Origin: Candidatus Kuenenia stuttgartensis
Lineage (GTDB): Bacteria; Planctomycetota; Planctomycetia; Planctomycetales; Planctomycetaceae
Reading direction: 5' to 3'
Assembly: GCA_945861465.1 (NCBI GenBank)
Contig: CAMAVB010000014.1
Location: 1 to 56,033 of the forward strand
Length of the DNA: 56,033 nucleotides
The notes below the pieces were generated by a model that was not told where the DNA came from, made no database searches, and worked only from the letters and a program-made list of their open reading frames with translations. Within the stretch, counting starts at the first letter, position 1. Each line of letters starts with the position of its first letter. Position numbers and translations under genes: made by a program. Below, piece after piece: positions 1-56,033 of this stretch.

Positions 1-393
1 GCGACGACAAAGGAGGCCTCTTCGTTGTCGATCTGCACGAAGACTTTCCCGTCAAGAATCGTTGGCGAACTGGAAGTCCCCCAATCCTGAGCCATCGGAT
101 GAAGACCCAGGTCCTTCTTCCAGATCAGTGTTCCGTCGAGGTCGTAGCAAAACACTCCCATCATGCCAAAGTACGCGACGACATACTTCCCATCAGTGAC
201 CGGCGTTTCAGATGCATAGGTGTTGTCGCGATGAGTTTCCAGGCGAGGCTTGCCTTCAAGAGCCGTTTTTGTCCACAGCACTTTTCCGGTTTTCGAGTCC
301 AGACACAGAACCTCCCAGCGATAATCGCTCGTCGAGCTTTGTGGTCCGTCGGACACCGCCGTCGTCACAAACATTTTGTCGCCGATCACGATC
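1..393 (-). pseudogene. PQQ-like beta-propeller protein, 5'-truncated fragment
   Basis: The minus strand from about 393 to the left edge reads as an outer-membrane-assembly/PQQ-dehydrogenase type beta-propeller. It contains a W-E-V-L-C-L-D-S-K-T-G-K-V-L-W-T blade motif, then a D-G-T-L-I-W-K-K-D blade and an S-P-T-I-L-D-G-K-V-F-V strand. The 3' end lies outside the window. Upstream of codon F-S-I-V-I-G-D-K the family match stops abruptly and is replaced by two 33/34-bp direct repeats (394-460). The frame stays open to an ATG at 485, but that extension does not look like this family and no signal peptide appears. I read it as a gene whose 5' part was lost or displaced by repeats; a short functional gene starting at 485 is less likely. 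Confidence 0.6.
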
Positions 394-460
394 GAAAATT
401 CACAAAAGGGGACATCGTGCTTTACTTGAAAATTCACAAAAGGGTCATCGTGCTTTACTT
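394..460. repeat. Tandem 33/34-bp repeat at the broken end of the propeller gene
   Basis: Two adjacent copies (394-427 and 428-460) of a unit beginning GAAAATTCACAAAAGGG and ending GTGCTTTACTT differ by one base of length, so they shift the reading frame relative to each other. The family match of the minus-strand propeller ends exactly at this repeat. Confidence 0.8.
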
Positions 461-571
461 GAAAAGTAGGATCTCCCTTTTTCATTTTCACATTGAAATT
501 GTTGCGCATGGTCGGCAGAGTGAAACAGCGGTTGGACGGAACAGCCAGGGAATCAACTTGTCACCTGCGAT

Positions 572-753
572 TCGTCCCGTCAGGGACGATTGAAAATAGC
601 CCACCGTTTCAACGGTGGGTTAAGAACCCAGGCATCCGAGAGTCCCGTCAGGGACGACAGACATCTTTCGTCCCTGATGGGACTTTCGAATTCAGGCCGG
701 TCGCTGACCCACCGTTGAAACGGTGGGCTATTCTCGGGTGTCCCTGACGGGAC
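572..753. repeat. Palindromic dispersed element (inverted pair of hairpin units)
   Basis: The left half starts TCGTCCCGTCAGGGACGA and contains the palindrome CCCACCGTTTCAACGGTGGG. The right half repeats the same two palindromes in inverted order (ACCCACCGTTGAAACGGTGG near 707-726, then GTCCCTGACGGGAC at 740-753). The whole therefore folds as a large cruciform of paired hairpins, REPIN/MITE-like. Short open frames across it are artefacts of the repeat. Confidence 0.75.
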
Positions 754-861
754 AAACACAGTTTTTAGATTTCCCGCGTAACTGAAACCTGCGCATGGAA
801 GAGCCCGACTTTCGTTGAGAAAAGCCGGGCTGTCCATACCTCACGCAGCCAGAAATGTGTG

Positions 862-932
862 CGGCGAGCCGAGCAGCTTGAGCCCTCGGTTACGTTGTTT
901 TGTACCAGCAAGCTGACGCATGCCGCTCGCCG
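862..932. repeat. GGCGAGCGGC-type inverted-repeat element
   Basis: The outer arms CGGCGAG and CTCGCCG enclose a unit whose right arm contains AAGCTGACGCATGCCGCTC. That is the reverse complement of the left arm of the elements at 52601-52699 and 54219-54289, so this is one family in opposite orientation. Confidence 0.65.
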
Positions 933-960
933 ATGCTCTCAATCTTGACCGCGTGAAGTT

Positions 961-1064
961 TAAGGACTGAGACAGTAATAAGTGGGGCACGATTCCATCG
1001 TGCCAGGCACGATGGAATCGTGCCCCACGTCCAGAAGACGACAGTTATTTCTGCGCCGGTCCTA
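961..1064. repeat. GGCACG hairpin element, family with termini TAAGGACTGAG / CCGGTCCTA
   Basis: The termini are TAAGGACTGAGACAG and CGCCGGTCCTAA. The core is GTGGGGCACGATTCCATCGT followed by its inverted copy. Related copies lie at 6062-6166 and, triplicated, at 19902-20127. It falls between the 862 element and the 3' end of the DJ-1/RTX gene. Confidence 0.8.
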
Positions 1065-1093
1065 AGTGCGGTTTAGTCCGAGCAATCTGAAGA

Positions 1094-3040
1094 TCAGACC
1101 GCGAACAAATCCAGTTCATCCTGCCAGAGGCCGTCGTTCAGGCCGGAGTAGAAGAGGTCGATGTCAGCGCCGCTGCAGATGGTGTCGGAGGTAGTGTCGT
1201 CCAGCACCTCAATGCCGCGGCGGAGCCTGATACCGGGAGCGTTGGCGTTCTGCAGGTCGGCTGCTCGGGCTGACGCGGAGGTGCCAGTGTTCCAGGCGAA
1301 GCCAAGCTGGATCAGCAACGCGGTGTTGTTGTCGTATGTCGTGATTCCCCCGATCAGCACATCGTCTCCGGCACCGCCTCTGATGTAGTCCGATCCTGCA
1401 CCACCGATCAGGACGTCGCGTCCATCGTAGCCGTCCATCGTATCGTCGCCGTTTCCGCCGACGACCAGATCAGCGTCTTCTCCTCCATACAGGAAGTCGT
1501 TACCGTCGCGACCGAAGACCAGATCGTTGCCAGCTCCTGCCCAGATGCGATCCCAGCCACTGCCGCCGTCCAGTATGTCGTGGGACGATCCGCCGGTGAT
1601 CTGGTCATGTCCCGCTTCGCCAAAGATCTCGACAGGCCGCCGTGCATCCGTGGCGAAGATGCGGTCATTGCCATCGCCGCCAAAGACAACAACTCGCGGA
1701 CCACCGGATACGACGAAGGATCCATATTGAACACCATTCATCCAGATGCCCAGTTGATTGCTGAACTGAGTGCTCCAGACATAAATCGTATCGTCTCCGG
1801 AAGATCCCTGAACGACCAGATCGTTGCCCCGCTGATAGACCGATGCCGGCGGAGCTTCGACGATGTCGGTCAATGAAATCGTGACAGTTGCTGTATCGCT
1901 GAGAGGATCGGCCACATCACTGTCAGTCACCTGAACGGTCAGCTGAAAGACGGGCGATGTTTCGAAGTTTATCGCAACGGGATTGGCGACGGAGATCTGG
2001 CCAGTCGCTGCGTTAATCTGGAACGCACCTCCGGTATTCCCGCCGATGATCTGCCAGTTGAGAGTCTGCCCTGCATCAGGATCGTTCGCCGCCACCTGGA
2101 CGACATTCGTTCCAAAGGCGCTGTGTTCCGCAATCTGCCCGAAGGCATCGGTGGCCACTGGAGCCTGATTCGGGGCTGGTGTATTCGCGGCATCGATCAC
2201 CAGTTGCGCAATGGTCGCACCGAAGAGTGTTGCAGAATCCCAATCCTGTGCAGTGACCAGACGTTCATCGACAACAACGTCATCGACTGCAGTGGCCGGG
2301 TTTCCATACTGGTTAGCGACAGTATTTGCTGTGGCCCCATTCGCGACAGCCTGCTCATACTGTCCAAGCTCCTGGTTCGCATACCAGACACCCTCATACA
2401 ACACGGCTGGCGATCCGACGTATGGCACCGACACCTGCTTGCCAGCGAAGAGGCTGTTCCCATCGACTCGCGACCATGCACCGATTGTTGTGGCATGGCA
2501 GATGAAGCCAAGGTATTTTTCCTCCGCATCGAATTCGTTGATCAGGTCATTGACGAGAGTCTTTGTAGCCAGGTCTCCATCATACTGGTCATTCCAGTAG
2601 TCGCCGGTGAAGGTCGAGTACTGATACATGGACGAGCCCCAGCCGCCAACAAACACGATCGCCGAATAGTCCTCCGAGTTGACCTGATTCAGTGCGATGT
2701 CGGGAGGCACCTGTCCGGAATTCTCCCAGCCCTGACCGGAGTTCCCGTGCGGTGTCGAAATATTGGTTGTGGTGGCTGCCACGACGACGTCGACCCCGGC
2801 TGCTTCCAGCGAAATGCGTGTATCGTTGTATTCCTGGTAGTAAAAGTCCTGCTGATCGGCAATAACCATCAGCACTGGCAGGGGTTGTGCGCTGAGTACA
2901 ATACGCGATTCCAGGACTTCCGGCGTTTGCCTTGCTAAGCTTCGTCGGGAGCGACGCGGAAGACTGCGAAGCCACGAAGGCATACGACTCTTCAGGAACC
3001 TGGACAGTGACATTTGAGTTTGCATGGTTTTAACTTTCAT
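1094..3040 (-). CDS. Secreted DJ-1/PfpI-like domain, cadherin-like and RTX repeat protein
   Basis: This is a protein of about 648 residues starting from the ATG at 3040; ATGs at 3025 and 3013 are alternatives, and a start at 3169 adds an atypical leader. The N-terminus is basic and carries the planctomycete surface/secretion signature L-E-S-R-I-V-L-S-A at residues 43-51. Residues of about 55-265 resemble a DJ-1/PfpI (class I glutamine amidotransferase-like) fold, with the nucleophile-elbow motif G-F-I-C-H-A. A cadherin-like domain follows at about 285-385 (N-D-P-D-A-G, T-G-Q-I-S-V, F-Q-L-T-V-Q-V-T-D). Then come about ten RTX nonapeptides of the G-G-x-G-x-D-x-h-x type, expected to bind Ca2+, and an unmatched C-terminus. 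It is divergent from the ECF sigma gene with about 108 bp between starts. The enzymatic role of the N-terminal domain is unknown. Confidence 0.75.
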   Translation of the reverse strand: MKVKTMQTQMSLSRFLKSRMPSWLRSLPRRSRRSLARQTPEVLESRIVLSAQPLPVLMVIADQQDFYYQEYNDTRISLEAAGVDVVVAATTTNISTPHGNSGQGWENSGQVPPDIALNQVNSEDYSAIVFVGGWGSSMYQYSTFTGDYWNDQYDGDLATKTLVNDLINEFDAEEKYLGFICHATTIGAWSRVDGNSLFAGKQVSVPYVGSPAVLYEGVWYANQELGQYEQAVANGATANTVANQYGNPATAVDDVVVDERLVTAQDWDSATLFGATIAQLVIDAANTPAPNQAPVATDAFGQIAEHSAFGTNVVQVAANDPDAGQTLNWQIIGGNTGGAFQINAATGQISVANPVAINFETSPVFQLTVQVTDSDVADPLSDTATVTISLTDIVEAPPASVYQRGNDLVVQGSSGDDTIYVWSTQFSNQLGIWMNGVQYGSFVVSGGPRVVVFGGDGNDRIFATDARRPVEIFGEAGHDQITGGSSHDILDGGSGWDRIWAGAGNDLVFGRDGNDFLYGGEDADLVVGGNGDDTMDGYDGRDVLIGGAGSDYIRGGAGDDVLIGGITTYDNNTALLIQLGFAWNTGTSASARAADLQNANAPGIRLRRGIEVLDDTTSDTICSGADIDLFYSGLNDGLWQDELDLFAV

Positions 3041-3148
3041 GACAGGACAACACGACTTGCAGACAGGAATCGGTTTTTGCAAAAACCGCACGCTGTCAGT
3101 GACTCGTTTTTGAAGCTTGATCTGCGACAAAATTTCTTCGGAAAAATC

Positions 3149-3775
3149 ATGACCGACGTTTCTCCGCATATTTCCACAGTGTCTCAGTGGATCGCTCAGT
3201 TAAGAACGGGCGATGCTCATGCCGCTCAACGGCTATGGGAAACGTACTTTCAGCGGATGGTGAATCTTGCTCGCCAACGACTGGAAGGCGCGCCGCGGCG
3301 TGTGGCCGATGAAGAGGATGTCGCGCTAAGTGCCTTCAGGAGTTTTTGTCTTGGCGCTCAGGCCGGGAGGTTTTCGAAGTTAATGGATGCAGAGAGTCTG
3401 TGGCCGCTGCTGATGGCAATCACGGCCAACAAATCCGTCGATCTGATTCGCGAGAATAATCGGCAGAAACGCGGCGGCTCCGGAAAGCCGAGTGGTGATG
3501 CTCCCATGGCAGTCCCGTCCCACGAATCTTCGCTGAGCGATCTGATCAGTCGCGAACCGAATCCGGAGTTTGCGGCTCAGCTCTCCGACAATCTGCAGCA
3601 TCTTCTCAAAGTTCTGGATGGCACTGGTGATCCGGATCTGAGAAGAATTGCGATTCTCAGGATGGATGGATATTCCAATCAGGAGATCGCAGAATCTGTT
3701 GGCTGTGTGCGGCGTTCTGTCGAACGCAAATTGCAGTTGATTGCAGGTCTTTGGGAAAAGGACGGCGTCGCTTGA
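3149..3775 (+). CDS. ECF-type RNA polymerase sigma factor (kinase-linked group)
   Basis: A 208-residue sigma-70 family protein starting at the ATG of M-T-D-V-S-P-H; a longer frame from 3014 overlaps the divergent gene and has no family similarity. Region 2 lies at about residues 22-70 (A-A-Q-R-L-W-E-T-Y-F, D-E-E-D-V-A-L-S-A-F) and region 4, with its helix-turn-helix, at about 170-198 (G-Y-S-N-Q-E-I-A-E-S-V-G). No anti-sigma gene is adjacent. Instead the stop codon overlaps the start of a Ser/Thr kinase gene. ECF groups physically linked to such kinases are established in Planctomycetota, so the inferred regulator is the kinase. Its targets are unknown. Confidence 0.85.
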   Translation: MTDVSPHISTVSQWIAQLRTGDAHAAQRLWETYFQRMVNLARQRLEGAPRRVADEEDVALSAFRSFCLGAQAGRFSKLMDAESLWPLLMAITANKSVDLIRENNRQKRGGSGKPSGDAPMAVPSHESSLSDLISREPNPEFAAQLSDNLQHLLKVLDGTGDPDLRRIAILRMDGYSNQEIAESVGCVRRSVERKLQLIAGLWEKDGVA

Positions 3776-6021
3776 ACCAACCTGCCGAAAATCAACCTGC
3801 CGATCACGAATACGGGCGACTGCCAAACGATCAGAAGCTTCTGATCGACCGTTTGTGCAGTCGCTTCGAAGCCGCGCTGAGGGCGGGCAGCCGACCAAAG
3901 GCCGAGACTGCGTTGAAGAAGCTGCCGACAAAGTTGCGGCTTGCGGCTCTCGGAGAATTACTGCCATTGGAGGCTGACTATCGCCAGCGCGAAGGCAAGC
4001 CACTCACGCTGCCGGAGTTGGAGCAGCGATTCCCGGATGTCGATGCTGCGTGGCTGGCGGAATGTGTTCGAACGGAATCGCCTGAAACAGAACTCGGCAT
4101 CAACGTGCCTGATGAGCCGGAAACTCCGGTCCCGGAACGTCTCGGCGATTACCGCATTGTCAGTCGTCTTGGCTCCGGCGGCATGGGGACCGTCTACCTT
4201 GCTGTTCACGAACGCATGGGACGCGAAGTTGCGGTCAAGCTGTTGCGTCCTGAAATTCAGCGGAATCCTTTGCTGCTGCGGCGTTTTGACAGAGAAGTTC
4301 GTGCGGCGGCGAAGTTGTCACATCCCAACATCGTGGCAGCATTGGATGCCCGCGAACATGCTGGCCTGCATTTTCTGGTCACCGAACTGGTTGTAGGTCG
4401 CGATCTGGATCAGACCGTTCGGCTCAACGGGCCATTGCCGATTGTTGACGCGGCTGACTGCCTGTTGCAGGCGGCTCGAGGTCTCTCGTATGCTCACGCG
4501 CAGGGGGTGATTCATCGAGATATCAAGCCAGCGAATCTGCTGCGAGCCAAAGATGGCACGGTGAAGATTCTGGACATGGGACTGGCGAGGCTGAGCAACG
4601 CAGATCCATCAACGGATGTTCATCTGACGAATACCGGTGTCATGATGGGGACGGCGGCTTTCATGCCGCCAGAACAGGCTCGGGATACTCGCAAAGCCGA
4701 CGCTCGATCTGATCTTTATAGTCTCGGCTGCACTCTGTTCTATCTGCTGACTGGAAAGATGGCGTTCGCCGGGGCGACTCAAATCGACATGATCCTGTCG
4801 CATGTGAATCAGCCGATCCCGTCTCTGCGAAAAATCAATCCTCAGATCCCCGTGGCTCTGGATCGGATTTTTCAACGGCTTGTCGCCAAGAATCCAGATG
4901 ATCGATATCAATCAGCGGACGAATTGCTCCCTGTTGTGCAGGACGCTTTGGAAGAATGCCGCAATCCGAACAGTCATCAGACGATCATGGAACATCTGCA
5001 GACAATGCAGTTAACTCCACCGGGAAAACTGGCTCAGGATTGGGTCAATGGCACCGGGGCACCAGTCAGTCAGTCGGATTTCAACTTTGCCGCTTCGGAG
5101 ACCACAGTAAGGCCCGCAATGATTCCCGTAAGCAACGGCAGGCCACGGTCGTTGACGCAAAATCGGAACATGTTGGCTGCCGGCGCAGTCGCACTGATCG
5201 CACTGATCGCATTGAGTGTCGTGGGCGTCGTTTTTTTCGGCAGGGAAGGCACCGACGAAGGTCGAGTTCCTGTGATCGTTGAAGTTGGCGATGGCGACAG
5301 CGGTCAGGCCGGGGAAGATCAGGGGTCAAAAACGGGAACGCTCGGCAACGACGCACTCGCCGCTGCAGGCCGATACGTCCTCCGCTTCAATGGGCAAAGC
5401 AGTTACGCGGTCGCGTCCGGTCTGCAACCTTCCGCCGGTGCGACATACACGCTTGAAGCGCGAGTCCGCGCAGAGTCGTTCCGCACCTCGAATATCGATT
5501 CCCCCACTTCGAATATCATTTCGTGGCTGGGGCCAGACTGGATGGCTGTCTACGTTGGAGTCGATGGCGCTCCCGGGCTGGCTCGCAAAACGAGCAATGC
5601 CTCGTTTGTCTATGCCTCGACTCAGGCAATGGAACTGGGGCAGTGGTATCACATTGCAGCAGTGTTCGACAGCACGAGGATGCGTCTTTACCTCAATGGC
5701 AAAGAGAGCGAGTTGTATCGGCAAACCTTCGAACTGCCGGAAACGCAAGGTGGTTTTTTTATCGGTGGCGTTGATCGACAGCGATTGCCGGCCGACCAGA
5801 ACGATCGATTCTTTGACGGCCTGATTGAGACCGTCCGAGTCAGCAGCGGGCAACGATACATCGCAGGATTTGAACCGTCATTGCAGCTTACGTTCGACGA
5901 CACAACTCTGGCGGCATTTCCACTGCAGCAGACAGATCAGAACACTGCGACCGTGCAGACGGACATGGAAAAACGTTACCCGTTGCAACTCCACGACACG
6001 GAATGGATTGAGCATCGCTGA
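3772..6021 (+). CDS. Transmembrane Ser/Thr protein kinase with extracytoplasmic LamG-like domain
   Basis: About 749 residues from TTG 3772. That start shares TTGA with the sigma stop and has AAAAGGA 9 nt upstream; an in-frame TTG at 3751 is the alternative. The kinase domain begins at about residue 124 with the glycine loop G-S-G-G-M-G. Other key residues are Lys156 (V-A-V-K), catalytic Asp250 (H-R-D-I-K-P-A-N), D-M-G at 268 in place of DFG, and P-P-E in the activation segment. One membrane span lies at about 467-490, followed by a concanavalin/LamG-like domain (F-N-G-Q-S-S-Y, W-Y-H-I-A-A-V-F-D, R-L-Y-L-N-G-K). The topology suggests an external glycan- or protein-binding sensor that signals to the co-encoded sigma factor by phosphorylation; this is inference from gene linkage. 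Confidence 0.9.
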   Translation: MNQPAENQPADHEYGRLPNDQKLLIDRLCSRFEAALRAGSRPKAETALKKLPTKLRLAALGELLPLEADYRQREGKPLTLPELEQRFPDVDAAWLAECVRTESPETELGINVPDEPETPVPERLGDYRIVSRLGSGGMGTVYLAVHERMGREVAVKLLRPEIQRNPLLLRRFDREVRAAAKLSHPNIVAALDAREHAGLHFLVTELVVGRDLDQTVRLNGPLPIVDAADCLLQAARGLSYAHAQGVIHRDIKPANLLRAKDGTVKILDMGLARLSNADPSTDVHLTNTGVMMGTAAFMPPEQARDTRKADARSDLYSLGCTLFYLLTGKMAFAGATQIDMILSHVNQPIPSLRKINPQIPVALDRIFQRLVAKNPDDRYQSADELLPVVQDALEECRNPNSHQTIMEHLQTMQLTPPGKLAQDWVNGTGAPVSQSDFNFAASETTVRPAMIPVSNGRPRSLTQNRNMLAAGAVALIALIALSVVGVVFFGREGTDEGRVPVIVEVGDGDSGQAGEDQGSKTGTLGNDALAAAGRYVLRFNGQSSYAVASGLQPSAGATYTLEARVRAESFRTSNIDSPTSNIISWLGPDWMAVYVGVDGAPGLARKTSNASFVYASTQAMELGQWYHIAAVFDSTRMRLYLNGKESELYRQTFELPETQGGFFIGGVDRQRLPADQNDRFFDGLIETVRVSSGQRYIAGFEPSLQLTFDDTTLAAFPLQQTDQNTATVQTDMEKRYPLQLHDTEWIEHR

Positions 6022-6025
6022 ACTG

Positions 6026-6228
6026 CAATTTATGGCAAGAAGATTACGGGGCAGGAAAATTAGGACCGGCGCAGAAATCACTGTCACCTTCCGGTCGTGG
6101 GGCACGTTTTTAACGTGCCCGGCACGATTGGAATCGCGCCCCACCGATTTCTGTCTCAGTCCTTAGTCAACTGCCATACGACTCCTCTTTGTCCCACGTA
6201 GTTTTGCTGCCTGAACAAAACCAGACTG
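6026..6228. repeat. Composite repeat: older element interrupted by a GGCACG hairpin element
   Basis: The outer blocks AAGAAGATTACGGGGCAGGA (6037-6056) and GCCTGAACAAAACCAGACTG (6209-6228) recur exactly, in reverse orientation, at 39908-39927 and 39838-39857. There they lie 50 bp apart, but here 152 bp. The excess matches a GGCACG hairpin element (about 6062-6166, termini TAGGACCGG and CAGTCCTTA) inserted between them. The remaining spacer is recognisably similar in both copies. Confidence 0.7.
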
Positions 6229-6259
6229 TGATTTTCACCCCAGCCTTTACATTGCCGCC

Positions 6260-7645
6260 ATGCCACTTGACCTTGATGACACGATCGTCGCACTCGCTTC
6301 ACCGCCCGGCCCGGCGCTGCGCGGGATTGTGCGGGTGAGCGGCGTAAATACGTCCGAGATGGTCGCGAACCTTTTCCGACCGGATGTAGATTCTGCAGAT
6401 TGGCGAATGACGAAGTTGCCTCGACGGTTTACGGGACAACTGAATCTGCCATCGATCATTGTTCCCGTGCCCACAGCGTTGATGTACTGGCCGACGCGGC
6501 GCAGTTACACGGGCCAGCCGATGGCGGAATTTCATCTCAGCGGATCGGTGCCGCTGGTCGAAGCCACGCTTGAGCATCTCTGTGAAAACGGTGCCCGACT
6601 CGCGCGACGCGGCGAATTCACGATGCGTGCTTTCTTATCGGGACGTATCGACCTGTTGCAGGCTGAAGCGGTCCTCGGTGTCATCGAAGCGACCGATCAC
6701 GAAGAACTGCAGAAGGCCCTTTCGCAACTAGGTGGGCGCATTACATCGCGGCTGGGACAATTGCGAATTGATCTGATTGCCCTGCTCGGTGATCTCGAAG
6801 CTGGCCTGGACTTTGTGGAAGAGGACATTGAATTCGTCACGAAGAGTGAGATCGCCCGTCGCCTTGATGCGGCTCTGATCCTGCTTAACGAACTGGCCCA
6901 TGTTTCTGCCACTCGGTTGCCTGTCGGGTATCGCCGTCGCGTTGTGCTGGCGGGGCTTCCCAATGCGGGCAAGAGCACTCTCTTCAACCGGCTGATTGGT
7001 CAGCAAAAAGCCCTGGTGTCGCCGATCGCCGGAACAACGCGCGACTATCTGACAGCGATCCTGCGGCTTGAATCGCTGGAAGTTGAACTCATTGACACGG
7101 CCGGCTGGGAAGATGCTGCCGATTTGATCATGGAACGGGCTCAGCAACTTCGCGCGGAACAGGTTTCCGCGTCCGATCTGGTCGTGTGGTGTTCGGCCGT
7201 AGATCTTTCGGATGAGGAAAAGCTTGAAGACGAGAGGCTGCGGCAACTGGCCACCCTGCGCTGTCCAACTGTGCTTGGCGTCACGACTCGCTGCGACCTG
7301 GCGTCGGATTCTGTTATGACAGACGCAGGAACAAACGTTCGCATCAGCGTCGCGAACGGGGATGGAATTGACGCCTTGCGGACAGAATTGCGGCGGCAAC
7401 TCGCAGGTTCGCGATCTGCACGCAGCGAACTGCTGGGAACTACGGCAGTTCGCTGTCGCGACAGTCTGCAGCGTACGATTCAGTCGCTTAAAAGAGCCCG
7501 CTCGGCAACAAGCGAATTGAGCGGTGACGAATTGATTGCCATCGAGATCCGTCAGGCACTGCAGGAACTCAGTACGATCCTCGGAGAAATTTACACGGAC
7601 GACATTCTTGATCACATCTTCAGCAACTTCTGTATCGGCAAATGA
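6260..7645 (+). CDS. mnmE: tRNA uridine-5-carboxymethylaminomethyl(34) synthesis GTPase MnmE
   Basis: 461 residues, the usual MnmE length. With MnmG it modifies the wobble uridine of several tRNAs in the cytoplasm. The N-terminal folate-binding domain has S-P-P-G-P-A-L-R-G-I-V-R-V-S-G and R-R-G-E-F-T-M-R-A-F. The inserted G domain has G1 G-L-P-N-A-G-K-S at about 231, the G-T-T-R-D switch at about 258 and G3 D-T-A-G at about 279. The C-terminus ends F-C-I-G-K, containing the conserved cysteine. The G4 guanine-specificity motif, normally N-K-x-D, reads T-R-C-D at about 342. MnmG is not in the window. The gene stands alone between repeat elements. Confidence 0.95.
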   Translation: MPLDLDDTIVALASPPGPALRGIVRVSGVNTSEMVANLFRPDVDSADWRMTKLPRRFTGQLNLPSIIVPVPTALMYWPTRRSYTGQPMAEFHLSGSVPLVEATLEHLCENGARLARRGEFTMRAFLSGRIDLLQAEAVLGVIEATDHEELQKALSQLGGRITSRLGQLRIDLIALLGDLEAGLDFVEEDIEFVTKSEIARRLDAALILLNELAHVSATRLPVGYRRRVVLAGLPNAGKSTLFNRLIGQQKALVSPIAGTTRDYLTAILRLESLEVELIDTAGWEDAADLIMERAQQLRAEQVSASDLVVWCSAVDLSDEEKLEDERLRQLATLRCPTVLGVTTRCDLASDSVMTDAGTNVRISVANGDGIDALRTELRRQLAGSRSARSELLGTTAVRCRDSLQRTIQSLKRARSATSELSGDELIAIEIRQALQELSTILGEIYTDDILDHIFSNFCIGK

Positions 7646-7653
7646 ACGCATGG

Positions 7654-7780
7654 TAAGGCGAGCGGCAGAAATGAATTTACCGGTACGACGGACTTCCAGT
7701 CCGTCGCATGGTGCTACTCGACGGACTGGAAGTCCGTCGTACAAATTGCGGATGGTAAGTTCTATCCTGCCGCTCGCCTA
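7654..7780. repeat. 127-bp inverted-repeat element, copy 1
   Basis: The imperfect terminal inverted repeats begin TAAGGCGAGCGGCAG and end CTGCCGCTCGCCTA. The inner palindrome is ACGGACTTCCAGTCCGT, with its inverted partner CGACGGACTGGAAGTCCGTC. It matches 38539-38665 at 126 of 127 positions. It encodes nothing and is flanked by TA at each end. Confidence 0.9.
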
Positions 7781-7919
7781 AAAAAACAAAGGAGAAAGAC
7801 AAATCCTGCGGACCATGCTTGCAGAATATGCCGTAGACCTGGACGAATGGTGGAACTCATCGTACGATGCTTCACATCACTGAAATGATTAATCCGTCGC
7901 CTCGCATTGATGAGTTATC

Positions 7920-10900
7920 ATGGCCTGCCTGATTCGATTTCTCACCGGTTCTGCCGTCTGCTTCATTCTCTTGCAGCAGGCATCGGCTCAACGCGATCTG
8001 AAAGACATTCCAGCTCCTGATCCGGAGCTGGAAAAGGCGACGTTCAAAGTTCCGGAAGGATTCGAAGTAAATCTCTTCGCGTCTGATCCTTTGCTGGCCA
8101 AGCCGATTCAGATGAATTTCGACGAAGACGGACGGCTGTGGATCGCCAGCTCGGAAGTTTATCCGCAGATCGTTCCGGGCGTTCCGCCGACGGATCGAGT
8201 GGTGGTCGTCGAAGATGCCGATCACGATGGCGTTGCTGACACGACACATGTGTTTGCCGAAGGACTGCTGATCCCCACCGGCGTCGCTCCTGGCGATGGA
8301 GGCGTGTGGGTCGCGAACAGCACGGAGCTGCTCCACTTTGCCGATCACGATGGTGACCTGAAGGCAGACTCGAAGCGGGTGGTGCTGTCGGGATTCGGTA
8401 CTGAGGACACGCATCATATCCTGCATACACTGCGCTGGGGCTATGACGGTTTTTTGTACTTCAATCAGTCTATCTACATTCACAGCCATGTCGAAACGCC
8501 GTGGGGAGTTCGTCGCCTCAACGCAGGCGGCATCTGGCAGTTCCGTCCGGAAACGCTTGAGCTGGGCGTGTTCATGAAAGGACTTGTCAACACCTGGGGG
8601 CATCACTACGATCGATTCGGGCAGTCATTTGCGACCGATGGTGCGGGCGGTGAAGGGATCAACTATGTCATTCCCGGTGCGTATTATTTCACGGCTGCCG
8701 ATGCTGAGCGACTCGTCAAGGGCCTGAATCCCGGCAGCCCCAAGCACTGTGGACTCGAGTTGGTGGACACTCCGATGCTGCCACCGGATTGGCAGGGATG
8801 TGCGATTACCAACGACTTTCGAGGTCATCGTGTCGTCCGTTTCGCATTGAATGAAGAAGGTTCGGGGTACGTGTCGCGTGAACAGCAGGAAGTGATCTGG
8901 TCTGATCACGTCGCGTTTCGTCCGATCGACGTCAAGATCGGCCCCGATGGAGCGATCTACATTGCCGACTGGTACAACCCGATCATTCAACATGGTGAAG
9001 TCGACTTTCGCGACGAACGGCGCGACCATACTCACGGTCGCATCTGGCGCGTCACCTGGAAAGGTGCGCCGCAGCGGGAGTTCAAGCCCGTATCGACTCG
9101 ATCTACTACTGAGCTGTTCGAAGCATTGCGTTCGCATGACGGTGTCGAGCGTCAGTCGGCGAAGCAGATTCTGCGTCAGCGTGGACCTGAGATCGCGGTC
9201 GAGCTTGAGCAGTGGCTGAAATCACCGAAACTGTCCGAAGAAGAACGTGACCATGTGCATTTGGAAGCACTGTGGTGTTTTCAGGCCGCGCGTTCGTTGC
9301 AGCCGCAGTTGCTCGAATCACTGCTGCAGAGTGCCGATGGCCGAATCCGCGCTGCAGCGGTGCGAGTGTTGAGCCACTGGAAGTACGAGTTGCCGAACTC
9401 CCGTGAACTGTTGAAGAAGGCGGTGCAGGATGCTTACCCTCGGGTGCGTCTGGAAGCCATTCGTGCTCTCTCATTTTCTCCGCTGGAGGACTCAGAACGG
9501 CAGATTGCGGACGGTTCAGCATTCGGCGAGGTTAACCCGACGACGGCAAAAACAGTTGCTGAATACAATGATCCGAAGTTGGTGGAAACGGCGTTGTTGC
9601 CGTTGAAACAACCTGTCGATTCGCACCTGGATTACGCGATGTGGCTGACGACGAAGGAACTCGCTCCTTACTGGCGACCGGCCTTTGATCGCGGTGAGAT
9701 GAATTTTAACAGTGACGCCGGACAGATTGCTTACGGCTTTTCAGCCCTGGGCAGCGGGGCGCCTGTGGATGTCCTGATGAAGGATCTTTACGCCGATCAT
9801 GTCACGCCTGAAAAACGGGGCGGGCTGGTTCCACTCATCTGCTACAGCGCTGATCCGGACCAGATGGGGCGACTGGCATCCGTCGCGATGCAGCAGAAAG
9901 ACGCGGCCACGCTAAAGACGCTTCTGGAAATTTCTTTGACGAGAAAAATCGTACCGTCGATCAACGCGGACGCGCTTGCGCCACTGGCAGAATCTGACGA
10001 GGCGGTGCTGCGTCATGCCGCATTACAGGCAATCGGCCAGTGGAATGTGCCCGGATTGAAGCCACGACTCGAAGCACTCGTCGGCAATCCGTCTGCTGAC
10101 AACGCCGACCTCGCCGCCGTGTTTGCCGGGATCGCGGTGAGTCACGACGACACGCTGCTCGCGCTGCTGGAAACGGTTGGCCGGAACACGAAATCATCCA
10201 TCGAATCCCGCAGTCTCGCATTGGAACGATTGGCGACAGCCCGCCCGGAAAAAGCCGCCCCGCTGGTTGTCGATCTTATCGCCGTCCTGCCTGAAGGTAA
10301 GTCTGCCCAGAACGTGGCTCGCGCCTTGCTCAACGAGAAGCAGGGATCCCAACTTCTGACTGCCGCGCTCGCCGGGCGGGAACTACGATCGGATGTCGCT
10401 CGTGACATCCTGCGTGTCCTTAGGGAATCCGGCCGGACTGATGCTGACCTCGAGAACGCATTACGAACAGCTGGCCGGATCACCAGCCGCAAGGCATTGA
10501 CGATGGAGGAACGAGCGGCCATATTGACGAATGCGGCGACGACAGCTACAGCGGCCGAAGGAGAACGGATCTATCGCAATGAACAGCTCGGCTGCCTCAA
10601 GTGCCACGCCATCGGCGGTGCCGGTGGTTTAGTCGGCCCCGACATGATCAGTCTCGGGGCCAGTGCGCAGCCGGACTATCTGTTGGAGTCACTTCTCAAT
10701 CCAAATGCCAAGGTCAAGGAAAACTATCACACCACGGTTATCGCAACTGTCGATGGACGGGTCGTCGCGGGCGTGCTGATTCAGAAATCAGAAAAGATGC
10801 TGACTCTGCGAACGGCGGAAAACAAGATCGTCGAAGTCCCCGCTGCGGACATTGAGGAGCAATCTCAAGGGGTGTCGCTGATGCCGGAAGGATTGGTCGA

Positions 10901-11420
10901 TAATCTCACCGACGACGAAATTGCCTCGGTCGTCCGTTTCCTGTCTGAACTCGGTCGAACTCCCGCCTACACGCTCCCCAAGGGTCGGCTGGTTCGAAGC
11001 TGGCAGGTCGTGATGCCAACGGAAGAAGCAAATCAGCTGCTGAATCGCACCAGCTTCAGTCAGGTGGCGGCGAACAATCCCGGTTTTACCTGGCATCCCC
11101 GGTACAGTGTTGTCTCTGGACAACTGCCCATGGAGACTATTCCCCTGATGACGGCTCGTGGCGTGACGGTGGGCTTTGCGCGTTGCGAAATCAACGTCTC
11201 AACTCCCGGTCAAATTGCGTTCCGATTAAACTCGATCGCTGGCCTGGAAGTTCGCATCGACGGAATTCCAATGGAACCGGAAGTGGAGTTCTCGTCAGCC
11301 CTCGACACCGGTCTCCACACAATCACAGTCACCATCGATTCCGCAAAACGCACCGACCCGCTTCAACTGGAACTCCTTGATCGCGCGGAGGGCGGTAACG
11401 CGGAACTCGTCAATCGTTGA
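7920..11420 (+). CDS. PVC-type haem-binding membrane-bound dehydrogenase-like protein with HEAT repeats
   Basis: A 1166-residue exported protein with a signal peptide over residues 1-23 (ending A-S-A-Q). A six-bladed glucose-dehydrogenase-like propeller follows at about 40-370 (F-E-V-N-L-F-A-S-D-P, D-G-R-L-W-I-A-S, G-A-I-Y-I-A-D-W-Y-N-P). A long helical HEAT-like region at about 390-830 comes next, then a cytochrome c-type motif C892-x-x-C-H896 and a C-terminal domain of about 200 residues that looks like beta-sandwich. This architecture is a large family in Planctomycetota, Verrucomicrobiota and relatives, thought to oxidise sugars or alcohols in the periplasm. The substrate cannot be read from the sequence. 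A sulfatase gene follows after about 90 bp. Confidence 0.88.
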   Translation: MACLIRFLTGSAVCFILLQQASAQRDLKDIPAPDPELEKATFKVPEGFEVNLFASDPLLAKPIQMNFDEDGRLWIASSEVYPQIVPGVPPTDRVVVVEDADHDGVADTTHVFAEGLLIPTGVAPGDGGVWVANSTELLHFADHDGDLKADSKRVVLSGFGTEDTHHILHTLRWGYDGFLYFNQSIYIHSHVETPWGVRRLNAGGIWQFRPETLELGVFMKGLVNTWGHHYDRFGQSFATDGAGGEGINYVIPGAYYFTAADAERLVKGLNPGSPKHCGLELVDTPMLPPDWQGCAITNDFRGHRVVRFALNEEGSGYVSREQQEVIWSDHVAFRPIDVKIGPDGAIYIADWYNPIIQHGEVDFRDERRDHTHGRIWRVTWKGAPQREFKPVSTRSTTELFEALRSHDGVERQSAKQILRQRGPEIAVELEQWLKSPKLSEEERDHVHLEALWCFQAARSLQPQLLESLLQSADGRIRAAAVRVLSHWKYELPNSRELLKKAVQDAYPRVRLEAIRALSFSPLEDSERQIADGSAFGEVNPTTAKTVAEYNDPKLVETALLPLKQPVDSHLDYAMWLTTKELAPYWRPAFDRGEMNFNSDAGQIAYGFSALGSGAPVDVLMKDLYADHVTPEKRGGLVPLICYSADPDQMGRLASVAMQQKDAATLKTLLEISLTRKIVPSINADALAPLAESDEAVLRHAALQAIGQWNVPGLKPRLEALVGNPSADNADLAAVFAGIAVSHDDTLLALLETVGRNTKSSIESRSLALERLATARPEKAAPLVVDLIAVLPEGKSAQNVARALLNEKQGSQLLTAALAGRELRSDVARDILRVLRESGRTDADLENALRTAGRITSRKALTMEERAAILTNAATTATAAEGERIYRNEQLGCLKCHAIGGAGGLVGPDMISLGASAQPDYLLESLLNPNAKVKENYHTTVIATVDGRVVAGVLIQKSEKMLTLRTAENKIVEVPAADIEEQSQGVSLMPEGLVDNLTDDEIASVVRFLSELGRTPAYTLPKGRLVRSWQVVMPTEEANQLLNRTSFSQVAANNPGFTWHPRYSVVSGQLPMETIPLMTARGVTVGFARCEINVSTPGQIAFRLNSIAGLEVRIDGIPMEPEVEFSSALDTGLHTITVTIDSAKRTDPLQLELLDRAEGGNAELVNR

Positions 11421-11453
11421 TAGCCTCGTAGCTTGACTCTACGAGTCGAGCAG

Positions 11454-11500
11454 TTTGCACCCGGAAGCTCTGTTGTATTTGCACCCGGAAGCACTGTTTT
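11454..11500. repeat. Short tandem repeat between dehydrogenase and sulfatase
   Basis: Two adjacent copies of a unit of about 23 bp starting TTTGCACCCGGAAGC (11454-11476 and 11478-11500). Just upstream, CTTGACTCTACGAGTCGAG is a small imperfect palindrome; a similar stretch occurs near 15510-15530. Confidence 0.7.
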
Positions 11501-11511
11501 AAGGGTCACAC

Positions 11512-12990
11512 ATGACTCATCGAGTTCAAGTCTGCCATCGGCGAATCTTCTGGGCACTGTGTCTCGTCACGCTGGCGATTTCAAGTACCACGGTGTCAGC
11601 TCAGTCGCCGCCGAACGTTGTCATCATCTTCATGGACGATATGGGCTATGCCGACATTGGTCCGTTCGGTGGTGATAAATCGCTCACGCCGAATCTGAAT
11701 CGTATGGCAGACGAAGGTCGCCGATTCACCGATTTCTATGTCAGCCAGGCCGTGTGCTCAGCATCCCGCACAAGTCTGCTCACCGGTTGCTACAACGTTC
11801 GCGTCGGCATTCAGGGCGCGCTGGGGCCGGCGTCGAAGGAAGGAATTCACGCGGACGAGGTGACTCTCGGAGAACTCTGTCAGCAGCAGAATTACGCTAC
11901 AGCCTGCTTCGGAAAATGGCATCTGGGCAGTCAGACACAGTTTCTGCCGCTGCAGAACGGGTTTGATGAATACTTTGGGCTGCCGTACAGCAACGACATG
12001 TGGCCGTTTCATCCGGAAGTCATGGACCTGCCGATAGAAGAACGTCTGAAACGCTGGCCACATCTGCCGCTGATCGATGGCAACGCGATCGTCAATGCGC
12101 AGATGACGGGCGACGATCAGAAGCTGTTGACAACTCAATACACCGCTCGCGCGGTCAGCTTTATTGATCGCAACGCTTCACGACCGTTCTTTTTGTATCT
12201 CGCGCATTCGATGGTGCATGTTCCGCTATTTGTGTCGGACAAATTCGATGGTAAGAGCGGCAAGGGTTTGTTCAGCGATGTGATCATGGAAGTCGATTGG
12301 TCAGTCGGTCAGGTGCTGGAGGCGTTGAAACGAAACAAGGTGGATCAGAACACGCTCGTGATCTTTACATCTGACAACGGTCCGTGGTTGAGTTACGGGG
12401 ACCATGCTGGTTCGGCTGATCCATTGCGGGAAGGCAAAGGCACGATGTTTGACGGCGGATGCCGCGTGCCATTTCTCGCACGGTGGCCGGGCAAAATTCC
12501 AGCGAATTCAAGCTGTTCAGAACCCGCGATGACGATCGACATTCTGCCGACCGTGGCTCATCTGATTGGTGCTGAGCTACCCATGCATCCGATCGACGGC
12601 AAAAATATCTGGCCGTTGCTGGCAGGCGTGGAAGGGGCAAAATCACCGCAGGATGCCTACTATTTCTACTGGGGCCACAACCTGCATGCCGTGCGGAGTG
12701 GGCAATGGAAACTGCATCTGCCGCACGATTACCGGACGCTCAGCGGTCGTCCCGGCGGCACGGGAGGAATCCCGGCGAAGTACGATGCTGGAAAGATCGA
12801 ACTTTCGCTGTTTGATCTGAAATCCGATCCTGGCGAATCAATGAACGTCGCGGACGAGCATCCTGAAGTCGTTGCACGTTTGCAGATTCTGGCAAAGTCG
12901 ATTCAGACTGAACTCGGCGAAGGCAAACAGCGTGGTATGGGGCAACGCAATGTGGGAACGATTGATAAATCCAATACCAAATCGCAATAG
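11512..12990 (+). CDS. Periplasmic sulfatase (arylsulfatase family)
   Basis: 492 residues with an N-terminal signal peptide (hydrophobic L-C-L-V-T-L-A-I, ending V-S-A-Q). The metal-binding D-D-M-G-Y-A-D is at about 42. The sulfatase signature C82[10 protein letters not shown] carries the cysteine that is converted to formylglycine (C-x-A-x-R class). G-K-W-H-L-G and T-S-D-N-G-P are further family blocks that supply active-site and metal residues. It should hydrolyse sulfate esters, probably of sulfated glycans, in the periplasm. The formylglycine-generating enzyme and the substrate are not identified here. Confidence 0.93.
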
Positions 12991-13042
12991 GTCGAATGCG
13001 TCACATAAGTCGTATTTATCTCATCGATGATTTGATCCTGTT

Positions 13043-14104
13043 TTACGCCTTTCGCCTGTTGTTAAAATCATGACGCACCAAACCCGGCAACACGTCAGCA
13101 TCGAGACCAGCGATGCGGCCTGAAGCCAGCAGATCCCACGCTATCGCGGCCATCGCGGCGTTGTCCGTACAAAGTTCCAGTGGAGCGATCAGAACTTCGA
13201 TGCGTTCATGTTTCCCCATGCGCTGCAGTTCATCGCGAAACACTTGATTTGCGGCAACGCCGCCACCCACGCACAGTCGCGCATAACCCAGCTGGCGTAC
13301 CGCCAGACGACATTTTGCAATCAGCACTTCGACGGCCGCCTCCTGAAATCCCGCCGCAAGATCCGCGACACGATCAGCAGGCGTATCCGTCAGTTGACCT
13401 GGCCCGGGAACTCCGCGGCCAGCATAGAGCACTGCTGTTTTCAGTCCACTGAAACTGAAGTCCAGCTTACCGCTGTGCAACATCGGGCGTGGCATTTTGT
13501 ATCGCCGCGGATTTCCGGTCACCGCCGCCATCTGAATCGACGGACCGCCGGGGTACGGCAGATTCAGAATTCTGGCGACTTTGTCGAAAGCTTCGCCAGC
13601 TGCGTCATCCGTCGTACTGCCGATGAGTTTGCTTTCGGTGGCAGATCGGCAATCGTACAGGTTTGTGTGGCCACCGCTTACGACAAACCCCGCGCAGGGA
13701 TAGATGGATTGAGAAAGTCCCATCCCGCAGGCATAGATATGTGCTTCGACGTGGTTCACGGTGATCAGCGGAATTTTCAGACTCATCGCCATTGTCTTCG
13801 CGGCCGTCAGTCCCACCAGCAAGGATCCGACCAGTCCCGGTTCTGTCGTCACTGCCACAGCGTGCAAATCCTGCGGCGTGCAGTCCGCGTCACGCAGTGC
13901 CGCTTTGATCACTGGCAGGATGCGACGCACATGCGCGCGAGATGCGATTTCCGGGACGACACCACCCCATTCGATGTGCAGTTCATGCTGCGATGCCACG
14001 ATGCTGGAGAGTACTTTGCCGTCTTCGCGCACAACGGCGGCCGCAGTTTCATCGCAGGAGGATTCGATCGCGAGGAGTCGGCGAAGTGGGGAAGATTGAT
14101 TCAT
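13043..14104 (-). CDS. tsaD: tRNA N6-adenosine threonylcarbamoyltransferase TsaD
   Basis: 353 residues, a normal length for TsaD. It transfers threonylcarbamoyl to A37 of ANN-decoding tRNAs. The N-terminal block [10 protein letters not shown] is typical. H-V-E-A-H at about 118-122 provides the metal-binding histidines, S-G-G-H-T-N is present, and G-G-G-V-A-A-N-Q belongs to the nucleotide-binding ASKHA fold. The ATG at 14104 follows the heptamer-repeat gap after serS. The partners TsaB, TsaC and TsaE are not in the window. Confidence 0.95.
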
Positions 14105-14111
14105 GGGGGAG

Positions 14112-14189
14112 AGTGTTCAGTTTGAAGTGTTCAGTGTTCAGTAAGCATCATCCTGAGATCTACAGTAAACTGAAAACTGAAAACTGAAT
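14112..14189. repeat. Degenerate heptamer array between serS and tsaD
   Basis: The right half reads as CTGAAAA units repeated with period 7. The left half (GTTCAGT, GTGTTCAGTGTTCAGT) is its approximate reverse complement, so the tract can fold. It is the same kind of sequence as the arrays between 42.7 and 46.2 kb. Confidence 0.75.
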
Positions 14190-14195
14190 TCGGCT

Positions 14196-14214
14196 CATCA
14201 CGCGGAGCGTGATG
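14196..14214 (-). terminator. Possible hairpin terminator after serS
   Basis: CATCACGC-GGA-GCGTGATG is a perfect 8-bp stem with a 3-nt loop, 1 bp past the serS stop. No T-run follows on the minus strand, so it may be a small repetitive palindrome rather than an intrinsic terminator. Confidence 0.35.
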
Positions 14215-14215
14215 G

Positions 14216-15490
14216 CTACTTTATCACATCTTTGCCAACCCACGGACGCAGCACTTCCGGAACCACGACGCTGCCATCCGCCTGTTGATAGTTTTCCAGC
14301 ACGGCAATGATCGCTCGAGCACAGGAAATCGCGGTGCCGTTGAGTGTCTGAACAAACTGCGTCCCCTTTTTATCGGGGCTCTTGCAACGAATGTTCAACC
14401 GTCGAGCCTGATAGTCAGTGCAGTTAGAAGCACTCGTGACTTCGCCGTACTCGCCTGCATCACCGCGGCCTGGCATCCAGGCTTCGATATCGAATTTGCG
14501 ATACGCCGGTCCGCCAAGGTCACCCGAAGCGGTGTCGATCACACGATACGGAATCCCAAGTCCCTGAAAGACTTCCTCTTCGATCCGCAGGATGTCTTTG
14601 TGCAGCGTGTCCGAATCCTTCAGATCCGGCCCTGTATAACCAAACATTTCCACCTTTGTAAACTGGTGAACGCGATAGATTCCTCGTCCTGCACGACCGG
14701 CCGCACCGGCTTCTGTTCGAAAACAGTGCGAGAGCCCGGCGTACTTCAGAGGCAGCGAAGCGATGTCCAGGGTCTGATCTTTTTGAATTCCGCCCAGAGT
14801 AATCTCGGCCGTGGCCACAAGACTCAGGTCGCTGTTGGCAACGGAATAGATTTGAGTTTCATTTCCGCGCGGATTGAATCCAATGCCTTCCAGCACGGAG
14901 TCGCGTGCCAGGTCGGGCGTTGTGAACAGCGTAAAGCCTTCACCACGCAGTTTCAGCAAGGCATACTGCACCAGTGCCATTTCGAGCATCACGGCGTCAT
15001 TTTTCAGGAAATAAAATCCTGATCCAGCAACACGCGCTCCGGCTTCAAAATCAATCAGGTCCAGATGGGCGGCAATCTCGACGTGATCTTTCGCCTTGAA
15101 ACCGAACGTGGGCTTCGTACCCCAGACGCGGAACTCGTGAGCATCTGCCTCGCCGCCAATCGGAGCATCCGGATGGGTCATGTTCGGAATGCGAATCTGT
15201 TCCAGCCGCAGTTGTTCTTCGATATTCTTTTGTTGTTCTTCCGTCTGGTTGACCTGCTCCCGCAGGGACTTGCCTTGTTCAACCAGTCCTGGGCGATCGG
15301 GAGCCGTGGCTTTTGGAATCTGCGCCGAGACTTCCTTCTGCTGACGACGCAGTTCGTCACCTTTGGCAATCAGAGTATTTCGCGCGTCGCGCAGGCGAAT
15401 CACGGCATCGACATCGACGGTGACTCCACGTTTGAGGCAATTGTCGATGACTTGGTCACGATGCTCGCAGATGAACTGCAGGTCCAGCAC
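14216..15490 (-). CDS. serS: Serine--tRNA ligase
   Basis: 424 residues, the standard bacterial length. It charges tRNA-Ser, and tRNA-Sec if present. The N-terminal ~110 residues form the antiparallel coiled-coil arm that contacts the tRNA (heptads around L-R-R-Q-Q-K-E-V-S). The class II catalytic core follows, with motif 2 F-R-T-E-A-G and G-R-G-I-Y-R-V-H-Q-F, T-S-A-S-N-C-T-D-Y-Q-A-R-R, and motif 3 G-T-A-I-S-C-A-R. The gene is on the same strand as tsaD and downstream of it. Confidence 0.96.
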   Translation of the reverse strand: MLDLQFICEHRDQVIDNCLKRGVTVDVDAVIRLRDARNTLIAKGDELRRQQKEVSAQIPKATAPDRPGLVEQGKSLREQVNQTEEQQKNIEEQLRLEQIRIPNMTHPDAPIGGEADAHEFRVWGTKPTFGFKAKDHVEIAAHLDLIDFEAGARVAGSGFYFLKNDAVMLEMALVQYALLKLRGEGFTLFTTPDLARDSVLEGIGFNPRGNETQIYSVANSDLSLVATAEITLGGIQKDQTLDIASLPLKYAGLSHCFRTEAGAAGRAGRGIYRVHQFTKVEMFGYTGPDLKDSDTLHKDILRIEEEVFQGLGIPYRVIDTASGDLGGPAYRKFDIEAWMPGRGDAGEYGEVTSASNCTDYQARRLNIRCKSPDKKGTQFVQTLNGTAISCARAIIAVLENYQQADGSVVVPEVLRPWVGKDVIK

Positions 15491-15535
15491 TGGGGAACTC
15501 CTGAATGTAGCTTGACTCTCTGAGTCGAGTATTTA

Positions 15536-15615
15536 GTTTAACGGCGAGCCGCAGGCGCAGGCGGCAGCCGAAATTGAATGGAGAGTTCGCCTACGCCTGC
15601 GGCTCGCCGTTAAAC
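15536..15615. repeat. GTTTAACGGCGAGCCGCAGGCG inverted-repeat family, copy 1
   Basis: The arms TTAACGGCGAGCCGCAGG and CCTGCGGCTCGCCGTTAA, about 22 bp each, enclose a 35-bp centre. Relatives are at 32999-33065 and 55632-55696. It lies between the M20 peptidase stop and the serS start. Confidence 0.85.
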
Positions 15616-15626
15616 AAGGTTGGTCT

Positions 15627-16997
15627 TCATTTTACTACCTTCGCCAGTTCCGCCCACAGGCAGGCGCTGGCGAGGGTGCCACGGTGAAAATCCTGAACAT
15701 GAATGTGTTCGTCAGGGCTGTGGAGGTTGTCTGAATTCCGGCCCCAGCCGAGCAACAGCGTATCGATTCCCAGAATCTGTTTGAAGCTCAGTACGACCGG
15801 AATGGAACCGCCCTCACGAACCAGAACGGGCGGCTGACCAAAGGCCGTCTCAACGGCCTTGCGTGCAGCCGCGAGCCACTCACTTGTCGGATCAAACACG
15901 AACGCCTCACAGCCATGAAATCGCTTGAACTCGAACTCGATCCCCGGCGGACAATGCGATCTCAAAAATGCTTCGAGTGCATCCAGAACTTTGGTGGGCT
16001 TCATCACAGGCACAAGACGGCATGTGATCTTAGCGATCGCTTTAGAGGGAATAATGGTTTTCGGACCTTCGCCCGTGTACCCGCCAAAAATCCCGTTGAT
16101 ATCACATGTCGGACGCGCTGTGCGACGCTGCAATGTCGTATAGCCGGTTTCTCCGAAGGTGGCGGAACTGCCAACCTCATTCAGAAAGTGCGATTCAGAA
16201 AACGGCAACTGCGCGTACTGTTCGTGTTCCAGTGCCGAGAGTTCCAGGACGTCATCGTAGAAGCCCGGAATCTGTACCCGTCCATCATCGCCGATCAACT
16301 TGCCGCACATCTTTGCCAGAGCATTCACCGGATTGGCGATACTGCCGCCGTAGATACCGCTGTGAAGATCCTTCGATGGTCCTTTGAGACGTATTTCCGC
16401 CGCCACGATCCCCCGCAGTCCGCAAGTGATCGCCGGGATTCCGTCGCCGTACTGGCTGGTGTCACTCACAACTGCCACGTCAGCCTTCAGGAGATCACCG
16501 TGCGTTTCCAGAAAATGATCCAGATTCACGCCACCGACTTCTTCTTCGCCTTCGATCAGGACTTTGACGTTGACCGGGAGTTGCCCGTTCAGCTTCACCC
16601 ACGCGGCAATGGACTTCAGGTGCGTAAACAGTTGCCCTTTGTCGTCGGTCGCGCCGCGTGCGAACAATTTGCCGTCACGCACCTGCGGTTCAAACGGCGG
16701 CGTTGTCCACAGATCCAGCGGATCGGGCGGCTGAACGTCGTAATGCCCATAGACCAGAATCGTCGGCAGCTTCGGATCCTGAATTCGCTCCCCGTAAACA
16801 ATTGGATGGCCCTTTGTGGGGAAAATCTGAGCTTTCAGGCCGGCATCCTTCATGGATGCCATGACCCAATCCGCACACCGGTGCATGTCACCCGCATACT
16901 TGCTGTCTGCACTGATACTCGGAATCCGCAGGAAGTCGCAGAGCTCGCCGAGTGCCGTGTCCTGACTGGATTTCAGGTGGTCAAGAATATTCTGCAT
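15627..16997 (-). CDS. M20/M28-type dipeptidase (metallopeptidase family M20)
   Basis: 456 residues, cytoplasmic (no signal peptide). The M20 metal-site blocks are visible in order: G-H-Y-D-V-Q-P-P-D-P (first histidine), A-R-G-A-T-D-D-K-G-Q (bridging aspartate) and E-G-E-E-E-V-G-G (general base and metal glutamates). A dimerisation lid follows in the middle of the protein (S-K-D-L-H-S-G-I-Y-G-G). It resembles the carnosinase/CNDP-like dipeptidases used in amino-acid salvage; the exact substrate is unclear. Confidence 0.9.
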   Translation of the reverse strand: MQNILDHLKSSQDTALGELCDFLRIPSISADSKYAGDMHRCADWVMASMKDAGLKAQIFPTKGHPIVYGERIQDPKLPTILVYGHYDVQPPDPLDLWTTPPFEPQVRDGKLFARGATDDKGQLFTHLKSIAAWVKLNGQLPVNVKVLIEGEEEVGGVNLDHFLETHGDLLKADVAVVSDTSQYGDGIPAITCGLRGIVAAEIRLKGPSKDLHSGIYGGSIANPVNALAKMCGKLIGDDGRVQIPGFYDDVLELSALEHEQYAQLPFSESHFLNEVGSSATFGETGYTTLQRRTARPTCDINGIFGGYTGEGPKTIIPSKAIAKITCRLVPVMKPTKVLDALEAFLRSHCPPGIEFEFKRFHGCEAFVFDPTSEWLAAARKAVETAFGQPPVLVREGGSIPVVLSFKQILGIDTLLLGWGRNSDNLHSPDEHIHVQDFHRGTLASACLWAELAKVVK

Positions 16998-17019
16998 TGA
17001 AATGCGTTCCTTGTTGTGG

Positions 17020-18270
17020 TTACTCTTTAACTTTATAGCAGCAAATCACATCCTGATCACGCAGATAAAGCCGACCATTGCTGATCACCGGATGTGTCCA
17101 GACGCGGCCCTGGGGATTTCGCTGCGTCGTCTGAGGCTCCATTTTGAAACGGCTGACTTCCTTGTATGCTGTTGAACTGGCTTCGACGAGAAAGCAGTCG
17201 CCGTTTTCTTCAGACAGGCAATACAGCATTCCGTCGGCATACGCCACCGCGCCCTTACTGCCATTCTTCTTTTTGTCGCTCCAGACAAGTTCCCCAGTGT
17301 TGAAGTTCTGGCAAATGATCCCGTTGTCGTCGCTGTGGCCGTAAAGATAGTCTCCTGACAGCAGCACGCCTCCGTGATGATTCTTCATCACTTTGTTGTC
17401 GTAGATTTTTTCGACTTTATTGTTGCCGGTAATGTTCACCAACAGACAGCCCGCTCCGTAACCCGCCGTCACAAAGACCTGACCATCTTTGTAGATCGGA
17501 GTGGGAACCACAGCCACACGACCAGGGAAATCGTGTTGCCAAAGCAGCTTGCCATCACCGTCGAGACCAAACACTTTCTGTCCCGTCAACTGGATGTACT
17601 GTCGCTTGCCGAAATGATCGACGGTGATGATCGAAGAATAATTCGCAGGATCAGTGATTTCAGATGACTGCCAGATTTTCTCACCTGTCTGCAGATTAAA
17701 ACATGCGATCGTGCCATTTGCTCCGCCGGGTGTGACGAGCACCCTGTCGCCATCGATCAATGCCGATTCACAAAAGCCCCAGCTTGGAATTGTGCCGCCG
17801 AGTCCCGTCAGACTGGCACGCCATTTTTCCGCCCCGTCTTTGACGGACAGGCAAACGACATCACCTTTGCCACTGATCGCAACCAGCAGGTCGCCGGAAA
17901 TTGTCGGCGTGCTTCGCGGCCCACCGCCCCAGCCATTGTCCAGGTACTGTCCGACATTCGTCTGCCAGATCTTCTCACCGGATTCCGCCTTCAGGGCGAT
18001 GACAAATTCATTGGATTCCTCCGCCGTGCCATCGGCTCCCATTGTGAAGAGTACGCCATTGACGATGGAGAATCCCGAGTAACCAAGGCCAGCGTCTTTG
18101 GATGTCCAGAGCTTCTCCGGCCCGCCCTCAGGCCACGACTTCAGCAGCCCCTTCTCAGATGAAATATCGTCACGGTTTGGCCCGCGCCACGACGGCCAGT
18201 CTTCGGACCTGGCAACACTGTCCAACAACACACAGGCAACGACTGCAGCAAAAAAATACCTGAACGCCAT
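17020..18270 (-). CDS. PQQ-like beta-propeller repeat protein, exported
   Basis: About 416 residues from the ATG at 18270, chosen because M-A-F-R-Y-F-F-A-A-V-V starts a clear signal peptide; a longer frame from 18393 adds 41 atypical residues. The mature N-terminus has the planctomycete propeller entry W-P-S-W-R-G-P-N-R-D. Repeated blade motifs include A-L-K-A-E-S-G-E-K-I-W, N-L-Q-T-G-E-K-I-W and D-G-D-G-K-L-L-W. It is predicted periplasmic. PQQ dependence is not shown, since many such proteins are only structural propellers. The substrate is unknown. Confidence 0.85.
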   Translation of the reverse strand: MAFRYFFAAVVACVLLDSVARSEDWPSWRGPNRDDISSEKGLLKSWPEGGPEKLWTSKDAGLGYSGFSIVNGVLFTMGADGTAEESNEFVIALKAESGEKIWQTNVGQYLDNGWGGGPRSTPTISGDLLVAISGKGDVVCLSVKDGAEKWRASLTGLGGTIPSWGFCESALIDGDRVLVTPGGANGTIACFNLQTGEKIWQSSEITDPANYSSIITVDHFGKRQYIQLTGQKVFGLDGDGKLLWQHDFPGRVAVVPTPIYKDGQVFVTAGYGAGCLLVNITGNNKVEKIYDNKVMKNHHGGVLLSGDYLYGHSDDNGIICQNFNTGELVWSDKKKNGSKGAVAYADGMLYCLSEENGDCFLVEASSTAYKEVSRFKMEPQTTQRNPQGRVWTHPVISNGRLYLRDQDVICCYKVKE

Positions 18271-18415
18271 ATCACACCCTGAAAATGTAAACCGAGACGG
18301 AATTCGAAATCCATGCATTCGAAAGACAAAACCGGCACGCAGGCCGGTTTCACAGCGGCGAAATTGTAGCACAATGGTCGTCTGGTGTCGCATCAGTCTC
18401 GACAGTGGAAAAACT

Positions 18416-18575
18416 CAATCGCAGCTTTCTGACCGCGGATGTCGCGGATGTCGCGGATGGTACGCATGAGTCTCAATGTGTTTATCTGTGAAATCCGCGA
18501 CATCCGCGGTCAGAATTTTGTTCACGCTCTTCCTAGGGGTTGCGGGCAGCCCGCGCTGGGAAATCGCGGGCTATG
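18416..18575. repeat. Dispersed CCGCGGAT inverted-repeat element, copy 1
   Basis: The left arm is CTGACCGCGGATGTCGCGGA and the right arm TCCGCGACATCCGCGGTCAG, followed by CACGCTCTTCC and a GCGGGCAGCCCGC palindrome. The same order of blocks is found at 55413-55550. It fills the 413-bp gap between the divergent propeller and SMP-30 genes. Confidence 0.8.
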
Positions 18576-18683
18576 GTTCGCGCGGTTGAACATTTTAACA
18601 GCGTGCGGACCTGACAACCTGACGATGTCCGGCTACGATCTATGAAAATCGAAATCCACCCTTGACTAGGATATGAGACGACC

Positions 18684-19619
18684 ATGTTTAATCGACTTTT
18701 TTCATTACTTATCATGCTCACCATCGTGGCGCACGTGCGTGCCGACGATGCGGAATCACTGATCGCACCGGGTGCAAAAGTACAGAAGCTGGCCGGTGAC
18801 ATGAAATTCACCGAAGGCCCGGCGTGGATTCCGGCGAAGAAGATACTCGTTTTCTCGGACATCCCAAACAGCCGGATCATGCAATGGTCGGAAGCAGACG
18901 GCTTATCGCTGTTCCGCGTGAGTGAGCAATCCAACGGAAATATCCTCGACCTTGAAGGACGCCTGATTTCCTGTCAGCACGCAGGTCGCAACGTCGTGCG
19001 GACAGAAGCTGATGGCAGCATCACGGTATTGGCTGACAAATTCGACGGAAAACGACTGAATTCCCCCAACGATGTTGCTGTTAAATCTGATGGCACACTG
19101 TACTTCACAGACCCGCCCTGGGGCCTGACTGGTCCAGCAGAATTGCCAGGCCATTGGGTTTACAGGCTCGATCCGACAACAGGCAAGGTTGAGCCCATCG
19201 TCAAGGACCTCGCCATGCCGAACGGTATCAACTTCTCACCAGATGAAAGCCGGATCTACATCGCCGACACCGGTGGCACTCCGAGACATCCCGATCCGGC
19301 CTTCCATAAACTACCGGCAGGTATTCATTGTTACGAGGTCAAAAAGGACGGATCACTCGGCAAGAAGTTATTCACGATCGAAGAAGGCAGTGACGGCATG
19401 ACGGTTGACGAGCACGGTAACCTCTATACAACGCACGGCGGAGTCAACGTCTACAACGCCGATGGAAAACTCCTGGAACGAATCGCAGTCCTTGAAGGCC
19501 CCGCCAATGTCACATTCGGCGGAGACGACTACAAGACGCTGTTTATCACGGCAAGGACTTCGCTGTACAGCATCCGCATGAAGAACGCCGGCGCGAAACC
19601 AGTGGGAGCAAAGTGGTAG
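18684..19619 (+). CDS. SMP-30/gluconolactonase family protein, exported
   Basis: 311 residues with an N-terminal signal peptide (hydrophobic L-L-I-M-L-T-I-V-A, cleavage near V-R-A-D). The family blocks are F-T-E-G-P-A-W (metal-binding glutamate), N-S-P-N-D-V-A-V, M-P-N-G-I-N-F-S-P-D and G-S-D-G-M-T-V-D-E-H-G. Together these give the six-bladed propeller that binds a divalent cation and hydrolyses lactones of aldonic acids in this family. Export suggests a periplasmic sugar-lactone role. No operon partner is next to it. Confidence 0.88.
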   Translation: MFNRLFSLLIMLTIVAHVRADDAESLIAPGAKVQKLAGDMKFTEGPAWIPAKKILVFSDIPNSRIMQWSEADGLSLFRVSEQSNGNILDLEGRLISCQHAGRNVVRTEADGSITVLADKFDGKRLNSPNDVAVKSDGTLYFTDPPWGLTGPAELPGHWVYRLDPTTGKVEPIVKDLAMPNGINFSPDESRIYIADTGGTPRHPDPAFHKLPAGIHCYEVKKDGSLGKKLFTIEEGSDGMTVDEHGNLYTTHGGVNVYNADGKLLERIAVLEGPANVTFGGDDYKTLFITARTSLYSIRMKNAGAKPVGAKW

Positions 19620-19790
19620 GCGTTCGCAAAGTGTTTTATCCGCCGCCTGACCGTGAACAAAAAACGGTTCAACGGCAAATGAAGTGCGGGACACAGAAAC
19701 CGGGGAACTATTGCGTGACGGCGAACTCAGTACAGATCGGCCCATCAACACCACGGGAAACGCCGATGGAAAACAGAGTTGAACCGCGAA

Positions 19791-19840
19791 TGGACGCGAA
19801 TGGACGCGAATGGACGCGAATGGACGCGAATGGACGCGAA
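19791..19840. repeat. 10-bp tandem repeat, five exact copies
   Basis: TGGACGCGAA is repeated five times exactly, preceded by a degenerate copy (GAACCGCGAA). It lies in the gap downstream of the SMP-30 gene. Confidence 0.95.
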
Positions 19841-19901
19841 GTCGTTGAATCCCATAAACTGCGATGCTGCTAGTTCACGATTCGTCTCTTAGGAGCCACG
19901 C

Positions 19902-20127
19902 AGAAATCACTGTCGTCTTCTGGACGTGGGGCACGTTTGTAACGTGCCTGGCACGATGGAATCGTGCCAGAAATAACTGTCGTCCTTTGGACGTGGGGCA
20001 CGTTTGTAACGTGCCTCGCACGATGGAATCGTGCCAGAAATAACTGTCGTCCTTTGGACGTGGGGCACGTTTGTAACGTGCCTGGCACGATGGAATCGTG
20101 CCCCACTTATTTCTGTCTCAGTCCTTA
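19902..20127. repeat. GGCACG hairpin element expanded into three 67-bp tandem units
   Basis: The units 19902-19968, 19969-20035 and 20036-20102 are exactly 67 bp each and nearly identical. Each contains GGGGCACGTTTGTAACGTGC and CACGATGGAATCGTGCC. The last unit is followed by the family terminus CTGTCTCAGTCCTTA, which reaches the stop of the minus-strand operon. Units are fully contiguous with no unique spacers, so this is not a CRISPR array. Confidence 0.92.
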
Positions 20128-21285
20128 CTGCGCCCGCGACGCACTGCCATTGGCGCTGATGGTGATGGCGGTGCCGACCGGCAGGGGTCGCGCGGCGACG
20201 CGGATCTGAAGTCCGTGGGCGACTTCCCGCAAGGCCGCGAATTCTTTGAATGAATCCTCGTACACGACAATCGTCACGGCACTGTCGGCAGGCATCGCTT
20301 CCAGCCTTTGACGAAATGCAGAGCCCGGCTTCACGGCGACGGCGGCTGATTCAGCGACCAGCGTTGCATCAGGAACGATCACCTGCGTAAACGAATTGAA
20401 CCGGTTGCCGTCGCCGCCATACTGAAGATATTCCAGTGAATTGAAGGCGTTCAACTCAATCGCAAACGTCATCTTGTAACCGCCGACTGGTCCGACGACG
20501 TCTTCCAGTCGCCCGAATCGCTGCAGCATCGAGATTCGTTTGCGGACACGATCCACGGCCATTTTCATAAGTTCGGTGATCGGTACTTCACTCACCAGAC
20601 CCTCCGACATTCGAAACATGACTTCTTCACCATCCACCTTCCGGCTCACGGGCATAATGCGATGCACAAGTCGTGGACCTGAGTTCGCGGGTTTGGCCGC
20701 GTCATCGAGCACCTCCTGCAGGCGAACTGTTTCGACGATTGTCTGGCGGAGCTTTTCTTCTGCCTCGCTCGCGACTGATTCTTCCTGCTCAATGACGGTG
20801 ATCGCGCTCTTCAGAGCCTTCTCTTTGCCTGCGAGAATATTCAACAGCCGATCGGCCTCGGCGGTCAGTTTTCCGGCTTCCTTCTCTGCGTCGGATTTCG
20901 CAATCCTGTTGCGGCTGGACTCTGCAGCCTGTTCTGCCAACTGACTTCGCAGTGCGTCCATTTCCTCCTGCACCAGGCGATGTTCCTGGTCCAGGGTTGC
21001 TTTACGTTCCGCCAGTCCCTGCAACTGCGATACAACCTGACTGTGCTTCAGTTTCAGCCCATCCAGATCAGCCTGACGTTGAGCGTATTCAGATTCCCTA
21101 TCAGGAATTGTCGCTGCAACCGGCGCTGCATTTGCCAGGGCTTCGGCCTGCGCGAGCGGCTGCCGCTCGACCTTTACGGCAACCACGACGATCAGAATGA
21201 TCAGAATGCCGACAATGTTGCAGATCACGTCCAGAAAGGAGTCGGATCCGAATTCAAGTTCAGGTCTTTGAGATCTGCGGCCCAT
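20125..21285 (-). CDS. Single-pass coiled-coil protein with ExbD-like membrane aspartate
   Basis: 386 residues. The N-terminus has G-S-D-S-F-L-D19-V-I-C-N-I-V-G-I-L-I-I-L-I-V-V, a lone membrane span with an aspartate placed like the proton-carrying Asp of ExbD/TolR (F-I-D-V-M in ExbD). A long coiled coil runs from about 60 to 190 (A-E-R-K-A-T-L-D-Q-E-H, L-R-S-Q-L-A-E-Q-A-A-E). A globular C-terminal domain follows, containing M-P-V-S-R-K-V-D-G-E-E-V and a mixed alpha/beta end. It is the third gene of the operon: its first base coincides with the last base of the preceding gene's stop. I infer the acidic stator subunit of an ExbB/ExbD-like or MotA/MotB-like channel; the driven process is unknown. 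Confidence 0.65.
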   Translation of the reverse strand: MGRRSQRPELEFGSDSFLDVICNIVGILIILIVVVAVKVERQPLAQAEALANAAPVAATIPDRESEYAQRQADLDGLKLKHSQVVSQLQGLAERKATLDQEHRLVQEEMDALRSQLAEQAAESSRNRIAKSDAEKEAGKLTAEADRLLNILAGKEKALKSAITVIEQEESVASEAEEKLRQTIVETVRLQEVLDDAAKPANSGPRLVHRIMPVSRKVDGEEVMFRMSEGLVSEVPITELMKMAVDRVRKRISMLQRFGRLEDVVGPVGGYKMTFAIELNAFNSLEYLQYGGDGNRFNSFTQVIVPDATLVAESAAVAVKPGSAFRQRLEAMPADSAVTIVVYEDSFKEFAALREVAHGLQIRVAARPLPVGTAITISANGSASRAQ

Positions 21286-23453
21286 CAGTAGCTCGCCCTT
21301 CCCGGTGCGACTGTCGTTTCAATATGCGGCGACAATTCATAGATACTGGCTGACGGAATGCCCAGATGTTTGAGTGAACCGGCCAGCGGAATGCGCCAAC
21401 GCTCTCCGCCTGGGCTGACGATAAACTTGACGACCGGCATGACTTCTTCACGTGGCGACTTTTTTGCGTCTGTCACTTCCGTATCGACATTCCGCAGCAA
21501 GTCGGACAATGCTGAACTGAGCGAATCCGGAGTCACAGGAATCGTCGCCTGTTGCTCAACGGTCATGTGATGTTCGTCCAGAAACACGGTGATCCCGACT
21601 GGCGTGGCGTATGTTTTCGACGTTCTCTTCGTCGAAGGCAGACGATTGAGCAGATCGTTGTCGATGCGGGACAGATCGAGCATCGGACTACCGGGAACAT
21701 CGGTCGCCGGTTCACCAGTCTGCGATTGTGATGCCGCTGATCCGGATGCGGAAGGCATCTGGAAATGTCGCGGCGCGGAGGACGGCGGTTCGGTGGAAGG
21801 AGTGCCAGACAGCATCGCGGCAAATTGTTCTTCGGCAGTCAGTGGCGGTTCACCCTCTGGTCCTGGCGACGCCGCTGAAGCGGATGGCGGGACGACCGGT
21901 TGGCTATCATTCCTGAACAGCATGTTTTCTGTGCGTTCGTTTGAACCATAGACCGGGTCGGTGGCCAGCCCCGAGGTTTCGTCCGTGGCAGGAGCGGCGT
22001 TGTCAGACTGTGACTGTGGACCAGGATCGCCCGGCATCCTGGAAAGGTGACCGGCACCTTTCTGGGTGCTGGCACCTTTTTGGGAGCCACCTTGCTCTGC
22101 ACTGCCGGCGCTCGCGCTTTGCGCATAATGTTCGGCGAACTGATCCGTGAGACCATCGGACGAAGTTTCAGGCATGCCGGATCCTCGACGGCCCTTTTCC
22201 CGAGCCACGGCTTCCGCCGCCATGGCGGCCGCGCGTCGTTCGTAAAAACCTGGGGGCGGTGCCACGCCACCGGCGAAGTTTTGATTGCGGGCACGCTGGT
22301 CTGCCACACGGGTATCAGATCGCACTGTTCCATCGGGTCGGATCGTCAGGCCACGACGGCTGGGGTCGGGCGGAGCTTCCGTCCGTTGGGGCGGAATACC
22401 CTCAGCGAGGTATCGAAGATTTGCATAGATCTTTTCGCGCCGCCGATATGCCTCCGCCATCGCCACGTCAGCGGCCGACTTCTCCGTCGGAGCGAATTCG
22501 CCGGTCGCGATGACTTTGTCGGCGTCGATGAGTTCATAGCCGAAGTGAATTTTTTCATTTGCCAGAATGCCCTGCGCGGGATAGAAGGCTTTACTGCCGT
22601 TTGGTCGGACAAGCAGCAGTACGTATGGCTGTGACGTCACGGAGCCTTTTGCCCTTTCGCGATGCACAGCGAGAATGGCTGCCATGAGCGGCGTATCGCT
22701 GACAGGAAATCCTTCCATATCCCGAGTCTCAATTACGATGCCCGTCGGCTGAATCCGGTAGCCCTCTTTTGTGACTTCCACGATGATCGGGGTTCGCGTT
22801 GTGCCGACGGTGTTCGTGAATTCAACGATTGTTTCCGTGCCGACAGAGGCGGCGGATTGCTGCGCGTCCTGCACCTGCTTTCGGAGGGAGACGATGGCAG
22901 AATTCACAGCATGCAGTTTTTCCCTGGCGATGGCGGTGGTTTCCGTGACCGCTTTCAACCTTAATTGCTTCGCCAGCAGGCTTTTCTCCTGTTCATCCAG
23001 ACGTTGTCGAAGTACGACCTGTTGTGATCGAAGCCCAGCGATTTGATTTTGAAGTTCTGCGATGCTGGACTTGTCCGGATTTGCGTCGGTCGTCTGCAGC
23101 GTACTTTCCAGTTCGGAGAATTGCTGCCGCATCTCGGCGACGGTCGTCTGCTGCTGAGCGATCGACTGTTCAAGTTCTTGCACCTGCTGCTGCAATCTCA
23201 GCATATCACCGCTGACCGTTTCCCGTTCTGTTTCCAATGCTGCGATTTCGCCACTGCGATCAGGAAACACGGCTGCTGGTGCAGCGGCGTCTGGTGCAAC
23301 GGCGACTGCTGCGGGCGCATCCTCGCCGTATTGTTCGTGCCGGATCTTGCGTGTCAGCACCAGCAGCAACAGGATCAGTGCCCCCATCGCGCAGACCAAT
23401 ACGGCCAGGAAGGGGAACAGTGAGATTGAAGTTTGGGGCCGTCGTCGGGTCAC
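21285..23453 (-). CDS. Large single-pass coiled-coil protein, ExbD/MotB-like without the acidic residue
   Basis: 722 residues. The N-terminal span is S-L-F-P-F-L-A17-V-L-V-C-A-M-G-A-L-I-L-L-L-L-V. Alanine 17 occupies the position where the downstream paralogue has its membrane Asp. A coiled coil at about 75-200 and an alpha/beta domain at about 215-365 follow. A Pro/Ser/Gly/Gln-rich stretch of about 220 residues (380-600) looks disordered. The last ~110 residues are folded-looking (G-I-T-V-F-L-D-E-H-H-M and V-V-K-F-I-V-S-P-G-G-E-R-W). The start overlaps the stop of the upstream channel gene by 4 nt (ATGA), so the proteins are probably made in fixed ratio. It is not assignable to a named family by eye. 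Confidence 0.62.
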   Translation of the reverse strand: MTRRRPQTSISLFPFLAVLVCAMGALILLLLVLTRKIRHEQYGEDAPAAVAVAPDAAAPAAVFPDRSGEIAALETERETVSGDMLRLQQQVQELEQSIAQQQTTVAEMRQQFSELESTLQTTDANPDKSSIAELQNQIAGLRSQQVVLRQRLDEQEKSLLAKQLRLKAVTETTAIAREKLHAVNSAIVSLRKQVQDAQQSAASVGTETIVEFTNTVGTTRTPIIVEVTKEGYRIQPTGIVIETRDMEGFPVSDTPLMAAILAVHRERAKGSVTSQPYVLLLVRPNGSKAFYPAQGILANEKIHFGYELIDADKVIATGEFAPTEKSAADVAMAEAYRRREKIYANLRYLAEGIPPQRTEAPPDPSRRGLTIRPDGTVRSDTRVADQRARNQNFAGGVAPPPGFYERRAAAMAAEAVAREKGRRGSGMPETSSDGLTDQFAEHYAQSASAGSAEQGGSQKGASTQKGAGHLSRMPGDPGPQSQSDNAAPATDETSGLATDPVYGSNERTENMLFRNDSQPVVPPSASAASPGPEGEPPLTAEEQFAAMLSGTPSTEPPSSAPRHFQMPSASGSAASQSQTGEPATDVPGSPMLDLSRIDNDLLNRLPSTKRTSKTYATPVGITVFLDEHHMTVEQQATIPVTPDSLSSALSDLLRNVDTEVTDAKKSPREEVMPVVKFIVSPGGERWRIPLAGSLKHLGIPSASIYELSPHIETTVAPGRASY

Positions 23454-24856
23454 GCAGCCGCTCGCATATATGATTTCGATGTTAGAATGCTGACTGCTGC
23501 ATTCAAGCTCTGCACTGTCTGTTCCAGAGTCGCCACCATCTGCAACGTCTGCAGATTCTCGTTCAGCGTTTCCTGGAGCTGAACCAACTTCTGTTCAGCT
23601 TCGGTCAACTGCAGCATCGTGCGCCCCAGCCGATGCAGTTCTTCCGCCTGTCCGGCTGACGCCAGAGAACTTTCACGCATCGCATTCTGCCACAGGTCAA
23701 CACGGTCAAGGAATGCAAACATCGTTTGCTGCATCTGCTGTACGAACATCTGAGAGCTTTGTTGCAGCGTCGCAGCATATTGATCCCGAGCTGTGTCGGC
23801 CGCATGTCGATGAGACTGCAGCGTGGCGGTAGTTTCATCCGACAAAGCCTGAGCCAGAGAATCCGTTTGAAAGTTCAGCGTCTCTGCCCAGCCGGACTGC
23901 ATCGCTGTCAAATGCCGGTTCCATGACTCTGTTTGCTGTGTCAGAATCTCGGCTGTCCAGTTCGCCAGTGCGGGAAACCCGGATTCCGGTTCAGCCGCAG
24001 CAGACTGGCTGATAAATGGCACCAGTGAATCAATTCCAAATTGTTCGACGTCGTTCAGAACGGCCTGTTCGTCGCGTTCCACCAGATATGTGGCAAATAC
24101 CAACAGCATCGACATTGTCAGCGCCTGTGCCGTCGTATCAAACGCCACAGCCAGACCGGCGGTTACTTCCGGCAAAGAGGAATCCAGTTGTTCCGGGGTG
24201 ACATTTGCAATCGCCAGTGTGATGCCGACCACAGTCCCAAGGAATCCCATGATCGGAACCGCCCAGGTCACCGTACGAATCAGCGAAAAACTCTGAATCA
24301 ATCGATCGACAGAAAGATCGGCGAGGTATTTGAGATGATCTTCAAGTCCGTCCTTTCGGCCGGCATTGACGTAGTGCAGCACGTCCTGCACGCGATGCCA
24401 CATCGAAGTGCCTTGCCAGACTTCCCGATGCGGATCAGCCTGCCATGCCGTCAGACTTTGCACTGCGCCTGATCCCGCTTCGCCCTGCACCCATTGGGCA
24501 GTCGCGGCAAGTTCTTTGACATTCGCAATGACGGCGCGATCGGTCGGAAGCTCTTTCCATTTGACGGCGAGAATTGCCATACCGACAAAGAAAAGTCCGG
24601 ATGTCACATATTCAATCGGGTGACTGCAGAAGTAGCGGTATAAAAATTGCGGCCCGCCGCTGAAATATTTCGCAACGACCGGGGCGATCAGATAGAACAC
24701 AACGGTGGCGGCGAGACCCAGAAACGTGCCGATACTGGTCACCGATTTCCTGTGAAACTTCGCCGCGCGGACGGATGAAGTCGGGATTTCTGAATTATGG
24801 TTTGCTGACACAAGCAACTTCCCTGTAGCGAGCCTGCAATTGTGATCATGGAACAT
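23450..24856 (-). CDS. MotA/TolQ/ExbB-type proton channel protein with long coiled-coil tail
   Basis: 468 residues. Hydrophobic spans lie at about 43-67, 82-98, 198-222 and 240-262. The last two carry the PF01618-type pore blocks (P-I-M-G-F-L-G-T-V-V-G-I-T and G-L-A-V-A-F-D-T-T-A-Q-A-L). The C-terminal ~180 residues are predicted coiled coil, rich in Gln/Glu/Leu, which is unusual for ExbB or TolQ and recalls the tail of ZorA-like proteins. The start is uncertain: ATG 24856 has GGAGG directly abutting it, while GTG 24811 has AGGGA at about 9 nt. It is first in a three-gene operon with two single-pass partners. The inferred role is the ion-conducting motor part of a membrane force-transmitting complex. 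Confidence 0.78.
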   Translation of the reverse strand: MFHDHNCRLATGKLLVSANHNSEIPTSSVRAAKFHRKSVTSIGTFLGLAATVVFYLIAPVVAKYFSGGPQFLYRYFCSHPIEYVTSGLFFVGMAILAVKWKELPTDRAVIANVKELAATAQWVQGEAGSGAVQSLTAWQADPHREVWQGTSMWHRVQDVLHYVNAGRKDGLEDHLKYLADLSVDRLIQSFSLIRTVTWAVPIMGFLGTVVGITLAIANVTPEQLDSSLPEVTAGLAVAFDTTAQALTMSMLLVFATYLVERDEQAVLNDVEQFGIDSLVPFISQSAAAEPESGFPALANWTAEILTQQTESWNRHLTAMQSGWAETLNFQTDSLAQALSDETTATLQSHRHAADTARDQYAATLQQSSQMFVQQMQQTMFAFLDRVDLWQNAMRESSLASAGQAEELHRLGRTMLQLTEAEQKLVQLQETLNENLQTLQMVATLEQTVQSLNAAVSILTSKSYMRAAA

Positions 24857-25178
24857 CCTCCGACATCGACCAACAACGCGGCTGAGGTTGACCCTAATTA
24901 AGGCGCGACGAGATCCTGCCCGTCGTGCTTCCGATCCACCTCGTTGTTCATGCCTGAGTTAAACACATAGTCTTACCTCAGGGCCTGACTGCGTCCATCG
25001 CAGTTTTCCCACAGATGCCATTCGAAGGACTTCATTCCTGTTCATACGTTGCCCGCATGCAGAACATGTTGCGCCCAGGGCCGTGTTGCCTGGCAATGCG
25101 GCAGATCCTGCCGATGAAACACCGGACATATCACGGTCACGAAGCAGCTGCCATTTCGGCTCGTCGTCAATACCAGAA
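24857..25178. other. Intergenic region, no recognised element
   Basis: This 322-bp gap separates the starts and ends of two minus-strand genes. I see no long palindrome or family repeat. It must hold the promoter of the channel operon, but no clear -35/-10 pair can be assigned. Confidence 0.4.
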
Positions 25179-26342
25179 TCATTTCGCGGGTACCATGCGA
25201 ATACACACGGGCTGGCCGACTTTGATCGAATCGCCTGTCGGCATCAATGCGCCGGTTTCCTGGTCGATGGCGAAAACATGGATCGAATCCGAGTTCTGGT
25301 TTTCGGCGAGCAGCCACTTGCCGCCAGGTTCAATAAAGAAATTGCGGGGTTCCTTGCCCCCCGTCGGCTCGTTCTCCACCCATGTCAGCAAACCTGTTTT
25401 CTGATTGATCGAATAGACAGTGATCGAATCCGGACCACGATTGCTGATGTAGAGAAATTTACCGCTCGGATGGCACAGACATTCTGCGGTGCTCTTTTGG
25501 CCTTCATGTCCACCAGGAATCGTCGTGATATCCTGAATCGCCTTCAGTGCCCCGGTTCTGACATTGCGTGCAAACGCGGTTGCCACCAGTGAGGTTTCGT
25601 TATTCGTGTACGCAAAGTTGCCGGACGGGTGAATGGCAAAGTGTCGCGGCCCACCGCCGAGTGTCACGCTGGCTGACGGCGGATTGGACGGTGACAATGT
25701 CGAATTCTCCGCATCAAGCTTGTAGATGAAGATCTTGTCCAGCCCCAGATCCGCCGCGTAGGCGAACCGATTGTCGCTGCTCAGATTAATCGAATGAGCC
25801 CTCGGCTTGAGTTCAGCGGCATTTTCGCGAGTCGGATCTTCGTGGTGAATGTTGCTGCTGGCTTCTCCGATTTTGCCATCAGCGTCAATGGGATACGCGA
25901 CGACGTTTCCGCCTGTGTAGTTTGCGATCATCAACGTCCGACCGGTCGCATCAACATTACAATGACACGGGGCACCACCAAACGATGGCTGGTCGTTGAG
26001 CTTTGTCAGCGTGCCATCGGGATTGATTTGCATCGCGGTGACTCCGCCATTACCCTTGCCTGGCCCTTCGCTCAGTTCATTCACTGCGTACAGGAATTTC
26101 TGAGTCGGATGCACAGCCAGAAATGAAGGGTTCGCCAGTTCGATCGCCAGTGTTGGCTCGGTGAGCTTGCCGGTTTCGGAATCGAACAGGCAGGTATAGA
26201 TCCCCTTGCTGATGCTGTCTCCTGTGCTGTATGTCCCGACAAAGATGCGGAACTCTTCTGCCAGCGCCTCCGACCACGATCCGAAAACAGTGATCGCCAT
26301 AATTCCGAAAATCCAAAACCCGTTCGTTGGAGAAAAAACCAT
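25179..26342 (-). CDS. Lactonase family protein (seven-bladed propeller, 6-phosphogluconolactonase-like), exported
   Basis: 387 residues with an N-terminal signal peptide (W-I-F-G-I-M-A-I-T-V-F-G, cleavage near A-L-A-E). The mature start is F-R-I-F-V-G-T-Y-S. It has the characteristic blocks N-P-S-F-L-A-V-H-P, G-G-A-P-C-H-C-N-V-D, L-G-G-G-P-R-H-F-A-I-H-P and H-P-S-G-K-F-L-Y-I-S-N-R-G. The family includes YbhE/Pgl and muconate-cycloisomerase-like propellers. Because this protein is exported, cytoplasmic 6-phosphogluconolactone is an unlikely substrate. The true one is unknown. Confidence 0.87.
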   Translation of the reverse strand: MVFSPTNGFWIFGIMAITVFGSWSEALAEEFRIFVGTYSTGDSISKGIYTCLFDSETGKLTEPTLAIELANPSFLAVHPTQKFLYAVNELSEGPGKGNGGVTAMQINPDGTLTKLNDQPSFGGAPCHCNVDATGRTLMIANYTGGNVVAYPIDADGKIGEASSNIHHEDPTRENAAELKPRAHSINLSSDNRFAYAADLGLDKIFIYKLDAENSTLSPSNPPSASVTLGGGPRHFAIHPSGNFAYTNNETSLVATAFARNVRTGALKAIQDITTIPGGHEGQKSTAECLCHPSGKFLYISNRGPDSITVYSINQKTGLLTWVENEPTGGKEPRNFFIEPGGKWLLAENQNSDSIHVFAIDQETGALMPTGDSIKVGQPVCIRMVPAK

Positions 26343-26521
26343 AAGACATGTCCTGCTTCAATAGTCTTTGCGAAATCTTCATGAATTGCGATACAATGCG
26401 TATCCTGGATGCGCAGCGTACGGCAGTGTGCCCATGCGTTGCAATCGACTGACCCATGATTGTTGGCGGTCGTGTGTTGGTCTGCCCCCGTAATGAAGTC
26501 GGTTGATCCTTGGTGAGAGAT

Positions 26522-27727
26522 ATGAAGTTTCGATTGAATTTCCTCGTGCTGTTGAACTTGTCCGCCATTTCGTATGGATTTATGTTACCAGCCATCGTGC
26601 AGGAACCAACGGGGTCGGAGACGATCCGGATTGCCACATTCAATTGCAGTTTGAATCGAAACAAGGCCGGCGAATTGGAGAGCGACCTGCGAGGTGGCGG
26701 AAATGAGCAGGCTCGTCAGGTCGCGAGGATTCTGCGAATCGTCAAACCAGACATCGTGCTGCTGAACGAATTTGACTACGACGAAGCCAGCACGTCGATC
26801 GACATTTTTCGAAATGACTATCTGGAGGCAGAGGGCGACTGGACATCTGAGCCTGCTTTAAAGATGCCTTATGCTTTTTCGGGGCCTGTCAACACGGGTG
26901 TGCCGAGCGGATTGGATCTGGATCACGACGGAAAGACAAACGGCTGGGGCGATGCGTTTGGCTTCGGTCGCTTTCCGGGTCAGTACGGCATGGTGGTGCT
27001 GTCTCGATTTCCGATTGAGGCGACTGCGGTGCGGACGTTTCAGAACCTGCTTTGGAAAAACATGCCCAATTCAGCCGTGCCAGCGGCAACGACCGCAGGT
27101 GCGGAATTGTGGTACAGTGAATCGGACCTTGCCACAGTCCGACTTTCCTCAAAGAGCCACTGGGATTTGCCGGTAAAGATTGGCGACAAAACACTGCATC
27201 TGCTTGTCAGTCATCCGACGCCTCCCGCGTTCGATGGCACGGAAGATCGAAACGGTCGTCGCAATCATGACGAGATTCGTCTGTGGGCTGACTACATTTC
27301 TGATCAGCCGAATGCATGGCTGACTGACGACAAGGGCATCGCCGGCGGCATTGCTTCCAATTCGCCGTTCGTAATCCTTGGCGATCAGAACGCTGACCCG
27401 CACGACGGCGACAGTTTCGACCGCGCGATCGATCAACTGCTGAAGCACCCCCGCATCAATGCCACGCACATCCCTGTCAGCGACGGCGCGATCGAAGCGG
27501 CGAAGACTCAGGGAAAAATCAATAATCAACACACTGGCGATCCTGCCCATGACACATCTGACTTTAATGACGGCAGCGTCGGAAACCTGCGAGCGGACTA
27601 TGTTCTGCCAAGCCGCGATCTGCGGGTCAGCACGTCCAAAGTCTTCTGGCCAATGCCGGGGGACCCCGGTGCGGATCTGGCAAAATGTTCCGATCATCGA
27701 CTCGTGTGGATCGATATTTCGTTTTGA
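26522..27727 (+). CDS. Endonuclease/exonuclease/phosphatase family protein, exported
   Basis: About 401 residues from the ATG at 26522, preceded by a GAGAG Shine-Dalgarno-like stretch. The signal peptide is M-K-F-R-L-N-F-L-V-L-L-N-L-S. The EEP fold is indicated by R-I-A-T-F-N-C-S, D-I-V-L-L-N-E-F-D, Y-G-M-V-V-L-S-R-F-P, L-L-V-S-H-P-T-P-P, V-I-L-G-D-Q-N-A-D-P and the C-terminal S-D-H-R-L-V-W. These supply the metal-binding Glu, Asp and His residues. A secreted phosphodiesterase or nuclease acting on extracellular substrates is likely; specificity cannot be read. Confidence 0.88.
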   Translation: MKFRLNFLVLLNLSAISYGFMLPAIVQEPTGSETIRIATFNCSLNRNKAGELESDLRGGGNEQARQVARILRIVKPDIVLLNEFDYDEASTSIDIFRNDYLEAEGDWTSEPALKMPYAFSGPVNTGVPSGLDLDHDGKTNGWGDAFGFGRFPGQYGMVVLSRFPIEATAVRTFQNLLWKNMPNSAVPAATTAGAELWYSESDLATVRLSSKSHWDLPVKIGDKTLHLLVSHPTPPAFDGTEDRNGRRNHDEIRLWADYISDQPNAWLTDDKGIAGGIASNSPFVILGDQNADPHDGDSFDRAIDQLLKHPRINATHIPVSDGAIEAAKTQGKINNQHTGDPAHDTSDFNDGSVGNLRADYVLPSRDLRVSTSKVFWPMPGDPGADLAKCSDHRLVWIDISF

Positions 27728-27765
27728 AGCCCGGTAAGGACCGTTCGAGAAATAATTGACCGCAT

Positions 27766-27956
27766 CCTCCTCTCCCCTTGAAGGGGAGAGGGCAGGGTGA
27801 GGGGCAACGCCGTTAAGTATTTGTTAGTGTCAGATCCAGCGAATAACCCCCTCATCCGGCCTCCGGCCACCTTCTCCCCCTTCGAGGGGGAGAAGGGACT
27901 ACGAGAAACTCGGTGAAAACACGACGATAAATCCTTAACGGCGTTGGGTGAGGGGT
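27766..27956. repeat. CTCCCC/CAACGCCGTTAAG composite inverted-repeat element
   Basis: CTCCCCTTGAAGGGGAG forms a first hairpin. CAACGCCGTTAAG and CTTAACGGCGTTG are inverted arms around a second unit containing CACCTTCTCCCCCTTCGAGG. The CATCCGGCCTCCGGCCACC block reappears inverted in the element at 29375-29428. Confidence 0.75.
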
Positions 27957-28004
27957 ATAAAAAGCAATGGCCCGCTTAATGACTGGGGCAGATTTGGGAA
28001 ACTC

Positions 28005-28074
28005 TCGTTTAACCCGTGGCCGAAAGGCCAGGCCGCACAATCACAACCTGGCCTTTCGGCCTCGGGTTAAACGA
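28005..28074. repeat. TCGTTTAACCC...GGGTTAAACGA inverted repeat
   Basis: The nearly perfect arms are TCGTTTAACCCGTGGCCGAA, continuing through AGGCCAGG, and the inverted copy ending GGGTTAAACGA, about 28 bp each. A 14-bp centre separates them. It lies 45 bp before the transglutaminase-like gene. Confidence 0.8.
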
Positions 28075-28119
28075 ATTGGGTTGTAATTCATCGGAAATAA
28101 AGCCTCTGCAATCCCAGCA

Positions 28120-29358
28120 ATGAAGCGGTACGTTGTTTTTATTCGGAGTCGAATTGTGAACCCACGAATTCTGAACATGTTCCTGTGTCTCGTAATCGCC
28201 AGTGTTTCAACGGCCGACGACATCGATCTGCAGATCGAGCTGCAACTGGCGAAATCCGGCGACAACAGAGCAGAAATCGCAACAGCGTTGGCAGATGTTC
28301 CGGATGAACAAAGGGAATCAATGCGATTCCTGGTCGCATGGATGACCGGCGAAGATCTGAAGCAATTGACTTCGGAACGATTGCTGGAAAACGTCGCACT
28401 CGCAACTGAGACCCGCAGTCTGGCTCCGTGGCAACAGCAGATCCCGGACGATGTCTTCAACAACTTCGTCCTGCCACATGCCTGTTTCGATGAACCACGC
28501 GATCCATGGCGTGCCGATTTTTACCATCGCTTCTGGCCGTGGGTGAAGGATTGCAGAACCACGTCTGAGGCGGCGCAGGTTCTGAACCAGAAAGTGTTCG
28601 CTGAACTCAAGGTCAAGTATTCCACGGGACGACGACGAGCGAATCAAAGTCCCGCTGAAAGCATCGAACAAGGGCTGGCTTCGTGTTCCGGCCTCGCAGT
28701 CATTCTCGTCGATGCCTGTCGAAGCGTCGGAGTCCCGGCGCGGATCGCGGGGATTCCGAAATGGGCGAATAAAGAGGGCAATCATACGTGGGTTGAAGTC
28801 TGGGATCATGGCTGGCACTTTGCGGGTGCCGCAGAATACGACGCCCAGGGACTCGACCACGCCTGGTTCACAAACGACGCCGCGCTTGCGGATCCGGAGA
28901 GCAAACTGAGCAGCATCTATGCGGTCAGGTACGAACCAACCGGCATCCATTTCCCGCTGCCGTGGAACCCTGGTGACGATTCCATTCACGCGGTGAACGT
29001 GACGGAGCGATACGTCAACAAACGAGTCGATCTGCCTCAGGGGTCCGCGAGAGTTCTGTTTTCAGCCAAAGACAAGTCGGGTAAACGTGTCGCACTGCGA
29101 GTACAATTGTCACCGGCAGCCGATGCAACTGACCCGCTCAGCGACGACGAGAAAACTCCGGGGAAGACTCGCGATGAGACGAGGGATACTAACGATTTTC
29201 TGGAGGCTGTGCTGAAAAAAAATCAGACATATCAAATCGCGGCGACCGATGAAGAAGGAAAAACGAATGCCTGGGAATTTAAGACAACCGAAGAAGACCA
29301 GCAGTTGATTTCATGGGAATGGAAGCCTCCGGAAGGGGCGACGCGCGACAATCAATGA
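28120..29358 (+). CDS. Transglutaminase-like domain protein, exported
   Basis: 412 residues. A hydrophobic N-terminal segment (N-M-F-L-C-L-V-I-A-S-V-S-T-A-D) suggests a signal peptide; an internal start at the ATG of M-F-L-C-L is possible. A helical N-terminal region of about 170 residues precedes a transglutaminase/peptidase core. That core has S-C-S-G-L-A-V-I-L (catalytic cysteine), P-A-R-I-A-G-I-P and N-H-T-W-V-E-V-W (catalytic histidine), with an acidic residue following. The C-terminus carries a beta-rich domain. Such planctomycete proteins are usually described only as transglutaminase-domain proteins; a protease or cross-linking role is inferred. Confidence 0.8.
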   Translation: MKRYVVFIRSRIVNPRILNMFLCLVIASVSTADDIDLQIELQLAKSGDNRAEIATALADVPDEQRESMRFLVAWMTGEDLKQLTSERLLENVALATETRSLAPWQQQIPDDVFNNFVLPHACFDEPRDPWRADFYHRFWPWVKDCRTTSEAAQVLNQKVFAELKVKYSTGRRRANQSPAESIEQGLASCSGLAVILVDACRSVGVPARIAGIPKWANKEGNHTWVEVWDHGWHFAGAAEYDAQGLDHAWFTNDAALADPESKLSSIYAVRYEPTGIHFPLPWNPGDDSIHAVNVTERYVNKRVDLPQGSARVLFSAKDKSGKRVALRVQLSPAADATDPLSDDEKTPGKTRDETRDTNDFLEAVLKKNQTYQIAATDEEGKTNAWEFKTTEEDQQLISWEWKPPEGATRDNQ

Positions 29359-29374
29359 ATTTGTGAAACTGTCC

Positions 29375-29428
29375 CTTCTCCCCCTGGCAAGGGGGGAGAA
29401 GGTGGCCGACAGGCCGGATGAAGGGGCC
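29375..29428. repeat. Inverted copy of the CTCCCC/CCGGCC element
   Basis: CCTTCTCCCCCTGGCAAGGG forms a hairpin. GGAGAAGGTGGCCGACAGGC, running on into CGGATGAAGG, is the inverse of the block at about 27851-27885. It covers the end of the gap between the transglutaminase-like gene and the converging oxidoreductase gene. Confidence 0.65.
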
Positions 29429-29434
29429 TTTCAT

Positions 29435-30706
29435 TCAATGTGTCCACGGTGCCCGATACGACCGGTCGATCATCAGCTGCGCTTCCGTATCACCGGGGCA
29501 GGTTTCTGTCGTGGGATCCCATTTGACCGGACGTCCGAGGCGTGCGACCAGATTTCCCAGATGGCAGACGGTCGCAGACCGATGACCGATTTCGACATCG
29601 CAAATTGGTAACTCGCGGCTGTGCATGCAGGCGAGGAAGTCTTTCGTGTGATCATTGCTTCGATAAAGTTGAATCAACTCAGAGGAATCCAGCGGCGACG
29701 TGGCCAGTTCGGTCGGTTCCGTCACCAGCTTGCCTCGCCCAACGGCCACGCGTCCTTTTGTTCCGATAAATGTTGTGCCGTCTGCGATATCTGCCTGGCC
29801 CTGTCCAAGCGTCATCCTGACGCCATTGGCGTAGGTGTAGACGAGGCGACATTTTTCTGTGACTTCGTGCAGCATCTGAGGATGAAACTCAGCGGTCCCC
29901 TCCACAGCAACCGGACCGCTGTCATCCATTCCCAATCCCCACTGAGCGATGTCCAGATGATGCGCCCCGAAGTTTGTCATCTGACCGCCGGAATAATCCC
30001 ACCAAAAACGGAAATTGTAGTGGACTCGTTTGCTGTGATATGGCTTCAAAGGAGCCGGGCCAAGCCACATCTGGTAGTCTAATTCCGGCGGAACGGTTTC
30101 TTCCGGGCCGATCGAACCAGGATGATTGGGGCCGGGTATCCCAACCAGCACTTCCGTCACGTCGCCTATGAAGCCATTGCGGACCAGCATACAGGCCTTC
30201 CGGAATTCCGCTGCTGATCGCTGTTGAGATCCGGTCTGCACAATGCGCTTGTGTTCGCGGGCTGCATTCACCATGCGACGACCTTCTGCGATCGTGAGTG
30301 AAAGCGGTTTTTCGCAATAGACGTCTTTGCCGGCTTGACATGCGCCGATCGTCATCAAGGCGTGCCAATGGTCCGGCGTTGTGATGACGACGGCATCAAT
30401 GCCCTTGTCCTCCAGCAGTTGTCGGTAGTCGCCAAAGATTCTCGGAGTCGGACCTGTTTGTGACACAATATCGGACGCTGCCGCTGCGACCTTTGAATCC
30501 ACGTCACAAATGGCGACGATATCCGCTCCCGCCGCAAGGAAGCGTTTCAAATTTCCGGCCCCCTGATTCTTGACACCGATCGCACCGATTGCAATGCGTT
30601 CATTCGCACCAAACACTCGGCTCGGCAGGATCATCGGCGCAGCGAACGCGGTGGCGACCGCCGTACTGGAAGAGCGCAGGAATGATCGTCGGGTAGATTT
30701 GTTCAT
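29435..30706 (-). CDS. Gfo/Idh/MocA family oxidoreductase with twin-arginine signal
   Basis: 423 residues. The N-terminus T-R-R-S-F-L-R-S-S-S followed by a hydrophobic stretch is a twin-arginine signal, so the protein is exported folded, typically with its NAD(P) cofactor. The Rossmann start is I-A-I-G-A-I-G-V-K-N-Q-G. The family signature Y-C-E-K-P-L-S-L-T supplies the active-site lysine, and W-W-D-Y-S-G-G-Q-M-T-N-F-G-A-H is typical of the planctomycete subfamily. It should oxidise or reduce a sugar or sugar derivative in the periplasm. The substrate is unknown. Confidence 0.92.
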   Translation of the reverse strand: MNKSTRRSFLRSSSTAVATAFAAPMILPSRVFGANERIAIGAIGVKNQGAGNLKRFLAAGADIVAICDVDSKVAAAASDIVSQTGPTPRIFGDYRQLLEDKGIDAVVITTPDHWHALMTIGACQAGKDVYCEKPLSLTIAEGRRMVNAAREHKRIVQTGSQQRSAAEFRKACMLVRNGFIGDVTEVLVGIPGPNHPGSIGPEETVPPELDYQMWLGPAPLKPYHSKRVHYNFRFWWDYSGGQMTNFGAHHLDIAQWGLGMDDSGPVAVEGTAEFHPQMLHEVTEKCRLVYTYANGVRMTLGQGQADIADGTTFIGTKGRVAVGRGKLVTEPTELATSPLDSSELIQLYRSNDHTKDFLACMHSRELPICDVEIGHRSATVCHLGNLVARLGRPVKWDPTTETCPGDTEAQLMIDRSYRAPWTH

Positions 30707-30916
30707 GGAAAGCAGTGCGGAAAAGAATTGGGGAGGAAGTGGGGAATCGGCTGTGAAAACCTGTGTTGCAGGCGGTCGCGGTCACAGCGGTCGTTCGGAA
30801 CAATATGCGTTCAGCCGTATGACTGTCAACCAGCGACCGCTTATCGGCTTGGCTGAAAACTATCGCGAGTTTAAAGTACGATGAGATCGCCGCCAAAGAC
30901 GGCGAATGATTTGGTA

Positions 30917-31055
30917 TCCCTGGACTGCGGCAGCCCTGCTGCCGCTTTGATCTCAGCAGCCTGCTGCTGAGAATGGATGATTGAAACCTGAGAAAAGTCT
31001 CCACAGCAGGCTGTGGAGGGGGAAAGCGGCAGCAGGGCTGCCGCATTCCAGGTTC
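30917..31055. repeat. CTGGACTGCGGCAGCC inverted-repeat element
   Basis: The outer arms CGGCAGCCCTGCTGCCGCTT and AAGCGGCAGCAGGGCTGCCG are exact inverses. Inside are the hairpins CTCAGCAGCCTGCTGCTGAG and CTCCACAGCAGGCTGTGGAG. It fills most of the 365-bp gap between the VWA gene stop and the oxidoreductase start. Confidence 0.85.
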
Positions 31056-31071
31056 GAATCAATACGGAAAA

Positions 31072-32478
31072 CTACGGCTTCGGTGCTTTCGACTGCTGCG
31101 AATCGGTTTCGATCTGATAACCTCGCATTGCCTTTCGAGCGCTCAAAGCCGCCGGTGCGTCTTTCGAATCAGCCTGTTGTAGTCGCTGCAGCTGATCAAG
31201 ATTCGAATCGGCCAGCTCCTTGAGCGTCGGGCATTTGTATGCATCGGCGTTAAGGTTGAGAAACGCCGCATTTTTTTCCAGACTCAGGCGGCAGCCTGCC
31301 AGGTCGCCACGGTCGAGCAGATCCGTCGCCAATTTGTTTTGTTCGCTGGCAACGAGTGCCACAACATCGGCCATCACAGCATTGTTGACACTCGATTTCA
31401 CCGTCTCGTCGGAACTGCTGAAAGATACGGTGACTTCACCAGTCAGAGTTTCCATTGCCTCGCTGAGCATGTTGATATACGAAACACTGACCGTCGCCAG
31501 TTGCGATAGTTTTGCGATTTCGGCACCACTGGAATCGACAGCAGCTTGAGCCAGATCAGCCGGGATTTCCACCTCCACGACGACATGCTTCTGTTGGTCA
31601 CTGTAAACCTGAGACAGCCGCGTGATCACCGATTGACCATTGATGTCCGCCGCATTGCCGAGCACGCGCACAGGCCGAATGCCTTCCGGGATGTCAATCT
31701 TCACATCCACGGACTGAGCGACCACCGACAGCACGTCATCAAATTCGCGACGGAAGATACCTGCCAGTTCCGACGTGTTTTCAATAAACTGATGATTGCC
31801 CCCGCTCTTGCCGGCCAGTGCCACCATCAGGTCTTCGTTGTAGCCCAGGCCGAGTCCCAGCGTCGAGACACTGATGTTCTCTTTCTTCATCGACGCACCA
31901 AGGTCGCCCAGTTCACCAGGTGCCGAAGGTCCGACGTTGGCCAGTCCATCCGAAAGCAGAATAACGCGATTGACGTGCTTGTCGTCCATGAACTTGCGAA
32001 CTTCAGCAGCCCCTTTGCTCACGCCTCCGAAGAGTGCTGTGTTTCCACCCGGCTGAATCGCACGTATGATATTCGCAACCTGTTCTTTATCTGTCAGTTT
32101 CGTCGCGGGCACCAGCACGTTAACGTCAGAGTCATAGGCAATGATTGACACGATGTCGTTGGCGTTAAGCATATCCAGCGCCCCGATCGCCGCTTCGCGA
32201 GCTTGCTGAATTTTATCGCCCTGCATTGAGCCCGAGCGATCAAGCACAATCGCCACATTGATCGGCGCTCGTGCACCTTCGCGTTTCAGATGAAAACCTT
32301 TCAGTCCCACACGTATCCATGCCTGCTGTTTATCGCCCGCCTTCAGTACTGAAAACCCCGGTGCCGCCTCCAGCGTCAGCTTCTGCGCCTCCGGCAGTTC
32401 TCTCGCTTGAACCCTGACTGCACTACACATCACAACAGCCGCAACAATTGTCGCCAGATTTCTGAACAAGTTCCGCAT
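31072..32478 (-). CDS. von Willebrand factor A domain protein, exported
   Basis: 468 residues with an N-terminal signal peptide (hydrophobic A-T-I-V-A-A-V-V-M-C-S-A-V). The VWA domain at about 75-270 has the metal-ion-dependent adhesion site D-R-S-G-S-M followed by T-A-L-F-G-G and L-S-D-G-L-A-N-V-G-P. A beta-sandwich region (V-V-V-E-V-E-I-P-A) and a helical C-terminus follow. It resembles the Ca-activated chloride channel/YfbK-like group. Adhesion or protein scaffolding in the envelope is the usual inference. It has no evident operon partner. Confidence 0.87.
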   Translation of the reverse strand: MRNLFRNLATIVAAVVMCSAVRVQARELPEAQKLTLEAAPGFSVLKAGDKQQAWIRVGLKGFHLKREGARAPINVAIVLDRSGSMQGDKIQQAREAAIGALDMLNANDIVSIIAYDSDVNVLVPATKLTDKEQVANIIRAIQPGGNTALFGGVSKGAAEVRKFMDDKHVNRVILLSDGLANVGPSAPGELGDLGASMKKENISVSTLGLGLGYNEDLMVALAGKSGGNHQFIENTSELAGIFRREFDDVLSVVAQSVDVKIDIPEGIRPVRVLGNAADINGQSVITRLSQVYSDQQKHVVVEVEIPADLAQAAVDSSGAEIAKLSQLATVSVSYINMLSEAMETLTGEVTVSFSSSDETVKSSVNNAVMADVVALVASEQNKLATDLLDRGDLAGCRLSLEKNAAFLNLNADAYKCPTLKELADSNLDQLQRLQQADSKDAPAALSARKAMRGYQIETDSQQSKAPKP

Positions 32479-32691
32479 GACAAGTCTCCTGATTCACAAA
32501 CGGATGTTTTTCGTAAAGGGGATTTTCCAAATCCGTGCCCTGAGGCCATCCGGTAAATCCCAAGTCACCGTATTGGAGACCATTTCGCCACTTCAGTGGT
32601 CAGGGCTCTGTCACGAATATGTAAGAATTCTGTGAGCCCCTGGGAACGAATTTCGCTGACTCTAACGAATTCTATACTCCGCGCGGCAGGG
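32479..32691. other. Upstream region of the VWA gene, nothing recognised
   Basis: The stretch contains the VWA gene's 5' leader. I find no family repeat and no confident promoter in it. Confidence 0.35.
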
Positions 32692-32941
32692 ACTGAGGGA
32701 CGTGTTGTTGAGTGAGCCGCAAGGCGCTAGCCGCGGGTTGTGCATTCGGTCAGCACTGGCGGCTTGCGGGGTGTTGATTTAGTGGTTTTTATGGCCATGG
32801 TCATACCAACCCGAGGCGCCAGCGAGGAATTCAGCCATTTCGGCCTCGCTGGCGCTTCGGGTTGGTATTAAATCAACACCCCGCTTGCACCGGCGGCTAG
32901 CGCCTTGCCGCTCACAAAACCTCAATTCTGACCGCGTGGAG
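32692..32941. repeat. Large nested inverted-repeat element, copy 1
   Basis: The outer arms GTGAGCCGCAAGGCGCTAGC and GGCTAGCGCCTTGCCGCTCAC enclose GTGTTGATTTA/TAAATCAACAC. Innermost is ATACCAACCCGAGGCGCCAG with its inverse TGGCGCTTCGGGTTGGTAT. The same element lies in opposite orientation at 41634-41807. This copy has about 45 extra bases in the left arm. Confidence 0.85.
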
Positions 32942-32998
32942 TATATGTGCAGCCCCCAACTGGTTTTGAAGCGAAAGTCGGGTGCGGGAGAATGCTTC

Positions 32999-33065
32999 GT
33001 TTAACGGCGAGCCGCAGGCGTAGGCGGCAGAGAATTCGCCTACGCCTGCGGCTCGCCGTTAAACG
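32999..33065. repeat. TTTAACGGCGAGCCGCAGG inverted-repeat family, copy 2
   Basis: The arms GTTTAACGGCGAGCCGCAGG and CCTGCGGCTCGCCGTTAAAC are exact inverses around a short centre, matching the copy at 15536-15615. Confidence 0.9.
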
Positions 33066-33148
33066 AATGACTTTCCAGTAAACACACATCGAATCCGGTA
33101 GGGTCGGCATTTTTGGAATCTACCCCAAAATCAGGTCTTCTCAAAGCA

Positions 33149-33662
33149 CTAGTCCGGCAAGGCGAATAATGCGGCACGCCCCTCGACGATCGCAATCCGA
33201 TTCGAGAGAGGCACGTTATGAAACTCCTGCACATGTCCGGATGGCCAATGAATCGACAGCACGTCCGCAGTGTCCATGCCCTGCACCCCGAACGTGATGA
33301 GTTTTTCGTTACGGCATTGATAGCCATCGCCAGCCGCTAGTTGCTGAACCTGCCTTCGAGTTCCTGACTGACATGTCACTGTCGTACAGACAGCCTCTCG
33401 ACGACTCCGCAACGAAATCACCTGAATCTGCAGCGATTTTCCCAACGGCTGACTTGTGTTGGTCAGGATCACCATTCAGATTCGCATCCAGAAACTTTGT
33501 CCCGAATCCCAGCACTGCTGACGAAGGCTCCTGCAGACCAGATACCTGTCGATCATCACGATAGTTTGAATTGCCAAGGCCGCGATAGAACGCTTCTGAT
33601 CTCCATTTTCGGATTTGACTGGCTTGTGACCGTGCAGGGACAGCAACGCAAGCCGCAGTCAA
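33149..33662 (-). pseudogene. FG-GAP/ASPIC-UnbV protein remnant, frameshifted
   Basis: The minus strand from 33475 to 33149 reads as an ASPIC/UnbV C-terminal domain: Q-Q-L-A-A-G-D-G-Y-Q-C-R-N-E-K, I-T-F-G-V, S-I-H-W-P-S-G and I-A-I-V-E-G. The adjacent upstream stretch, in another frame (33662 to about 33470), reads F-Y-R-G-L-G-N and L-G-F-G-T-K-F-L-D-A-N-L-N-G-D-P-D, an FG-GAP/VCBS calcium-loop repeat of the same protein family. The FG-GAP stretch runs straight into the ASPIC domain with a frame change, and the long N-terminal propeller is absent. A broken, internally deleted gene is the simplest reading. Confidence 0.7.
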
Positions 33663-34378
33663 GAATTTGCCGCAATGGAATTCGCACCGTTGACCTAAAT
33701 TCCATTTCGAGGCATTTCTTGCTTGAAAACAGCTACGGGCTTTCGTTAAATGGCGCCTCCAGAAGTCAAACCAGCATTTCCACTTGGGGATCCCATCCCA
33801 GTCGAAACGCGGAATTCGTTTGAAATTACCTATCTTGCTCGTTTCGTCAACAGTCCGTAAGAGTGAACAGATTCAGTCATCCGCACCAATCCCAATGTAT
33901 CTGCGCGCTTTCCTTGCATGGCGAACGTGGTGAAAACAACTGAACGACTCCTGAACCAGTTGAATGACTGCCCATCAGAATCACGGGGAGCGTATGAATC
34001 ACGTTTGCTGGCAGGCCTTGCGTGAATGCGTGAAACTGTCATTGAAAGAATTCAACGCAGAATAGCCTGTGGATTTGTGACATATGGGAACGACAGTTGC
34101 ATCAATTCGCAACTGTCACATCGGAGCCCATCGCAATGAGATTTTTGGAACGGGAAATCAATACAGATTCAAGGTTGGCATTGCTGAATGTCACCCAAGG
34201 GAACGAAGTACGCGCAGGCGCTCCCCATTTGCAAGGTTCGCTACAATCCCGTGCGTACATTTTTTAAAAATGTGTTAAATTCAAGGTTCCGAAGGTTACA
34301 AGTGCTCTCTGAGTTCTTAATCTGTCTTCGCTGTATGTTCTCGAAGGAACGAAACGTGAAAATCTTATCCGTAGTGGT
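33663..34378. other. Leader region upstream of the exosortase locus
   Basis: No gene of recognisable family lies here. Visible items are a 9-bp inverted repeat at 34092-34117, an A/T palindrome near 34257-34273, and a short open frame at 34336-34391 ending on the exosortase ATG. Confidence 0.4.
34092..34117. promoter_or_regulatory. Candidate operator: perfect 9-bp inverted repeat
   Basis: GACAGTTGC-ATCAATTC-GCAACTGTC is a dyad with an 8-nt spacer, not part of any family repeat seen elsewhere in the window, about 270 bp before the first EPS gene. It could be a regulator-binding site or an RNA hairpin; no promoter boxes were assigned. Confidence 0.3.
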
Positions 34379-34391
34379 GTGCCAGCCATGA
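34336..34391 (+). other. Possible 18-codon leader peptide coupled to the exosortase start
   Basis: An ATG at 34336 opens an 18-residue frame ending V-V-V-C-Q-P, whose TGA overlaps the exosortase ATG at 34388 as ATGA. AAGGAACG near 34344 lies inside the frame. No similarity supports it. It may be chance, or a coupling leader. Confidence 0.25.
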
Positions 34392-35317
34392 CTGAGAAGC
34401 GATCAAAGACTTCGGCACATGTTGAAAAACGTGATCCGCCTCAGATGAAATCTGTCGTGATCAGTGTTGTCGCGATTGCGATCACAATGCTTTGGGCGTA
34501 TTGGCCGACCCTGATTCGGATGGCAGCAAAATGGGGATCGGATCCTTCTTATTCTCACGGCTACCTTGTCCCTTTATTCGCTGTCGGCCTGCTCTGGATG
34601 CGACGATCCGGGCTTGACGCGACCAGTTTTGGCAAGAATTGGTGGGGACTGGCGTTGATCGTTGCGGGTATTGCTTTGCGAATCGCAGGTGCTCGTTATA
34701 GTGTTGACTGGTTTGACGCATTGTCCCTGATGCCTGTGATTGCGGGAATTTGTCTGTTGTTTGGCGGTTCGGCATTCTTGGTTTGGGCATTACCGGCAAT
34801 CGCCTTTTTGTTTTTCATGATTCCCCTTCCGTATAGGGTGGAAATCAAGCTCCAGGCACCGTTGCGTCAGATCGGGACCATTGCCAGTGTGTACATCATG
34901 CAGACGATTGGGCTTCCGGCATTGCCTGAGGGAAATATCATCGTCGTCGGGGAGACACGATTAGGAGTGGCAGAAGCCTGCAGCGGGTTGCGAATGCTGA
35001 TGATTTTTTTCGCGTTGACCACGGCTGTGGCACTGGTCAGTCAGCGTCCTCTTTGGGAAAGAATCCTGATCGTCGTCAGCGCGGTTCCGATCGCACTGAC
35101 GACCAATGTGATCCGGATTGCAGTGACCGGTTGTCTGTACTCACTGGACTACTCGCACCTTGCCGAACTTGTGTTCCACGATTTGGCTGGATGGCTGATG
35201 ATGCCGTTCGCTCTGGTACTGCTTTGGTTTGAATTCTGGATTCTTTCAAAAATAGTGATCACGGAGGATGACAATCCCGTGAGCGTTTCCCTGGATGCTG
35301 GTCATGCGACAACCTAG
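34388..35317 (+). CDS. Exosortase/archaeosortase family transpeptidase
   Basis: About 309 residues from ATG 34388; a GTG at 34379 adds three residues. There are about eight membrane spans. The exosortase catalytic residues are visible at their expected spacing: Cys198 in E-A-C-S-G-L-R-M, Arg243 in N-V-I-R-I-A-V-T-G and His264 in F-H-D-L-A-G-W. The N-terminal block Y-S-H-G-Y-L-V-P is also typical. Exosortases cleave C-terminal PEP-CTERM-like signals of surface proteins and are encoded with EPS genes. Here it is the first gene of the EPS run and overlaps the next gene by 14-23 nt. No substrate protein with such a tail is in the window. Confidence 0.92.
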   Translation: MTEKRSKTSAHVEKRDPPQMKSVVISVVAIAITMLWAYWPTLIRMAAKWGSDPSYSHGYLVPLFAVGLLWMRRSGLDATSFGKNWWGLALIVAGIALRIAGARYSVDWFDALSLMPVIAGICLLFGGSAFLVWALPAIAFLFFMIPLPYRVEIKLQAPLRQIGTIASVYIMQTIGLPALPEGNIIVVGETRLGVAEACSGLRMLMIFFALTTAVALVSQRPLWERILIVVSAVPIALTTNVIRIAVTGCLYSLDYSHLAELVFHDLAGWLMMPFALVLLWFEFWILSKIVITEDDNPVSVSLDAGHATT

Positions 35318-37712
35318 TCCTGTGCGTGGATCGAGAAATCTCAAGAAACTCCCACACGGGAATTCTGCTTCAAACGGCGTCAAAAAAGAGCCAGTTGAGG
35401 TCGGCATTTCGCACCCAAAAAAAACTAGTGTTAGGTCGGAATTCGACCCGGAGACAATGATTCAGTACCCGCCTGTATTCCCGACAGCCGGCTCGCCAGT
35501 TCCATTGCATCCTTCGACTCCGCAGACTCAGCAGTTCGATCGGAAAGTGTTGATTGCTGCACTTCGTCGCCGCTGGTTCCTTGCGACAACATTGGGAATT
35601 ATCGTGGCAGCGATCGCGGCTGGGGCAACGTATCAGCTGTTACCAGAGGCACCTTATACGGCGTTTGCAGAACTGCATGTGAAATCCAAGCCTGAGATCA
35701 TCCTGTTCGACACGGTGGAGGCGGACTCAGATTTCAATACATACAAACAAACGCAAATGCGGTTGGTGATCAGCCCGTTTGTGCTGGCAGCTGCATTGCG
35801 GAATCCTGAGGTTGGAAATCTTTCGAGCGTGACGGCCGAATCCTATCCGATTCAATGGTTGGAAAAAGAAGTTAAAGTTACGAATCCGGCTTCAGAGTTC
35901 ATCCGGATCGCATTATCCGGTGACCACGCTGAGGAACTGCATAAGCTGGTGAGCGCCATAAGCACTGCCTATATGGAGGAAGTTGTTAATTCCGATTTGG
36001 CAAAGCGCAATGAAAAGAAATCACAGCTGGAGACGATCTTTCGAGAAATGGAAGATCGCATGCAGAAAAAGAAAGCCGCTGTGAAGCGACTGGCAGAGGC
36101 GTTGAATACGGGAGATTCGGAGGCGTTGACACTGAAGCAACAGCTGGCTGTCGAGTATTACGGCCAGCTGCGTAAAGAGCATACTCAGGTGCGATTTGAC
36201 CTGATGCGGTTGCGGATCCAGATGGAAGCACGCAAATCGTCTGCGGTTAACGAAACTCAGATTGAGATCCCTGACGCAGTAGTCGATGCCAGAATCGCAA
36301 GGGATCCTGAGATCCAAAAGCTATACAATGATCATGCCGTGGCGGAAGAACTCGTGCGGCAGACGCAGGATCGTGTCAAAGGCGACGATCATAAGTTGTT
36401 GGTTCAGGTTCGCGAGAGACTGACGCGATCACAAACAAATCTTGACCTCGCCCGTGAAAAGCTGCGCCCGACCATTACCGAGGAACTGAATCAATCACTT
36501 CACGCACAGTCCGAGTTCTCAGAAAAGGGGCTGGAGCGGGAGATCGAGCTTCTCACCGCCGAAGAAAAACAACTTGCGTCTGAACTTGAGAGCCAGAAAC
36601 TCGAATCGCGGCAGATCGGGATTTCCTCGTTCGAATTGGAATCCTTGAATAAGGAAGTCGCGCAAATGGACGCAGTCGCGGTAGCCGTCTCGGAAGAGAT
36701 CGAGAAACTCAATATCGAACTCCAGACCCAGGCTCGAATCAAGCTGCATCGTCCTTCCGAAGTCCCGACTCAACGTGACCTGAGCTTCAAAAACAAACTT
36801 ACGGCATTGGCAGCGTTAGGCGGTTTTGGACTTGTTGTCGGGGGATTGGTGTGGCTTGAGGTGCTGATTCATCGGATCAGTTCCACACACCAAGTGGTGG
36901 ATGGTCTCGGCCTTCGCATTCTGGGGTCTTTGCCAATCATGCCGAGCTGGATGAGGAATGGAACGTCAGCAAAGACCGCAGACAACAAGCAAAAGGCGAA
37001 ACGAGCGGTAATTAGCAGCGTCTGGACAGAGTCGATCGATGCAGCTCGGACGGTACTCCTCCGCGATGCGTCTCAGGAATCGAAGAACTCGGTCATGATC
37101 GCCAGTGCCGTGAGCGGCGAAGGCAAGACAACGATGAGTTGCCATCTTGCGATCAGTTTTGCGCGAGGAGCCAGGCGCACGCTGCTCATCGACTCGGATA
37201 TGCGTCGGCCGAGTGTTCATAAGGTTTTTAACATTCCACTCGGTCCGGGCTTCTGCGACTTGTTGCGTGGCGATGCCGAAATTGATGATGTGATTCAGCA
37301 AATCGAAAGTCAGGAGGGCCTGTTTGTGATTCCTGCTGGCAAGATTAATCAGGCGACACTGCGAGCGCTTGCTCAGAACGCACAGGGAGCGATCATCGAA
37401 AAGCTAAAGACCATGTTCGATTTCTTGATCATCGATTCGGCCCCGATCCTGCCGGTGAATGATTCGCTGTTGATCGCTCAGAACGTGGATTCAGTTTTGT
37501 TCTCAATTCGACGTGATATCAGCTGTTATGGAAAGGTGCAGTCAGCTTATCAGCGCCTGTCGATGCTTGGCGTCCCTGTCGTCGGTGCGGTTGTCACCGG
37601 ACTCGACGAAACATCCTATGGCTATTATCGCTATGCCAGTCGATATAGCTACGGTTACGGGTACGGAGCCCAGGGATACAACACTCCATCCCCCGACATG
37701 GTCCAAAAGTAA
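35295..37712 (+). CDS. Wzz-type chain-length determinant/BY-kinase polysaccharide tyrosine autokinase
   Basis: 805 residues; ATG 35304 is an alternative start. A cytoplasmic N-terminal tail of about 90 residues precedes TM1 at about 93-115. A Wzz periplasmic domain with a long coiled coil follows (about 120-500), then TM2 at about 502-525. The cytoplasmic P-loop kinase has Walker A S-G-E-G-K-T-T at about 607, Walker A' L-L-I-D-S-D-M-R-R-P at about 631 and Walker B F-L-I-I-D-S-A-P at about 710. The C-terminus has nine tyrosines within about 23 residues, the autophosphorylation cluster. It controls polymer length and export with Wzx/Wzy-like partners. The start lies inside the exosortase gene, so translation is probably coupled. 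Confidence 0.93.
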   Translation: MLVMRQPSPVRGSRNLKKLPHGNSASNGVKKEPVEVGISHPKKTSVRSEFDPETMIQYPPVFPTAGSPVPLHPSTPQTQQFDRKVLIAALRRRWFLATTLGIIVAAIAAGATYQLLPEAPYTAFAELHVKSKPEIILFDTVEADSDFNTYKQTQMRLVISPFVLAAALRNPEVGNLSSVTAESYPIQWLEKEVKVTNPASEFIRIALSGDHAEELHKLVSAISTAYMEEVVNSDLAKRNEKKSQLETIFREMEDRMQKKKAAVKRLAEALNTGDSEALTLKQQLAVEYYGQLRKEHTQVRFDLMRLRIQMEARKSSAVNETQIEIPDAVVDARIARDPEIQKLYNDHAVAEELVRQTQDRVKGDDHKLLVQVRERLTRSQTNLDLAREKLRPTITEELNQSLHAQSEFSEKGLEREIELLTAEEKQLASELESQKLESRQIGISSFELESLNKEVAQMDAVAVAVSEEIEKLNIELQTQARIKLHRPSEVPTQRDLSFKNKLTALAALGGFGLVVGGLVWLEVLIHRISSTHQVVDGLGLRILGSLPIMPSWMRNGTSAKTADNKQKAKRAVISSVWTESIDAARTVLLRDASQESKNSVMIASAVSGEGKTTMSCHLAISFARGARRTLLIDSDMRRPSVHKVFNIPLGPGFCDLLRGDAEIDDVIQQIESQEGLFVIPAGKINQATLRALAQNAQGAIIEKLKTMFDFLIIDSAPILPVNDSLLIAQNVDSVLFSIRRDISCYGKVQSAYQRLSMLGVPVVGAVVTGLDETSYGYYRYASRYSYGYGYGAQGYNTPSPDMVQK

Positions 37713-37727
37713 AAGCGAAATCCTGCA

Positions 37728-38462
37728 GTGGGCGATCGTCAATTGAACACACATCCCATCAATCCGGACAAAACGCGAATGCGATCTCTTCCGCTGCTCG
37801 TCGTGTGCCTAATCGTCGTTGGATCTGGTGTCATTCACGGGCTGATCATTGATCGTTGGGGGTCATCCGGCGACTTGGGTCGAGCGGTCGCCAGCCTCCA
37901 ACAAATTCCGAATGAATTCGGAGACTGGAAAAGTCAGGAACCCACGACTTCAGCGAGAGAACCGATTTCAGCGAAAGAACTTGAGGTCGGTGAAATTGAT
38001 GGGTATCTCGCACGCATTTACACGAATCCGGCAAACGGAAGTACCGTGAACTTAATGATTGTTTGCGGTCGCCCCGGACCAATTTCTGTTCACACGCCGG
38101 ATATTTGTTTCAAGGGAGCTGGCTTCGAGATTGTGAAGCAGTATCAGCGGCACCAGATCGCATCAACTCAGGACAACTCCGAAACTGCCGAAGCGTTTTT
38201 CGCAGACTTTACCAAACCCGTAAATGCGGGAGAACAGAATCTGCGAGTTTTCTGGATGTGGTCTGACGGCATCCAGTTCTTCGGGCCCGATAATCCCCGA
38301 ATCGCTTTTGCAGGCAAGGATTTCCTTTACAAGATCTATCTGACACGGGCTATCGAACGTGTTGGTGACCCGCCGGAAACTGATCAGTGTGTTTCTTTTT
38401 TTAAGCTCGCCATGCCGATTCTTCAGCGCTCACTTTTTTCGGAACAGAAGCCAAAGATCTGA
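37728..38462 (+). CDS. Exosortase-associated EpsI family protein
   Basis: 244 residues from GTG 37728; ATG 37779 is an alternative that starts right at the membrane anchor L-P-L-L-V-V-C-L-I-V-V-G. The EpsI family blocks are V-H-T-P-D-I-C-F-K-G-A-G-F, with conserved His, Pro and Cys, and L-R-V-F-W-M-W-S-D-G. It follows the autokinase after 15 bp, in the usual gene order of exosortase-EPS loci, where EpsI is often adjacent or fused to the exosortase. It is a predicted periplasmic protein of unknown biochemical function that supports EPS/sortase activity. Confidence 0.88.
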   Translation: MGDRQLNTHPINPDKTRMRSLPLLVVCLIVVGSGVIHGLIIDRWGSSGDLGRAVASLQQIPNEFGDWKSQEPTTSAREPISAKELEVGEIDGYLARIYTNPANGSTVNLMIVCGRPGPISVHTPDICFKGAGFEIVKQYQRHQIASTQDNSETAEAFFADFTKPVNAGEQNLRVFWMWSDGIQFFGPDNPRIAFAGKDFLYKIYLTRAIERVGDPPETDQCVSFFKLAMPILQRSLFSEQKPKI

Positions 38463-38538
38463 CAAGCGGCTTGAAAGAGGGAGCAACGACCAATTGGCCT
38501 CCAGATTCAACCGCCAATTCGTTGTCTTCACAATGTGC

Positions 38539-38665
38539 TAAGGCGAGCGGCAGAAATGAATTTACCGGTACGACGGACTTCCAGTCCGTCGCATGGTGCT
38601 ACTCGACGGACTGGAAGTCCGTCGTACAAATTGCGAATGGTAAGTTCTATCCTGCCGCTCGCCTA
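38539..38665. repeat. 127-bp inverted-repeat element, copy 2
   Basis: Same orientation and sequence as 7654-7780 with one substitution (GCGAATGG instead of GCGGATGG). The surrounding sequence is unrelated, which points to recent movement or conversion. It separates epsI-like from the sugar transferase gene. Confidence 0.92.
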
Positions 38666-38742
38666 ATGACCCATGCATCGTGCAGTTCGAAGCCACCGTG
38701 CGATATTTGAACAACTCCAGGAAATGTTGACAAAGGCAGGAA

Positions 38743-39549
38743 ATGTCGATCGAAACACAAATCCCCAATTTTGTGCATGAACGTTATTCACGCGTCGCGG
38801 CAAGTTCGGATCTTGCTGTCGTACCAGAGGAGTTTTTTGCACCGAAATTTCGCTGGTACTCAGGGATTCGCCCTGGAATCGACGTTTTGTTAGGGCTGCT
38901 ACTGCTGATTTGTCTGTCACCAGTGATCGTTGGTGGTGCCGTCGCTGTGAAACTCACATCGCGGGGACCGGCATTCTACTGCCAGACACGCCTCGGCAAG
39001 AAAGGCCGCAAGTTTACCATCGTCAAACTTCGCACAATGGTACACAACGCGGAGGCGCTCACCGGGCCGGTGTGGGCAACCTTAAATGATCCGCGGACAA
39101 CACGATTGGGTCGGTTTCTTAGGAACACTCATATTGACGAATTTCCGCAACTGTTCAACGTCGTCACTGGCCAGATGGGCCTGATTGGACCGCGGCCTGA
39201 ACGACCTGAGATTGCCACGTCGCTGGAATGGGACATACCGCACTTCCGGCAGCGGTTACAAGTGCGTCCGGGAATCACTGGACTGTCTCAACTCGTGCTC
39301 CCCGCTGATTCAGACATCGAAGATGTTCGAAAGAAGTTTTTGAGCGATATCTATTACATCCGGAATATGAATCCCTTGCTTGATGCTCAAGTGAGCTTTT
39401 ACACACTGGCGTATCTGCTGAGCGCGTCCTGGCACGGAGTACGGCATTTCGCCTCGCTTCCATGCTTCGTCCGCATCGAACACAAAATTGCTTCAGAGTT
39501 CGGTACTGAAACGGTGCAGGAGCTTTGTGGAAGCAACAAGGGCCAATGA
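38743..39549 (+). CDS. Undecaprenyl-phosphate sugar phosphotransferase (initiating transferase)
   Basis: 268 residues of the bacterial sugar transferase family (PF02397 type). A single membrane-embedded hydrophobic helix runs G-I-D-V-L-L-G-L-L-L-L-I-C-L-S-P-V. The catalytic core has Q-T-R-L-G-K-K-G, K-L-R-T-M, H-I-D-E-F-P-Q-L and G-L-I-G-P-R-P-E, and R-P-G-I-T-G-L-S-Q near the end. It lacks the N-terminal multi-span region of WcaJ/WbaP, so it is the short PglC-like form with a C-terminal extension. It transfers the first sugar phosphate onto undecaprenyl phosphate at the cytoplasmic face. It is the first biosynthetic enzyme of the locus. Confidence 0.93.
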   Translation: MSIETQIPNFVHERYSRVAASSDLAVVPEEFFAPKFRWYSGIRPGIDVLLGLLLLICLSPVIVGGAVAVKLTSRGPAFYCQTRLGKKGRKFTIVKLRTMVHNAEALTGPVWATLNDPRTTRLGRFLRNTHIDEFPQLFNVVTGQMGLIGPRPERPEIATSLEWDIPHFRQRLQVRPGITGLSQLVLPADSDIEDVRKKFLSDIYYIRNMNPLLDAQVSFYTLAYLLSASWHGVRHFASLPCFVRIEHKIASEFGTETVQELCGSNKGQ

Positions 39550-39593
39550 CAGCCTGTATCGGTCGAACCATGCCTTCGAGCGGCTCTACGTAG

Positions 39594-39833
39594 GTCCGCC
39601 GCTACGTCGGCGGACATCTGTCGCTTTTCGAGAATCTTCTCACCAAGGTCAATCTCTTAGCGCTTGCAGAAAAAACGTTTGCCCAGCGCACGATCGGCTG
39701 GATCGACAATGGTGGGATTCTGATCCGCAGTTGGCGTGAGGTTGGTCGCAGGATTCTATTCGACGAATTGAAACTTCTCGTCGAATTGACAGACGAACCG
39801 GATATTCTCGGCACAGTAAGGGCTGGGGGGTAG
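39594..39833 (+). pseudogene. Start-less coding-like fragment, unrecognised
   Basis: After a TAG at 39591 the frame is open for about 79 codons to a TAG at 39831, without a usable start. Its composition is protein-like (L-L-A-L-A-E-K-T-F-A-Q-R, G-W-I-D-N-G-G-I-L-I-R-S-W, D-E-L-K-L-L-V-E-L). A GTCCGCCG/CGGCGGAC hairpin lies at its left end. I do not recognise the family. It is probably a gene relic left between the sugar transferase and the repeat block at 39838. Confidence 0.35.
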
Positions 39834-39837
39834 ATAA

Positions 39838-39927
39838 CAGTCTGGTTTTGTTCAGGCCCGAAAATTACGCGGTAAAGAAGTTGAGTCGCATTGGAGTTGT
39901 TGAATTGTCCTGCCCCGTAATCTTCTT
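39838..39927. repeat. Uninterrupted copy of the AAGAAGATTACGGGG / GCCTGAACAAAACC repeat
   Basis: This holds the reverse complement of both 20-base end blocks found at 6037-6056 and 6209-6228, with a 50-bp spacer. The remainder of the gap up to 40101 shows nothing I can name. Confidence 0.75.
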
Positions 39928-40101
39928 CCTATAAATTCCGATTCCGCTCGTGTACCCTGCTGCGTCCGAGGCACAGGTGAAATATTAAGTGATTGGTTGC
40001 ATCAACTGATTCCGCCGTTTTAACTCCGACAGATATTATTGCGGCGTTTCCAAGCCAGCAGTTCAAGCAATTGAACTCCAGACCTCTGAATCCTGAAAAA
40101 C

Positions 40102-41451
40102 ATGGGATTGCTCTTTACAAATCTGCTCACGTATGGCGGATCATTAGCATCGCTGTTCAATCCGTTTGTCGGGTTGCTGATCTATATCTGTTTTGCGATT
40201 ATTAAACCCGAATTGCTCTGGTACTGGTCTGTTCCGGCGGGAAATTACAGTCGAATCATCGCGATTTCGCTTTTGATAGGCTGGGCGGCAAGGGGTTTCG
40301 GAAACTGGAATTTTGGCGCTGGTCGTGCAGTCCTGCTCTTGTTGTTAGCTTTCTACGGTTGGGCGATGCTGAGCGGGCTCGCAAGTCCTGACACAGTATC
40401 AGCGCTGTCTTTTGTGGAGGAAAAGGGAAAGGTAGTCTTGCCCTGCCTCGTGGCCATGACGATCTGCAGCAGTTTCACGCAGCTCAAAGCACTGGCATGG
40501 ACGATTGTCGGCAGCCACGGTTTCATGGCATACGAATTCAACCTCAGCTATTTCCAGGGCTTTAATCGGCTTGAAGTGGTGGGGCTCGGCGGTGGCCTAG
40601 ACAACAATTGTACGGCCATCGGCTTGGTCACGGTCGTTGGCGTCTCTTTTTTTTTGGGGTTATCGGAACAAAAATGGTGGCGGAAGTTGCTGGCTTGGCT
40701 CATTTCGGCCCTGATTAGTCACGCGATCTTTTTCTCGATGTCGCGGGGAGCGATGGTGGGGCTTTGCATCGTTGGTGCGTCCTGTTTCTTGCTGATGCCA
40801 AAGCAGCCGAAGCATTATTTGTTGTTACTGGTCGCCGTTGCCATTGCTCTGCGAATGGCTGGACCTTCAGTTCGGGCGGAGTTCTTCAGTTCATTTGAAG
40901 CCAAAGAAGAAAAAGGCGGCGCTCCAGACAGCCGTGTTTATCTATGGGCTGCGTGTATCGACCTGATGAAGAAAGAGCCGATTTTGGGAGTGGGTGCCGG
41001 GCAATTCCGAAATCGTGCGCCTGAATATGGTCTGCCAGATATGATGGCGCACTCATTGTGGTTGCAACTCGGGGCAGAAATCGGAGTTCCCGGCTTAGTG
41101 TTTCTGTTTCTATTCTATCTGCTCGCAATGTGGCGACTTTGGAGAGCGAAGCCATCGTTTGCAGCAATGGCCAACGGTGACAGTTTTGTGCAGTTTCTGC
41201 CGAGTATGGTGATCTCCGGTCTCATTGGATTTGTGATCTCCGCGCAGTTCGTATCGCTGGATGGGTTAGAAGTCCCCTATTACCTCGCCATCCTTGGAGC
41301 TGCGGCCTTAAAGCTCCAGTCGCAGGTGCTGGCAAGTCTGCCTGCTCCATGGTCCGGACAGATGGCATATCAACAAAGTGCATATGACCCGGGGCTCTAC
41401 CGCGGCGTGACCCACCTGTCGTATTCTTCGTGGGTAAGGCCCAGCAGCTGA
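40102..41451 (+). CDS. O-antigen ligase/polymerase-like (Wzy_C superfamily) membrane protein
   Basis: 449 residues with roughly 11-12 hydrophobic spans. It resembles the putative O-glycosylation ligases of exosortase loci, starting M-G-L-L-F-T-N-L-L-T-Y and continuing F-A-I-I-K-P-E-L-L-W. The Wzy_C region shows S-M-S-R-G-A-M-V-G-L and, in the large periplasmic loop, D-S-R-V-Y-L-W-A-A with G-V-G-A-G-Q-F-R and H-S-L-W-L-Q-L-G-A-E-I-G. The Arg and His residues in such loops are functionally important in ligases. It either polymerises repeat units or attaches glycan to an acceptor; sequence alone does not separate these. Confidence 0.87.
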   Translation: MGLLFTNLLTYGGSLASLFNPFVGLLIYICFAIIKPELLWYWSVPAGNYSRIIAISLLIGWAARGFGNWNFGAGRAVLLLLLAFYGWAMLSGLASPDTVSALSFVEEKGKVVLPCLVAMTICSSFTQLKALAWTIVGSHGFMAYEFNLSYFQGFNRLEVVGLGGGLDNNCTAIGLVTVVGVSFFLGLSEQKWWRKLLAWLISALISHAIFFSMSRGAMVGLCIVGASCFLLMPKQPKHYLLLLVAVAIALRMAGPSVRAEFFSSFEAKEEKGGAPDSRVYLWAACIDLMKKEPILGVGAGQFRNRAPEYGLPDMMAHSLWLQLGAEIGVPGLVFLFLFYLLAMWRLWRAKPSFAAMANGDSFVQFLPSMVISGLIGFVISAQFVSLDGLEVPYYLAILGAAALKLQSQVLASLPAPWSGQMAYQQSAYDPGLYRGVTHLSYSSWVRPSS

Positions 41452-41486
41452 TGAACACAACCGGAAGTTCATGGTTTGACAGACCT

Positions 41487-41628
41487 CTAGTGCCTCGTCA
41501 AGCCAACGAATTAGGGTTGAACTGTAGGCCGGACCAAGCGGAGCGCCGTTCCGGCAGGTCGGCCAATTGCCCGAACTGCGCTTCGCTTGGTCCGGCCTAC
41601 CCGAAATCAAGTCTTGACGAAGCACTAG
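41487..41628. repeat. CTAGTGCCTCGTCAAG inverted-repeat element
   Basis: The outer arms CTAGTGCCTCGTCAAG and CTTGACGAAGCACTAG enclose inner arms TAGGCCGGACCAAGCGGAGC and CTTCGCTTGGTCCGGCCTA. It directly abuts the next element. Confidence 0.85.
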
Positions 41629-41633
41629 TGGTC

Positions 41634-41807
41634 TGTTGATTTAATACCAACCCGAAGCGCCAGCGAGGCGGAAAAGGCTGAATTCCTCGCTGGCGCTTCG
41701 GGTTGGTATGACTATGAGCCATAAAAACCACTAAATCAACAGACCGCTAGCGCCTTGCGGCTCACTTAACAACACGTCCCTCAGTCGTGACCCCGCAGAG
41801 TAGAGAT
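41634..41807. repeat. Large nested inverted-repeat element, copy 2 (reverse of 32692-32941)
   Basis: It reads ATACCAACCCGAAGCGCCAG ... TGGCGCTTCGGGTTGGTAT inside TGATTTA/TAAATCA arms, then CTAGCGCCTTGCGGCTCAC and ACAACACGTCCCTCAG. It is the reverse complement of the copy at 32692 except for about 45 bp missing from one arm. The RmlD-like start follows after about 50 bp. Confidence 0.85.
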
Positions 41808-41855
41808 GAGCATTTGACAATCGACATTCATCCACCAGAAACCAGAAATTCCATC

Positions 41856-42740
41856 ATGCATATTGCACTTTTAGGCGCTGGCGGACTTGTGGGCTCCATT
41901 TTCGCGAGCCAGATTCAATCGCGCGGTCATCGGTTGTCAGTCATCAGTCGGCAGGACTGTGACCTGTATGTTCGTGGCGAGCTGTACAAACGACTCGCCG
42001 AAGTCTCGCCTGACATCCTGATCAACTGCGCCGGCTACACTGGCAAGCCAAACGTCGATGCGTGTGAAACCGACAAGGCAAACTGCTTGGCTGGTAATGC
42101 GGTGCTGCCGGGGATGATCGCTGAAGCCTGCGACAAGATCGGAATTGCGTGGGGACATGTCTCTTCAGGCTGCATCTTCACAGGGAAGCGGCTGGATGGT
42201 GCTGGGTTTACCGAACAAGACCCGCCAAATTTTTCGTTCCGACAGAACAACTGCAGCTTCTATTCGGGAACGAAGGCCCTCGGTGAAGAAATTCTCGCGG
42301 ATGTCAGTCGCTGCTATATCTGGCGGCTGCGAATCCCTTTTTCGAACATTGACTCGTCTCGTAATTACCTCAGCAAGCTGCAGCGATACGACACGCTGCT
42401 GGAAGCGGAGAACAGTCTGTCGGAGTTGAATGAATTTGTCGCGGCTGCCTTGGATTGCTTTTCGTTGAACATAGAATTTGGCACCTACAACCTTACCAAT
42501 CCCGGCAGTGTGACCACATCCGAGGTCGTCGCATTGATCCAGGCAGCGGGAGTCTCAAAAAAACAGTTCCAGTTCTTTGACTCGGAAAGCGAATTCATGC
42601 GACTGGCCGCCAAAACCCCACGATCCAATTGCGTCCTCGACAGTTCCAAAGCCCTCACCGCCGGGCTGCGTCTCACACCCGTCCGCGAAGCGCTTCAACG
42701 ATCCCTGGATCAATGGGACCCTCAAACATGCACCGAGTAG
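41856..42740 (+). CDS. dTDP-4-dehydrorhamnose reductase-like SDR (possible epimerase/reductase)
   Basis: About 294 residues from ATG 41856; an upstream frame from 41787 runs into the repeat element. The Rossmann start is L-L-G-A-G-G-L-V-G-S. Y136-x-x-x-K140 is the SDR catalytic pair (F-Y-S-G-T-K-A-L-G-E-E). S-S-G-C-I-F-T-G and G-F-T-E-Q-D-P-P-N-F-S resemble the eukaryotic NRS/ER epimerase/reductase as much as bacterial RmlD. It lies directly before rfbB and rfbA, while no RmlC epimerase is in the locus. It therefore probably makes a dTDP-6-deoxysugar such as dTDP-L-rhamnose, possibly doing the epimerisation as well. Confidence 0.78.
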   Translation: MHIALLGAGGLVGSIFASQIQSRGHRLSVISRQDCDLYVRGELYKRLAEVSPDILINCAGYTGKPNVDACETDKANCLAGNAVLPGMIAEACDKIGIAWGHVSSGCIFTGKRLDGAGFTEQDPPNFSFRQNNCSFYSGTKALGEEILADVSRCYIWRLRIPFSNIDSSRNYLSKLQRYDTLLEAENSLSELNEFVAAALDCFSLNIEFGTYNLTNPGSVTTSEVVALIQAAGVSKKQFQFFDSESEFMRLAAKTPRSNCVLDSSKALTAGLRLTPVREALQRSLDQWDPQTCTE

Positions 42741-42751
42741 CAATCATCCCA

Positions 42752-42799
42752 AAACCTCTAACCTCTAACCTCTAACCTCTAGCCACTAACCTCTAGCCT
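42752..42799. repeat. Heptamer array 1 (AACCTCT units), RmlD-like/rfbB gap
   Basis: AACCTCT is repeated four times, then AGCCACT, AACCTCT and a partial unit, in strict 7-bp period. It ends 8 bp before the rfbB start and occupies most of the 67-bp gap. Confidence 0.9.
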
Positions 42800-42807
42800 T
42801 TCCAGAA

Positions 42808-43860
42808 ATGCAAACTCTCTTACTCACCGGCGGCGCTGGATTCATTGGTGGCTGTTTTGTCCGTCGAGCTGTCGCTGCAGGCCAGTACAAGATCATCAAT
42901 CTCGATGCACTCACGTACGCCGGCAACCTCGATTCGATTCCTGCCGAAGGGCCAAAACACCATTTTGTACACGGCAACATCGGTGACGGGGATCTTGTTT
43001 GCCGGTTGCTGGCAGAGCATAATGTTGATGCCGTCATCAATTTCGCAGCCGAATCGCATGTCGATCGATCCATTGACGGCCCGGGTGCATTCATCGAGAC
43101 GAACATCAATGGCACTTTTCGTTTGCTCAATGCGACACTGCGGCACTGGCAATCACTCGACGAAACGTCGCAGCGACGATTTCGGTTCCTGCATGTTTCG
43201 ACCGACGAGGTGTATGGCTCCCTGGGGACTGAAGGATATTTTACCGAAACGACGCCGTACTCACCCAATTCCCCCTATTCAGCATCCAAAGCAGCGTCAG
43301 ATCATCTAGTGCGAGCGTGGCATCATACCTACGGACTTCCCACGCTGATCACCAACTGCTCGAACAATTACGGCCCTTATCAGTTCCCCGAAAAACTGAT
43401 CCCCCTGATGACACTGAATGCCATCGAAGGCAGTCCACTCCCAGTTTATGGCGACGGACTCAACATCCGCGACTGGCTTTTTGTGGAAGACCATTGCGCG
43501 GCCCTGGAAACGGTGCTGGCGCAGGGCCGGGTTGGCGAAACCTATAACGTTGGCGGGGATTGTGAGCAGACCAACATCGAAATCGTGAAGACGATCTGCC
43601 GCACCGTGAACGAAGGTTTGCCGGAATTGAAGCATCGCTGTGAAGGCCTCATCACCCGAGTCAAAGACCGCCCCGGCCACGACCGCCGCTACGCCATCGA
43701 TGCCACAAAAATCAAGACAGAACTGGGCTGGAGACCAGCCACTGATTTCGCCACCGGAATCGCCGCCACCGTTCAGTGGTATATCGACAACCCTGCCTGG
43801 GTCAAACGCGTAACGAGCGGAAAATATCAACGAGAAAGACTCGGAGAAGCTAGATTCTAG
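42808..43860 (+). CDS. rfbB: dTDP-glucose 4,6-dehydratase
   Basis: 350 residues, normal length. It converts dTDP-glucose to dTDP-4-keto-6-deoxyglucose. The NAD-binding T-G-G-A-G-F-I-G is at residues 7-14, followed by [12 protein letters not shown], the active-site block S-T-D-E-V-Y-G, and the Y157-S-A-S-K161 catalytic pair. [16 protein letters not shown] and R-P-G-H-D-R-R-Y are also typical. The last four codons and the stop lie inside the direct repeat GAAGCTAGATTCTAG at 43846-43860, so the extreme C-terminus (E-A-R-F) may derive from repeat sequence. Confidence 0.96.
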
Positions 43861-43925
43861 AGGCTAGAAGCGAGAGTCTAGCAACTCGCAACTCGCCACT
43901 CGGTGCTCGCCACTCGAAGAAAAAA
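43846..43925. repeat. Heptamer array 2 and left direct repeat of the four-helix-bundle module
   Basis: From the rfbB end the sequence runs in 7-mers: GCTAGAT, TCTAGAG, GCTAGAA, GCGAGAG, TCTAGCA, ACTCGCA, ACTCGCC, ACTCGGT, GCTCGCC, ACTCGAA. The word changes midway from CTAGA-like to ACTCGCC-like. GAAGCTAGATTCTAG (43846-43860) recurs as GAAGCTAGATACTAG at 44262-44276. Confidence 0.9.
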
Positions 43926-44261
43926 ATGTCCTTTGAAGACCTTGATGTCTGGAAGCGGTCGGCGAGGCTTTCAGCGACGCTGTATCAACAGACAAAACAA
44001 CTGAAGGATTTTGGCTTTCGTGACCAGCTCACCCGCAGCGGCCTGTCGATTCCCTCAAACATCGCTGAAGGGTTCGAACGGGAGAGCAAAGCCGAAATCG
44101 CCAGATTTCTGACAATCGCCAAAGGTTCTGCAGGCGAATTGATCACCCAGATCGGCATCGAAGCCGAATTCATTGAACGCGAACTTGGCATGAGCTGGGT
44201 CGCCGAACTCAAACAACTGTCAGCCATGATGGCGTCCCTAATCCGCAAACACCGAGTTTAG
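43926..44261 (+). CDS. Four-helix-bundle protein (23S rRNA intervening-sequence/bAvd-related family)
   Basis: 111 residues, all predicted helical. The family opening is S-F-E-D-L-D-V-W-K-R-S-A-R-L, followed by F-G-F-R-D-Q-L-T-R-S-G-L-S-I-P-S-N-I-A-E-G-F-E-R and F-L-T-I-A-K-G-S-A-G-E-L. This family includes proteins encoded in rRNA intervening sequences and the accessory Avd protein of diversity-generating retroelements. Its cellular role is generally unknown, though nucleic-acid binding is likely. No reverse transcriptase is nearby. The gene interrupts the rfbB-rfbA pair, is bounded by heptamer arrays on both sides, and its stop lies inside the right array. Confidence 0.9.
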   Translation: MSFEDLDVWKRSARLSATLYQQTKQLKDFGFRDQLTRSGLSIPSNIAEGFERESKAEIARFLTIAKGSAGELITQIGIEAEFIERELGMSWVAELKQLSAMMASLIRKHRV

Positions 44262-44303
44262 AAGCTAGATACTAGCCTCTAACTTCTAGCATCTAGCTTC
44301 TTT
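44258..44303. repeat. Heptamer array 3 and right direct repeat
   Basis: Period-7 words GCTAGAT, ACTAGCC, TCTAACT, TCTAGCA, TCTAGCT run up to the rfbA start. AGAAGCTAGAT and ATCTAGCTTCT are inverted ends, so the tract can also form a hairpin. GAAGCTAGATACTAG (44262-44276) matches the left copy at 14 of 15 positions. Confidence 0.9.
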
Positions 44304-44304
44304 T

Positions 44305-45174
44305 ATGCGAAAAGGCATCATCCTTGCCGGCGGTTCTGGCACCCGGCTTCATCCCGTCACCCTCGCGGTCAGCAAGCAACTGTTGCCGATTTACGACAAG
44401 CCGATGGTGTACTATCCGCTATCCACGCTGATGCTGGCGGGGATCCGGGAGATTCTGTTGATCTCGACACCGCACGACCTGCCAGGGTTTCAGCGGTTAC
44501 TGGGTGACGGATCTCACTGGGGCTTAAATCTGCAATACGCCGCGCAGCCTAAGCCGGAAGGCTTGGCCCAGGCGTTTATTATTGGCCGGGATTTTGTCGG
44601 CGACGATGCGGCGGCTCTGGTTCTTGGGGACAACATCTTTTACGGCCAGGGATTTCGTAAAGTGCTGGACAAAGTCTCGGCGGAAACGGCGGGCGCGACG
44701 ATTTTTGGCTACCAGGTCAGCGATCCGGAGAGATACGGGATCGTGGAATTTGATAACGCTGGACGAGTGCTGTCAATCGAAGAGAAGCCGAAACAGCCCA
44801 AGTCATTGTTCGCTGTGCCGGGACTGTATTTCTACGACAACCGAGTCCTCGAGATTGCTGCAAATCTGAAACCATCGCCACGTGGCGAGCTGGAGATCAC
44901 CGACGTCAACAAGGCGTATCTCGAATCGGGCGAATTGCAGGTTGAATTGTTGTCACGCGGTTTCGCGTGGCTCGACACCGGCACCCGCGATTCGCTGCTC
45001 GACGCATGCACGTTCGTCGCCGCCATTGAAAAGCGGCAGGGCCTCAAGATCGGCTGCCCCGAAGAAATCGCCTACCGCATGGGCTTCATTGATCGCTCCC
45101 AGTTACAAAGCCTCGGCAGCGCCATGAAAAACGAATACGGCGAATACCTTGGACTAATCGCACAACAACACTAA
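44305..45174 (+). CDS. rfbA: Glucose-1-phosphate thymidylyltransferase
   Basis: 289 residues, typical RmlA length. It makes dTDP-glucose from dTTP and glucose-1-phosphate. The nucleotide-binding loop is [11 protein letters not shown], followed by [25 protein letters not shown] is the metal-binding block, and E-E-K-P-K-Q-P, G-L-Y-F-Y-D and W-L-D-T-G-T are also conserved. It works directly with rfbB, from which it is separated by the four-helix-bundle module. Confidence 0.96.
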
Positions 45175-45180
45175 AAGCAA

Positions 45181-45258
45181 CCCGAAATGTTGCAAATTGC
45201 ATGTTGCAAAGTTGCATGTTGATGAATCGCAACCTGCAACCCGCAACCTGGCTTCTAT
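45181..45258. repeat. Heptamer array 4 (GTTGCAA/GCAACCT units)
   Basis: The words are GTTGCAA, ATTGCAT, GTTGCAA, an 8-mer AGTTGCAT, then GCAACCT, GCAACCC, GCAACCT. The left half and right half are inverse (TTGCA... versus GCAAC...), so the array is partly self-complementary. Confidence 0.85.
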
Positions 45259-45269
45259 TGAGACCTCAC

Positions 45270-45917
45270 ATGCCCGGATTAGCATCAGACATAACGAGTG
45301 CTCTCAGCACACTGTGTCGAGGCTGCGAAGGGATCGAAGCGGTATTGATGATGGTTACTGATGGAAATCGATTTAGTCGAGCCCTGACGGACCTGCAGCA
45401 ACTGGCACTTGATCAGCATATCCCAATCGCCATTGTCGGTGGCTTGGCAGCGATTCGATATGGCTATCCGGCGGCAACTCAGGATATTGATATTGCGGTC
45501 TGCAAAGATCAGTTGGGAAAACTGATTCAATGGGCTCCCCGATATGGCATGGTGGTAGCGTGGGAATCGAAAAGCGGATGGCATACATTGACTCACGGCG
45601 ACGTGGAAATCAACGTGGTTCCTGAAGGCGGACGAGCCCGAGATTCCTCCCCGACCGAAATTCCCGGCCCGCCTCAGATGGGCGTTGACAGCGGCCTCGA
45701 CTATGCGTCGATCGAAAGCTGGGTCGAGTTGAAGATCAGTTCAGGCAGGCAGAAAGATCGAGCCCATGTGGTGGAAGTATTGAAGAAATCAGACGAGGCA
45801 ACAATCGATATGATTCATGATCACCTAACGAATGTCCACGTGCAATATGAATTGACATTCAGTCAGTTGCTCGGCGAAGCCATCGAAGAGCGTCAACAGG
45901 AAAAAGACCGCCGGTAG
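45270..45917 (+). CDS. Nucleotidyltransferase-superfamily protein
   Basis: About 215 residues from ATG 45270; a frame opened at 45201 starts inside the repeat array, and ATG 45348 is a plausible shorter start. The core I-V-G-G-L-A-A-I-R-Y-G-Y followed by A-T-Q-D-I-D-I-A-V is the G-G...D-x-D pattern of pol-beta-type nucleotidyltransferases. E-I-N-V-V-P-E-G-G supplies a further acidic residue, and K-I-S-S-G-R-Q-K-D-R-A-H-V is family-like. Such proteins can be kanamycin-transferase-like enzymes or antitoxin/AbiE-like. No toxin partner is adjacent. The function in this locus is unknown; it may be a passenger. Confidence 0.72.
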   Translation: MPGLASDITSALSTLCRGCEGIEAVLMMVTDGNRFSRALTDLQQLALDQHIPIAIVGGLAAIRYGYPAATQDIDIAVCKDQLGKLIQWAPRYGMVVAWESKSGWHTLTHGDVEINVVPEGGRARDSSPTEIPGPPQMGVDSGLDYASIESWVELKISSGRQKDRAHVVEVLKKSDEATIDMIHDHLTNVHVQYELTFSQLLGEAIEERQQEKDRR

Positions 45918-45939
45918 CGTGCGGAGCAACTGAGAGCAA

Positions 45940-46143
45940 ATTGGAATCGCAGAGTTGCACGATGCACGTTGACGAATCGCAAGGCTGGAAAGTTTCACGT
46001 TGCACGTTGAAGAATCGCAGAATCGCAGAATCGCAGAGTTGCAAGTGGCACGTTAATGAATCGCAACAACCTGCAACCAGCAACCAGCAACCAGCAACCA
46101 GCAACCTGCAATCTGCAATCTGCAACTGAACTTCCAGCCTCTA
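45940..46143. repeat. Heptamer/octamer array 5 before the flippase
   Basis: The longest of the arrays contains AGAATCGC three times with period 8, then CAACCAG four times with period 7, CAACCTG, CAATCTG twice, and CTCTAGC-type words at the end. Its left part carries TTGCACG/GTTGCACGTT words inverse to the right part. Translated, it gives a false N-terminal extension of the flippase. Confidence 0.9.
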
Positions 46144-46151
46144 GCCACTCT

Positions 46152-47627
46152 ATGAACGGTGTCAAGACTTTGCGGAAGCCGATGGATTTTCACAGCAGTG
46201 TTCGATGGACTGCCAGTGCTCAGTACTTCAGCGAAGCCGTCAACTTTGTGACATCCATGGCCGTGGCCAGAGTGTTGCAGCCGGACGATTATGGTTTGAT
46301 GGGAATGGCGGTCGTTTTTGTCGGGCTTTTGGGACTTTGGCAGAGCCTGGGATTCAGCGTGGCAATTGTGCAGCGGAAGGACTACTCCGAAGCGTTTCTG
46401 CATTCGGTATTTTTCCTGAATCTTGCGATGGGGCTGATGATCGCGGGCCTGATGGGGTTTGGTAGCCCGTTGATCGCAGCAATGTTCGGCGACGAACGCA
46501 TAGGGCCGCTTGTTGCCGTCTTAGGGATTGCATTTGTTTTCACCACGCCAGGATTGGTTCCGTCGTCGATCCTGAGACGGGATATGGAGTTCGATCGCCT
46601 GGCGATGACGGGCATGGCTTCGACAATGACGACGGCGATTGTCGCAGTGGTGATGGCCTACACGGGGTTCGGCGTCTGGTCGCTGGTCGCATCGTCGATT
46701 GCCGGGCAGCTTGTGCACACTGTGATGCTCTACGCTGTCAGTGACTGGCGTCCTCGGATGGTCTTTCGCTGGTCGGAAGTTCGTCCCGTCATCGGATTTG
46801 GCCTGAATTTCACGGGAAACCTCACAATTCAACATTTCGCAAAAGAATCGGACAAATTCATCATCGGTCGATTCCTTGGGACATCCTTGCTCGGATACTA
46901 TTCACTCGCTTATCGGATACTTAGCTTCCCCCGGAAGGCGATCTTCCAAATTGTAGGGACTGTACTGGTTACAAAACTCTCCCGACTTCAGAACAATGAC
47001 GCTGAACTGAAGGACGTCTATCTACGAATCTCTGGGGCGATCGCATTTGCGACATTTCCGCTGATGTTGGGAATCATGTGCATCGCGACGCCCTTTGTGA
47101 CAGTCGTGTTGGGAGCGAAGTGGCTTCCATCCGTTCCCCTGATCCTGATTCTGGCCCCGATTGGCATGCTGCAGTCCGTCGAGGTAACAACGAACCAGCT
47201 GTTTGTCGCCAAGGGTCGAGCTGACTGGATGTTTCGTTGGTCACTTGTCCATGCAGCACTGACCGTTGCCAGTTTTCTCGCGGGGCTGCCCTGGGGCCTG
47301 CATGGAATGGCGATTTCCTACTCTGTCGTCTCGGTGATCTTGTTCTTTGGCGTGTACTCGATTGTGTTTCGCCTTGTTGATGGTTTATCCATTGGTGATC
47401 TGATGAAAACCCTGCTGCCTCATTTTGCTTCCGCAACTGCCATGGCGGTGATTGTCACGACTTTTCGGATGACGCTGGAGTGGAACGGAGCGTCACCGCT
47501 CCTCGTACTTGTCGCAACTGTTCCTGTTGGAATCCTGAGCTATTGGGGCATAATCCTCTGTTTTCGCCCCCTGTGTCTGGATGACTATCTCCGCTTGCTG
47601 CCAAGGTTCAATCAACGCTCGCAATAG
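46152..47627 (+). CDS. Wzx-type polysaccharide flippase (MOP superfamily)
   Basis: About 491 residues from ATG 46152 (M-N-G-V-K-T-L-R-K-P). The longer frame from 46056 only translates the repeat array. Around 12-14 hydrophobic segments are visible. The N-terminal block F-V-T-S-M-A-V-A-R-V-L-Q-P-D-D-Y-G-L-M-G and the later G-L-N-F-T-G-N-L-T-I-Q-H and F-L-G-T-S-L-L-G-Y-Y-S-L-A-Y-R are typical of the Wzx/RfbX lipopolysaccharide flippases. It moves the lipid-linked oligosaccharide across the inner membrane. Confidence 0.92.
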   Translation: MNGVKTLRKPMDFHSSVRWTASAQYFSEAVNFVTSMAVARVLQPDDYGLMGMAVVFVGLLGLWQSLGFSVAIVQRKDYSEAFLHSVFFLNLAMGLMIAGLMGFGSPLIAAMFGDERIGPLVAVLGIAFVFTTPGLVPSSILRRDMEFDRLAMTGMASTMTTAIVAVVMAYTGFGVWSLVASSIAGQLVHTVMLYAVSDWRPRMVFRWSEVRPVIGFGLNFTGNLTIQHFAKESDKFIIGRFLGTSLLGYYSLAYRILSFPRKAIFQIVGTVLVTKLSRLQNNDAELKDVYLRISGAIAFATFPLMLGIMCIATPFVTVVLGAKWLPSVPLILILAPIGMLQSVEVTTNQLFVAKGRADWMFRWSLVHAALTVASFLAGLPWGLHGMAISYSVVSVILFFGVYSIVFRLVDGLSIGDLMKTLLPHFASATAMAVIVTTFRMTLEWNGASPLLVLVATVPVGILSYWGIILCFRPLCLDDYLRLLPRFNQRSQ

Positions 47628-47648
47628 CGGCGCAGCGATGCATCAGCG

Positions 47649-47682
47649 GCACGATTCAGCGACGGCACGATTCAGCGACGGC
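47649..47682. repeat. 16-bp tandem duplication before the sulfotransferase
   Basis: GGCACGATTCAGCGAC is present twice in direct succession, just upstream of the ATG at 47689. Its translation would give an artificial N-terminal extension if an earlier start were used. Confidence 0.8.
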
Positions 47683-47688
47683 AAAATA

Positions 47689-48444
47689 ATGCGAAATATT
47701 GACATGTGTGAAAATCCGATCTTCATCGTCGGAGCACCCCGATCAGGCACAACACTGCTTCGTTCATTGATCGATGCCCATCCGAATATCTGCTGTCCCA
47801 CCTGGGAAACAGGACTGTTCGAGAGGTTCAGGGCCATCATCGACGGTGACATTCAGTGGCATTTCAAGAATGATCCGGCTCTCGCTGTGGATCGAGAAGG
47901 ATTGCTGAAATGGATGCGTCGCTCAGCCGACGATCTGATGCTGCAGTTGACCGCCGCCACTCAGAAACCCCGCTGGGCCGAAAAAACCCCGGCTCACGTA
48001 TTTCAAATCGAACTGATTCACGAGTTGTATCCACAGGCCCAGTTCATCCATATCCTGCGAAACGGGCGCGATGTCGTGCGTTCGCTGCAGAGCATGCCTT
48101 GGGCACCTCGCAATATTCGCTGGAGTTGCCGACGCTGGGTCGAGAGTGTGCAGGCCGCCTGCACGGCAGCAAAAAAGCTGCCAGCGGACAAGTACCTGGA
48201 ACTCCGGTACGAAGACCTGGTGGAAGATCCACCAGCCGCTATTCAGCGCCTTTGTGATTTTCTGCATGAACACGTGGCGGACCAGATGCTCGCGTTCGAC
48301 AATCCGGAGAATAATTCCTGGGGAATTCAACAGCAGGCGCTGAGTCGCAGTCCGGTCAATCGCCATCGCGGGCTGAACCTGGTGGAACGATTTGTCTTTT
48401 CCAAAATTGCTTCTCCGTTGTTGATCGAGTTGGGTTACAACTGA
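47689..48444 (+). CDS. Sulfotransferase family protein
   Basis: About 251 residues from ATG 47689 (M-R-N-I-D-M-C-E-N-P); the longer frame from 47581 overlaps the flippase and the tandem repeat. The PAPS 5'-phosphosulfate loop is G-A-P-R-S-G-T-T-L-L at about residue 14-23. The 3'-phosphate site is H-I-L-R-N-G-R-D-V-V-R-S-L, and Y-L-E-L-R-Y-E-D-L-V is the conserved C-terminal block. It would add sulfate to a sugar, or less likely a protein, in the cytoplasm during assembly. A sulfated EPS follows as inference. Confidence 0.9.
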   Translation: MRNIDMCENPIFIVGAPRSGTTLLRSLIDAHPNICCPTWETGLFERFRAIIDGDIQWHFKNDPALAVDREGLLKWMRRSADDLMLQLTAATQKPRWAEKTPAHVFQIELIHELYPQAQFIHILRNGRDVVRSLQSMPWAPRNIRWSCRRWVESVQAACTAAKKLPADKYLELRYEDLVEDPPAAIQRLCDFLHEHVADQMLAFDNPENNSWGIQQQALSRSPVNRHRGLNLVERFVFSKIASPLLIELGYN

Positions 48445-48459
48445 GAAAACGAATGTGAA

Positions 48460-49398
48460 ATGTTCAAAATGCTAAAGTCTGCCATCATTCGGTCGTCGCT
48501 TCACGCTACTGGCTGGGCGTTTCGGCACACGACGTTTCCCGTCTCCAGACAGTTCCTCTGGAAACGTGTCTGCGTCCCGTATCTGTCGTGGCGAGACGAC
48601 GAAGTGATCTGTCGCACTCAAACGGGGCAGCGATTTCTGGTGCGTCCCAATGATTTTGTGGAGAATCGTCTCTGCTTTTTTGGGATCTGGGAGCCGCGGA
48701 TTACCGCGTTGTTTCGTAAGATGATTGGCCCCGGCGACGTGTTGCTCGATGTCGGAGCAAACATCGGATACTACTCGTCGCTCGCATCACAGCTGGTGGG
48801 TCCGTCGGGGCAGGTCTTTGCCGTGGAGGCAAGCGCCATGATCCGCAAACGTCTGGAGTTCAATCTCAAACTCAATGGGGCAACGAACGTCACCGTCCTG
48901 CCCTGTGCCGCATGGAATGAGACGGGAACAGCAACATTCCATATCGCGTCTCAGAATAGGGGCGGTTCCAGTCTTTCCGAGATGTCCAATCGGGAAGGCG
49001 GTGAGCAGGTACAGCTTTCGCGGCTTGACGATCTGATCCCAGAAGCGGTTGTTCTTCGTATTCGACTGATTAAGATCGACATCGAAGGTGCTGAGCATCA
49101 TGCTCTGAAAGGTTTGTCCAGAGTGCTGGAATCCAATCGGGACTGCGTGATTGTCTGCGAGATTGACCCAGCCAATATTGATCGGCTTGGAGGTAGCGCA
49201 ACGGGAATCTTTCACCTGTTGAAAGAATATGGCTACGACGCATTCGAAATCGACAACAGTTACGCGGTCGAGGACTATACGTACAAGAGCGGTGAGTCAT
49301 TTTCGTTGACTCGAATCACGGAGCCCCCGCTAGTACGTTCCGATGTCGTCTTCGCTGCGGTGTCAGGTCAGACGAGGCTGTTCGAGGAATCTAAATGA
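48460..49398 (+). CDS. FkbM family SAM-dependent methyltransferase
   Basis: 312 residues. The SAM-binding motif V-L-L-D-V-G-A-N-I-G-Y-Y is at about residues 94-105. A-V-E-A-S-A-M-I follows, and L-I-K-I-D-I-E-G-A-E-H-H is the FkbM signature. V-C-E-I-D-P-A and the C-terminal block complete the fold. It probably O-methylates a sugar of the polymer. It overlaps the next gene by ATGA (49395-49398), so the two are co-translated. Confidence 0.92.
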   Translation: MFKMLKSAIIRSSLHATGWAFRHTTFPVSRQFLWKRVCVPYLSWRDDEVICRTQTGQRFLVRPNDFVENRLCFFGIWEPRITALFRKMIGPGDVLLDVGANIGYYSSLASQLVGPSGQVFAVEASAMIRKRLEFNLKLNGATNVTVLPCAAWNETGTATFHIASQNRGGSSLSEMSNREGGEQVQLSRLDDLIPEAVVLRIRLIKIDIEGAEHHALKGLSRVLESNRDCVIVCEIDPANIDRLGGSATGIFHLLKEYGYDAFEIDNSYAVEDYTYKSGESFSLTRITEPPLVRSDVVFAAVSGQTRLFEESK

Positions 49399-50144
49399 GT
49401 CTCAGGCAAGTATTTCTTAACGTCCTGAATATTCCTCTCAAGCCAGCTGGGATTTTGGCGGTCCCTCGATGGGAAATTCAATGGTGGACTAGCGCACGTA
49501 AATTTTCCTTCGGCAATCGTGAATACCCGTGTTTCTATCATGCCTACAACTGCGGATGGCCGCCCTATGTGAGTGAACGGACGGTCGAACTGGCGCTGGC
49601 CGATGCTTGGCTGAGTTCGGTCGAGGCAAATGTCATTGAGATCGGTGCGGTGACGCCTTATTACTGGCCCGGGCGAGTTTCGACGATTATCGACCCCTTC
49701 GATCCACATTCGTCGGTCATGCAGCGACAGTCGATGTTTGAAGTGGATTTAACCGGTCGCACGGTACTTGCGATTTCCACGTTTGAGCACATTGGCACAG
49801 ATGACTACAGCACCAACACTGAACGTAAGACATCGGCGGATGCCATGCGCAAGCTGTTCAACGAATCTCCCTCGTTTCTGGTCACGGTTCCACTCGGCTA
49901 TTCGCCATCAGTCGATGGCTTTCTGTCAGACTCGCGAAACCTGCCGATCGATGTGTCTGTCGGATTTCTCAGGCGGACGACAGGATCTGACTGGACAGAG
50001 ATCAGCGGCTTTCCGACTGACGGCGTTCGGTATGGCGACGACAAGCTGAGGGCCGAATTTCCAGACACATCGATTGGTCGTTGGGCGAATGCGATCGCTG
50101 TGCTGGAACGCGGAAATGCACTTCGATCCGAGGTCAAGGTGTGA
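49395..50144 (+). CDS. Methyltransferase-like protein of unknown specificity
   Basis: 249 residues. A weakly recognisable Rossmann pattern is present: V-I-E-I-G-A-V-T-P-Y-Y in the place of motif I, and V-L-A-I-S-T-F-E-H-I-G, which recalls the S-x-x-x-x-E-H block of SAM-dependent methyltransferases. F-L-V-T-V-P-L-G-Y-S-P is also methyltransferase-like. The canonical G-x-G-x-G is degenerate. Translationally coupled to the FkbM gene, so it probably acts on the same sugar or in the same step. Confidence 0.6.
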   Translation: MSLRQVFLNVLNIPLKPAGILAVPRWEIQWWTSARKFSFGNREYPCFYHAYNCGWPPYVSERTVELALADAWLSSVEANVIEIGAVTPYYWPGRVSTIIDPFDPHSSVMQRQSMFEVDLTGRTVLAISTFEHIGTDDYSTNTERKTSADAMRKLFNESPSFLVTVPLGYSPSVDGFLSDSRNLPIDVSVGFLRRTTGSDWTEISGFPTDGVRYGDDKLRAEFPDTSIGRWANAIAVLERGNALRSEVKV

Positions 50145-50162
50145 GCAAATCCGGACGACACG

Positions 50163-51392
50163 TTGAACATTCGATCAATTAATTCGGAAGCGGTCCACGC
50201 GCTTGGTCGCATGGGGCAGCTCGATGGTCTCCGCGCAATCGCAGTATTTGCGGTGATTGCGCAGCACACCTTGCCCCCTGAGAATCCGTTGAGCAGTCTG
50301 CGACTCGGGTCCCATGCTGTTCACCTTTTCTTTGTGCTCAGCGGTTTTCTGATTACCGCAATTCTGTTGTCGGCTCGAGATCGATGCGAGAACGGCGGCT
50401 ATCAGATGCGCCATGTTCTCAAAGCATTTTACCTGCGTCGCGCTCTTCGTATCTTTCCAGCATACTATCTAATCCTCGCCATAGCGTTCATCGTGGGCGT
50501 TGAAGACCTGCGGGGAAGTTGGGAATGGCATTTCTCGTATCTCACAAATGTGTACCTTGCGATTCGCGGAACCGGACATGGTGCCGTTACCCACCTCTGG
50601 TCGCTTGCAATCGAGGAACAATTCTACATTGTCTGGCCGCTAGTTGTACTCCTCATGCCAAGACGTTGGCTCTCTACGACACTTTCTGTCACCGTCCTCA
50701 CAGGCCCTTTATTTCGGCTCGGAATGTGGAACCTCACGCAAAATGTAAAGAGTACTACGATGTTGATGCCAGCGTGCGCGGATTTCCTAGGCACCGGCGC
50801 GATCCTCGCTTACCTTTCGAGAAACCATGTACCGGATGCATCAACCGCACGTGTTGCTGCTTACATCTGCGGTGGATCTGCCGCTCTATGGGCGTTTTCC
50901 TTGCAGTTTAGCGAGAGTGCAACGTTGGTGATTTCCGGTTTGATTGAGGCCGCATTCTTCGCCTCCGTAATTTATCTGTGCGCCAATTCGATGACAGGTG
51001 TCTTCGGGCGGGTGTTAAATGCAGCTCCGCTGCGTTTTGTCGGGCTCATTAGTTACGGCATATATCTCATCCATCATTTCATTCCTTACTTTTTCGTTGC
51101 ACTCGAGCGGCGATTTGATGTGTGGTCACGATTCCCACTCACTCACGGATGGGCCAGTTTTGTCGCGGTCAGCGTCGTGAGCACTCTGTTCGCAGCGCTG
51201 TCCTGGCAATTGATCGAAGCTCCAATAAATTCGTTCAAGAGATTCTTTCCGTATGTGCCGTCGGGTAAAACCGGGAAGGGTGGTGCCAGTCAAGCGGCTG
51301 ATGCGGATGTAATGCTTTCCTCTGCGCCGGTCGATACGACTCACTCAGCAAATCGCTGTAGATCAGCCCCAACGCCTGAGCAAAAACAGTGA
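50163..51392 (+). CDS. Acyltransferase family 3 membrane protein (OafA-like)
   Basis: 409 residues from TTG 50163; ATG 50211 gives a shorter protein starting just before the first domain block. The family opening is Q-L-D-G-L-R-A-I-A-V-F-A-V-I-A-Q-H, containing the conserved Arg and His. About ten membrane spans follow, with F-F-V-L-S-G-F-L-I-T and W-S-L-A-I-E-E-Q-F-Y-I-V-W-P as further blocks. It acetylates or acylates a glycan across the membrane. Its stop overlaps the next gene's GTG (GTGA). Confidence 0.92.
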   Translation: MNIRSINSEAVHALGRMGQLDGLRAIAVFAVIAQHTLPPENPLSSLRLGSHAVHLFFVLSGFLITAILLSARDRCENGGYQMRHVLKAFYLRRALRIFPAYYLILAIAFIVGVEDLRGSWEWHFSYLTNVYLAIRGTGHGAVTHLWSLAIEEQFYIVWPLVVLLMPRRWLSTTLSVTVLTGPLFRLGMWNLTQNVKSTTMLMPACADFLGTGAILAYLSRNHVPDASTARVAAYICGGSAALWAFSLQFSESATLVISGLIEAAFFASVIYLCANSMTGVFGRVLNAAPLRFVGLISYGIYLIHHFIPYFFVALERRFDVWSRFPLTHGWASFVAVSVVSTLFAALSWQLIEAPINSFKRFFPYVPSGKTGKGGASQAADADVMLSSAPVDTTHSANRCRSAPTPEQKQ

Positions 51393-52564
51393 CTAGCATT
51401 GGCATCTATCAGTCCTACTGGGGCCGGGTGGGCGGCGGACAGCGGTACATTGCGGTCGTCGCGGAACTGCTGGCACGTAAACATGAGGTAGAGATTGTCC
51501 ATCATCAGGATGGATTCGACCCAGCTCGCGTGGAAGAGCCCATGCGTGTGGATTTGTCGCAGGTCAAATTTCGGTACGTTCCGCGTCGTGATCGCCCGAA
51601 CTGGACCGGCGGACCAATTCGGCGATTGCAACAGGAGCGAGAATGGTGCCGTGACATCAGCGAGCCCTACGACCTGTTCATCGATTCCAGCGACAATGTG
51701 CCTTTCTTCTGCCATGCTCGGCGCGGAGTGCTGCTGACACATTTTCCACTGGTCTCGTTTAGTCAGTTCCATTCGAATGGTAACAGCCGCTGGGGGATCA
51801 AGTCACTTTTGGCACGCGTGTATCATCGGATCGAGTGGAGACAGCGTTTTGCGACCTACCAGCATACGATTGTGAATTCACGTTTCACGCAGCGCTGGGC
51901 AAAGAAATACTGGGGTGTCGATTCCTCGATCGTCTATCCACCACTTCGAGATGGATTAACCCCAGCAGCGGATAAAAGGCCACGAATTCTCACTATCGGT
52001 GCCTTCTACGCGGCTCAACACAAGAAACATGAAGTCACGCTCAATGCATTCAGACAGTTGTGCGACTCGGGAGTCACAGGTTGGGACTACGTCCTGATGG
52101 GTGCCTGTGGCAAGACTCCAGACGATTTGGCGTATGTGGACCGCCTGAAGAAACTGGCGTCCGGATATCCCGTCAGAATCCTCACCGATGTCAGTGGTGC
52201 CGAACTGAAGGAACTGATCGAAGAATCGTCAATTCTCTGGCACGCGATGGGTTACGGGGTGAACCCGGAACAGGATCCCGGACTCATGGAACATTTTGGG
52301 ATGGTGGCAACCGAAGCCCTGGCGGCGGGCACGATTCCGATCGTATTCAATGGCGGTGGACTTCCGGAGATTGTGGTAGACACTCGCAACGGATATCTGT
52401 GGTCAACACCGGAGCAGCTTGTGTCCGTGACAAGACGGATCATCGACGACGTCGAGTTACGGCAGCGTATCCGCCAGCAGGCCGTGCAAAGTTCGCGGCA
52501 GTTTTCGAATGAGGCTTTTGAGCGCCGATTGTCTGACGCTCTCCACCCGTTCCTGTCTACGTGA
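51389..52564 (+). CDS. Glycosyltransferase family 4 (GT-B)
   Basis: 391 residues from GTG 51389, overlapping the acyltransferase stop. The glycine-rich acceptor-side loop is W-G-R-V-G-G-G-Q-R-Y. The C-terminal nucleotide-sugar domain has T-I-G-A-F-Y and the E-x7-E motif in E-H-F-G-M-V-A-T-E-A-L-A-A-G, followed by N-G-G-G-L-P-E-I-V. It transfers a sugar onto the growing lipid-linked oligosaccharide in the cytoplasm; donor and linkage are not readable. Confidence 0.93.
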   Translation: MTSIGIYQSYWGRVGGGQRYIAVVAELLARKHEVEIVHHQDGFDPARVEEPMRVDLSQVKFRYVPRRDRPNWTGGPIRRLQQEREWCRDISEPYDLFIDSSDNVPFFCHARRGVLLTHFPLVSFSQFHSNGNSRWGIKSLLARVYHRIEWRQRFATYQHTIVNSRFTQRWAKKYWGVDSSIVYPPLRDGLTPAADKRPRILTIGAFYAAQHKKHEVTLNAFRQLCDSGVTGWDYVLMGACGKTPDDLAYVDRLKKLASGYPVRILTDVSGAELKELIEESSILWHAMGYGVNPEQDPGLMEHFGMVATEALAAGTIPIVFNGGGLPEIVVDTRNGYLWSTPEQLVSVTRRIIDDVELRQRIRQQAVQSSRQFSNEAFERRLSDALHPFLST

Positions 52565-52600
52565 ACCAGGTTCAGAACGAGAACCGGAATTTATTACTCT

Positions 52601-52699
52601 GGCGAGCGGCATGCGTCAGCTTGCCGGTACATTGCAATTCTATTTCCTGAACGGCGGGAATCACCATTTACCGGTGGGCTGACGCCACACCGCTCGCCG
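52601..52699. repeat. GGCGAGCGGCATGCG inverted-repeat element
   Basis: The termini are GGCGAGCGGCATGCGTCAGC and GGGCTGACGCCACACCGCTC, ending CGCCG. They are imperfect inverses. The family is shared with 54219-54289 and 862-932, and the first 10-11 bases are shared with the 127-bp element. Confidence 0.8.
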
Positions 52700-52787
52700 T
52701 AAGCATCCGCCGATGTGATGACTGCTGTTCCAGTCAACACATCGGCAGGTCAAAGTCGGGGTTTCATTTAGGGACAGTTCCCCACCT

Positions 52788-53978
52788 GTGCTGCCCATTC
52801 AACGTCGTGTCCTGTTCGTGGCACACTCTGCCCAGCGGGGCGGTGCCGAGTACTGCCTTGACACAACTCTGCGACACCTGAACCGCGACCGATTTGAACC
52901 AATGGTGGTCTTTCCGCACGATGGGCCGTTGGCCGACGCGGCGCGGTCGCTCGCCATCGACGTTGAGATCATTCCGCTCCGCCACTGGCTTTACTTCCGC
53001 AAGGATTGGTGGTACTGGAAAAACCTGATGGGGCGGGTGATGCCCAATATTGGTCGTCTGACCAAGCTGATTCGGGATCGGCAGATCGACCTTGTCTATA
53101 CCAACACGAGTGCAATATTTGAGTCCGCGCTGGCGGCACGGCGCGCGGGAGTGCCACATGTCTGGCATGTGCATGAAATTCTGCAGCCCGGAAGCAGGAT
53201 GTCTCAGTTGTTGCCCGTGCGCTGGATCCAGCGACTGATTCGCAGGTATTCCTCGCACGTCGTTTTCGAGTCCCACGGCGCACGGCAAGTGTTCGAAAAG
53301 ACAACTCCGTTGAAGCATGTGAGTGTCGTGTACAACAGCCTCAGAATCGATCCCGCCGACAGTGCTGCCGATTCCCGCGAGGAATTCAGAAAGTCGCACG
53401 GGTTCGGAGATGATGACATCATCATCGGATTCGTGGGGCAGTTCATCGACCGCAAGAATCCACTGGTGCTGATCGAAGCACTCAGTCAACTCAAGGATAT
53501 CTCCAGCCTGCGCTGTGTGTTCGCCGGCGATGGGCCACTGAAGTCCGCGATGCAGCAACAACTGGAGGCTCACGGACTGAGTGACCAGTGTCAGATCCTG
53601 CCGTTCCAGGAGAACATCGTGTCGCTGCTGCAGGGCATCGACGTCCTGGTGATGCCATCACGTCAGGAATCCTTTGGTCTGGTGCTAGTCGAAGCTGGTG
53701 CGGCCGGAAAACCGGTGGTTGCCTGCCGCAGCCAGGGACCGGATGAAATTGTCGAACATGGCGTGACAGGGCTACTGGTGGAGCAGGATAACCCTACCGA
53801 GCTGGCCAGCGCCATTCGGAAAATCGTCACGTCGGGCAGCCTGCGTGAGAAAATGGGTGCCGCAGCCCGCGTTCGGGTTTGCAAACTCTTTGATCCTGTG
53901 TTGAATACGCGGGAACTGGAATCCATCTTCGAGGGCTTGCTGACAAAGACCGTTGCAGCCGCTGCCGTTGAAGCATAA
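52788..53978 (+). CDS. Glycosyltransferase family 4 (GT-B)
   Basis: 396 residues from GTG 52788. The N-terminal block R-V-L-F-V-A-H-S-A-Q-R-G-G-A-E is followed by L-V-Y-T-N-T-S and H-V-W-H-V-H-E. The C-terminal donor domain has F-V-G-Q-F-I-D-R-K-N-P, F-A-G-D-G-P-L, M-P-S-R-Q-E-S-F-G-L-V-L-V-E-A-G (E-x7-E) and G-P-D-E-I-V-E-H-G. Adds a sugar to the repeat unit. It is separated from the previous transferase by a repeat element. Confidence 0.93.
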   Translation: MLPIQRRVLFVAHSAQRGGAEYCLDTTLRHLNRDRFEPMVVFPHDGPLADAARSLAIDVEIIPLRHWLYFRKDWWYWKNLMGRVMPNIGRLTKLIRDRQIDLVYTNTSAIFESALAARRAGVPHVWHVHEILQPGSRMSQLLPVRWIQRLIRRYSSHVVFESHGARQVFEKTTPLKHVSVVYNSLRIDPADSAADSREEFRKSHGFGDDDIIIGFVGQFIDRKNPLVLIEALSQLKDISSLRCVFAGDGPLKSAMQQQLEAHGLSDQCQILPFQENIVSLLQGIDVLVMPSRQESFGLVLVEAGAAGKPVVACRSQGPDEIVEHGVTGLLVEQDNPTELASAIRKIVTSGSLREKMGAAARVRVCKLFDPVLNTRELESIFEGLLTKTVAAAAVEA

Positions 53979-54011
53979 TCTTGCAGCGCAGGTGAATGAA
54001 TCACAGGAGTT

Positions 54012-54115
54012 GAACCACGAAATACACTAAAGACACGAAAGCATTCACAAAGCTCCTAATTGGCCTTTTGCTTTGAACTGCGTTTCTTTCGTGTGTTTTG
54101 TGTATTTCGTGGTAA
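54012..54115. repeat. ACCACGAAATACAC inverted repeat
   Basis: The left arm GAACCACGAAATACACTAAA continues to ACACGAAAG. The right arm CTTTCGTGTGTTTTGTGTAT continues to TTCGTGGT and is its inverse, about 28 bp each with few mismatches. A 40-bp centre separates them. Confidence 0.8.
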
Positions 54116-54218
54116 CCAATTTGAGCTGTCAGGCCCGCGTACTTCATTCGTCGAAGAACCGAGTTCTTAGAGGGTAAGGCTGCACTTCACATTCAACGCG
54201 GTCATGAGTGGACGAATT

Positions 54219-54289
54219 GGCGAGCGGCATGCGTCAGCTTGCCGGTACGATAACGAGGTACCGGAGGGCTCACGCCGCTCCGCTCGCCG
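54219..54289. repeat. GGCGAGCGGCATGCG inverted-repeat element, second copy
   Basis: The left arm is GGCGAGCGGCATGCGTCAGC, then TTGCCGGTAC ... GTACCGG, ending CGCTCCGCTCGCC. It is shorter than the copy at 52601 and lies 48 bp before the next glycosyltransferase gene. Confidence 0.8.
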
Positions 54290-54337
54290 AAAGTGATTCT
54301 GGACTTGCGATGTTGATTTTGAACTGACACGAGGAAC

Positions 54338-55330
54338 ATGACTGACACAATGGGTGACACAAAAAGACGGATAGGGCAAGTCAGCGTTGTGATCCCTGTC
54401 TACAACGGCGAGCGCTACCTGCAGCGGGCCATTGACAGTGTGCTGGCGCAGACTTATGCGGACGTGGAAATTGTTGTCATTGATGACGGCTCGACCGACA
54501 GCTCGCCAACGATGCTTCGCGAGTACGGAGACCGGCTGCGCGTCTATCATCAGCCCAATTGCGGCAATGTGGGACTCGTACGTAACACTGGGATCGAACG
54601 GTCACATGGCGAGTTTATTGCGTTCCTGGATCAGGATGACTGGTGGCTGCCTGAAAAACTGTCTCTGCAGGTTCAGGCCATGCGTAGCAGCGATTCCATT
54701 GGCCTCGTGCATACGGCCGTGACCGACTTTGACGACGATGGCTGCAGTGAGTCAGGGCTCCTGAACCCTGATGCACATCCCGAACGAATTCAAGGTCGCT
54801 GCTTTGAGGAATTACTCCAGGGCAATCCGATGTATAACTCGAGCGTCCTCGTACGACGATCGGCTCTGCAGAAAGTGGGTGTTTGTGACCTGCAGATTCC
54901 GGGGAATACGGTTCAGGATTATGATTTGTGGCTGCGAATTGCCAAGGCATTTGATTTTGGATTCGTGTCTGAGCCCGTGACCTGTTATCGAATGCATTCC
55001 GGTCAGGGAATGTGGAACCGCCAGAAAATGCTGCTGGCAGAACTCGACGTGCTGCTGAGAATGCAGGATGTTGACATCTGGAAAAGCCGCTCGACTGGTC
55101 GTTATCGTTTGGCGAAACTCTACGACGAAATTGCCACGGCGTACTTCGAAGCGGCAGACGTGGCGTCAGCACGGAAATACTTTCTGAAAGCGCTGAGTGT
55201 GGGGCGATCGCCGAGACAGTTGTTTCGCTGGGGTGCGAGTCTGTTGCCATTTCCGGTGATACGAGCGATGCGCAGTGCAGTGTTGAAACTAAAAAAAGGT
55301 GACTCGACGGCCCGGCAGCGATTGGCCTGA
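54338..55330 (+). CDS. Glycosyltransferase family 2 (GT-A)
   Basis: 330 residues. The GT-A nucleotide-binding start is V-S-V-V-I-P-V-Y-N-G-E-R. V-I-D-D-G-S-T-D-S-S and the D-x-D-like metal block F-L-D-Q-D-D-W-W are present, as is N-T-G-I-E-R-S-H-G-E-F. A D-Y-D-L-W-L-R-I-A block in the second half is typical of the acceptor side. Forms a glycosidic bond in the EPS repeat unit; specificity unknown. Confidence 0.94.
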   Translation: MTDTMGDTKRRIGQVSVVIPVYNGERYLQRAIDSVLAQTYADVEIVVIDDGSTDSSPTMLREYGDRLRVYHQPNCGNVGLVRNTGIERSHGEFIAFLDQDDWWLPEKLSLQVQAMRSSDSIGLVHTAVTDFDDDGCSESGLLNPDAHPERIQGRCFEELLQGNPMYNSSVLVRRSALQKVGVCDLQIPGNTVQDYDLWLRIAKAFDFGFVSEPVTCYRMHSGQGMWNRQKMLLAELDVLLRMQDVDIWKSRSTGRYRLAKLYDEIATAYFEAADVASARKYFLKALSVGRSPRQLFRWGASLLPFPVIRAMRSAVLKLKKGDSTARQRLA

Positions 55331-55412
55331 TGGGACTTGTACTACTAACGTTTTGAATTTATGCGCAGGACGAGGATGTTATGTGCAGAGCATTTGAGTT
55401 GCCGTTGTCTTT

Positions 55413-55550
55413 CCAATCGCAGTTTTCTGACCGCGGATTACGCGGATGACACAGATGAGTCACAGTGTGTTTATCTGTGAAATCCGCGAAATCCGCGGTT
55501 AAAAATTCTCTCACGCTCTTCCTTGGGTTTCCGGAACAGCCCGCACTGGG
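55413..55550. repeat. Dispersed CCGCGGAT inverted-repeat element, copy 2
   Basis: It has the same block order as 18416-18575: CAATCGCAG, TTCTGACCGCGGATTACGCG, GTGTTTATCTGTGAAATCCG, CGCGGTTA, then CACGCTCTTCC and a CAGCCCGC stretch. Confidence 0.8.
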
Positions 55551-55631
55551 CCCTATCAGCCGGTACGCATTCGCGTCCGGTTTGCTCAAAACTCCTTAGA
55601 AAACCGAGTGCTCGTGGTCTTTTGAATTGAT

Positions 55632-55696
55632 CGTTTAACGGCAAGCCGCAGGCGTCGGCGGAAGCAGCCACTGTCGCCTGCGGCTTGCCGTTAATC
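55632..55696. repeat. TTTAACGGCAAGCCGCAGG inverted-repeat family, copy 3
   Basis: The arms TTAACGGCAAGCCGCAGGCG and CGCCTGCGGCTTGCCGTTAA are exact inverses around a short centre. Related to 15536-15615 and 32999-33065 with G-to-A changes in both arms that preserve pairing. Confidence 0.85.
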
Positions 55697-55729
55697 AAAC
55701 ACTTGATCTGAGTGACTAAAGGTAAACAT

Positions 55730-56033
55730 ATGAAACTCTCAATCTACACGTTTGTTAAAGACGCATTGTATCTCGACTTCCACCTTGTGGACATGTTGAA
55801 GCATCATCTGCCGCTGGCGGACGAGATCGTTGTGGACGAAGGCTATTCGACGGATGGCACGTACGACGCGATCAAAGATTTAGACCCCAGAATCAAGATC
55901 TTTCGCAACGAATGGGACAAGTCCGATCCCAAGACGTGGTCCATCAAATACCGCAATCGTGCCCGCATGAACTGCACGGGTGACTGGTGCATCATGCTGG
56001 ATGCCGATGAATTCATTCCGGAATGGGACTTTG
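55730..56033 (+). CDS. Glycosyltransferase family 2 protein, cut by the right edge
   Basis: Starts at ATG 55730 with GGTAAA upstream; 101 codons are visible. D-E-I-V-V-D-E-G-Y-S-T-D-G-T and I-M-L-D-A-D-E-F-I-P are the nucleotide-binding and D-x-D metal blocks of GT-A enzymes. D-E-G-Y-S replaces the common D-D-G-S. The end and specificity are outside the window. It presumably belongs to the EPS locus. Confidence 0.85.
   Translation, partial: MKLSIYTFVKDALYLDFHLVDMLKHHLPLADEIVVDEGYSTDGTYDAIKDLDPRIKIFRNEWDKSDPKTWSIKYRNRARMNCTGDWCIMLDADEFIPEWDF

Follow-up and report, generated by a model that had tools for sequence, protein, structure and literature searches.

Heptamer arrays in an EPS locus of Candidatus Kuenenia stuttgartensis as the probable arms of a small PF05635 cassette

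The heptamer arrays between the genes of an EPS locus in Candidatus Kuenenia stuttgartensis probably represent both arms of a small insertable cassette (~0.4-0.5 kb), together with its derivatives, spreading by the mechanism proposed below. Such a cassette would consist of an array of seven-base units, mostly rich in G and usually beginning at the preceding gene's stop codon, followed by a PF05635 ORF (IVP hereafter) and then by a reverse-complement array, usually right after the ORF stop codon. Comparison of related sites showed, at the level of sequence, that at several junctions two genes that otherwise adjoin either have the entire unit between them or lack it, that the gene can decay or vanish with one arm remaining, and that the repeated word differs between elements with the arms still paired in Rhizobium nuoC|nuoD.

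A first-pass annotation of the window (the whole 56,033-nt stretch of contig CAMAVB010000014.1 analyzed here) had reported heptamer arrays in five gaps of the EPS locus and another near 14112-14189. Both reports were confirmed by Tandem Repeats Finder and a sliding test, which placed period-7 (partly 8) arrays in all five gaps (42741-46151) and in a further region at 14112-14194. Tandem Repeats Finder returned period-7 arrays at 42753-42799 (AACCTCT), 43845-43916, 44272-44301, 45187-45250 and 46067-46126 (CAACCAG), the 8-mer AGAATCGC at 46011-46037, and further arrays at 14112-14142 and 14167-14188. The sliding test (35 positions compared per lag, at least 22 equal) yielded five regions of the 56-kb window at lag 7, namely four of the five gaps and the region near 14150; the array in the gap 45175-45269 was missed by this test and seen only with Tandem Repeats Finder. 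No region appeared at lags 4, 5, 6, 11, 12 or 13, lags 8, 9 and 10 gave one, three and one, and lag 14, a multiple of 7, gave four. At a threshold of 20/28, set after the first loci had been seen, a 3.4-kb stretch of the window held four period-7 arrays and 400 kb of the same genome's other stretches held nine (two at lag 5), indicating a local cluster in the window. The features are as follows.

14112..14194, strand. : gene-less inverted array pair, GTTCAGT / ACTGAAA
42741..42807, + strand: single orphan array, AACCTCT/AGCCTCT, in the rmlD-rmlB gap
43843..43925, + strand: 5' arm, CTAGAAG-type then ACTCGCC-type words, the upstream array of the IVP cassette
43926..44261, + strand: PF05635 gene (23S_rRNA_IVP / four helix bundle), 111 aa, Pfam E 2.2e-26
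44262..44304, + strand: 3' arm, a CTAGCTT/CTAGCAT array that complements the outer 5' arm and extends to the rmlA start
45175..45269, + strand: gene-less inverted array pair, GTTGCAA... / ...GCAACCT, 3' of rmlA
45918..46151, + strand: larger gene-less array cluster, GTTGCAC, AGAATCGC, GCAACCA and terminal CTCTAGCC, preceding the flippase gene

The rmlB-rmlA gap would hold one complete cassette, and for the remaining gaps, with their gene-less pairs and single relic arm, the best reading is that of relics and copies lacking the gene. The IVP protein scored 92.6 bits against PF05635 (cut-off 33.8) and 94.6 against TIGR02436 (cut-off 24), also matched NF008912 and has the PDB relatives 2gsc and 2rld; its gene is located between RmlB-like and NTP-transferase genes, not in a 23S rRNA helix, and a phage search with the protein at E 1e-5 returned no match. 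The 5' arm covers the rmlB stop codon (43858-43860), in agreement with the earlier remark that arrays reach into stop codons. When 43840-44310 was folded as RNA, the outer part of the 5' arm paired with the 3' arm in a stem closing the whole ORF (MFE -158.9, z -3.3, 0/100 shuffles as stable). The gene-less pairs gave modest hairpins at 14112..14194 (z -2.5, 4/200 shuffles as stable) and 45175-45270 (z -2.1, 8/200), and the cluster at 45918..46151 a weak one (z -1.3, 20/200). The words of the 14112..14194 pair are identical to those of an IVP cassette elsewhere in the same genome (L002). The array at 42741..42807, unpaired when folded alone, has words resembling those of the 3' arm and is probably an arm left over from a cassette.

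The association of arrays with IVP genes was measured on PF05635 loci, namely the best 80 of at least 587 stretches that were confirmed. A single conserved peptide pattern had been used to find them, so that they represent one conserved part of the family; gene calls in the scripts were naive ORFs. Among the 76 of these best 80 with both flanks, a period-7/8 array lay within 300 bp of the IVP gene in 63, against 51/369 for other genes there, with arrays upstream in 58/76 versus 32/369 control genes, downstream in 34/76 versus 23/369, and on both sides in 29/76 versus 4/369. Scanning lags 3-21 over the same 76 (best 80 of at least 587), we found more than two regions only at 7, 8 and the multiples 14, 16 and 21; of the upstream regions, 67% were positive at lag 7 and 10.5% at lag 8, and mononucleotide shuffles had none at either lag. 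Many IVP genes had no array at threshold, which counts against the cassette reading: arrays were absent from 14 of these best 80 IVP genes, from 14 of the 29 best loci of the phylum (L009-L037) and from 32 of 123 IVP elements overall. The array that follows the gene usually reads as the reverse complement of the array before it, words vary between loci, and cassettes of the same design were found in many bacterial phyla. The advice to examine four-helix-bundle genes was right. Contrary to the earlier proposal, the arrays do not characterize sugar clusters and instead accompany PF05635 genes and gene-less relatives; a link to glycan clusters was dropped because the neighbor genes are of all kinds. 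The idea of recombination joints of a sugar cassette received no support, the same structure being present at nuoC|nuoD, carA|carB and in plasmid operons (gene names as read from the sequence).

Occupied and empty versions of a given site were found in Nostoc and Calothrix plasmids and at Rhizobium nuoC|nuoD, and at the rmlB|rmlA junction the gene and its arrays were gained or lost as a unit. Junctions without the IVP gene were also without arrays, save three Rhizobium relics, and the gene and arrays therefore act as one intercistronic unit. The relics L232 and L236 reveal that one arm can persist after gene loss, and in 4 of 23 Rhizobium cassettes the IVP gene is apparently broken with the arms still present. 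A gene-less element with heptamer-built ends, of a Nostocales family, is nested inside an IVP ORF. Possible TTCTA copies flank both sides in Nostoc, nothing clear was seen in Calothrix, and the Nostoc and Calothrix sites thus yielded no consistent target-site duplication. Nor did any comparison catch a transposition event. The arrays were thus not scattered at random irrespective of gene gain and loss; gained and lost along with the PF05635 gene at defined junctions, and existing also as gene-less copies, they support the earlier suggestion of a trace of a mobilizing mechanism, and the first-pass interpretation as a whole is partly supported.

At least three 8-mers were common to the upstream flank and the reverse-complemented downstream flank in 59/76 elements (best 80 of at least 587 loci), compared with 8% of mismatched pairs and 75/369 control genes; the best partner among all elements was the element's own arms in only 20/75. 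A 22-pair stem in 23 Rhizobium cassettes, taken from the consensus fold of the same alignment (a choice that alone raises the paired share), had 94.8% paired cells versus 82.2% shuffled and 67 double-changed cells versus 32 (0/500 shuffles as high). Sliding it by 1-3 columns reduced pairing to 26-48%, and compensatory changes thus maintain arm pairing at this well-sampled site, nuoC|nuoD. Of 67 words counted, 59 were distinct, almost one per element.

As a mechanism, we propose that the cassette, once co-transcribed, forms a long stem-loop, which would make it nearly harmless within an operon, and that this stem-loop is probably cut by RNase III, as happens to intervening sequences of 23S rRNA. 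The IVP protein would bind the repeat arrays in its own RNA or DNA; such binding would help to copy arms to other locations, acting in trans where a copy has no gene. IVP is not known to have a catalytic motif.

Copy number was compared with array density in sampled stretches, which were placed non-randomly at contig starts or round coordinates, in genomes picked by IVP copy number. Density was 55.6 arrays per Mb with at least three IVP copies and 3.1 with one or two (Spearman 0.52, p 8e-4); arrays were present in 9/20 IVP+ genomes and two genomes supplied 23/45 of them, so that this dosage link depends on few genomes. The contrast of IVP+ with IVP- counted per genome gave p 0.03, and 18 IVP-free genomes had 2 marginal arrays in 715 kb. 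In 119 genomes of one family (that of L125), GGGAATC arrays occurred in 30/54 IVP+ and 8/65 IVP- genomes (p 5e-7). None of the 45 sampled arrays adjoined an IVP match, and gene-less arrays are therefore more numerous than cassettes. An inverted partner was present within 400 bp or inside for 29/53 arrays in the sampled stretches (controls 2/53 and 5/53), and words were common to the own genome's IVP arrays in 21/49 cases versus 16/245 for other genomes; gene-less arm pairs were frequent in several IVP-rich genomes, with words matching those genomes' cassettes.

The surplus of arrays far from any IVP match would also suit an unrelated mobility enzyme, such as a reverse transcriptase or a transposase of the Y1/REP type, that moves inverted heptamer hairpins with IVP as cargo or hitchhiker in the loop. 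We regard this as unlikely: the lack of a known catalytic motif in IVP and the enrichment of Y1_Tnp in IVP+ genomes (36/48 versus 26/51, p 0.02) favor it, whereas array density climbs with IVP copy number and neither candidate enzyme is universal. Thus, G001 (25 IVP matches, 88% complete) had no Y1_Tnp match, G012 (14 IVP matches, 97% complete) no reverse transcriptase match, and G034 (1 IVP, 100% complete) neither, and a Y1 transposase or reverse transcriptase (RVT_1) was rejected as a required partner.

Pairing and covariation of the arms could also be expected of RNA regulatory sites (attenuators, protein-binding repeats or a stabilizing or processing stem) that evolved locally by slippage and selection and are not mobile ends. 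The presence of AG in 52/67 upstream words versus ~45% expected is consistent with such sites, as is the pentameric ring of a Xanthomonas relative given in excerpted text of PMC4990558. This explanation is nevertheless quite improbable, since most junctions without the gene lack arrays, arrays can outlast a lost gene, inverted pairs stand alone at many loci, and a gene-less element lies inside an IVP ORF. Word and protein similarity were weakly correlated (Mantel r 0.136, 0/2000 permutations as high, n=77), with word sharing highest in 4 close pairs, and the possibility that the IVP protein dictates the word was rejected on this weak correlation. A ring-protein ruler, modeled on TRAP, in which the IVP subfamily fixes the period, was rejected as stated because the period changed 10 times between 7 and 8/9 on a quick IVP tree of 90 labelled rows (at most 13 minority rows; no shuffled comparison); the period does not track the IVP clade, an argument against a rigid protein ruler. 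That heptamer microsatellites of the STRR kind arise everywhere by slippage, with IVP genes landing beside them by chance, is very improbable and already largely refuted, for although heptamer repeats without IVP neighbors are common in some of the genomes analyzed, heptamer repeats are described in the literature (PMC4679880, PMC4692102) and the 8/65 IVP- genomes above have GGGAATC arrays, IVP-less junctions are array-free apart from relics, the arms are inverted and match each other better than other elements' arms, and IVP-free genomes yielded only the two marginal arrays.

The closest known kind to the proposed cassette is the 23S rRNA intervening sequence with an S23p/IVP ORF of Leptospira and Coxiella. 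Like the cassette, such a sequence has a PF05635 ORF, sense to the host transcript, in a loop closed by inverted termini, and the stem-loop is represented here by the window fold and the covarying stem of 23 Rhizobium cassettes; the cassette differs in lying between protein genes, in having heptamer arrays with a nearly element-specific word as arms, and in its common gene-less copies. REP/REPIN-RAYT systems combine a gene flanked by inverted repeats with many gene-less hairpins in the same genome, and RAYT is a Y1 nuclease. The cassettes are alike in having a gene within inverted repeats plus gene-less hairpins, and unlike in that the ORF is PF05635 with no Y1 transposase gene in the unit; to our knowledge IVP, a four-helix bundle, has no nuclease motif. 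Classical MITEs are likewise gene-less inverted-repeat elements, with ends fixed per family, whereas the cassette arms have a fresh word in nearly every element.

According to the excerpted text of PMC4990558, the Coxiella intervening sequence has three tandem heptamers (GACAGAT) before the S23p ORF, strain-variable in copy number, and its excision from the transcript by RNase III has been reported; the same excerpts state that S23p has no known function, gave no sign of production in vivo and had no growth effect in E. coli, its authors considering the RNA more important; this counts against the reading proposed above. Tandem seven-base units in intergenic positions also relate the arrays to cyanobacterial STRRs, the TAACTGA repeats (PMC4679880) and the GGGAATC-type repeats of Xanthomonas and Nostoc (PMC4692102), the Xanthomonas type forming inverted pairs in 70 and 75 cases in two genomes (PMC4692102). 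The gaps of some relatives are repeat-free, and MacGregor speculated that a repeat-binding protein might be the mobile element (PMC4679880, PMC4692102). Each paper treats one word family, unlike the present words, which are interchangeable arms of one element kind, and neither main text mentions 'S23' or 'four helix'.

More tentatively, IVP cassettes and gene-less hairpins may constitute an unnamed, phylum-spanning class of mobile elements without a classical recombinase, whose heptamer-array ends have their word rewritten in both arms together per lineage and are held only by mutual arm match; on this view, many of the heptamer repeats in the literature (TAACTGA, GGGAATC, STRR) would be copies of it that lack the gene, with the 23S rRNA intervening sequence as one specialized site. 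Many phyla have PF05635 proteins ('four helix bundle protein'), and bacterial heptamer arrays have been described for years with no agreed origin, so that joining them merges two puzzles into one testable system. It predicts arrays built as inverted pairs in genomes with several IVP copies, stray arrays that are gene-less copies and relics, and 23S rRNA intervening sequences as a special case. Arms that change word while staying complementary would be an unusual way to keep element ends.

An Rfam search of four proteobacterial loci (L132, L100, L095 and L091) returned tRNAs only and no 23S rRNA site. For related paralogues of genomes G079 and G013, no clean element borders were obtained; judged by eye, G013 seems to have period-6 arrays instead.

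Pfam matches along the locus were, in order, a bacterial sugar transferase, a Wzy_C ligase, RmlD_sub_bind, GDP_Man_Dehyd/Epimerase, PF05635, NTP_transferase, an ORF without a match and Polysacc_synt (flippase). We read the GDP_Man_Dehyd/Epimerase gene as RmlB-like and the NTP_transferase gene as RmlA-like; between them lies:

43926-44261 (+): PF05635 gene, four-helix-bundle / S23 / 23S rRNA intervening-sequence protein (IVP) family

Structures of PF05635 relatives have been solved (2gsc, 2rld). Tandem Repeats Finder confirmed the heptamer arrays described in the first-pass annotation, placing period-7 arrays in all five gaps from the rmlD-like stop (42740) to the flippase start (46152) and at two places within 14112-14188; it also listed an 8-mer stretch (46011-46037). 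When the whole window was put through a simple lag test, lag 7 scored strongly in five regions, one of them near 14150 and the others in four of the five gaps; lags 4, 5, 6, 11, 12 and 13 each gave zero. The window corresponds to contig C14 in an 8.2 Mb assembly of 474 contigs. Scanning 20 other stretches of this genome (400 kb) revealed nine period-7 arrays and two lag-5 arrays; lags 4, 8, 10, 11 and 13 gave zero. Because the 3.4-kb stretch of the window alone holds four period-7 arrays at an equal threshold (20 of 28 positions equal at one lag), its arrays form a cluster.

The source genome contains eight PF05635 matches, seven above the cut-off, and six of these seven have a period-7 array nearby, with a different word each time. 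Among these loci, L003 has a one-sided, weak array, L005 is truncated downstream by the contig end, and L006 has no array. PF05635 was present in 48 of 99 genomes of the phylum, and the 29 best loci of other genomes (L009-L037) had an array at threshold in 15 cases, with periods 7, 8 or 9, and none in 14. A wider scan took one genome per species and kept the best 80 loci, 76 of them with enough sequence on both sides (see table).

Period-7/8 arrays within 300 bp of IVP genes and of control genes in the same loci (best 80 loci)
Upstream: IVP 58/76; control 32/369
Downstream: IVP 34/76; control 23/369
Either side: IVP 63/76; control 51/369
Both sides: IVP 29/76; control 4/369

Small control genes (up to 160 aa) had an array on either side in 9/87 cases. 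When lags 3-21 were compared around IVP genes, the excess fell at 7, 8 and their multiples, with the remaining lags at no more than 2/76. Counting any readable side and periods 7-9, 66 of the best 80 loci had an array: Pseudomonadota 16/17, Bacteroidota 11/15, Bacillota 10/12, Acidobacteriota 8/10, Planctomycetota 8/9 and Gemmatimonadota 3/3, with one or two loci in each remaining phylum and no array at the single Cyanobacteriota and single Thermodesulfobacteriota loci. Over all scored IVP loci the count was 91/123; the IVP gene predicts the presence of arrays.

The unit has a recurrent anatomy. Upstream arrays were mostly G-rich (52/60) and downstream arrays C-rich (29/35), and array words were distinct in 59/67. 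At least three reverse-complement 8-mers were common to both flanks in 59/76 elements vs 8% of mismatched pairs, inverted sharing being seen also in 75/369 control genes; same-strand sharing occurred in 14/76 elements. The mean duplex energy was -73.9 for an element's own arms vs -52.6 with an arm of another element. The own-arm duplex lay below all 20 shuffles in 47/75 elements, past the 95th percentile of other partners in 29/75, and was the best of all partners in 20/75. The preceding gene was on the same strand for 60/72 IVP genes vs 259/390 control genes. Where such a same-strand gene preceded an upstream array, the array began within 35 bases of its stop codon in 39/49 cases, short spacers being generally common (up to 20 bases in 39% of control same-strand gaps); the downstream array started no more than 10 bases past the end of the IVP gene in 21/35. 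The window cassette folded into a long stem that starts at the end of rmlB, encloses the entire ORF and stops before rmlA (MFE -158.9, z -3.3, 0/100 shuffles equally stable).

The first-pass annotation had proposed that strains be compared for gain or loss of genes between arrays, and in this comparison arrays were present or absent along with the IVP gene at Nostoc, Calothrix and Rhizobium junctions, three Rhizobium relics aside. For rmlB|rmlA, 40 genomes were searched and 29 relatives' loci read, none of which matched the window IVP; in 16 of them rmlA directly follows rmlB, and the gaps there measure 5-223 bases, score at most 17 of 28 and contain no heptamer array. The rmlD|rmlB gap had no heptamer array in four relatives. 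One junction in Nostoc plasmids has a cassette in three records and a 3-base gap in five, and the next has a different cassette in one record and 0-3 bases in seven (record H29 left out of both); in Calothrix and relatives, two carry a cassette and three a 3-base gap (H33 left out). At Rhizobium nuoC|nuoD, 23 of 60 genomes matched the full query including the cassette and 37 did not. Among 27 of these 37 read, 24 had no array (best period-7 score 15), L232 and L236 kept one arm, recognised by its letters (scores 18 and 17, below threshold), and L245 retained the 3' arm together with a fragment of the gene, the stretch read stopping short of its 5' side. These occupied and empty sites show that the arrays are gained and lost together with the IVP gene and that one arm can persist alone. 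The lone array at 42741-42807 is likely an arm left behind after gene loss. The names carA, carB, nuoC and nuoD at IVP loci are our own assignments, presumed from the sequence; insertion seems to have recurred at both carA|carB and nuoC|nuoD. An apparent carB start region follows the IVP gene in L091, L360, L365, L367 and L369 (Ramlibacter and members of the family of the Lysobacteraceae locus L125).

Identity of the IVP proteins of the 23 Rhizobium cassettes to the first of them goes down to 54%, excluding four with an apparently broken frame (L210, L219, L222 and L226), and both arms carry group-specific words (CAATAGG, CGAATAG, TAGTGAG). The cassettes were aligned on sequence alone (A3), and the consensus fold of that alignment joins the arms in a 22-pair stem. 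Paired cells reached 94.8% vs 82.2% in shuffles, cells changed on both sides 67 vs 32, and the covariation score 0.353 vs 0.150, each with 0/500 shuffles as high; pairs with a double change (9 vs 7.8) and further pair types (18 vs 18.8) were not above shuffles. Sliding by 1-3 columns dropped pairing to 26-48%. The own-arm duplex energy was -53.5; swapped arms gave -54.6 at IVP identities of at least 90%, -47.7 at 60-75% and -39.7 below 60% (including pairs with the four broken ones). Covariation of this kind would result either from selection on arm pairing or from copying between the two arms.

Gene-less copies were also found. L196:1049-1613 is an ORF-less, MITE-like element with arrays at both ends, nested inside an IVP gene; its core recurs at 97 places in 43 Nostocales plasmid records (of 72,556 plasmid records), and the six copies read resemble one another in their heptamer-built ends, a stretch being replaced in one of them. 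In the window, gene-less inverted pairs lie in the gap downstream of rmlA and at 14112, and the array at 14112 is built from the words that L002, a cassette of this genome, carries. Sampled stretches of 20 IVP-containing genomes of the phylum (1.11 Mb, source genome included) held 45 period-7 arrays, all of them away from IVP matches, vs two, both at the minimum score counted, in 18 genomes without IVP (0.71 Mb); the first half of the sample alone gave 22 vs 0. Genomes with arrays numbered 9/20 vs 2/18 (p 0.03), 11 of the 20 having none in the sample and two (G032 and G011) supplying 23 of the 45 arrays. Density was 55.6 per Mb with at least three IVP copies vs 3.1 with one or two, and correlated with copy number (Spearman 0.52, p 8e-4, 38 genomes, uncorrected for kinship). 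By a finer split, an inverted partner lay inside the array or no more than 400 bases away for 29/53 arrays vs 2/53 and 5/53 in two controls. In six genomes, words were shared with IVP arrays of the own genome in 21/49 cases and with IVP arrays from the other five in 16/245.

Inverted pairs of GGGAATC heptamers number 70 and 75 in two Xanthomonas genomes (PMC4692102), a paper whose main text contains no occurrence of 'S23' or 'four helix'. A prediction test covered 119 genomes of the family of L125, probably including xanthomonads. Triple GGGAATC was found in 38 and PF05635 in 54, with 30 genomes having the two together (odds ratio 8.9, p 5e-7). IVP loci were read in 30 of the 54 genomes, taking the best match of each, and 21 of these loci had an array at threshold on either side; GGGAATC itself flanked five, and GGGATTC or GTGAATC others. 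Eight genomes had GGGAATC arrays and no IVP match, the pattern expected after gene loss; a rival view takes these arrays as independent of IVP.

We regard the unit, its gain and loss, the pairing of its arms and its gene-less forms as established. By analogy with 23S intervening sequences, which RNase III excises (PMC4990558), a stem-loop RNA would make cassette insertion tolerable, and IVP may promote the spread of its own arms. According to the same source, Coxiella has tandem GACAGAT heptamers of strain-variable copy number upstream of the S23p ORF, its intervening sequence has 28-bp inverted ends, the Xanthomonas relative is a toroidal pentamer, and older proposals held such sequences to be mobile or transposition remnants. 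Its authors found no sign of S23p in vivo in Coxiella and prefer the view that the RNA does the work; in that organism at least, this argues against an active protein. Because Y1 transposases and reverse transcriptases were not universal among the IVP-containing genomes examined, and no target duplication was consistent across the Nostoc/Calothrix insertion sites, the mobility factor may be the IVP gene itself or another enzyme. The PF05635 family and the 23S intervening sequence are already known; among the papers listed in literature searches that left most subscription journals uncovered, no title or abstract opening tied PF05635 genes in general to heptamer arrays, and we leave room for a categorically new reading.

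Several further observations were made. By eye, several IVP genes of genome G013 (L050-L057) are flanked not by heptamers but by period-6 GGGTTC arrays and by an inverted sequence around GTTCACGTAGCGCTTGC that recurs. L358 (G088:C1:594893-595645) contains a tandem pair of PF05635 matches on a single strand, ~120 bp apart. The matchless ORF of the window (45270-45917), flanked by two gene-less array clusters, had no match in Pfam (E 0.001; longer frame from 45201), NCBIfam (E 1) or PHROGs (E 0.01); by eye it carries a GG..A...G....T.D.D motif that we take to be nucleotidyltransferase-like. A perfect 10-bp tandem array (CGCGAATGGA x5.6) at 19785-19840 adjoins three copies of a 67-bp unit ending in GGCACGATGGAATCGTGC (19901-20102), and GGCACGAT-related sequence lies at 986-1024 and 47643-47683.
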